Positions 1-33,387 of a DNA stretch of 33,387 nt are shown here, piece by piece. The position numbers and the translations under genes are program-made. Every line of letters starts with the position of its first letter. The first letter of the stretch is position 1. Under the pieces are notes generated by a model that made no database searches, had not been told where the DNA came from, and saw only the letters and a list, made by a program, of their open reading frames with translations. This DNA is from Promethearchaeia archaeon (GTDB lineage Archaea > Asgardarchaeota > Lokiarchaeia > Sigyniarchaeales > SOKP01), in assembly GCA_029856235.1 (NCBI GenBank), contig JAHQWP010000095.1, positions 1 through 33,387 of the forward strand, written 5' to 3'.

Positions 1-322
1 AAATAAGACATATAACCCAGAAAAATTTTCGAGTGTTAGTACTAAATTTCGTTGTGACTCTTCTTGCGACTTCTTGGAATATGCATTGCTCTTCTAAAAT
101 TGCTACAATTGTGAATAAAGAAACTAAGAAAAATATCACTTCCCAATCTACAGCGAGAAAAACTTCTTCAGTAGTTACACCGGGAGATAATAAAAAAGTA
201 GCAGCTGCAGCAACTAACATAGCTACCATAGAATAATAAAGAAAATCGGTCCTTCCCCTAAAAAGTGCAATAATAACGACTATAAAACAGCTTACTACAA
301 TGATTTGGAGTAATAATAACAT
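1..322 (-). CDS. Partial ArsB/NhaD-type (SLC13-like) ion permease, N-terminal part
   Basis: This reading frame starts at the ATG at 320-322 on the minus strand and stays open to the window edge, giving about 107 residues. Three hydrophobic segments are visible, near residues 3-20, 28-45 and 60-77. The third contains VDWEVIFFLVSLFTIVAILEE, which resembles the conserved 'DWxxIFFLxGMFxIV' stretch of ArsB/NhaD and citrate/Mg-type permeases in the ion transporter superfamily. The role is therefore probably transport of an anion, or Na+/H+ exchange, across the cytoplasmic membrane; the substrate cannot be read from this part. It lies downstream of desulfoferrodoxin in the same direction but has its own TATA-like box. 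The family assignment is fairly secure, the substrate is not. Confidence 0.7.
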   Translation of the reverse strand, partial: MLLLLQIIVVSCFIVVIIALFRGRTDFLYYSMVAMLVAAAATFLLSPGVTTEEVFLAVDWEVIFFLVSLFTIVAILEEQCIFQEVARRVTTKFSTNTRKFFWVICLI

Positions 323-346
323 GTTCTATTCTTTAGAATTCGTTAC

Positions 347-360
347 CTATTTAAAAAATT
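347..360 (-). promoter_or_regulatory. TATA-like promoter of the partial permease
   Basis: On the minus strand the stretch reads TTTTTTAAATAGG, centred about 30 bases before the ATG at 322. That spacing fits an archaeal TATA box giving a very short or absent leader. No good Shine-Dalgarno sequence precedes the ATG, in agreement with near-leaderless translation. This is an inference from position and composition only. Confidence 0.35.
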
Positions 361-373
361 AATGTATATTTTT

Positions 374-390
374 AAAAAAAATAAAAAAAA
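374..390 (-). terminator. Oligo-T terminator after desulfoferrodoxin
   Basis: On the minus strand two runs of eight T separated by one A follow the desulfoferrodoxin stop by about 15 bases. Archaeal intrinsic termination uses such T-tracts, with no hairpin required. Confidence 0.55.
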
Positions 391-404
391 GTTATTAACT
401 TAAT

Positions 405-803
405 TTATTCTGACCGCCACAATCCGTGGAGGTTGCAATACTCCCTAGCAACGAGACCTGTAGTATCAGCAACTACAAAAGTTGCTTTAGGTTCCATTCC
501 TGGAGCTAACATTTGTCTCTTATAGCAGTTATCTTTGCAGATTAATTCAATCCACATAATAAAATGCTCTTCTGTCATAGGGTGTGGTGTTCCCATCGAA
601 ATACCAACATCAACGGTAACCTTATTACCATCAATCGTTATTTTAGGAACGTGTTTTTCACCCTTCCAATCAGCGGTTTTTTCTTCCATTAAAACCATAG
701 GTTGTCCGCAACAGATTGTTTCAGGAACTCCAGAATTGAGAATTTCGACTACTTTACCACAAACTTCACACTTATAAATAGTTTTTTGTTTCATAACCAT
801 CAT
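405..803 (-). CDS. dfx: Desulfoferrodoxin / superoxide reductase (2Fe type)
   Basis: A 132-residue desulfoferrodoxin, which reduces superoxide to hydrogen peroxide in the cytoplasm of anaerobes without producing oxygen. The N-terminal desulforedoxin domain has Cys12, Cys15, Cys31 and Cys32, the CxxC...CC set that binds centre I. The catalytic centre II is complete: His51 (in EKHVP), His74, His80, Cys123 and His126 (CNLH) give the expected four His and one Cys, and Glu49-Lys50 match the conserved EKH substrate loop. The start could be Met1, Met2 or Met4, since the frame opens ATG ATG GTT ATG; the length fits the family either way. Rubrerythrin lies 92 bases upstream in the same direction, so the two may be co-expressed. 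Electrons probably come from rubredoxin. Confidence 0.96.
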   Translation of the reverse strand: MMVMKQKTIYKCEVCGKVVEILNSGVPETICCGQPMVLMEEKTADWKGEKHVPKITIDGNKVTVDVGISMGTPHPMTEEHFIMWIELICKDNCYKRQMLAPGMEPKATFVVADTTGLVAREYCNLHGLWRSE

Positions 804-895
804 TCACTTTCTTTCTTTTAGAACAGCGTTGTTTCTAATATTTGAAAGTTAATATTTAATTATTTTGTTTAAATTTTATAAGAAATATTCTTATT

Positions 896-1480
896 TTAGT
901 AGTCTTCGCATCTTTTTCTAAAATAATCTCTTGGATGTGAACAGCTTGGACACTCAAAGTCATCTGGAAGCTCGTCTAGTTCAACTTGGTAACCACATTC
1001 AAGACATATCCATACTACTTTTTCTCCTCGTTTAAAGAAGATATCGTCGCCTATAATTTTTAGTAATTTACCATACCTTTCTGAATGGTGCTTTTCTGCT
1101 AAGGCAATAGCTCTTAATCTCTTAGCAATTTCTGGATATCCCTCTTTTTCTGCTGTATCAGCAAAGCCAGGATACATCTCTTGCCATTCGTAGTCTTCAC
1201 CTGCAATAGCCGATTTCAAATTTTCTTCTGTGGTTCCGTATGTTGTAGGGCCACCAGCCTTTATCTCTAATTCTCCAAAATCCTTTTCCTTTTTGAGATC
1301 TTGGAGCATCTTATAGTTCCAACCGCCGTGTTCCCTTTCTTGATTTGCGGTTTCCTCAAAGATTTGTGATATAAGAATATATCCCTCTTTTTTAGCGACT
1401 TTAGAAAACAGAGTATATCGGTTTCGCGCTTGAGATTCTCCCAAGAATGCAGCAAATAAATTTTCAACTGTTTTTTTCAT
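896..1480 (-). CDS. rbr: Rubrerythrin
   Basis: A 194-residue classical rubrerythrin, an NAD(P)H- or rubredoxin-linked peroxidase of anaerobes. Residues 1-140 form the ferritin-like di-iron domain, with Glu15 in GESQARNRY, Glu48 and His51 in the QEREH helix, further Glu residues in the EDYEW helix, and EKHH near residue 130. The C-terminal rubredoxin-like domain keeps Cys159, Cys162 (CLEC), Cys177 and Cys180 (CPSC). A strong Shine-Dalgarno (AGGTGAG on the minus strand, 1484-1490) sits three bases before the ATG and fixes the start. Together with the adjacent superoxide reductase it makes a two-step pathway, superoxide to peroxide to water, as expected for an anaerobe exposed to traces of oxygen. 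Confidence 0.96.
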
Positions 1481-1629
1481 TTTCTCACCTTTTTAAATTT
1501 ATTTATTGGAAATTTTCAGTAAATTGAATATTTTTGAATATATATTTATTTCGTTAAAATTAACTTTTTCACTTATAATTTAAAGGAACTGATGATGGTT
1601 TGATATTCACGATAATTAACTATAAAGTA

Positions 1630-1678
1630 TTTCTTAAATTTATCTAAGAAACCCTCTCTTCTTAAAAAATATAAGAAG
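1630..1678 (+). promoter_or_regulatory. Two tandem inverted repeats before the HdrD-like gene
   Basis: Two 7-bp inverted repeats with the same core lie 28 bases apart. The first is TTTCTTA-N8-TAAGAAA at 1630-1651 and the second CTTCTTA-N7-TAAGAAG at 1658-1678. A TATA-like TATAAAG lies just upstream at 1621-1627, so both sites would sit over or just after the transcription start, where a bound dimeric regulator would repress. No regulator gene is adjacent. The repeats are plain in the sequence; the operator role is inferred. Confidence 0.4.
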
Positions 1679-1694
1679 TTAAAGATGAAAAAAA

Positions 1695-2828
1695 ATGGAT
1701 AAAAACAATATTATTAAAAATATTGACGATTGTTTAGATTGCAAAACATGTATGGAATATTGTGATACCTTTATGGTATCAAATGATGTATTGAAATCTC
1801 AGAACGGGAGATTAAAAATTGCTGGAAAGATATTTTCAAATAAAGAAATATCTGAAGAAGAAATTCTTGGCTTATATACGTGTACTTTATGTGCTCAATG
1901 TGATTTAGTTTGTCAACAAAATATTCCGATATCTGAAATAATTCATTCCTCTAAAGTAGAATTAGTTGAGCAGAATATAGCTCCTTTGGCTATTCATAAA
2001 AAAATCATTAGAGATATTATGGAAAAGGATAATTCTGTAAATGGAAATCCAGACGAGCGCTTAGATTGGTTACCTGAAGAATATAGAGATGAAGAAGTTT
2101 ACGAAAACAAAGATTCAGATACATTATTGTTTTTAGGATGTATGTCCTCCTTTCGGGTAAAAGAGAGCGCCAGCGCAGCTTATAAAATCCTAAAAAAGTC
2201 TAATTACGATTTTAAGATTTTTAAAAGTGAGCCATGCTGTGGAGAATATATATATTCTGCAGGTAATATGGTTCTCGCTAAAAAAGTATTTCAAACAAAT
2301 TTGGAACTCTTTAAATCTAATGGAATAAAAAATTTAATTGTTACATGTGGCGGATGCCTATATGCGTTCGATAAAGTTTACCCTCTTTATTTGAAAGATT
2401 ATGATATAAATGTGAGGCATATTATTGATGTGATTTATGAATTAGAAAACAAGAAAAAAATTGATTTAACCCCTTTAAATAAATCAATAACATATCACGA
2501 TCCTTGCAGACTTGGAAGAAAGTATAAGAGTGGACCTCTTTATACAGAGCCTAGAGCGTTATTAAGAAAATGTGGAATAGAAGTAAAAGAGTTAGCAGAG
2601 AATCATAACGAATGTCCTTGTTGTGGGGCCGGATCTGGAATTAGAGGTGTTGATAGTAGTATCAGTATAAAAATTGGGAACGAAATATTTGAAAAAAGCC
2701 AAACTAAGGAGATCGTATCATCTTGTCCATTATGCATTTTTAATTTTAGATATGTAAATTATAAAACTCAATCAGAAAAAGAAATTAAATACATAACAGA
2801 TTACATTTTAGAATCCATTAAAAAATAA
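1695..2828 (+). CDS. HdrD/GlpC/GlcF-like (Fe-S)-binding protein with two CCG domains
   Basis: A 377-residue Fe-S oxidoreductase subunit. Residues 10-75 hold two [4Fe-4S] ferredoxin motifs: Cys13, 16, 19, 23 and Cys63, 66, 69, 73. Residues 140-350 hold two cysteine-rich CCG domains: Cys149, Cys181-Cys182-Gly, Cys218, Cys221; then Cys271, Cys309-Cys310-Gly, Cys344, Cys347. CCG domains bind the noncubane cluster in HdrB/HdrD and related clusters in GlpC, LldE and GlcF. There are no membrane segments, so the protein is cytosolic or a peripheral subunit. The usual partner, a FAD-linked oxidase (GlcD type) or HdrE, is not adjacent, so the electron donor and acceptor are unknown: heterodisulfide reduction and 2-hydroxyacid or glycerol-3-phosphate oxidation are all possible. 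The gene stands alone between two minus-strand units and has its own promoter region with tandem inverted repeats. Confidence 0.88.
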   Translation: MDKNNIIKNIDDCLDCKTCMEYCDTFMVSNDVLKSQNGRLKIAGKIFSNKEISEEEILGLYTCTLCAQCDLVCQQNIPISEIIHSSKVELVEQNIAPLAIHKKIIRDIMEKDNSVNGNPDERLDWLPEEYRDEEVYENKDSDTLLFLGCMSSFRVKESASAAYKILKKSNYDFKIFKSEPCCGEYIYSAGNMVLAKKVFQTNLELFKSNGIKNLIVTCGGCLYAFDKVYPLYLKDYDINVRHIIDVIYELENKKKIDLTPLNKSITYHDPCRLGRKYKSGPLYTEPRALLRKCGIEVKELAENHNECPCCGAGSGIRGVDSSISIKIGNEIFEKSQTKEIVSSCPLCIFNFRYVNYKTQSEKEIKYITDYILESIKK

Positions 2829-2842
2829 AATGAAACACATTG

Positions 2843-2850
2843 TTTTTTTT
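2843..2850 (+). terminator. Oligo-T terminator after the HdrD-like gene
   Basis: A run of eight T follows the stop codon by 14 bases, in the short gap between two convergent genes. Confidence 0.5.
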
Positions 2851-2853
2851 AAT

Positions 2854-5241
2854 TTAATAATTTGTGCTTTTAACACCACCATTTTCTACAGGATAACCAC
2901 TTCTATGCCATATGATCATTCCACCAGTTAAATTTCTGACATCTTTGAACCCTGCTCGAACTAATAGCTGAGCTGCCATAGCAGAGCGCGATCCACTATG
3001 ACAAATTACAACAATTTCTTCGTCTTTATATTGTTCTAAAGCATCAACATTGTTCATTAATTCGCCTAAGGGCATCAGTTTAGAATTTTTAACATGTCCG
3101 GTTCTTCCATGATACTCTTGCGGTGTCCGTACATCAATTAAAATTGCTGGAGCCTCGGCTGAATCCATTCTCTCATATAGTTCACTCGCAGTTATATTTG
3201 ATAAGGTAGGTGCTCCTATAGCTCTTATTTGTTTCCTAGTCTTTTTCTCAGGTTTCACTGGCGCTTCAATTTCTTCATGTGTTGTAATACCTTTCTCTAA
3301 TATGGCAACTAATTTTCCTTCCTCTTTTCCTAGCGATAATAACTTAACAGCTTCATTTAATTTTGCGTATGCCTCAACACTAGCTTTAAATCCTGGATCT
3401 GTAGCATATATTTTTAGCTTTTTATTCTCAGGTAAGATTTCAAGAGATTTTATGAGAGCATTTAAAGGACCAGGACAAGCTAAGCCAGAAGCATCTATTT
3501 CGATATAGTCTTCGGTTATCTTGCGTTTTTTTTCAATAAATTCTTCTATTACTTCTTCGGATGCACCGCACTCAGCAGCTATTTCTTCAGTCGTAGCTTT
3601 AGCTGTTTTATAGAGTTTATATCCACCGGTTAAATTTTTAACTTGATATCCTTTTTGGATTAAGAACCTAGTAGAAAGGTAAGCTCTGAATCCTACTTCA
3701 CAGAATAGATAAATATTCTTATTTTGTGGTATTTCATTCAGTCGATTTCTTAACTCTAAATCGCTTATATTTATTGCTCCCTCAATAGTCCCAATTTCAT
3801 ATTCATCAGCTGTTCGAACATCGAGGATAATACTATTATTTGATTGTATTTTGGCTAATTCGTTCCAATGCCAGATAGGCATATCACCTTTAAGCACATT
3901 TGATGCAACAAAACCAGCCATATTCACAGGATCTTTGGCAGAACCGTACGGAGGTGCGTATGTAAGCTCAAGTTCCTCTAAATCAAAAACAGTCCCATCA
4001 AATTTCATAACGGTGGAAATTACATCAATTCTTTTATCTGTTCCCGAACCTCCTACTGCTTGTGCTCCAAGAATTTTTCCATTTGGGGTTTCAAAAATGA
4101 GTTTCAAGGTTATAGGTACTGCTCCAGGATAGTATCCGGCGTGATTATTAGGATGAACATATATTTTTTCATATTTTAGTTCAGTTTTACTTAATTCTTT
4201 TTCATTTAATCCAACTGAAGAAACGGTTAAATCGAATACCTTGACGACAGAAGCACCTAACACTCCATTATACCTTGAGTTGCGCCCAGCTATGACATCA
4301 GCGACAATTCTACCTTGTTTATTAGCTGGTCCTGCTAATGGTACTCCAGTTGGTTTTTTTGTAACGAAATTTTTAATCTGAATGGCATCTCCAACAGCAA
4401 ATATTGAAGGATCAGATGTCCTCATTTGCTCATCTACAATAATATGACCTTTAGGACCAATATCTAATCCTGCTTCTTCAGCTAACTGATTCTCAGGTTT
4501 TACGCCAATAGCTAGTATTATCATATCTGTTTTAATTCTCCCCCCACTCTTAGTGATTACATAATTGAATCCTTCGCTGCTAACTTCAAAAGAATCTACT
4601 GGATCTTCTAATTGTAAACAAACGCCGTTTAGGAGTAATTCTTGGTGCACGAACTGAGCAATTTCCTTATCTAAAGAAGCCATAACTTGGTCAAGCATTT
4701 CCGTAACCTTTACTTTAATCCCACGATGCCTAAGATTTTCTGCCATTTCTAAGCCAATAAATCCTCCTCCTATCACTGTCGCATGTTTAACGTTATTACT
4801 CTCTATATGATGAATAATTTTATTAGAATCGGGAATATTTCTTAAGGTAAAAACCGGAACATCATTCATCCCTGTAAAAGGGGGAACAATCGGAGATGCT
4901 CCAGGAGAAAGAATAAGATAATCATAATCTAATTGTATCATATCCCCGTCTTTAAGACTCTCAACGGTAATATTTTTATTAATTCTATCAATACTCTTTA
5001 CTTCATGGTCTATCTTGATATTAATATTAAACCGATCGAGAAATTTCTCTGGAGTCATAAGTTTTAACCGTTCTTCTTCTTTTATTACCTGACCAACATA
5101 ATAAGGTAAACCACAATTTGCAAAAGAAACAAATGGTCCTCTTTCAAGCACAGTTATCTCTAAATCTTCTCTTAATCTTCGGAGTCTGGCTGCAGCTGAA
5201 GCTCCACCAGCTACTCCACCTACGATAATTACTTTTTCCAT
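2854..5241 (-). CDS. CoA-disulfide reductase-rhodanese-TusA-rhodanese fusion
   Basis: A four-part sulfur-transfer flavoprotein, 795 residues from the ATG at 5241. An in-frame GTG at 5280 would add 13 residues, but the ATG directly precedes the conserved start MEKVIIVGGVAGG. Residues 1-450 form a CoA-disulfide / NAD(P)H persulfide reductase: FAD site GGVAGG (8-13), redox Cys43 in SFANCG, nucleotide site GGGFIG (158-163), FAD motif AVGDA (282-286) and the family signature YAPPYGSAKDPVN (428-440). Residues 456-545 are a rhodanese with Cys514 (CEVGFR). Residues 578-650 are a TusA domain with Cys589 in CPGP. Residues 683-787 are a second rhodanese with Cys748 (CHSGSR). All sulfur-carrying cysteines are kept, so sulfur could pass along one chain and be released by the flavin domain. 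Expected role: reduction or relay of persulfide or polysulfide in the cytoplasm. It lies just downstream of the tusA-iscS-iscU operon on the same strand, about 195 bases after iscU, probably as a separate transcript. Confidence 0.93.
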   Translation of the reverse strand: MEKVIIVGGVAGGASAAARLRRLREDLEITVLERGPFVSFANCGLPYYVGQVIKEEERLKLMTPEKFLDRFNINIKIDHEVKSIDRINKNITVESLKDGDMIQLDYDYLILSPGASPIVPPFTGMNDVPVFTLRNIPDSNKIIHHIESNNVKHATVIGGGFIGLEMAENLRHRGIKVKVTEMLDQVMASLDKEIAQFVHQELLLNGVCLQLEDPVDSFEVSSEGFNYVITKSGGRIKTDMIILAIGVKPENQLAEEAGLDIGPKGHIIVDEQMRTSDPSIFAVGDAIQIKNFVTKKPTGVPLAGPANKQGRIVADVIAGRNSRYNGVLGASVVKVFDLTVSSVGLNEKELSKTELKYEKIYVHPNNHAGYYPGAVPITLKLIFETPNGKILGAQAVGGSGTDKRIDVISTVMKFDGTVFDLEELELTYAPPYGSAKDPVNMAGFVASNVLKGDMPIWHWNELAKIQSNNSIILDVRTADEYEIGTIEGAINISDLELRNRLNEIPQNKNIYLFCEVGFRAYLSTRFLIQKGYQVKNLTGGYKLYKTAKATTEEIAAECGASEEVIEEFIEKKRKITEDYIEIDASGLACPGPLNALIKSLEILPENKKLKIYATDPGFKASVEAYAKLNEAVKLLSLGKEEGKLVAILEKGITTHEEIEAPVKPEKKTRKQIRAIGAPTLSNITASELYERMDSAEAPAILIDVRTPQEYHGRTGHVKNSKLMPLGELMNNVDALEQYKDEEIVVICHSGSRSAMAAQLLVRAGFKDVRNLTGGMIIWHRSGYPVENGGVKSTNY

Positions 5242-5320
5242 TTTAGAATCAGCTATTACATTTTTTAGATGTGTTATCACTACTTATAATTTTAAAAATT
5301 CGTTATTCCATTTAAAGAGC

Positions 5321-5351
5321 GTTCTTATGATGTATTGATTAATCTAAGAAC
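5321..5351. repeat. Inverted repeat GTTCTTA-N17-TAAGAAC
   Basis: A perfect 7-bp inverted repeat lies in the 195-base gap between the iscU stop and the CoA-disulfide reductase start. Its TTCTTA/TAAGAA core is the same as in the two repeats before the HdrD-like gene at 1630-1678, though the spacer is longer (17 against 7-8). It could be a regulator site for the flavoprotein gene or chance in an A+T-rich gap. Confidence 0.25.
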
Positions 5352-5408
5352 TAAAAATTTGCTTTTTTGAACTTGATAAAAACAATTAGAATTATAAAAT
5401 ACGAGTTT

Positions 5409-5436
5409 AAAAAATAAGAAAATATATAGAAAAAAA
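5409..5436 (-). terminator. Oligo-T tracts after iscU
   Basis: On the minus strand a T7 run abuts the iscU stop codon and a T6 run follows about 15 bases later. This fits termination of the tusA-iscS-iscU transcript before the next gene. Confidence 0.4.
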
Positions 5437-6252
5437 TTAACCTCTATAGTCTAAAACTATCACGACATCAACAAACAGCTCGTAATTCTCGTCTTCGTCG
5501 TTGTCATGTATCAAGACCTTTTCAACTTCATCCAGTTCTCCTTTGACTTCTATAAGTTCTGATTCATGTATTATCTTAACATCCGAGTGCTTTAATTCTT
5601 TCCTTACTTCGACGTTACCGGGAATAGATTTTGCTGATGTCACTACAATTACCCGTCCAGTATATTCCGTTAACTTTACTGCAAGCGCTAACGATTCATC
5701 TCCAGAATCAACTACTAAGATTCTTTTCTCTCTAAGTTCCTCTAAATCAGCGGGAATCTGATCATAAACGCCCTTTCCAATAAACTTTTCAATTCCTAGT
5801 ATTACTCTAACACCTAGTTGACATGAAGTTACAACTTCTACTTCTGGATTCGTACCTAAGCGGTAGTTGTCAATTGCAGCCTGCAACGCGTCAGCAGCAA
5901 GATTCGAACAATGCATTTTAATAGGTGGGAGCCCGTCTAATTCATTGGCTACATCTTGTCTTGTGATCATGTAAGCTTCATCAAGAGTCATTCCTTTTGC
6001 CATTTCAGTTACCATAGAAGATGTTGCAACCGCGCTCCCGCATCCGAAGGTCTTAAATTTAATATCATCGATAATTTCCTCACCTGCATCATTTTTGCCA
6101 ACTTTTATGTATATCCACATAAGATCTCCACAAACTGGATTCCCAACTTGACCGACCCCATTTGCATCTTCTATTTCACCCACATTACGTGGATTTTTGA
6201 AATGATCTAAAACTTTATCTGAATATTGAGTAGATTTCATATTATTATTCAT
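5437..6252 (-). CDS. iscU: IscU/NifU-like Fe-S scaffold with a TrxB-like C-terminal extension
   Basis: A 271-residue protein, about twice the length of a normal IscU. Residues 5-160 are an IscU scaffold with all cluster ligands: Cys41 with Asp43 (PVCGD), Cys71 (FGCGSA), and His114-Cys115 (MHCS). It would assemble [2Fe-2S] or [4Fe-4S] clusters. Residues 175-271 do not belong to IscU. They resemble the NAD(P)H-binding half of thioredoxin reductase: a beta strand ILVV, then LALAVKLTEYTGRVIVVTS, then a segment ending ELFVDVVIVLDYRG that matches the end of that domain. The usual GGGDSA loop is degraded to DSGDES (182-187), so nucleotide binding may be lost. No CxxC is present. A Shine-Dalgarno (GAGGTGA, 6262-6268) inside the end of the upstream iscS gene and a 4-base gap show tight coupling to it. 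Met5 is an alternative start. Confidence 0.93.
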   Translation of the reverse strand: MNNNMKSTQYSDKVLDHFKNPRNVGEIEDANGVGQVGNPVCGDLMWIYIKVGKNDAGEEIIDDIKFKTFGCGSAVATSSMVTEMAKGMTLDEAYMITRQDVANELDGLPPIKMHCSNLAADALQAAIDNYRLGTNPEVEVVTSCQLGVRVILGIEKFIGKGVYDQIPADLEELREKRILVVDSGDESLALAVKLTEYTGRVIVVTSAKSIPGNVEVRKELKHSDVKIIHESELIEVKGELDEVEKVLIHDNDEDENYELFVDVVIVLDYRG

Positions 6253-6256
6253 ATTA

Positions 6257-7447
6257 TTATTTCACCTCTTCATTTTTCTTGAAAAAATCAGAAGGCGTTA
6301 AAGGCGACAACTTTCTCAATCTTATTACTTGATCGGGTAATACTTCTAAAAGTTTATCTATGTCAGTTTCACGAGTTGTTCTACCCAAAGAAACTAATAG
6401 ACTTCCATGCGCTTCTTCGTGAAGAAGTCCCATAGCAATTAGTGTGTGGGATGGTTCTAATGTTTTTGAACTGCAAGCTGAACCCGTAGCGGCAGCAATG
6501 TTGTTTTCTTTTAAGGTAAGAATTAACGATTCTCCCTCGATATAATCAAATCTAAAATTTGCGTTGTGAGGGGTCCTTTTTTCAGGGTGTCCGTTTAAAT
6601 ACGATTTAGGGATTGATTCTAAGACGTTTTTAATTAACTTGTCTCTTAATTTTTTTAACTTTTCTGATTCTGTTGGCATTTCTTCTTTCATGATTTCAGC
6701 AGCTTTTGCGAATCCTACGATCCCTGGAATATTTTCAGAGCCTGACCTAAACCCTCTCTCTTGCCCGCCCCCAATTATTATAGGGTTTACTCTCACTCCT
6801 TTTTTCATGTAAAGCGCGCCAACTCCCCGCGGTCCATAAATATCGTTTGATGATAATGTGATAAGATCGATTGGAACTTTTTGAACGTCAATAGGAAGAA
6901 CGCTTTCGCTTGCTACTGCGTCAGTATGGAATAAAATTCCCTTTTCTTGAGCAAGTTTACTTATCTCAGCTGTTGGTTGTACTGAACCAACTTCATTACT
7001 CGCAGTAGATATTGAAATTAGAATCGTCTCGTCGGTAATATACCTTTCAAGTTTGTCTAATCGGACAATACCAAACCGATCTACAGGAACTCTGCTAACT
7101 TTAAATCCCTGTTTTTCAAGATACTTGCCAATATTTAAGATAGAGATATGCTCGATTTCAGAAATAATTACGTGGTTCCCCTTTTTTTTCTGTCTCATAG
7201 TCGCTCCGATTATACCTAAGTTATTAGATTCCGTAGCTCCTGAAGTAAAAATGATATCAGCGCGATTAGGTGCATTCACAAAATTAGCAACTTTTTCCCG
7301 TGATTTCTCTAATATATCAGTAGCTATATCACCATCACAATGTAACGAAGCAGGATTAGCAAATTTATCGTTAAAATATGACATCATTTCAGATACTACT
7401 CTTTCGTCAACAGGTTTTGCAGCTTGATTATCTAAATATATACTCAT
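6257..7447 (-). CDS. iscS: IscS/NifS-family protein lacking the PLP lysine
   Basis: A 396-residue class V aminotransferase-fold protein of the IscS/NifS group. Conserved elements are present: GATESNN (70-76), His100 (EIEH), Asn151 in the SNEVGSVQP stretch, Asp176 (HTDA), GGGQERGFRSG (226-236), and the mobile persulfide loop with Cys325 (TGSACSSKTLEPSH). The PLP-binding His-Lys of the SxHKxYGPKG motif is replaced by Asn201-Asp202 (SSNDIYGPRG), and the Gln expected three residues after Asp176 is Ala179. Without the lysine no internal aldimine can form, so cysteine desulfurase activity is unlikely. From memory, the Archaeoglobus fulgidus IscS has an Asp at the same position and lacks desulfurase activity, yet binds a cluster together with IscU through its loop Cys; the same is likely here. 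The Shine-Dalgarno AGAGG (7456-7460) supports the start. The gene is second in the tusA-iscS-iscU operon. Confidence 0.92.
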   Translation of the reverse strand: MSIYLDNQAAKPVDERVVSEMMSYFNDKFANPASLHCDGDIATDILEKSREKVANFVNAPNRADIIFTSGATESNNLGIIGATMRQKKKGNHVIISEIEHISILNIGKYLEKQGFKVSRVPVDRFGIVRLDKLERYITDETILISISTASNEVGSVQPTAEISKLAQEKGILFHTDAVASESVLPIDVQKVPIDLITLSSNDIYGPRGVGALYMKKGVRVNPIIIGGGQERGFRSGSENIPGIVGFAKAAEIMKEEMPTESEKLKKLRDKLIKNVLESIPKSYLNGHPEKRTPHNANFRFDYIEGESLILTLKENNIAAATGSACSSKTLEPSHTLIAMGLLHEEAHGSLLVSLGRTTRETDIDKLLEVLPDQVIRLRKLSPLTPSDFFKKNEEVK

Positions 7448-7478
7448 ATTTTTAACCTCTACTGTCCTTTCTAGTTTC

Positions 7479-7730
7479 TCATTTTTTTTTCTTGAAGTAA
7501 AATATCAGATCCTCTCCGTCCTTCAAAAATTCGACTAATTCTGTTCCCGTTCTTTTTGCCCACCTTGATAAATCCTCTTCCGCTGCTGGATCGTCAGCTA
7601 ACACTTTGAAACATTGACCAACATCCAGAGTTTCTGAAAAATTTCTTACTTCAAACAATGGCTCTGGACAAAATAAACCTCTCGTATCCAATTCTTCGTC
7701 GTATTCGATTTCCATTTTCTCTCCAGACAT
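7479..7730 (-). CDS. tusA: TusA-family sulfur carrier
   Basis: An 83-residue TusA/SirA-like protein. The family signature is present as LFCPEPL with Cys21 as persulfide carrier, followed by the usual alpha/beta sequence and a last strand near residues 73-80. Such proteins hand sulfane sulfur between partners in tRNA thiolation, molybdopterin synthesis or sulfur oxidation. Here the gene leads an operon with iscS (31-base gap) and iscU, and a second TusA domain sits in the fusion protein downstream. It is therefore a candidate for delivering sulfur to the IscS/IscU pair, in place of cysteine desulfuration. That role is inferred. Met6 is an alternative start. Confidence 0.9.
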   Translation of the reverse strand: MSGEKMEIEYDEELDTRGLFCPEPLFEVRNFSETLDVGQCFKVLADDPAAEEDLSRWAKRTGTELVEFLKDGEDLIFYFKKKK

Positions 7731-8034
7731 TTTAACAACCTTCTATTACTTGTATATCTTATATAAAGATTTTTTGTATTTAGAATTAATTTAATTCATA
7801 ATGCTCAAGAGATATACTTTCTTCAAGAAGTTAAAAGTTCTCATTATAATTTAAACAACTTTTTTGTCATTTAAAATTGGAATATCAACTCCATATAAAG
7901 CGACTTTATAATTTATAAATCATCAGATTTCTGATTAATTCTTTCAATAAAGGGATTTCTTAAACCTATAATTCTTAAAGAACTTCAGCTATAGTATAAA
8001 GTAAAATCTATAACAAATTTAAAGATGAAAACAA
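7731..8034. other. Divergent intergenic region between tusA and the propeller gene
   Basis: These 304 bases hold the tusA promoter at one end and, at the other, a TATA-like TATAAAG at 7995-8001 about 35 bases before the rightward ATG. An 11-base palindrome TTCTTAAAGAA lies at 7972-7982, just before that TATA box. No open frame with coding character and no RNA gene was seen. Confidence 0.4.
7758..7768 (-). promoter_or_regulatory. TATA box of the tusA-iscS-iscU operon
   Basis: On the minus strand CTTTATATAAG is preceded by AAAT (BRE-like). It is centred about 33 bases before the tusA ATG, predicting a leader of only a few bases. It is one of the clearest archaeal promoters in the window. Confidence 0.55.
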
Positions 8035-9396
8035 ATGATAAGAAAAACAAATATCAAATTTAATATAACTATCCTTATAATGTTATCCTTGGGGCTATTT
8101 GGGTCTCAATTTCAGGTAATAGGAGTAGGCGCAATAACAGAAATGGCAACAGTGGATTGGTATGTTACTTTTGGATATGATGATGTGGATCACGGATATT
8201 CCTGCGCCGTAGATACTAGCGGTAATGCATATGTAGCAGGTGGTACTAAGATAAATGGAGGAACTACCAATGCTACGCTAATAAAATACGATGAAAATGG
8301 GGTATATCAATGGAATTTAACATGGGGCGGACAATTTACAGACGAAGCCTACTCTGTTTGTGTTGATGATTTGGATAATGTGTATCTTGCGGGATTGACA
8401 AAAAGTCTAGGGGCGGATCTTATTTATGGAGACGCATTTATAGCAAAATACGATAATACAGGAATATTAATTTGGAATCGTACATGGGGCGGGAGTGAAT
8501 ATGATTACGCAAGTGATATCTACGTAGATTCATACGAGAGAGTGCATGTTGTTTGCACTACATACAGTTATGGTGCAGGAGATGCTGATGTAGCATATTT
8601 GAGATACAATAGCACAGGTTATCTTGAATCCGAGTTTATTTGGGGGGGAACAGGTTCTGATCGAGCTAAAGCAATTGAACAAGGCTCAAATAATAACTTC
8701 ATTATAAGCGGGCAGACAACCAGTTTTGGGAGTGGAAATACAGATGCTTTTATTCTTGCTTACGATATTTCAGGAACATTCCTTTGGAATACGACTTGGG
8801 GAACTAATACGTTAGATCGCGTAGACAATCTTGCTTTAGATTCTAATGACAATATTTACTTAGCTGGATGGACATATTACCCCGATCCTCTAATGGCATC
8901 AGCAGGTATTTATGATATAAGTTATGTTCTAGTAAAAATTGATCCCAATGGCATTGCTATTTGGAGTAGATGGTGGGGAAGTAGTGAATATCAAGATTAT
9001 GGAACTGGAGTCGCTATAGATTCAAACGACAATATTTATTTCGTTGGGGAGGGTTTAAATGGTGGTTGGGGCATTGATAACGTGTATATGGCAAAATTTA
9101 CTACTGACGGTGTTTTAGTTAGTGAAACAACCTGGGGCGGTGGACATTACGAAAATCCGCATGCAATAACAATCGATAAAACAACTGATGATATTTTCGT
9201 TGCGGGAGATTCTTCAAGTTTTAATTTAGCGCGGAGCACTGATATCTTATTAATCAAAAATCCAACATTCCCGCCCGAAACTAGTAATGGAGTGACTAAC
9301 AATGATACTGTTCCTGGATTTAGTTTATTTATCTTTATCTGTCTAACAACAATAATAGCACTTGTGTACACTAAAAAGAAATTGGTTAAAACCTAA
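8035..9396 (+). CDS. Secreted seven-repeat beta-propeller protein with PGF-type C-terminal sorting tail
   Basis: A 453-residue surface protein. Residues 5-30 form a hydrophobic export signal. Residues 38-420 contain seven repeats of about 50-58 residues, each starting with a W(N/S)xTWGG-like segment (WYVTFG, WNLTWGG, WNRTWGG, SEFIWGG, WNTTWG, WSRWWG, SETTWGG) followed by a DxxxNxYxAG stretch and an I/L-K-Y/F-D-x-x-G turn. This matches SBBP-type repeats, and seven copies predict a closed seven-bladed propeller. The C-terminus has PGFS, a hydrophobic helix and TKKKLVKT, the tripartite layout of archaeosortase substrates (PGF-CTERM and the Asgard variants). The protein is therefore probably processed and anchored on the cell surface. 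Several NxT/NxS sequons suggest N-glycosylation. The ligand is unknown. Start: ATG at 8035; the earlier ATG at 8025 opens only 12 codons. Confidence 0.85.
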   Translation: MIRKTNIKFNITILIMLSLGLFGSQFQVIGVGAITEMATVDWYVTFGYDDVDHGYSCAVDTSGNAYVAGGTKINGGTTNATLIKYDENGVYQWNLTWGGQFTDEAYSVCVDDLDNVYLAGLTKSLGADLIYGDAFIAKYDNTGILIWNRTWGGSEYDYASDIYVDSYERVHVVCTTYSYGAGDADVAYLRYNSTGYLESEFIWGGTGSDRAKAIEQGSNNNFIISGQTTSFGSGNTDAFILAYDISGTFLWNTTWGTNTLDRVDNLALDSNDNIYLAGWTYYPDPLMASAGIYDISYVLVKIDPNGIAIWSRWWGSSEYQDYGTGVAIDSNDNIYFVGEGLNGGWGIDNVYMAKFTTDGVLVSETTWGGGHYENPHAITIDKTTDDIFVAGDSSSFNLARSTDILLIKNPTFPPETSNGVTNNDTVPGFSLFIFICLTTIIALVYTKKKLVKT

Positions 9397-9414
9397 TTAG
9401 AATTAGTTTTAAAA

Positions 9415-9423
9415 TTTTTTTTT
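9415..9423 (+). terminator. Oligo-T terminator after the propeller gene
   Basis: A run of nine T lies 18 bases after the stop codon, followed by further T-rich sequence. Confidence 0.5.
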
Positions 9424-9493
9424 CTTCTTTCATAACCAAAACTACTTCATAGAAATTTCCTTAACTGTTAAGTAAAAAAAATGAGAATTTTTT

Positions 9494-10129
9494 CTAGATT
9501 CCCGCTGCTTTTTTGATTACTTTAACTCCTTCAACTGCATCGTCAGCAAATAAATCAGCGCCAAGCTTCTTAGCAAGTTCCATGTTTAGAGGAGCTCCAC
9601 CTACTATTAGCTTTACTGAATCTCTTAACCCTGCTGCTATTAAAGCTTCGTGAACCACTCTAATCTGTTCAACAGTCATTGTTAATAGCGAGCTTAAGGC
9701 AACGAAATCTGCTCCAGTTTCTTTTACTTTTTCAACAATTGTCTTTTCGTCCACATCCATACCTAAATGGTATAATTCAAAACCGTTGCTTAATAACAGG
9801 GAGCCTAGAATGTTGGATCCGATATCATGGTTATCGCCTTTTACAGTTGCGAGAATAATTTTAATCTTGTCTTGCGATTGATCTGATGCCGCTAAAGCGG
9901 GTTGGAGCACTTTAAACGCTTCTTTCATCGTTTCGCCAGCGAGTACGAGTTCAGTAAGATAATATTCCTTTTCTTCGTATCTACGCCCTACTTCGTCCAT
10001 TCCTTTTGTTAAAGCGTTTAAAATATCAAAAGGCTCCTTTCCATCTACTTCTAACGCTTCCTTTACAGCAGCCTCAATATCGTCTACTTCTAATTCAATT
10101 ATTAGTTCTGTTAACTTCTCAAAATCCAT
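9494..10129 (-). CDS. Corrinoid (methyltransferase) protein, MtaC/MtbC/MttC family
   Basis: A 211-residue cobalamin-binding protein. Residues 1-85 form the helical cap domain (B12-binding 2 type), with the MDEVGRRYEEKEYYLTEL helix typical of the family. Residues 88-211 form the Rossmann-like B12 domain. The lower axial ligand is His101 in GDNHDIG (98-104), followed by SSLLTMT near residue 147 and a VGGAP turn near 176 that line the nucleotide tail pocket. Such proteins shuttle methyl groups from methanol, methylamines, methoxylated aromatics or other donors to a second methyltransferase. No substrate-specific methyltransferase and no MtaA/MtbA or MtrH-like gene is adjacent, so the donor is unknown. 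The CODH/ACS gamma subunit at 19866 is a possible metabolic partner at a distance. Confidence 0.93.
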   Translation of the reverse strand: MDFEKLTELIIELEVDDIEAAVKEALEVDGKEPFDILNALTKGMDEVGRRYEEKEYYLTELVLAGETMKEAFKVLQPALAASDQSQDKIKIILATVKGDNHDIGSNILGSLLLSNGFELYHLGMDVDEKTIVEKVKETGADFVALSSLLTMTVEQIRVVHEALIAAGLRDSVKLIVGGAPLNMELAKKLGADLFADDAVEGVKVIKKAAGI

Positions 10130-10514
10130 AATTAAAATCTATGATATGTAAATATTTAATAATAAAATATCTTACTTAAGATAAATATTTTCCAATTTAG
10201 TTAGGACAATAATGTAAACCTTGACTAAAAAAAGGAGATAGAGAGGGGTCGGAAATTTCACCTCATAATGAGGTATTAATTTTTGGATAAAATTTAGTTC
10301 CGTACGTTACCATTTAAATTAGGAAATTAGGGGATATTTTTATTTGCGACTTCCTCTCCTAAAATACATAATACCATGGCACTATATAAACTTTTGTCTA
10401 AGATGTCAATTCAACCTAATATTGACTATATAGCTTATTTCATAGCATAAGATTTTAAATAACTAAAAATTATAAAAAGAAGAATTCGAAAAAGAATGCG
10501 ATAAAGGATTAAAA
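10130..10514. other. Intergenic region with a second palindrome and an ABC-operon promoter
   Basis: This 385-base divergent gap contains the palindrome above, a perfect 15-base palindrome ACCTCATAATGAGGT at 10260-10274 (7-bp arms, one central base), and a TATA-like TATATAAA at 10383-10390. If used, that TATA box would give a leader of about 100 bases for the ABC transporter gene; a closer A+T-rich box TTTTAAATAA at 10453-10462 would give a shorter one. No coding frame or tRNA was found. Confidence 0.35.
10168..10183 (-). promoter_or_regulatory. Palindrome before the corrinoid protein gene
   Basis: TATCTTA-CT-TAAGATA is a perfect 7-bp inverted repeat with a 2-base centre, starting 39 bases before the corrinoid gene ATG, where archaeal BRE/TATA elements lie. 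The position suits a repressor or activator site. The TCTTA/TAAGA core recalls the repeats at 1630-1678, but the spacing differs. Confidence 0.35.
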
Positions 10515-11273
10515 ATGGAGAGAGAATTTCTTGAAGAACCTGGTGGAATAGAGGACATTGATTTTTTAGAAGAAATTAGAGTAAATAATCTAATTATTTT
10601 AGCCGATAGTTTAGTTAAAGACTATGAAATTGGTGATTTCATTGTAAGAGCTGTTGATGACATTTCTTTAAGAATTAAGGAGTCTGATTTTGTAATAATA
10701 AAAGGTCCATCTGGTGCGGGGAAAACTACTTTATTAAATTTAATAGGTGGGCTTGATTCTCCTAAAAACGGTATAATTTATTCAAATGGGGTCAAAATAA
10801 CAAATTTGAAGGAAGAATCTCTTGCCACCTTTAGGTTAATAAATGTAGGATTCATCTTTCAAAATTATAATCTTATTAGCACTCTAACCGCTGAAGAAAA
10901 CATAATGTTTCCTATGAAATTAGCTGGTATGAGTTTAAATGAGCAAAGAGGAAGAGCCATAGGTCTCTTAAAGCAAGTGGGTTTAGGAGATAGAAGAGAA
11001 CATCTTCCTTTTCAACTTTCGGCGGGAGAACAACAGAGGGTAGCAATAGCAAGAGCATTAGCAAATGATCCTGAACTAATTTTAGCAGATGAACCTACTG
11101 CGAATTTAGATAAAAAAACAAGTTTGTTTATACGAGATCTCTTTAACGACATGAAGAAGGATAATAAAACAATTGTCATTGCTACACACGATGATTTTCT
11201 CATCGAACTTGCAAATCGAATTATATCTTTTGAGGATGGAAAAATAATCAACGAAGAAAAAGTCAAAACATAA
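10515..11273 (+). CDS. ABC transporter ATP-binding protein, LolD/MacB type
   Basis: A 252-residue ATPase. Walker A is GPSGAGKT (64-71), the Q-loop Gln116 is in FQNYNL, the signature is LSAGEQQ (168-174), Walker B is LILADEP (188-194), the D-loop is NLD and the switch is His225 (ATHD). The order and the LSAGEQQRVAIARAL signature place it in the MacB/LolD/FtsE group that works with FtsX-type permeases. The first 25 residues are an acidic extension not found in typical family members. The permease follows 38 bases downstream. Members of this group release lipoproteins, export peptides or drive mechanotransmission; the substrate cannot be told from sequence. An AAGGA motif seven bases before the ATG supports the start. 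Confidence 0.95.
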   Translation: MEREFLEEPGGIEDIDFLEEIRVNNLIILADSLVKDYEIGDFIVRAVDDISLRIKESDFVIIKGPSGAGKTTLLNLIGGLDSPKNGIIYSNGVKITNLKEESLATFRLINVGFIFQNYNLISTLTAEENIMFPMKLAGMSLNEQRGRAIGLLKQVGLGDRREHLPFQLSAGEQQRVAIARALANDPELILADEPTANLDKKTSLFIRDLFNDMKKDNKTIVIATHDDFLIELANRIISFEDGKIINEEKVKT

Positions 11274-11311
11274 ATTTAAAATTATATATATCTGGTGTAA
11301 TTAATATTTCG

Positions 11312-13216
11312 TTGGATTTTGCTATAAAAGATTTCTATAGGAAACGGGAAACGACTTACTCTTATACAATAATGATAATTTTAGTGATTGCTTTCACTGT
11401 ATTCTTGATAAATTTCACATCAGCTATTGGTTTTAATACGTTTATAACCTATGGTTATGAAAACGCTTACTATTTCTCTGGAGGTATTGCCATTGTATAT
11501 ACAGATTTTACTACGCTAGTTATTGTCCTGATGTTAATTATGGCATTTGCAGTGGTGGTGATTGTTACAAGTACTTTGATTATTACCAAAAAGCGTGATA
11601 TTGCTATTATGAAAGCTTTAGGATCTCTCCCTAGAAAATTATATAGTTTTTATTTAACAGAAGCATATCTCGTGTTTATTATTGGTTTTATAATTGGGGC
11701 TATAATTGGATTTATTTCTTATGCCATTCTCTCGTTCGTAACTCCCTTTTTTGGAATTTATACATCATTCCAAATTGATTTTACTTATACTCCAATTTTG
11801 TTTTTCTCATGCCTTGCAGGAATATATATTGTTCCCGGAGTAATATTAAGGAAGATTGGAACCCAAAACACTATTAAATTATTTTCAAAAGATATTCCAT
11901 ATAGTTATAATGCTTCAAAAAAATTTTCGGTGGTTCCAAGATGGTTAAGTTTAATTGGATATAACTTCAAAATTTCTATAATTAATACAATTCGGAGAAA
12001 GGGTGAATTTAAAAGATATCTAGTTGTTTTTACTATAATTTCCTTAATCGTTTTTACTTTAGGATTAGGTAGTAGCGTTTTAAGTTCTTCATCACAAGAA
12101 TGGATAACAAAATCTCAAGGTAGAGATATTATAGCTATTGGTCATAAGGATGTCATTCAAAACTATACTTCAATGTATTCTATGTATTCCAATCCAGAAA
12201 TTATTGTTACTAAGAACGACATTAATTTTTTAGACTCAAATTACTTATTTAATTTTAATACCGTCGGAGAGATTGGAAATATTTCTGAAATTGAAAAAGT
12301 AGATCAGCGCTTAATTAATTTTTTCAACACCACTGAATTGGACGGATATCATTTTCTTGTGGATGGGGGTTACGTTGTTGCTGGGCAACAGCGGACAGCA
12401 TCTATTCCAATTATCGGCTTAAATACGAGTGATATAATACAAAATTTCGAAATAGATGGAACTTATTTCGAGGAGTCTGATCCGATCTATATGATGATTG
12501 GAGATGGACTAGGCCATAACTTTTTCGATTATCCTTTAGATCAGAGTATGAGAATCGACCTAGGGTTAGGTCACTCATTTCACATTTCTGGAGTACTAAT
12601 AGATAGTTTTTACAGTGGATTCGCGGGGTATGTCGATTTAGGTGTTATGCAAGGAGAGTTAAATTTTAGTGCCAAAGAAATAAATCTACTCTTATTAAAA
12701 ATTAAACCCGGAGAATACAATAGCATAATTGGAACCATCGGATCAATAATAAATGCTTCTCTGGGAGAGAATTTCGGTTTTGTTAATTTAAATACGGTTT
12801 TTGAGAATAACTACGATTTCTTGAATAATTTAACTTTCTATCCTGCTCTGATTATTATTATGATGGCGATTATTTCAATCGTATCGCTGTATAACTATCA
12901 AAAAGGCAATATTTTAGAAAAGGCTAAAGATTTCTTGATTATGAGGGCAGTTGGGTCACAATATAAATCAATTAAGAGAATTCTCTTTTTAGAAGCTTTA
13001 TACATACTTATTCCTTCGCTATTATTAAGTTTGGGCATTGGAATGATATTGAATTCTACAATTTTGTTGAATAGAGCCTATCTACCTCATATTTCAATTC
13101 CCTTTTTTATAGGTGGAATCCTTTTTGTAGCCTTCTTAATCTTTAATTATTTGAGCCTCTTCCCTATACTTAGAAGAATAAAAAAATTTACTATAAAGGA
13201 TTTCGATATGTATTAA
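11312..13216 (+). CDS. FtsX/MacB-like ABC transporter permease
   Basis: A 634-residue membrane protein, partner of the preceding ATPase. The start is a TTG at 11312, as no upstream ATG fits and MDFAIKDFYRKR is a normal FtsX-type N-terminus. There appear to be two permease modules. The first has transmembrane segments near residues 18-40, 68-92, 118-140 and 160-178, with only a short external loop. The second has one near 235-257, then an external domain of about 250 residues (258-510), then segments near 518-537, 565-590 and 605-628. The cytoplasmic loop TLIITKKRDIAIMKALGS and its counterpart FLIMRAVGSQYKSIKRI are the coupling helices that contact the ATPase. Fused-duplicate permeases of this sort occur in archaea and Gram-positive bacteria. 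The external domain has several Asn-X-Ser/Thr sites. Confidence 0.9.
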   Translation: MDFAIKDFYRKRETTYSYTIMIILVIAFTVFLINFTSAIGFNTFITYGYENAYYFSGGIAIVYTDFTTLVIVLMLIMAFAVVVIVTSTLIITKKRDIAIMKALGSLPRKLYSFYLTEAYLVFIIGFIIGAIIGFISYAILSFVTPFFGIYTSFQIDFTYTPILFFSCLAGIYIVPGVILRKIGTQNTIKLFSKDIPYSYNASKKFSVVPRWLSLIGYNFKISIINTIRRKGEFKRYLVVFTIISLIVFTLGLGSSVLSSSSQEWITKSQGRDIIAIGHKDVIQNYTSMYSMYSNPEIIVTKNDINFLDSNYLFNFNTVGEIGNISEIEKVDQRLINFFNTTELDGYHFLVDGGYVVAGQQRTASIPIIGLNTSDIIQNFEIDGTYFEESDPIYMMIGDGLGHNFFDYPLDQSMRIDLGLGHSFHISGVLIDSFYSGFAGYVDLGVMQGELNFSAKEINLLLLKIKPGEYNSIIGTIGSIINASLGENFGFVNLNTVFENNYDFLNNLTFYPALIIIMMAIISIVSLYNYQKGNILEKAKDFLIMRAVGSQYKSIKRILFLEALYILIPSLLLSLGIGMILNSTILLNRAYLPHISIPFFIGGILFVAFLIFNYLSLFPILRRIKKFTIKDFDMY

Positions 13217-13252
13217 TTTTGTTTTTGGAAAGAAAAAGGTTAAAAAACTGAC

Positions 13253-13302
13253 TTTTTATATAAATAATATATTATTATTAGTTTGAAATAAACGGTAAGG
13301 TG
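13253..13302 (+). promoter_or_regulatory. TATA box and Shine-Dalgarno of the coiled-coil/RNase Z operon
   Basis: TTTTTATATAAATA at 13253-13266 is a strong TATA box about 48 bases before the ATG, and AAGGTG at 13297-13302 is a Shine-Dalgarno five bases before it. Together they fix the start of the coiled-coil gene and show that it is not transcribed only from the ABC operon. Confidence 0.5.
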
Positions 13303-13307
13303 CGAAA

Positions 13308-14630
13308 ATGACAGATGAAGAGAGAGATAACTTAAAGAAAAAACTTAACGAGCTAGAATCAGAATTAATAATAAGGGACGATCAAATTGACACATACCTC
13401 GATAAAATTGAGGAGCTTGAGGTATCAATTATGAATTTTGAGCAAATGTTCGATGAACAAGCTCCGAAGTCAAAAGTTAAAAAAGCAAAAGAAGAAAAAA
13501 TAAATATTGAAATGGATGCAAAAGATCGAGAAATTCGAGAACTCAAAGATAAAATGGGTTTTTTAAGGATGGAAAAAATAGATTTACAAAAGAAACTCGA
13601 TCTTGAAATTAAAAAAACGAGTAATTCTTCTGTCATTAGCGTCGAAGAGTTAAGAGAAAAAGAGAAATCACCTCTAAATGCCCTCCTCCAAGAATTGCAA
13701 GATAAAATTAACAAACAAGAATCAATAATTAGGAGGTTGAAAAGCAAAGATATCGGAAGTAACGAATTTAACGAAAAATTAACAGAAAAAGACAAAGAAA
13801 TTGAAATGTTTACTGATCAAATTGCCGATTTAAAGGAGGAATTAGAAAAAAAACCTATTCAAGTGGAAGTAGAATCCAAGAAAAATAATAATGATATATC
13901 TAAAAGTCTCTTAGACGATTTGCAGAATAACCTTAATAAAGTTAAAAGACAAAACAACGAGTTAAAGAAGAAATTAGATAAATACCAGAAAAAAGATAAA
14001 AAGAAAAAAGACGATAAAGAAGATATTGAGTTAAAAGATAGAATAGCTCAATTAACTGGAGAATTGGAATATAAAAATAAAGAAATCGAAAAGCTTAATA
14101 CTTCTGCAATACATTTGGAAAGTTTATCTGGACCTGATTCATTAAAACAAGTAGTTGAAGAATTATCAAATAAATTAAATAAATCAACAACTCAAATTAC
14201 AACCCTTAAGCAACAGCTTAATGCATTGCAAAATATCCCCACAGATACTCTCCCCCAAGGAGATGTTGAAGCTAAGTTAAAAATTCAAAGAGAAATGGCA
14301 AGCTTCTTACAAAAACAATTAGATGAATCAAAACACGCACTTAAAACTAAAGAAGAAGAAATTGCTACAATTAAGAACGAAGCGATAAGGATAAAAAGAA
14401 AATATGGAGAATTAGATAACCAACTTAAACTCAAGGATCAAAAAACTAGTGAGCTAAAAACTGACTTAGACTTACTTAAAATTCAAACTCAAACTCAAAA
14501 TAATACAATCCAACCTGTTAGTCCCGAATTTAAATTAAGACTTAGAGAACTCGAAAGTTTGGTTGATGATTTGAAAAAACAAAATATTCAGCAAAGGTTA
14601 GAAATTTCTCAACTTAGTAAAAGCAAATAA
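13308..14630 (+). CDS. Long coiled-coil protein of unknown function
   Basis: A 440-residue, very charged protein (Lys, Glu, Asp, Gln and Asn rich) with heptad patterns over almost its whole length, for example residues 1-55, 70-110, 125-235 and 255-430. It has no signal peptide, membrane segment or nucleotide-binding motif. Short breaks rich in Pro or Ser occur near residues 50, 120, 290 and 400. It is expected to form an elongated rod in the cytoplasm. It is not an SMC or Rad50, since there are no ATPase heads. RNase Z follows 20 bases downstream on the same strand, so the two are probably co-transcribed. No function can be assigned from sequence; roles as a scaffold or cytoskeletal linker are only guesses. 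Confidence 0.8.
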   Translation: MTDEERDNLKKKLNELESELIIRDDQIDTYLDKIEELEVSIMNFEQMFDEQAPKSKVKKAKEEKINIEMDAKDREIRELKDKMGFLRMEKIDLQKKLDLEIKKTSNSSVISVEELREKEKSPLNALLQELQDKINKQESIIRRLKSKDIGSNEFNEKLTEKDKEIEMFTDQIADLKEELEKKPIQVEVESKKNNNDISKSLLDDLQNNLNKVKRQNNELKKKLDKYQKKDKKKKDDKEDIELKDRIAQLTGELEYKNKEIEKLNTSAIHLESLSGPDSLKQVVEELSNKLNKSTTQITTLKQQLNALQNIPTDTLPQGDVEAKLKIQREMASFLQKQLDESKHALKTKEEEIATIKNEAIRIKRKYGELDNQLKLKDQKTSELKTDLDLLKIQTQTQNNTIQPVSPEFKLRLRELESLVDDLKKQNIQQRLEISQLSKSK

Positions 14631-14650
14631 TGGATACCAAATGAACTTAA

Positions 14651-15631
14651 ATGGAAATAATCATCCTTGGATCTTCAGCTGCAATACCCGTTCGCGAAAG
14701 AAACCTTCCATCAACCGCTCTTAAATTTAAAAACGAACTCATCTTATTTGATTCTGGAGAAGATATCCAAAGAGCTATGATTGAAGCTGGTTTAAAGTTA
14801 AATAAACCCTTAAAAATATTAATTTCACATTTTCATGGAGACCACATTATAGGTCTTCCCGGGCTTTTGTTCAGATTCGGCTTAAACCATAGAACTGCAC
14901 CTGTTGCTATTTATGGCCCCGTAAACCTTTTTCTCTACTTATTCATTCATAGGAAAATACTTGGTCTTAAACCTAATTATCCCATTACCGTAATAGAGAT
15001 AGATGATGAGCAAAAACAATTAACAATATATGAAAGCTTGGATTCTGAACTACCAAATAAAAAAATGAATATTAGTGAAAATACGATATTTGATGGGCAA
15101 AAATATACTCTTAAATATGCTTTAGTTGACCATTCAGTTTTAACTTTCGCATATTCATTTATAGAAAAACCGCGAAGTGGCAAGTTTAACCCTGAAAAAG
15201 CTAAGGAACTCGGGATTCCTGAGAGCAGCCTCTGGAAAAAGCTACAAGAGGGAGAAAGCATTGACTTTAAAGGTAAACTAATTAATCCTATAAAGGAAAA
15301 CATTGTTGCTCCGAAACGACCCGGTCGCAAAATAACATACTCCGGAGATACGATGCCCTGCGAATCTTTAATTGAATTAGGAAAGAATTCAGATGTCTTA
15401 ATTCACGAAGCAACTTTCTCACAGGAGTTATCTGATATTGCTCTGGAAAAAAAGCATTCTACTTCTGTTGATGCCGCAAATGATGCAAAAAAAATGGGTG
15501 CGAAACAATTAATTTTAACTCACATTTCCTCAAGATATCAAGAAGATGCCGTTAAATTATTAGTAGAAGCCAAAGAAATATTCCCAAATACTATATTAGC
15601 CATTGATCTGATGAGAATATCTCTGGATTAA
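14651..15631 (+). CDS. rnz: Ribonuclease Z (tRNA 3'-processing endonuclease)
   Basis: A 326-residue metallo-beta-lactamase-fold nuclease of short ElaC/RNase Z type. It cuts the 3' trailer from tRNA precursors. The metal-binding motif is HFHGDH (His60, His62, Asp64, His65). Further ligands are the His in VDHSV near residue 159, Asp in YSGDT near 234, and His in LTHISSRY near 293. FDSGEDIQRAM near residues 33-43 and the exosite segment EKPRSGKFNP near 173-182 are specific to RNase Z among this superfamily. The length fits the family. It follows the coiled-coil gene by 20 bases, with no separate promoter visible, so it is likely the second gene of that operon. Confidence 0.94.
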   Translation: MEIIILGSSAAIPVRERNLPSTALKFKNELILFDSGEDIQRAMIEAGLKLNKPLKILISHFHGDHIIGLPGLLFRFGLNHRTAPVAIYGPVNLFLYLFIHRKILGLKPNYPITVIEIDDEQKQLTIYESLDSELPNKKMNISENTIFDGQKYTLKYALVDHSVLTFAYSFIEKPRSGKFNPEKAKELGIPESSLWKKLQEGESIDFKGKLINPIKENIVAPKRPGRKITYSGDTMPCESLIELGKNSDVLIHEATFSQELSDIALEKKHSTSVDAANDAKKMGAKQLILTHISSRYQEDAVKLLVEAKEIFPNTILAIDLMRISLD

Positions 15632-15664
15632 AACAAATTAGAAAAATAAGAAGATATATTATTT

Positions 15665-15874
15665 CTAGTTCCCGCCAGCAATGTGTGGAAGGATTGTAAT
15701 GCTATCATCAGGACTGATTTCAGATTCTTCGTCAGCTTTCTTCCCGTTTATGAGTATTCCAAAATACTTCCCTTCTAGATTTAATTCTCTGAGTAAATCT
15801 TTAACTAGCATTTTCCTTTCGGGAATAACAGTTTCAATAATACCCGTTTCTAAAATATCTGTTGTTTGCTTCAA
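15665..15874 (-). CDS. MoaD/ThiS-family ubiquitin-like sulfur carrier ending Gly-Gly-Asn
   Basis: A 69-residue beta-grasp protein. The pattern KDLLRELNLEGKYFGILING followed by DDSITILPHIAGG is typical of MoaD/ThiS/SAMP/Urm1-like carriers, which are adenylated at a C-terminal Gly-Gly and then thiocarboxylated for sulfur transfer or attached to proteins. Gly67-Gly68 is followed by one more residue, Asn69, before the stop codon (GGC GGG AAC TAG on the minus strand). A mature carrier would need that residue removed, unless the protein is inactive or the activating enzyme tolerates it. The start is TTG at 15874, as no ATG lies in frame before residue 22. No E1-like (MoeB/ThiF/UbaA) or JAMM protease gene is adjacent. 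It is convergent with RNase Z. Confidence 0.8.
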   Translation of the reverse strand: MKQTTDILETGIIETVIPERKMLVKDLLRELNLEGKYFGILINGKKADEESEISPDDSITILPHIAGGN

Positions 15875-16208
15875 TTTTTAAAACCTTATGTTATTAATTT
15901 AGCTATTATAAATTAAACCTTTTAACTATTTAAAATTAATTCAAGAAATCAATAAATGTTGAGTTTTAAAACTAATGAAATTTATCTCCCTAAAAATAAC
16001 TCAATTTTGTGTTTGCGTTAAAATAATTAGATTTTGTTAATCTGGAATTAATAACTTGTCTATTTTTTATATAAAACCATTATTTTTTATTTGTTTTTTA
16101 ATTTTAATGCATAAATTTAAGTATCATTTTTAGGGTTGATCTCAGATTTTTCAGGAGGATTCATTTAGTGATTATGGTGACGATCTCGAAAGTATAAGAG
16201 AATCCTTA
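15875..16208. other. Intergenic region with a strong Shine-Dalgarno and a mini-ORF before the solenoid gene
   Basis: These 334 bases hold a TATA-like ATAAATTTAAG near 16110-16121 and a perfect AGGAGG at 16153-16158. The Shine-Dalgarno is 50 bases before the first in-frame ATG of the next gene. It is well placed for a GTG at 16168 that opens only nine codons, ending at 16197. The main frame is also open upstream back to a stop at 16137 and reads like protein (codons for DYGDDLESIRESL just before the ATG), but has no ATG, GTG or TTG there. Either a short leader peptide is translated or the annotated start misses an unusual start or an assembly error. Confidence 0.4.
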
Positions 16209-17792
16209 ATGCAGATTGGAACAATCAAAAATGAGAAGAAAAAGGACAACCTTATTCAAAAAATTATAAATCATTCAATTTTATCAGCATATAAAATCGC
16301 TGATTCTGGAGAACTGTTTGAAGCTGGTGAATTTCTTTATTCAATAACAGAAATGTTAGAAGAAGTTGATTTAGAACAATCGTCTAAGCTATATAAATTA
16401 ATAGTCAAATATTGGAATAATCAAATCAATTCATTTAAGCTTCAAGGAAGATTACATGAGATTGCTGAAATTTTCTTACGAATTGCGGATCTATATGAAA
16501 AACTGAATGAACCAAAATCTTATAAAAAGAATATCTTAGGGAGTATTAATTATTTAAAACAAGAAAGTAAGATTTTAAAAGAATTTAATGAAACAAGAAA
16601 ACTGGCTCAAAATTTTGAAAATATTGCTGGATTGTATCTAAAATTTAACGATTTTAAAAATGCACTAAAACATTATTTAAATGTAGTCAATCTTGCCAAG
16701 GATTATCAATATTTTGATTTATTATCCTATTCTTACAAACAAATTTCGTTATGCTATCAAGAAATAGATGAAATCGATAAATCTAATAGTATAATTTACG
16801 ATGGTATAGAGTTTTTCTCGTCACTCCTTCAAAATTTTGAGGAAAAAAATGATAATCTAGCAATATCTCAAATATCTCAAGTATTAAAATCTCTTTATCA
16901 AATTATCGATGACGAAGAACAATTTGTTTACTATTCTAAGAAAGAAGCCGGCGCTTATATCAATTTAGCAGAAAGATTAGAAAAAAGTAATGAGAATTAC
17001 TACAAAATAGCAAGATACTATCGCGGAGCAGCATTATGTTATCAAGAGATTCATAATAATTTAATAGAATCTGCCTCTTGCTTCGTTTTGGCTGGTAATT
17101 ATAATGAAGGGATTGAGGATTTCAATGAAGCCGCGATAAATTTTTTTAATGCTGCGGTAACATTTAAGGAATTAAACAATTTTGAGATGGGTTATAAACA
17201 TTACATAAAAGCAGGAGATAATTATTGGAAAATTGAAAATGTAAACGATTCAACAGAGTGTTATTTAAATGCTTATGATATTGCTTTAGAAGGAGGCTTG
17301 GAATATAATAGATTTGGTATTTTCAATCAAATAGTTAGAGGATTAAACATTATTGCCAAAGAAGGACTGAAAAATAAACAATTTTATACAGCAGCTACTC
17401 TCATTATGGAAAGCATAAAATTTTATGAACAACTCGATACCGCAAAAGACTTCCTTGTTAACGAAATGTTAAGAAATGTGTATCGGTATTACTACCGAGC
17501 GGCAAATTTAAAGAAAATTGGATACTCACATATTGTTCAATCTTATGTGATGGCTGCCATCTCTTCTATTCTTAACGGTAAACCTAAAAACGCCCTCGAT
17601 ATTCTCTCTGAGATAGAATCAGAAGGAACAACGGTAAATAAATACAAAGAATTCGTTAAATTGATTATTAAATGGGTCTCAGAGGGAAAAGAAGTCGAGT
17701 TTAAAAATTTTCCATATGAATATCAGCGGATTATTCAAGGGTCCGAAGAAATAATATTTCTCTTAAAATTTTTTAAAGGATATAAAGCTTAA
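16209..17792 (+). CDS. Alpha-solenoid protein with TPR/SNAP-like repeats
   Basis: A 527-residue, all-helical, soluble protein without signal or membrane segments. From about residue 10 to 440 it shows antiparallel helix pairs of 35-45 residues. In the middle (residues 265-385) these have the Ala- and Tyr-rich pattern of alpha-SNAP, for example RGAALCYQEI, ASCFVLAGNY, EAAINFFNAAVTFKE and GYKHYIKAGDNYWKI. In eukaryotes alpha-SNAP links SNARE complexes to the ATPase NSF; in archaea similar repeats also occur in general TPR proteins. The resemblance was judged by eye and does not prove orthology. The last 130 residues include a hydrophobic helix ending EEIIFLLKFFKGYKA, comparable in position to the C-terminal helix of SNAP that stimulates NSF, though without the same residues. 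No SNARE, longin or AAA+ gene lies nearby. The ATG at 16209 is the first usable start. Confidence 0.75.
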   Translation: MQIGTIKNEKKKDNLIQKIINHSILSAYKIADSGELFEAGEFLYSITEMLEEVDLEQSSKLYKLIVKYWNNQINSFKLQGRLHEIAEIFLRIADLYEKLNEPKSYKKNILGSINYLKQESKILKEFNETRKLAQNFENIAGLYLKFNDFKNALKHYLNVVNLAKDYQYFDLLSYSYKQISLCYQEIDEIDKSNSIIYDGIEFFSSLLQNFEEKNDNLAISQISQVLKSLYQIIDDEEQFVYYSKKEAGAYINLAERLEKSNENYYKIARYYRGAALCYQEIHNNLIESASCFVLAGNYNEGIEDFNEAAINFFNAAVTFKELNNFEMGYKHYIKAGDNYWKIENVNDSTECYLNAYDIALEGGLEYNRFGIFNQIVRGLNIIAKEGLKNKQFYTAATLIMESIKFYEQLDTAKDFLVNEMLRNVYRYYYRAANLKKIGYSHIVQSYVMAAISSILNGKPKNALDILSEIESEGTTVNKYKEFVKLIIKWVSEGKEVEFKNFPYEYQRIIQGSEEIIFLLKFFKGYKA

Positions 17793-17950
17793 AACTTCGA
17801 GTTTATATTCCATTCTATGTTTATGGAAACAATATAAATAAATAGGTCATAGTCTATCTTATTTATAACAACATTTTATCGTGTTGGGAATTTATCCATA
17901 AGAATATATTCTTTTAAAATCAAACTTACAACTAAATTAAGGTTTTAAAT

Positions 17951-19078
17951 ATGAAAAAACAATTAAAAGCAATATTGATAATTATACCAGTATTAATCGC
18001 TCTGGGGATTACTCTAACATTTGTACTCCCGTATTTTAAACAACCTGACCAATCACCTACCTCTAAGGGATTGGTTTACATTTATGTTCATTCATCGATT
18101 TACAACGGATTGACTCCTGAAATACAACAATATGAAACTGATGTAATTAATCAAGGATATGATACCAAAGTAATCAATTGGACATCAGCCATTGTAGCAA
18201 CTTTAAAACAAAACTTAACTAATGTCTATCCTCTTGGCTTGAAAGGTGCTGTCTTTATCGGTAATATTCCGCATGCTATGGTCGACATGTGGGGACAATA
18301 TGCTAGTGATTTCTACTATATGGATCTTGATGGACAATGGGATGATATACTTCCTCCAGTTGGGATGCCAGAAGCTCATAGTAATGGAACAGGCGACATG
18401 TATCCAGAAATTTGGATTGGAAGAATAAATCCTTCATCATTAAACAATGTAAACATTACTCAAGCATATAAAGACTACTTTGCCAGAAATCACGCATATA
18501 GGATGGGAACACTTACTCGTCCTCATAAAGCATTACTCTATATTGATGATAGTTGGTCACAATGGTATGACGAATATTTAAGCAATTTTACTGCCTATTC
18601 AGATGTAGATTGTTTTTGGGATAATTCAACTACTACTCCTGCAAATTATTTAAATAATTTAACCCAGAATTACGAATTTGTGCAGTTACTAGTACATTCT
18701 ACTCAACAAGATCATTACTTTGGTATTGGAAATCCTCCTTCAGAGGGATATGTAAATTATACCAATATTCTTAATACAAATACCACACCACTATTCTATA
18801 ATTTATTCGCATGTTCTGCGTGTGATTTCACGACTTCAAACAATCTCGGAACGCAGTATTTATTTTCAAATTCGTCATTAGCAGTAATTGGTAGCACAAG
18901 AACGGGAGGTATGAATATGTACCAAAGTTTTTACGATGAATTGAACAATGGGAAAATATTTGGTGAAGCGCTAAAAACTTGGTTTAGAGATCCAAATTAT
19001 GGCCCCTATGGTCCGTGGTGGTCCCATCAGTATTCAATGGGTATGACGATTCTGGGAGATCCGCTACTAACAATCTAA
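17951..19078 (+). CDS. Membrane-anchored gingipain-like (C25, caspase-fold) protein
   Basis: A 375-residue exported protein. Residues 8-28 form an N-terminal membrane anchor or signal. The remainder resembles the catalytic domain of peptidase family C25 (gingipain R). There is an N-terminal Rossmann-like part with GAVFIGNIP (99-107), an IWIGRINP segment (154-161), the strand LLVHS with the candidate catalytic His249, then FACSACDF with the candidate nucleophile Cys288, then LAVIGSTRTGG (310-320) and the closing ILGDPLL (367-373). In RgpB the His-Cys pair lies in comparable strands about 33 residues apart; here the distance is 39. Unlike secreted gingipains there is no prodomain and no C-terminal sorting domain. 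Many NxT/NxS sites suggest an external location. Its role could be surface protein turnover or maturation. Confidence 0.78.
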   Translation: MKKQLKAILIIIPVLIALGITLTFVLPYFKQPDQSPTSKGLVYIYVHSSIYNGLTPEIQQYETDVINQGYDTKVINWTSAIVATLKQNLTNVYPLGLKGAVFIGNIPHAMVDMWGQYASDFYYMDLDGQWDDILPPVGMPEAHSNGTGDMYPEIWIGRINPSSLNNVNITQAYKDYFARNHAYRMGTLTRPHKALLYIDDSWSQWYDEYLSNFTAYSDVDCFWDNSTTTPANYLNNLTQNYEFVQLLVHSTQQDHYFGIGNPPSEGYVNYTNILNTNTTPLFYNLFACSACDFTTSNNLGTQYLFSNSSLAVIGSTRTGGMNMYQSFYDELNNGKIFGEALKTWFRDPNYGPYGPWWSHQYSMGMTILGDPLLTI

Positions 19079-19093
19079 AAATAATAACCTTTA

Positions 19094-19118
19094 TTTTTTT
19101 TACCGTTTCTTTTTTTTT
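19094..19118 (+). terminator. Double oligo-T terminator after the C25-like gene
   Basis: Two T-runs (T8 at 19094-19101 and T9 at 19110-19118) lie 16-40 bases after the stop codon. The second run merges into a TATA-like TATAAG at 19118-19123, which may serve the next gene, whose ATG lies 32 bases further on. Confidence 0.45.
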
Positions 19119-19154
19119 ATAAGATCGAAAATAACATAACAAATTCTTACAGTC

Positions 19155-19820
19155 ATGAATGAAATGATAAAAACTAAAGGTATTCTTCTAAGTTTTGATT
19201 TAGACAATACTTTGATCAATAATAGAGAAGGAATCGTTAACTCATTCAATTATGCTCTGAAAAAATATAATATCCCTACCCTTGAGAGGTTAGAAATAGA
19301 AAAAATGATTGGAACACCCTTAAATGACATGTTTAAGGAAGTGTCTGACATTAATCCAGAAGTATTATCTACAGCTTTCCGAGAATACTATAGAGAAAAA
19401 GGAATATATCAAGGAAGTTTGTTACCTGGTGTCGAAGAAACACTAGAAGGATTAAAACAAAAATCCTTTACTTTGGGTATTATTACTTCAAAAAAGCAAG
19501 AACTTGCAGTCCAAATTACAAAGATTTTAGGGATTTTTAAATACTTTGAATATGTCATTGGAGAAAGCGAAAATGTAAAGAGTAAGTTAGACCCTAATTT
19601 AAAAAAACACTTGCAAACTAAATACAATGAATACGACATCGTGATTATTGGGGATCATCCCAAAGATAGGGCTCTTGCTGAAAATTTAAACGCGCCATTC
19701 ATAGGTGTGTTAACAGGAAACCATTCTGCTGAAGAATTACGATGTGGAAATACAACAAAAACCCTAATATTAAAAAGTGTTAAAGAACTTTTTCCAAACC
19801 TGATTTACTCTTTATTTTAA
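19155..19820 (+). CDS. HAD-superfamily phosphatase, phosphoglycolate-phosphatase-like
   Basis: A 221-residue HAD hydrolase. Motif I is SFDLDNT with nucleophile Asp15 and acid/base Asp17. A helical cap of the C1 type covers residues 22-80. Motif II is the Thr in GIITSKK near residue 115, motif III is a Lys near residue 140, and motif IV is IIGDHPKDR near residues 170-178 with its paired acids. Layout and size match Gph/PGMB-type phosphatases that act on small phosphorylated metabolites such as 2-phosphoglycolate. The substrate cannot be fixed from sequence. The start is the ATG at 19155; Met4 is an alternative. It is convergent with the CODH/ACS gene and not evidently part of an operon. Confidence 0.88.
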   Translation: MNEMIKTKGILLSFDLDNTLINNREGIVNSFNYALKKYNIPTLERLEIEKMIGTPLNDMFKEVSDINPEVLSTAFREYYREKGIYQGSLLPGVEETLEGLKQKSFTLGIITSKKQELAVQITKILGIFKYFEYVIGESENVKSKLDPNLKKHLQTKYNEYDIVIIGDHPKDRALAENLNAPFIGVLTGNHSAEELRCGNTTKTLILKSVKELFPNLIYSLF

Positions 19821-19865
19821 AAAATAATCAGGTGAAAAATATAAAAAAGTAAAAAATAAAATTAA

Positions 19866-21320
19866 CTACTCCTTTAAATCCTCGTAAATTTTCATAAATT
19901 CTTCCGGTTTCCACAGTTCCTTCATGTATTTTGCAATTCCAGAACTATCCCGAGGACCAACTACTACGTAGGCGTCAGCTTCGTCTTCTAAGGCTCCACT
20001 TAATCGTGCAGCCATACCTGGAATAATTAAAATGCGATGGTTCACCTTTTCAAACGCTCCAAATTCTTTTACCGCTTCCGCGATTGCTCCTGCACTAAAT
20101 TGACCTCCGGCGACAGCTGATTCAATACCAATGCCTTCTGAATCCACAACTAAAAGATACGCATTTAAATTTGCTCCTTTAATATCTATTTCTACAGGAA
20201 TTTTGGTTAACCGGTAATTCGAAGTCACAAAAATAGCAGATTCTTTAGTTGGCTCTCCAATCTCATATAAGCCAGGATCTGCTGTAGGATAAATACGAGG
20301 ATCGCTGAATACGCTCTGTCTTAAAGTCATTATTGCTAATAAAACCCAAATATCTTCTTCCTCCTTACCACTGTGGAGGACAATAAGGCTTGTATCTATG
20401 GATTCCATGATCGCTGCCATAATAATCTCTTGGTATTGATGTTCCCAAAGCTTCTTTCCGTCATCAATTTTCACTTGGCTCCAATATGCAGCGGGTAATC
20501 CCATAATAGGGAAGCTTGCGTTTGCGTCTTCTTTATCGATTGCAGCAATCCTCAATTGCAATATATTATCATAAGTTAAAGCTAAATTTCCTGGACCAAA
20601 AATAGTCATAGCGTCTAAAACTATTTCCTTTGCTCCAAGTTTCTGCAAAGAAGCACTTAACGACATCAATTCATCTAAATCATTTGAGACGGCTACGATA
20701 GGTAAATTATTTTGAACCGCAAATTTACCTACTTGTTCCCACGAATCTTTAGTTGCAGCATAAAGTAAAGGTTTATAATCTTTAATTTCAGCGGCAGCAG
20801 CGAGTAAAATATCTAAATTCAAACAAGCTAGCATTACTGGAAGGGTCGATACCTCTGTAAGCTTCTTTGCAGCAAGCTTGAATTGATCTACATCACCAGA
20901 TACACATCTCAAGGTAATACCGTTTACTATTAACGCTTCCCCCATTCTTTCAATCGCTAAATCAGTTAAATATTTAGCTGTTTTTTCCAGGTCTGGATCA
21001 TCGTCGGCAATTTCCATAAATATCGCGGTTTCGTTATAATACGTAAGCTGATGGCGATTGAGAACTTCTTCGCCGCCGATTATACATTGCCGATCACCAA
21101 CTCCAACTAAAACCGATTTTTGCGGAGGAGAAGCAAGAACTATTAGTTTATCTCGCTTTTTCGCCTGTTTGGGATCCTGCATTAAGTGCGTACAGTCTTG
21201 AACTACGACTTTCCTTTCGAGTAAGTCTGTAGCAAATGCCATGCATGTATCTCTCCCACAGTCTTTACAATTACTTTTGTCTAAAAGAGCATAAATTTCT
21301 AGTGGACTAGGTCTACCCAT
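19866..21320 (-). CDS. cdhE: Acetyl-CoA decarbonylase/synthase (CODH/ACS) gamma subunit
   Basis: A 484-residue corrinoid iron-sulfur protein large subunit (CdhE/AcsC). With CdhD it carries the methyl group from tetrahydropterin to the acetyl-CoA synthase site in the Wood-Ljungdahl pathway. The N-terminal [4Fe-4S] motif is complete: Cys18, Cys21, Cys26 and Cys43 (NCKDCGRDTCMAFA), the Cx2Cx4Cx16C pattern of the family. The middle (about 90-330) matches the TIM-barrel domain and the end (about 350-470) the corrinoid-binding domain, with VVDSEGIGIESAVAGGQFSAG typical of the family in pieces. It is slightly longer than most archaeal CdhE. The Shine-Dalgarno GGAG/AAGGA just before the ATG and a TTTAAAAAGG box about 36 bases upstream support the start. 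No other cdh gene is in the window, unlike the usual cdh clusters. Confidence 0.94.
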   Translation of the reverse strand: MGRPSPLEIYALLDKSNCKDCGRDTCMAFATDLLERKVVVQDCTHLMQDPKQAKKRDKLIVLASPPQKSVLVGVGDRQCIIGGEEVLNRHQLTYYNETAIFMEIADDDPDLEKTAKYLTDLAIERMGEALIVNGITLRCVSGDVDQFKLAAKKLTEVSTLPVMLACLNLDILLAAAAEIKDYKPLLYAATKDSWEQVGKFAVQNNLPIVAVSNDLDELMSLSASLQKLGAKEIVLDAMTIFGPGNLALTYDNILQLRIAAIDKEDANASFPIMGLPAAYWSQVKIDDGKKLWEHQYQEIIMAAIMESIDTSLIVLHSGKEEEDIWVLLAIMTLRQSVFSDPRIYPTADPGLYEIGEPTKESAIFVTSNYRLTKIPVEIDIKGANLNAYLLVVDSEGIGIESAVAGGQFSAGAIAEAVKEFGAFEKVNHRILIIPGMAARLSGALEDEADAYVVVGPRDSSGIAKYMKELWKPEEFMKIYEDLKE

Positions 21321-21782
21321 TTTCCTTTCTCCAAAATTTTAAATTGTGCCTTTTTAAATAATTATTTATTATTTTTTAATAGTTTAGGTAATCTGAATTT
21401 ACATTAAAAATTTGTTTTTTCAACATTCAACACATATTTGTTTAAAAACAATATTTATGTTATTATAAATATAATGAGAGAACATGTGAGAAGTTTGATT
21501 TTATAGAAAGAAAAAACTTTTGCGAAACAATACAATGTTGAGCTCAAATCTTCTCATGCTCTCTCTCAAAATAAGGGGAGATGATGAGACATTATAATTT
21601 TAATTAGAACATATTTAAACTTCGAAATCTTTAATAATTTATTCAAGTCCTCAGCATCAACTAGTTCCGCTTCTAAGTCATAAGTTTTAAAAAGATGCAA
21701 AACCTTTTTCTTTAAATATTAAAATCCTAAAAATAGTGTATATGTCTATTCTAGTCAGAAATAAAATATTAAGGTTCTTTAG
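21321..21782. other. Intergenic region with an imperfect inverted repeat
   Basis: This 462-base divergent gap holds the cdhE promoter at its left end and, at its right end, an AAGG (21771-21774) eight bases before the next ATG. An inverted repeat of about 14 bp with two bulges pairs 21483-21498 with 21544-21558, the arms sharing CATG, AGAAG and TTTGA, around a 45-base loop. No tRNA, box C/D RNA or coding frame could be supported. Confidence 0.3.
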
Positions 21783-23024
21783 ATGAATTTTAAAAAGATG
21801 TATGGGATTTTTTTCTTAGTCTATTTCACTTTGGGAATGTTGGAAGCGTATTTTGTTCTATACATTCCGTTGTTTTATTACGAGATTTTGGCTGTTAATC
21901 GTAACAATTTAGCATTCATCCAGTTCTTTGGATACCTGTCGTTAATATTAACGCCTCTTTTTGCTTATATTCTTGATGCTCATATAGAATCTGAACGAAA
22001 TCATAAAATTTTTGTATATCTTTGCGTCATTTTGTTATGTTCGTGCTTCTCAATCTTTCTTATTAATAAAAACATTCTATTATTGTATGGAATTTTTTTG
22101 GGCATTTATTTTCTTAGTAGGATGATTCTTCGTACAATAATGAGTAAGATATTCCTCACACTAAGCGTGGAATCGCCAAAAATAAAACACCATATGATAT
22201 TAATCGTAAATGGGGCAACAGGAGTTAGTTTTCTAGTCGTATCGTTGGTTTTCGATTTTATTATTAAAGATGTTTACTCTTTATTGCAATGGGAATTGTT
22301 CTTCATGATCGGTTGGTTGTTGACGTTACCATTACTCTCTATAGTTTTGTTTTTGAGAAATAACACCATATTCAAGAAAATTGAGTTGAAAAACAAAAAG
22401 CTCGATGTTAAAAGCGAAGAAACAAATAAGAAATTCCAATCAGGGGTTTTAATATTTGGGATTTTTCTATTTGTCAGTTTTTTTTTAGCGTCTTCAGATC
22501 TTATCTTTTTATCGTTAGTAAGTTCATGGGTTTTTAATAGATATAATGAGTCTTCATTACGATTTTACTTTGCATTTTACTATGTAATCACGATATTTTC
22601 ACTTCTTGGATATCTATTTGCTTCAAGAATTGCTAAAAAAAGAAGTAATATTCTTTTACTCTTTACTTTTTGTTGTTTCTATTTATTTTTCCTTGTTCTC
22701 CTACCGTTCTCAAATTTCCCAATGTTTTTATTGATTCAATGTGGTCTTGCGTTTGCAGGTTATATAGCCAATTACATGTACGTATCTATTGCTCAAACTA
22801 TTTCAGTGAACACGCGATACAAAACTTTTGTATATCAGATATTAGTAATGTCCCAATCAATCGCAAATATTGTTTTTACTCCTATAGGGACATCGTTATC
22901 TGCTTTTATCAGTGTGGAAATGTTGATTTTTCTTTCCTCAATCTTATTTGCCTTTTCTTGCGGAATTCAATTAACTCTCGTATTGGTAAACAAAATCAAA
23001 CAAATTAAAGATTTTAGTCAATAG
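21783..23024 (+). CDS. MFS-like twelve-helix membrane transporter
   Basis: A 413-residue polytopic membrane protein with about twelve hydrophobic segments in two groups of six, separated by a charged cytoplasmic loop near residues 195-220 (rich in Lys and Glu). Length and 6+6 layout fit the major facilitator superfamily. The loop between helices 2 and 3 (LDAHIESERNHK) sits where the MFS signature DRxGRR is expected but has a weak match. The second half has a comparable loop ASRIAKKRS. The substrate is unknown. An AAGG motif eight bases upstream supports the start. It stands alone, between cdhE on the other strand and a long gap. Confidence 0.75.
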   Translation: MNFKKMYGIFFLVYFTLGMLEAYFVLYIPLFYYEILAVNRNNLAFIQFFGYLSLILTPLFAYILDAHIESERNHKIFVYLCVILLCSCFSIFLINKNILLLYGIFLGIYFLSRMILRTIMSKIFLTLSVESPKIKHHMILIVNGATGVSFLVVSLVFDFIIKDVYSLLQWELFFMIGWLLTLPLLSIVLFLRNNTIFKKIELKNKKLDVKSEETNKKFQSGVLIFGIFLFVSFFLASSDLIFLSLVSSWVFNRYNESSLRFYFAFYYVITIFSLLGYLFASRIAKKRSNILLLFTFCCFYLFFLVLLPFSNFPMFLLIQCGLAFAGYIANYMYVSIAQTISVNTRYKTFVYQILVMSQSIANIVFTPIGTSLSAFISVEMLIFLSSILFAFSCGIQLTLVLVNKIKQIKDFSQ

Positions 23025-23120
23025 CTTTTTTCTATACAACCCATAAAACAATCCATTAGCAGATCTCCTTACTAAGCCAGATATCTCGCATCATACTTAT
23101 AAAAAAAAGAAAAAATATGG

Positions 23121-23188
23121 TTTTCCCGCTTAGAGTTATGTGAAAACTCCAAATGCGGGAGAACAATTTAGGGAGTAATTGCTAAATT
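23121..23188. ncRNA. Candidate structured RNA: two adjacent stem-loops
   Basis: In the 445-base gap between the MFS gene and the 1212-residue orphan lies a clear hairpin. The outer stem pairs TTTTCCCGC (23121-23129) with GCGGGAGAA (23155-23163): nine pairs with one G-T wobble. An internal loop follows, then an inner stem GAGTT (23133-23137) with AACTC (23145-23149) and a 7-base loop. Only two bases later a second hairpin pairs AATTTAG (23165-23171) with CTAAATT (23182-23188). The outer stem is locally G+C-rich in a very A+T-rich gap. It is not a tRNA or snoRNA. It may be a small RNA, a transcript end or an element remnant; the strand is not determined. Confidence 0.35.
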
Positions 23189-23411
23189 TGGCATTAATAT
23201 CTTACCTCAACAAATTTATTGCAACATTAAATATATGATGATTTAAATCGCTCTTAATATTACTCGCGATTCTCTAGAACTTTTCTGTATCAATATTATT
23301 TCATAAACTGTATATTTAAACTTAAAGAAAAGAAAATGAGACATACGAGCAGTTTAAATAGTTAAAAAAAAAAGCAAGTAATCATTAAATTTGAAAATTA
23401 ATCACATGACA

Positions 23412-23422
23412 AAATATATAAA
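23412..23422 (+). promoter_or_regulatory. TATA box of the 1212-residue orphan gene
   Basis: AAATATATAAAT lies about 53 bases before the ATG, with an AAGGA Shine-Dalgarno at 23459-23463 seven bases before it. The remaining sequence of the 445-base gap (23025-23469), apart from the stem-loops at 23121-23188, shows nothing recognisable. Confidence 0.45.
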
Positions 23423-23469
23423 TGGTCAATCCAAATAAATTTATAATTCTAAATTTCCAAGGATATTAA

Positions 23470-26400
23470 ATGAGAAAGCTAAATATTGATTTTTTAATCG
23501 ATACTCCAGTAGAAAGATTGGTAGAAAATATAGAAACTACTTTCAAAAAGTTAATTCAAGAAATTGAATCGTATCTTAATTTAGAACCAATCGAATATGG
23601 TATTGATATATCCATTAAGGATGAAGAAAAGGTTGATTCAAAATTACAAACAGATATTTTTTCCATAGATGTGGATAGGTTTTTTGACAAAGGTGTGTTA
23701 TATGTCCATATTTATCGCAAATTCTATAGATTTGTCCCAATTATTCTATTAAGAGAAGCTTATAAATATTTTATTCCATTACAAGCCTCTCAAATGAAAA
23801 TCATTGATGTATTTATTAACCAGAAAGTGGTTATTGATCTTGAAAAGTTGAAATCAATTAAAGAATGGAATTTGCTCATAGGAGATAAAATGATTGATTA
23901 TGAGTTTATCTCAAGAGAGTATGATCGTTTAGAAAATTTTTTAAAGCGAGAATCCTCTTCAGAAAATGTTGATAGCCCATTCATATTTTTCTTTAAGTAT
24001 ATACGGAGAAATATCCAAATTATTAGTGAAAAAGAAAATGATTTCTTCTTTGAAAATGATTTTTTCAAAGAATACCTATTATATACATCAAAGTCTCTGT
24101 TTAATGATGAGATTATTGAAACTATAAGAGTCCTCGTTAAAATCTTCGATAAAGTTCAATACTATACGGCGTTATTGGATTATCAACATCATTTTAAAGA
24201 ACTCAAAGAACGGGGGTTCATTCAAACCCATCTAAGTCTAAATAAATTTACAGAAAATATGCAATGGATTAAACAATTTAGTACTTTATCTCCTAGTTAT
24301 AAAGTAAATTGGCCCGCATTAAATATTTCCTCAATTAATTGCTATATAAAATTCAATCCAGTTTTAAAACGATCAGACATAAATCAAGTTATTAATGAGT
24401 TGCCTTTTTTTGTCCTCCTTAAGGAATGTAGATATAGTTTCGCTTATGAATTGGATGGTTTTTTCGTTATCCCAAATCAATATTTTGTTGATTTAAAGAA
24501 TTTCTTAAAAAAATTCGAGGATAATGGATATATCCTTCAAATTAAATTGACTCCTCTTGAAAAAACAGAATCTTTTGTCAATTTAAATTATTTTCGAGAA
24601 CACTATCAAGAATATCCATACAAAAAAACCATTATTAATAGAGAGAATAAATTATATGAAGAAAAGTATGAATTAAATAATTCTTTGGATTATGGACAAG
24701 AGGTATACAAATCAAAATTAACGCTTCTCGATTGGTTATTAATTGATAGAATTCGTAATTTTTCCCCCACAGGATTCAATTTTGAAAGAAGAGCTGGAAC
24801 GCTTAAAATAATGAAGTCAGATCTTATTAACGAGGTTATTAGTCAAAGGAAATTTATCACTAACTTAAAATCTAATTTGTTAATAATTCATTCCTCATCA
24901 GAACTCAGAGATTCTTTTTTAGAATTCTTAAAAACAAACGAATCGTTTGGATTTTTTTTTATAAAAAATATGCTCTCTAAATATATAATTACATTTGATT
25001 TAATTAAAGAAATTCTAACAAGAAATCCTTCTATCAATAGTGTCTTCGAATTTCTTACATATATAAAAGAACACGGTATTTCAAATTCAATTGATAATAA
25101 CATTACTTTTAATACTCCGATGATAAGAGGAATGATATTTAAAAAATTCCTCCCCTTATATTTTGAGTCAAAGGAGAGTTTTAAAAAAGAAATAAATAAA
25201 TTTAACAATTTCTTTAAAATCTTTAGCACTTGTTACGACTTGAAAATTTTTAACTTACAATCTATTCGAATGATTGTAAAAAATAAATCTTTGCTAGACA
25301 CAATTTTTAAATCAAAAGAAAAGAAATTAAAAAGCTCTTATGAAAACTTTGAATTATCCGATATAACATTTCAGTTGATTGAAGACAAGTTAGAAAACTT
25401 CTTAAATAACGATCCACCTATAATTAAACCTAATTTGTTTATAAATATCCAACACTCTATAACACAATATTTTGCCCTATTACTAAAAAATAATGCGGAA
25501 ACTGTAGAAAATCTTAAAAAAGTGTCGTATATTGCCAAAAGAATGGCGCTTACTCATAATAATCTATTGTATGCGGGTTTATTTCTTCCATATTTAAATA
25601 GCGAAGAAAAGGGCATACTTATTTCAATATTCAAAAATATTTTTAAGGATAATTTAATAAGCGTTAAAAGATATGAGTGGAGTGGTCTTCAGAGATCTTT
25701 TTCACGGAAAGATTTTTACGATATGGAACAAAAAGAATTTTTTTACACTAAAGATATCTTTGGACAGTATTATTTGAACGTTAAAAGTCTTTTGGGTGAA
25801 GCGCAAAAACCACTCCCAGAAGCAAAAACAATACAACAAAATAAATTTTGGTCAAGAGAGAATAATCTATCTTATCTTATTAAATCTGTTGAGAATCGCA
25901 TTAGAGAGGAACATGTAGATTTAAGCGTAAAAGAATTACATAATCTTTTTGAATTTAACAATAAGTTAAATGAATCCTTATTAAATCTTAGTGAGTTTAA
26001 AAAATCCCAAGAAAAATTCTTCTTCAAAAATTTCATTAAATCAATCGATTTTATACCCTCGTTTCAGAATTTTGGTATGAGTCAGTATTTATTATATTTT
26101 TATCCAACAGATATTAACAACATTGATTTTAAGCTTTTAATGAACAACTCGTTCCAATCGGTTTGTTTCCCCGCACAGTTTGATAACTCTAATTCTTTTT
26201 TATTCCAATACATTTTTCCATATCGCAATCCCGGCATATCTTCGTATTTAAATTGGTTAACCAAATCGAAAAAAATAATCAGAGAATATTGTTTATTCTT
26301 CATTAAAAAAGTATATCAAATTTTGCATTTTAATTATAATCTAAGTTCAGATGGTTGGGATCTAGACCCAAATCGTTTTAAGATATATTTCCAAAATATT

Positions 26401-27108
26401 TTGTTTAATCCTGATTATAAAGTCCAAATTCCTGATTTAAAGGAGTTCAATATAGGGGATTTAAACCTTTCAAATTATATTGGACCTAATTCCTCTGAGT
26501 TTAAAGCACTATCTCAGATTTATAATTGGAAACCATTAGATATAAAATCTTACTTAACTAAGCGCTACTTTAAAATAATTAGTAGTATAACTGACCTGTT
26601 AAAAAAGGGATTGATATTTCCGTATATATCTTTAAAGAATCTAGATTTAGTTGAAGAGATTACTATAATTTTACCGAATGTTAAAAAGGAATTAAACGAG
26701 ACAATTTTTAAAATTTTTAGCTTTTTTAACATCGGATTTATTCATGAAATGGAAGGAGAATATTACATTCATGGATTTGATGAGGTAGTAAAATTCGAAA
26801 ACGGTATTATGATTAAGTTATATTTTCCCGATTGTCAATTCGACGAGTTCGAGAAACTTTTCGATTTGTTATTTGAATACATAGGAATTGATCATTATTT
26901 AATTTTAAACGATTTAGTAGATGGAAAAAATTTAATTAAATCTACTTTTCAAAGTGCGAAATTCATGGACTCCTATAACCCTTTAACCAACCTTATTTGG
27001 AACGACAAGGATAAAAGGTGGCGTAACCATAAACTTTTTGACGAAAATTTTAAGCCTGTTTATCCTGATTTATTCTACGGAAAAAAAAATTACGATTTAG
27101 AGTCCTAA
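23470..27108 (+). CDS. Very large uncharacterised protein (1212 residues)
   Basis: I do not recognise this protein. It has no signal peptide, no convincing membrane segment, no Walker motif, and no zinc-binding or nuclease signature. It is rich in Lys, Asn, Phe, Ile and Leu with a mixed alpha/beta look. Residues 1-130 look like a compact domain, including FYRFVPIILLREAYKYFIP (about 80-98), reminiscent of but lacking the HExxH of metalloproteases. Two stretches look alike by eye: near 320-345 (SFAYELDGFFVIPNQ) and near 1110-1130 (GFIHEMEGEYYIHGF), which could be related small domains. The C-terminus has a Trp/Tyr-rich tail (WRNHKLFDENFKPVYPDLFY). It has its own promoter and Shine-Dalgarno and the next + strand gene starts 94 bases later. 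Its uninterrupted length and normal codon use show it is a real gene, probably lineage-specific. Confidence 0.85.
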   Translation: MRKLNIDFLIDTPVERLVENIETTFKKLIQEIESYLNLEPIEYGIDISIKDEEKVDSKLQTDIFSIDVDRFFDKGVLYVHIYRKFYRFVPIILLREAYKYFIPLQASQMKIIDVFINQKVVIDLEKLKSIKEWNLLIGDKMIDYEFISREYDRLENFLKRESSSENVDSPFIFFFKYIRRNIQIISEKENDFFFENDFFKEYLLYTSKSLFNDEIIETIRVLVKIFDKVQYYTALLDYQHHFKELKERGFIQTHLSLNKFTENMQWIKQFSTLSPSYKVNWPALNISSINCYIKFNPVLKRSDINQVINELPFFVLLKECRYSFAYELDGFFVIPNQYFVDLKNFLKKFEDNGYILQIKLTPLEKTESFVNLNYFREHYQEYPYKKTIINRENKLYEEKYELNNSLDYGQEVYKSKLTLLDWLLIDRIRNFSPTGFNFERRAGTLKIMKSDLINEVISQRKFITNLKSNLLIIHSSSELRDSFLEFLKTNESFGFFFIKNMLSKYIITFDLIKEILTRNPSINSVFEFLTYIKEHGISNSIDNNITFNTPMIRGMIFKKFLPLYFESKESFKKEINKFNNFFKIFSTCYDLKIFNLQSIRMIVKNKSLLDTIFKSKEKKLKSSYENFELSDITFQLIEDKLENFLNNDPPIIKPNLFINIQHSITQYFALLLKNNAETVENLKKVSYIAKRMALTHNNLLYAGLFLPYLNSEEKGILISIFKNIFKDNLISVKRYEWSGLQRSFSRKDFYDMEQKEFFYTKDIFGQYYLNVKSLLGEAQKPLPEAKTIQQNKFWSRENNLSYLIKSVENRIREEHVDLSVKELHNLFEFNNKLNESLLNLSEFKKSQEKFFFKNFIKSIDFIPSFQNFGMSQYLLYFYPTDINNIDFKLLMNNSFQSVCFPAQFDNSNSFLFQYIFPYRNPGISSYLNWLTKSKKIIREYCLFFIKKVYQILHFNYNLSSDGWDLDPNRFKIYFQNILFNPDYKVQIPDLKEFNIGDLNLSNYIGPNSSEFKALSQIYNWKPLDIKSYLTKRYFKIISSITDLLKKGLIFPYISLKNLDLVEEITIILPNVKKELNETIFKIFSFFNIGFIHEMEGEYYIHGFDEVVKFENGIMIKLYFPDCQFDEFEKLFDLLFEYIGIDHYLILNDLVDGKNLIKSTFQSAKFMDSYNPLTNLIWNDKDKRWRNHKLFDENFKPVYPDLFYGKKNYDLES

Positions 27109-27202
27109 TTTGTAAAGTTCCAAAAGTTAAAAAAATTTAATAAAGGGGATATTATCTAAAATTTCAAAAATAATAAAATCGTTCAATTTTTTTCTTAATT
27201 GA

Positions 27203-28657
27203 ATGGTAGCCAAAGATCTTAGTTTTGAAAAGTTCGACAAAATTTTTCACCCAAAGCACATCGCTTTCGTAGGTGCTAGCGAAAATTCTCGCTTTGGAGC
27301 AATGCTATATTTGTCAGCTTTTAAGACATCAAAATGGGCAGATAATTTTTACCCCGTAAACCCGAAATACGATAAAATTCTTGATTGGAAGTGTTATTCT
27401 TCAGTCCTTGACATTCCCTATCAAATAGATACAACTTATATCTCAGTAAAGACTAAATATATTGCGAATGTATTAAAAGAGTGCGTAGAAAAAGAAGTCC
27501 CTTGGGTAATTATCTTTTCTTCTGGTTTTTCTGAAACTGGCGACGCGTCGGGATTGGAGATGGAAAAAGAATTAAAACATCTAATAACGGGAGCAAGTAC
27601 GAGAGTAATAGGACCAAATTGTATTGGTCCATACAATGCATCAGATGGAATGGCATTTTCGTTCACCGCTAAAAAAGGGGAATCTGGATCAGTTTCATTT
27701 ATGTCTCAATCTGGAGGGCATATGAGCCAATTGTTAGATGTAGGTTATAAACGAGATATTAGGTTTCGGTATGGAGTATCGTTTGGAAATCAAATTGATG
27801 TAAATTGCCTTGATTTTTTAAAACATTTTCACAAGGATGAGAAGACAAGCGTAATCGCAGCCTATTTAGAATCGTTCGGGTCTGCAACAGGCCATGAGTT
27901 CTTTTTAGAGCTTAAGAAAACAACAGTTTCTAAACCCGTTATTATTTGGAAAGGAGGATACACTATTGACGGTTCTAAAGCCGCTTTTTCTCATACTGGA
28001 GCTATCGCAAGTAATTTATTGTTATGGCATTCAATGGCCAAGCAGACAGGAGCGACAATTGTCAAAGACAACGAAGAATTTTGGAATGCTATTAAATGTT
28101 TTGAACTATTGTTTCCGAACTATATTCCAAATGGAAGGAATGTAGGAATTATAACTCCTGGAGGAGGATCTAGCGTAAATACTACAGACCTATTCAACTT
28201 TCACAATTTAAAAATCCAAGAATTATCTTCAGAATCTCAGAAAAAACTTAGCGAAATTTTACCATTAGAAAATGTAAATATTAAAAATCCCGTAGATTTG
28301 GGAGCTTTAGGATTTGTTATAGATGTATATGCAAAATGCATTGAAATCGTAGTCGTTGATCCAAACATCGACCTTATTGTTATTCCATTATGGCCTCATT
28401 TTATTCACACACATATATTTAAACGTATGATAGAAATACAAAAATCTTCTTCAAAACCATTTGTTTTTTGCATGCCAAGTATCGCTGATTCTTCTGAACT
28501 TGCTAAGCAGTTCTCTGCAGTCAAAAAAATACTTCATGAAGAGCAGGTTCTCTACTTTTTTTCATTAAGAGACGCTGCGAAAAGCCTATCGTATTTTTGT
28601 GATTATATTGAATACTTAAAATCACGCGGAATTGAAATTCTAGATAAAAAAGAATGA
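27203..28657 (+). CDS. ADP-forming acyl-CoA synthetase, alpha subunit (AcdA-like)
   Basis: A 484-residue CoA-ligase subunit. Residues 10-140 are the CoA-binding Rossmann domain (FVGASENS, 22-29; VIGPNCIGPYN near 135-145). Residues 155-300 and 310-450 are the succinyl-CoA ligase-like domains, with MSQSGG (167-172), Glu223 in YLESFG, and the phosphohistidine His264 in FSHTGAIAS. The enzyme converts acyl-CoA, ADP and phosphate to acid, CoA and ATP, the main substrate-level phosphorylation of many peptide- or sugar-fermenting archaea. The ATP-grasp beta subunit, often fused or adjacent, is missing here, so it must be encoded elsewhere. Acetate, branched or aromatic acids are possible substrates. 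The spacing of 94 bases after the large orphan gives room for its own promoter. Confidence 0.9.
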   Translation: MVAKDLSFEKFDKIFHPKHIAFVGASENSRFGAMLYLSAFKTSKWADNFYPVNPKYDKILDWKCYSSVLDIPYQIDTTYISVKTKYIANVLKECVEKEVPWVIIFSSGFSETGDASGLEMEKELKHLITGASTRVIGPNCIGPYNASDGMAFSFTAKKGESGSVSFMSQSGGHMSQLLDVGYKRDIRFRYGVSFGNQIDVNCLDFLKHFHKDEKTSVIAAYLESFGSATGHEFFLELKKTTVSKPVIIWKGGYTIDGSKAAFSHTGAIASNLLLWHSMAKQTGATIVKDNEEFWNAIKCFELLFPNYIPNGRNVGIITPGGGSSVNTTDLFNFHNLKIQELSSESQKKLSEILPLENVNIKNPVDLGALGFVIDVYAKCIEIVVVDPNIDLIVIPLWPHFIHTHIFKRMIEIQKSSSKPFVFCMPSIADSSELAKQFSAVKKILHEEQVLYFFSLRDAAKSLSYFCDYIEYLKSRGIEILDKKE

Positions 28658-28662
28658 TAATT

Positions 28663-28944
28663 TTACTTTTTCTTCATCATTTCTCTTAAAAAGAGTTTCA
28701 TAAAATATCTTTCAATAGTACAGTAATCTAACTTCTGAGTATTAGTTAACTCTTTATTGTTAGACAAAAAGAAGTGGATATTGATGATCTTACCATAAAA
28801 TTTTGTGAGCTTGTTGTCAAAACTTATATTTTTGAAGCTGTTAATATCCAATTTTTCAAAAATTGGCTCACGAGAGAGATCGTAAACTTCCGATCCTTCA
28901 AGAATTTCTACAGCATAGTTTAAGTTCGCTTTACCTGAACTCAA
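28663..28944 (-). CDS. Small hypothetical protein, leaderless TTG start
   Basis: A 93-residue frame on the minus strand, ending five bases from the stop of the convergent synthetase gene. I do not recognise it. It has no signal, no membrane segment and no cysteine motif; the C-terminus is basic (REMMKKK). The start is TTG at 28944. On the minus strand a TATA-like TATAAATATAAAA (28961-28973) is centred about 23 bases upstream, which would give a leaderless transcript starting at the TTG. Codon use resembles neighbouring genes. It may be real, but could be an incidental open frame. Confidence 0.45.
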   Translation of the reverse strand: MSSGKANLNYAVEILEGSEVYDLSREPIFEKLDINSFKNISFDNKLTKFYGKIINIHFFLSNNKELTNTQKLDYCTIERYFMKLFLREMMKKK

Positions 28945-29250
28945 TTTTTAACACTTTGAATTTTATATTTATACAATTAAACCCCTTTGTTTTTGTAACT
29001 GAAGTGCCGTGCCTAATTTTGTCGGTAACCTATTATAATACCTACTAAAGTGTCTATTTTTGAGCGTAGTAAGGGTTATAATCTCAATTTTGCATATACT
29101 ATTGTTTTTCTACTATTAAACTAAGAGCTTAACAATATATTAATGGATTAATAACACAAAACTAAAATCTAAAATAATAGTAAAAGTAATAGTTAAAATA
29201 AATTGGATTGAATAACTTCCAACTAAATCTATACAAACCGTGGATATCAT
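28945..29250. other. Intergenic region, nothing recognised beyond promoters
   Basis: These 306 bases separate the small minus-strand frame from a membrane protein gene. Apart from the TATA-like box for the leftward frame and a short palindrome TATTATAATA near 29030, I see no conserved motif, RNA gene or coding frame. A short + strand frame at 28863-29048 lies across the small gene and does not look coding. Confidence 0.3.
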
Positions 29251-30267
29251 ATGACATTCATAGCTGGCCTTAAGGGTGTATTTAAAAAACCGTTATACAT
29301 TTTTATTATAAGCGCGTTCACCTTAACTTGGATTCTGATTATTGCTAATCAATTTTTATTCAGTGTGTTGCTTGGTTTATCGATTTTTATATTTGGTGGA
29401 AGCCTGTTATTTTTTGTCCTAGTTTCATTTCTCGTTTCATTTTTTAAGCAAATTAATGAATTGAAAGGGTGGTTTTTCGTAATTATTTACGTGGTTTCGA
29501 TAGTTTTAACCTTTATTTTATACCAAACAATATTTTTTCCGACTTCAGAATTATTTTTCATTATTCTTCTAACCGTTAATCAGTTCTTTATGGCATTTTT
29601 CGCATTTAAAATCTGTATGGATTCCTCCACAAAGATAGACGATTATCTGTATAAAAAAGAGAAATCTCGAATAATAACTCGAATAATTGAATTTTTCGTT
29701 TTTGGATTTTTGAATTGGTGGATAATTCGAATAGTAGTTATTTTCTTCAGCTACACACCAACAGTATTATTTTTAGTTGTTATAAGAATTCTCCAAATAA
29801 TGTTTTGGGTAAATATAAGCCTGTTAGGAATCGCTTTTATTCGGTTAATTATAACAAAGAAGTTTTCAGCGTATTTAACACTATTTTTCTTACTTACGCT
29901 CTTTTACGCTTTATACATCCTTTTCGATTATTTATACGGAGTATTTTTTAGCACTGGATCAGGAGACCCAATTTATGTCATTACATCATTTATTATCGAT
30001 ATTATTTTATTTTTATATATCTTGGGTACTGTTTATGATAGAGTCGATTACATTCAAGCTAAGCTAAAAGTCCTTAAGGTAGACACAATAGCATTATTTC
30101 TTATAATAATGAAAATCTACGTCCAAGTTTCAAAAATTGCTCCTAAAATTGTGGCCGTTGAGATGCAGATACTACAAGCGGGAGGACTATTTGCTATCTT
30201 TGTTTTTTTCAATCTCCTTTTTGGAATTCACTCGGTTATAGCTCATAAATATAAAAAGAAAAAATAA
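29251..30267 (+). CDS. Uncharacterised polytopic membrane protein
   Basis: A 338-residue integral membrane protein with about nine hydrophobic helices, roughly at residues 16-34, 36-65, 74-94, 98-120, 147-168, 170-200, 206-232, 242-262 and 304-326. Charged loops such as KIDDYLYKKEKSRIITR (near 128-144) and the basic tail HKYKKKK are probably cytoplasmic. No transporter or enzyme signature is recognised. It is rich in Phe and Ile, as other membrane proteins here. It is convergent with another small membrane protein that ends 16 bases after it. Function unknown. Confidence 0.7.
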   Translation: MTFIAGLKGVFKKPLYIFIISAFTLTWILIIANQFLFSVLLGLSIFIFGGSLLFFVLVSFLVSFFKQINELKGWFFVIIYVVSIVLTFILYQTIFFPTSELFFIILLTVNQFFMAFFAFKICMDSSTKIDDYLYKKEKSRIITRIIEFFVFGFLNWWIIRIVVIFFSYTPTVLFLVVIRILQIMFWVNISLLGIAFIRLIITKKFSAYLTLFFLLTLFYALYILFDYLYGVFFSTGSGDPIYVITSFIIDIILFLYILGTVYDRVDYIQAKLKVLKVDTIALFLIIMKIYVQVSKIAPKIVAVEMQILQAGGLFAIFVFFNLLFGIHSVIAHKYKKKK

Positions 30268-30283
30268 TCAGTAAGTTAATTAC

Positions 30284-30778
30284 TTAATACATTTCTGCCT
30301 TCGAAAACAATAGCGCGAAACAACCATAAAATATACCGTTTACGACCCCACTTAATATGAATCCTATGACTACTAGAATAGGAGCTAACTGAATGAATCC
30401 TAAAACAGCCATGGCTGCAGAACTGATTAAAGCAGCAATCATCCAACCCCCAAAGCTACCCCCTTTACTGTCTCCTGTCCGCCCCGCTACTAATGACGCG
30501 ACAAATGGAGAAACTATGAATCCAATGCTTAAAATTAACGAAGCATCAAAAATTCCTGAGGAAATACTAAAAAATATACTATTTACGACAGTTCCAGGCA
30601 TAATAATAATAGGTTCGAAAAATATCACAATAATGTATAATGGATCGCTACTTATATCACTAAAAAGAATGTTCAAAGTACCATCAATAGTTCCCGCTAT
30701 AATAACGAACAGAAAATTTAAACCAATGAAAGCTAGTAAACTGAAACCTAGCGCTTTACCTAACCCCACTTTAATCAA
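30284..30778 (-). CDS. Uncharacterised small membrane protein
   Basis: A 164-residue membrane protein with four or five hydrophobic segments (about 7-30, 47-75, 78-101, 108-131, 135-159). The Gly/Ser-rich loop AGRTGDSKGGSFGGW (98-112) between two helices is its only distinctive element. It resembles small archaeal membrane proteins of unknown function with similar Gly-rich loops. The start is TTG at 30778; a GTG three codons later is also possible. A + strand frame over the same bases (30393-30869) is a shadow, since only the minus strand gives regular membrane helices. Function unknown. Confidence 0.65.
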   Translation of the reverse strand: MIKVGLGKALGFSLLAFIGLNFLFVIIAGTIDGTLNILFSDISSDPLYIIVIFFEPIIIMPGTVVNSIFFSISSGIFDASLILSIGFIVSPFVASLVAGRTGDSKGGSFGGWMIAALISSAAMAVLGFIQLAPILVVIGFILSGVVNGIFYGCFALLFSKAEMY

Positions 30779-30992
30779 CTATTTTTTACAATTGTATTTT
30801 CAATTTAAAAAGACTATGTATAAAATAGATTGTAAAAGTTATTTAAATTTATTTAAGTCCAATTTTTAATTTCGAATTATACTAATTTTACAAAAAATAA
30901 TTGAAAGAAGCCTTAAATCGGCAAATTTCATAAATTTTTTGTAGTTTCTCCTAAATTTAAATAATTAATATTTCTAATTATAAGTTAAGACT

Positions 30993-32030
30993 ATGAGAGA
31001 GAATCAGAAAAAATTTCTTGTTGGTAAATTAAAGCATAAATTTCTCAATAAAATGTTGGAAAATTTTGTATCCTCTACTCATTTAAAAGACAGTAGAGTC
31101 GTGGTTGGCTCACAAATAGGTGAAGACGCTGCCGTAATAGACATGGGCGATAAATATTTAGTCGCAAAAATCGATCCAATAACATTTGTAACTGATGAAA
31201 TAGGATACTATGCTGTAAATGTTAATGTTAACGATGTTGTTTGCACAGGAGCCACTCCAAAATGGTTTCAATCAACGATATTATTACCCGCTGGACAAAC
31301 TGATGAAGATTTAATTGAAAGCATTTTTAAAAACATCCATGATACGTGTAAATCTTTAGGAATAACCATTGTTGGTGGTCACACAGAAATCACAACGGGC
31401 CTTGATAGACCAATAGTAGTTGGTTCTCTTCTTGGCGAAGTGGAGAAAGAAAAACTAGTATCATCGTCAGGAGCAAATGCAAACGATTCAATTGTCCTAA
31501 CTAAAGGAATTTTCATCGAAGGCACAGCTATAATCGCACGAGAAAAAGAAGAAGTATTAAAACGAAAAGGATTTGATAATCAATTTATCGAAAAATGTAA
31601 AAATTATCTATACAAACCAGGAATTAGCATCTACAACGAAGCGTTAATATCCAACGATAATTTCCATCTGACATCTATGCATGACTTGACAGAAGGGGGT
31701 CTATTTAATGGTCTTGCTGAAATAGCAATCGCATCTGATTTAGGGTTATTAATTAAAAAAGATCAAATAAATGTTTTACCAGAACCATTAGAATTAAGTA
31801 AAATATTCAAATTAAATCCCTATAGCACTATTTCTTCCGGTTCTCTTTTGATTTCAATCAATAACGAATATTCTGAAGATTTAATTAATTTATTAAGAAA
31901 AAATGGGATTGATTCAAAGGTTATTGGAAAATTTACTTCAGATTCAGGTCAATATTTAATCCTAGATGAAGACAATAAAAAAAAGAAAATGAAATACACT
32001 GAAATAGACGAAATTACTAAAATTCTGTAA
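30993..32030 (+). CDS. AIR synthase-related (HypE/PurM-fold) protein
   Basis: A 345-residue PurM-superfamily ATP-binding enzyme. The N-terminal half has GEDAAVID (43-50), DPITFVTDEIGYYAV with VNDVVCTGATP (61-89) and VGGHTE near 126-131, the phosphate- and metal-binding loops shared by HypE, PurM, SelD and ThiL. The C-terminal half has MHDLTEGGLFNGLAEIA (near 229-245) and SSGSLLIS near 284-291. The nearest recognised relative is HypE, which dehydrates a carbamoylated C-terminal cysteine to a cyano group for [NiFe] hydrogenase. This protein ends DEITKIL with no cysteine, so it cannot carry out that chemistry as known. Its substrate is unknown. No hyp gene is near. A TATA-like AATTTAAATAA lies about 35 bases upstream of the ATG. 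Confidence 0.88.
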   Translation: MRENQKKFLVGKLKHKFLNKMLENFVSSTHLKDSRVVVGSQIGEDAAVIDMGDKYLVAKIDPITFVTDEIGYYAVNVNVNDVVCTGATPKWFQSTILLPAGQTDEDLIESIFKNIHDTCKSLGITIVGGHTEITTGLDRPIVVGSLLGEVEKEKLVSSSGANANDSIVLTKGIFIEGTAIIAREKEEVLKRKGFDNQFIEKCKNYLYKPGISIYNEALISNDNFHLTSMHDLTEGGLFNGLAEIAIASDLGLLIKKDQINVLPEPLELSKIFKLNPYSTISSGSLLISINNEYSEDLINLLRKNGIDSKVIGKFTSDSGQYLILDEDNKKKKMKYTEIDEITKIL

Positions 32031-32079
32031 CTACTAATTTAACGGACATAATTTCTGCATTTTTAAGATAAAAGTTGGG

Positions 32080-32086
32080 TTTTTTT
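32080..32086 (+). terminator. Oligo-T terminator after the AIR synthase-related gene
   Basis: A T7 run followed by CTTT lies about 50 bases after the stop codon. Confidence 0.35.
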
Positions 32087-32187
32087 CTTTTACTAAGATT
32101 TTTATTTTTGAAATTTCACTTCTAATATATACCGGTATTTTATATTTTTATAATTAAGGGTTGTCTTTACTACTAACATACTAATTA

Positions 32188-32195
32188 TTTATAAA
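32188..32195 (+). promoter_or_regulatory. TATA box of the right-edge gene (leaderless)
   Basis: TTTATAAA, in TTATTTATAAAATT, is centred about 23 bases before the GTG at 32214. No Shine-Dalgarno lies between, so transcription would begin at or next to the start codon. Confidence 0.45.
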
Positions 32196-32213
32196 ATTAA
32201 TTTTTGATTTATT

Positions 32214-33387
32214 GTGGCAGATAAAGAATTACTTACGATACTGAAATCCATCGGAGAGAAGGTGAAAGGGAAAGAATTAACGTTTAAAAGAAATTCCCGC
32301 ATTTTTTTTGATATTTTAGAATCTAATAACAATTCCTTTAAAGAATTCAAAGAAAAAATTAGAACAGAATGGGAACAATTCAAGGTTAAAAATCAAAATA
32401 GAATAATCAAGAAAACCTACAGTACATTCTTTTTCAGATATTTTCACGATTATTTTAAATTTTATCTACAGAATTTTTGTGGTTTTGATACGAATTCATT
32501 AGAACTATCGCTAAAAGAGAAGATATCTGACGACCAACTATTTTTAGAGTATAGTTATTCCTTATCTCTCGAAGAACAGGAGTATTTTAAGGAATTTAAC
32601 GAGACTTTTAGCAATGGTACAAATGGAGTTGCTTCGCCTATTGGTTATCTTTATCTAGTAGTAGCGATCTTAGGTGTCAATTTGAGAAGGCTCCTAAAAG
32701 AACAATTTTATATCGTGTTAGACGGAGCTATACTGCAAAATGGTGAAAATAAAAATACTTTAAAATTTTTAATAGTCATCAAGAATAGTCACGACGAGCT
32801 TTTTGATAATTATTACTATATGTATTTATATTACTTTCTGAAATACTTTAAAGATGTTCCAAAACCATATTTTGAGAAACTATTAGAGGGTAGAGAAAAA
32901 GTATACAAAATTGCGCTTGACGAATATCCTTCTGCTAAAGATAAACTTGTCGATCTATTATATTACTTTTATAAAAAGTGTAATCTACTCCAGAATATTT
33001 CACCCTTATTAGATTTCTTGAATTTTGTCTGTAGTAGAGTGGAAGACTCAGTTTTTCCAAAACTAGATATAATAAAGAAAGAATTCTTACAGAATTTTGA
33101 TTACACTGATGAGAAGAAGAACTCTTTACTTCGAATTTTTGACACAATTGACAAAAAAGCGACTTTATACTCTACATTCCAATCGAATAACCTACCCTCC
33201 CAAAAGGCTCAATTTAATTTATTTTTATTGTACACGAAATATTTCTTTGGTAGTGGAAGTTTAGAAGCTTTGGAAGTTGGTGATCTGTTGTTTTTACCAG
33301 AAGACTTTAAAATTGCATTGAATAGAACTAATAAAAAATTGGATGATGTAATCAACGCTAATACGATAAAAGATATTCAAGAGTTTT
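32214..33387 (+). CDS. Partial uncharacterised protein running off the right edge
   Basis: A reading frame that opens at GTG (32214) and stays open for 391 codons to the end of the window. I do not recognise it. The visible part is mostly helical, soluble, rich in Lys, Phe, Tyr, Leu and Asn, with clusters such as NYYYMYLYYFLKYFK. It has no signal peptide, no clear membrane segment and no enzyme motif. Its composition is like the 1212-residue orphan at 23470, but I could not align the two by eye. The start choice rests on the TATA box 23 bases upstream; no ATG occurs in frame before about codon 205. Confidence 0.75.
   Translation, partial: MADKELLTILKSIGEKVKGKELTFKRNSRIFFDILESNNNSFKEFKEKIRTEWEQFKVKNQNRIIKKTYSTFFFRYFHDYFKFYLQNFCGFDTNSLELSLKEKISDDQLFLEYSYSLSLEEQEYFKEFNETFSNGTNGVASPIGYLYLVVAILGVNLRRLLKEQFYIVLDGAILQNGENKNTLKFLIVIKNSHDELFDNYYYMYLYYFLKYFKDVPKPYFEKLLEGREKVYKIALDEYPSAKDKLVDLLYYFYKKCNLLQNISPLLDFLNFVCSRVEDSVFPKLDIIKKEFLQNFDYTDEKKNSLLRIFDTIDKKATLYSTFQSNNLPSQKAQFNLFLLYTKYFFGSGSLEALEVGDLLFLPEDFKIALNRTNKKLDDVINANTIKDIQEF

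Follow-up and report, generated by a model that had tools for sequence, protein, structure and literature searches.

The window analysed here, a stretch of 33,387 nucleotides from a Promethearchaeia archaeon, carries an iscS-like gene in which the lysine that binds PLP in cysteine desulfurases has been replaced, as it has been throughout a family found widely in archaea and in some bacteria. To judge from its residues and from a studied relative, the product is almost certainly not a cysteine desulfurase, and it very probably acts with IscU in cluster assembly. We favour the reading that it is a conserved pseudo-desulfurase platform, whose Cys325 would serve as a ligand and/or persulfide acceptor and whose sulfur would arrive via TusA/DsrE or as sulfide. 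Gene context gives a slightly better than even chance to one part of this reading, that sulfur reaches the protein through a TusA/DsrE relay. The features concerned are collected in Table 1.

Table 1. Features of the window that bear on the lysine-less IscS
Feature	Position	Strand	Basis
CoA-disulfide-reductase-like + rhodanese + TusA + rhodanese fusion, 808 aa	2854..5280	-	Profile matches
iscU fusion gene, 271 aa	5437..6252	-	Profile matches
Degenerate thioredoxin-reductase NADPH domain, residues 153-265	5458..5796	-	Profile, phmmer, Foldseek
NifU_N/IscU domain with C41, D43, C71, C115	5860..6228	-	PF01592 search and alignment
iscS-like gene, 396 aa, lysine-less, A. fulgidus IscS2 type	6257..7447	-	ORF translation and profile/PDB matches
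Cys325 codon, persulfide or ligand cysteine	6473..6475	-	Translation; kept in 33/33 lysine-less relatives
Codons AAC GAT (Asn201-Asp202), place of His-Lys	6842..6847	-	Read from DNA
Ala179 codon, place of the PLP-contacting Gln	6911..6913	-	Translation and alignment
tusA, 83 aa, CPxP cysteine kept	7479..7730	-	PF01206, E 2.2e-18; alignment

Translation bears out all the residues named in the original prediction (Asn201-Asp202 with their AAC GAT codons, Ala179 and Cys325). The desulfurase motif S-x-H-K-x-Y-G-P reads SSNDIYGPRG, and D176-A-V-A179 ends in Ala where Gln is expected. The protein thus has Asp202 for the Lys of the PLP internal aldimine, and Asn201 and Ala179 for the PLP-contacting His and Gln. 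H100 and D176 are present, and the active-site Cys325 of the mobile loop sits within GSACSSKTLEPSH. Homology to the aminotransferase class V family is full-length (PF00266, 259.6 bits, 371/371 positions covered). Among NCBIfam profiles, the protein scores 305.4 bits against NF002806, ‘IscS subfamily cysteine desulfurase’ (cut-off 304), and falls below the cut-offs of both the IscS and the NifS equivalogs. Since a lysine-less gene passes the subfamily cut-off, counts of archaeal desulfurases may be inflated. Judged by these residues, there is good support for a loss of PLP chemistry: with no internal aldimine possible, sulfur would not be taken from cysteine by this protein. The predicted lack of desulfurase activity agrees well with the loss of Lys, His and Gln together and the retention of the persulfide Cys.

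In the window, tusA lies directly upstream of iscS and iscU directly downstream. In many relatives a 122-aa gene of the DsrE family (PF02635, E 6.5e-15) stands between tusA and iscS; the dsrE homologue of the window genome is on a separate contig (C194). Among unique loci that extend 700 bp or more upstream of iscS, tusA precedes 49 of 53 lysine-less iscS genes and none of 80 lysine-bearing ones, and dsrE precedes 30/53 and 0/80, respectively. Downstream iscU is frequent in both groups (48/54 lysine-less, 60/87 lysine-bearing), so that tusA and dsrE are specific to the lysine-less group and iscU is shared. The tusA-linked loci come from MAGs of Asgard and other archaea and of some bacteria, and the CPxP cysteine of TusA and one cysteine of DsrE are invariant (14/14 and 10/10 sequences). 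A richer TusA context had been thought peculiar to this locus, but TusA is the usual neighbour of the lysine-less family. What remains local in the supposedly special context of TusA and rhodanese domains is the rhodanese-bearing CoADR fusion alone. Its gene adjoins the cluster across much of the genus and is absent there in the other families read; its product is probably a local sulfur supplier.

Four Asgard copies depart from the tusA linkage. Two ND copies of one family (L185 and L187) adjoin neither tusA nor dsrE, which counts against the platform and relay. The other two (L186, 1235-2449; L188, 1375-2664; genomes G186 and G194) are second lysine-less paralogues with Arg for Lys and His kept (DAHRIHGPKG); they retain the Gln and the loop Cys and adjoin a plain IscU without TusA. 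Beside the IscS-IscU pair of the window, no chaperone or carrier gene was recognised among the ORFs read. Desulfoferrodoxin-like and rubrerythrin-like genes occur near the lysine-less cluster in the window (405-803 and 896-1480) and in L060, L063 and L072, the last with peroxiredoxin and thioredoxin reductase genes in addition. A tie to oxygen defence is possible, with three loci at hand and lysine-bearing controls drawn largely from other kinds of organism. The window also holds a 1212-aa ORF (23470-27108).

The adjoining IscU is a fusion protein. Its four ligands C41, D43, C71 and C115 are invariant (13/13 sequences), and its residues 153-265 match TIGR01292 and, in a phmmer search of the PDB (2.3e-5), the NADPH domain of thioredoxin reductase. 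In its AlphaFold model (mean pLDDT 79.6), Foldseek matches the first part to the IscU of 4eb5_C (68% identity) and the remainder to thioredoxin-reductase-like proteins (2zbw). The glycine motif of the C-terminal domain reads DSGDES for GGGDSA and the CxxC is absent; catalysis by this domain is therefore doubtful. Fusions of IscU with a whole thioredoxin-reductase-like flavoprotein, also with the CxxC absent, are found in ANME-2/Methanosarcinales records (L067, 7127-8512; L068, 4383-5747) and in the Asgard genome G115 (L151, 216-1580), and in genome G116 (L145) IscU and the flavoprotein are adjoining separate genes. The Lokiarchaeal domain may well be a remnant of the whole flavoprotein. The 528-aa IscU frame of another locus (L164; genome G178, contig C12) is split exactly at the first ligand cysteine by an insert, about 390 residues long and intein-like, with the borders GNPV / CLIPETLIH...CLHN / CGD.

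In the scheme we propose, lysine-less IscS would offer IscU a docking platform for cluster assembly within a dedicated ISC module, tusA - [dsrE] - iscS - iscU. Homology with the A. fulgidus complex suggests both the pairing with IscU and a role for Cys325 as a ligand of the cluster; the same residue might also, or instead, accept persulfide sulfur. The source would be free sulfide or sulfane sulfur that TusA and DsrE relay to IscS, and in the window genome the CoADR-rhodanese-TusA fusion would perhaps be a further carrier of sulfane sulfur. A more specific version can be advanced tentatively, at somewhat less than even chances. In an ancient module, TusA/DsrE would pass sulfane sulfur to the Cys of lysine-less IscS and thence to IscU, and the IscU-bound thioredoxin-reductase-like flavoprotein would give electrons. 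This donor would have remained complete in ANME-2 and in one Asgard genus, and been reduced in Lokiarchaeia and Thorarchaeota.

TusA and DsrE could, however, serve another pathway. In the main alternative, lysine-less IscS gives a Cys ligand and shapes the IscU site, free sulfide is the sulfur, and TusA/DsrE are merely co-transcribed. Such a role is in line with the statement that A. fulgidus IscS contributes a ligand rather than sulfur (PMC7585200), and with the use of sulfide for Fe-S assembly by some anaerobic archaea (PMC7585200; SMS in PMC12192291). The tie of tusA and dsrE to lysine-less and not to lysine-bearing iscS, across very wide divergence, argues against it, and we hold it rather unlikely, as we do the service of TusA/DsrE in tRNA thiolation or sulfur redox that it would entail.

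How this tie is to be read depends on the phylogeny. In an alignment of 63 rows (30 lysine-bearing and 33 lysine-less), position 202 holds K in every lysine-bearing row (30/30) and D, E, S or R in every lysine-less one (33/33). Position 201 is H in the lysine-bearing rows, whereas 30 of the lysine-less ones have N, 1 has W and 2 have H, and position 179 is Q in the lysine-bearing rows and mostly A in the others. Cys325 is present in 63/63. With these trait columns masked, one change separates the two kinds on the tree; as to a common origin with A. fulgidus IscS2, the branch concerned has all the lysine-less rows to one side but is weak (45/85). The window protein belongs to a 17-row lysine-less clade (support 100/98) that includes Stahlbacterial, Actinobacterial and Thorarchaeotal proteins. 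Repeated coupling of lysine loss with tusA is not claimed, an independent-pairs test having yielded a single pair. Lysine loss and tusA linkage are each close to one event on the tree, which indicates very long co-retention and joint transfer, and this counts against the platform and relay.

The pocket residues T72, H100, D176 and R356 are mostly retained in the same alignment. Some PLP or PMP binding is thus possible, a point against the platform, and the protein might be a PLP/PMP enzyme of altered chemistry, which holds the cofactor with no Schiff-base link to Lys and catalyses another reaction or is a weak desulfurase. PMC7585200 lists among its references a 2013 paper on A. fulgidus whose title names an ‘unusual L-cysteine desulfurase’, but the title of a later A. 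fulgidus paper, cited through the same source, denies desulfurase activity. Lys, His and Gln have moreover changed together, and we consider such an enzyme improbable.

A lysine-bearing IscS, which the original prediction had suggested looking for elsewhere in the genome, was indeed found in the same assembly on contig C45; it has SAHKLYGPKG and both the Gln and the Cys. Some 3.4 kb from it, in the same orientation, lies a plain IscU, and contig C180 carries a third, more distant IscU (both PF01592); the idea that the genome's sole IscU is that beside the lysine-less IscS was thus wrong. The two kinds of IscS recur together across the genus. In G030, a genome that is a single contig, one lysine-less copy is found alongside two lysine-bearing ones, so that mixed assemblies do not explain the pairing. 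Lysine-less IscS as an inactive subunit of a mixed dimer, regulating or positioning the lysine-bearing enzyme, would accord with this co-occurrence, but the two are encoded at separate loci, each with its own iscU, and in many Asgard genomes the ND pattern is present but the HK pattern is not; we think it very improbable. It was also rejected that the Asgard families with ND alone have no cysteine desulfurase, as several have high-scoring class-V proteins with SVHKMCGP, which by this motif are taken as SufS-like. One Asgard family has SSHKIHGPKG, which the HK search pattern missed, and SufB/D-like genes are present in 14/16 genomes tested, that of the window included.

The gene and its motif are genuine. 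A 29-base N-D/E pattern occurs once in the window genome and in 116/228 genomes of the Asgard phylum, against zero for a reversed-pattern control, which shows the motif to be more than chance. Orthologues in other MAGs, 94% and 98% identical, have the same residues, making a base-calling error very unlikely, and the dN/dS of 0.045-0.074 between the window gene and its orthologues indicates strong purifying selection. Orthologues of the same order have N-D in nearly all cases, with N-E in one among those first read. Going by MAG labels, the motif is also present, among the matches listed, in records of Lokiarchaeia, Thorarchaeota, Stahlbacteria, Actinobacteria, Hadesarchaea, ANME-2, Methanosarcinales, Thermoplasmatota, Methanocellales and Bacillota, and as the variants N-S in Odinarchaeia and W-D in Methanomethyliaceae; the non-Asgard counts come from one contig scan with at least 80 loci. 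Sequencing error, contamination or a pseudogene, a concern with a MAG of 8.26% estimated contamination, is refuted, with hardly any probability left to it, by the same motif in more than 100 genomes, the low dN/dS and the intact gene cluster.

Previous knowledge of lysine-less IscS amounted to a single set of crystal structures and a remark about one methanogen. It now appears as a family that strong selection has maintained in many lineages of archaea and some of bacteria, and that is linked to two sulfur carriers. In the open literature we found no description of tusA/dsrE with lysine-less IscS, of the breadth of the family or of the IscU-flavoprotein fusion; no priority is claimed for them. 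If the relay holds true, ISC-type cluster assembly would be possible without cysteine, which would bear on the way Fe-S clusters were formed under anoxic, sulfidic conditions and on the sulfur metabolism of Asgard archaea.

The closest known system is that of A. fulgidus. The original prediction was right that A. fulgidus IscS has an Asp at this position, but the contrast it drew with that case is not supported: the top PDB match, IscS2 (4eb5; SSNDIYGPKG), has the same N-D motif at 53% identity to the window protein, which likewise has the Lys replaced and the Cys kept. PDB 4r5f holds the same IscS2 sequence with K in the place of Asp. The two systems (IscS2 and IscS-IscU in 4eb5, 4eb7 and 4hvk) share the SSND-YGP motif, the retained Cys and an IscU that is 68% identical over the IscU domain; they differ in the extra reductase-derived C-terminal domain of the window IscU and in the additional lysine-bearing IscS of the window genome. 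A TusA-like protein, AF_0188, is probably encoded near A. fulgidus iscS1. A. fulgidus IscS is reported to have no desulfurase activity because its Lys is Asp, and to provide a Cys ligand to the cluster on IscU (PMC7585200, 2020). M. acetivorans IscS1 also has no Lys (PMC7585200), and these two precedents place the window protein within a known kind. By description, the M. acetivorans pair IscS1/IscU1 (MA0808/MA0807) is further alike in its unusually large IscU1 (24.2 kDa, against 13.9 for IscU2), and it is accompanied by four genes of unknown function (PMC7585200). The adjoining IscS and IscU genes of the window may also be compared with MIS (MisS/MisU), described as a system of archaea and anaerobes reduced to IscS and IscU (PMC12442378); however, MIS is said to have a cysteine desulfurase (PMC12192291), whereas the window module has no Lys and adds TusA/DsrE. 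The IscS-TusA relay of E. coli brings the same two protein families together. There, the PLP enzyme IscS loads TusA; the window IscS, in contrast, would be unable to produce sulfur by PLP chemistry, and the flow would therefore be the reverse of that in E. coli.
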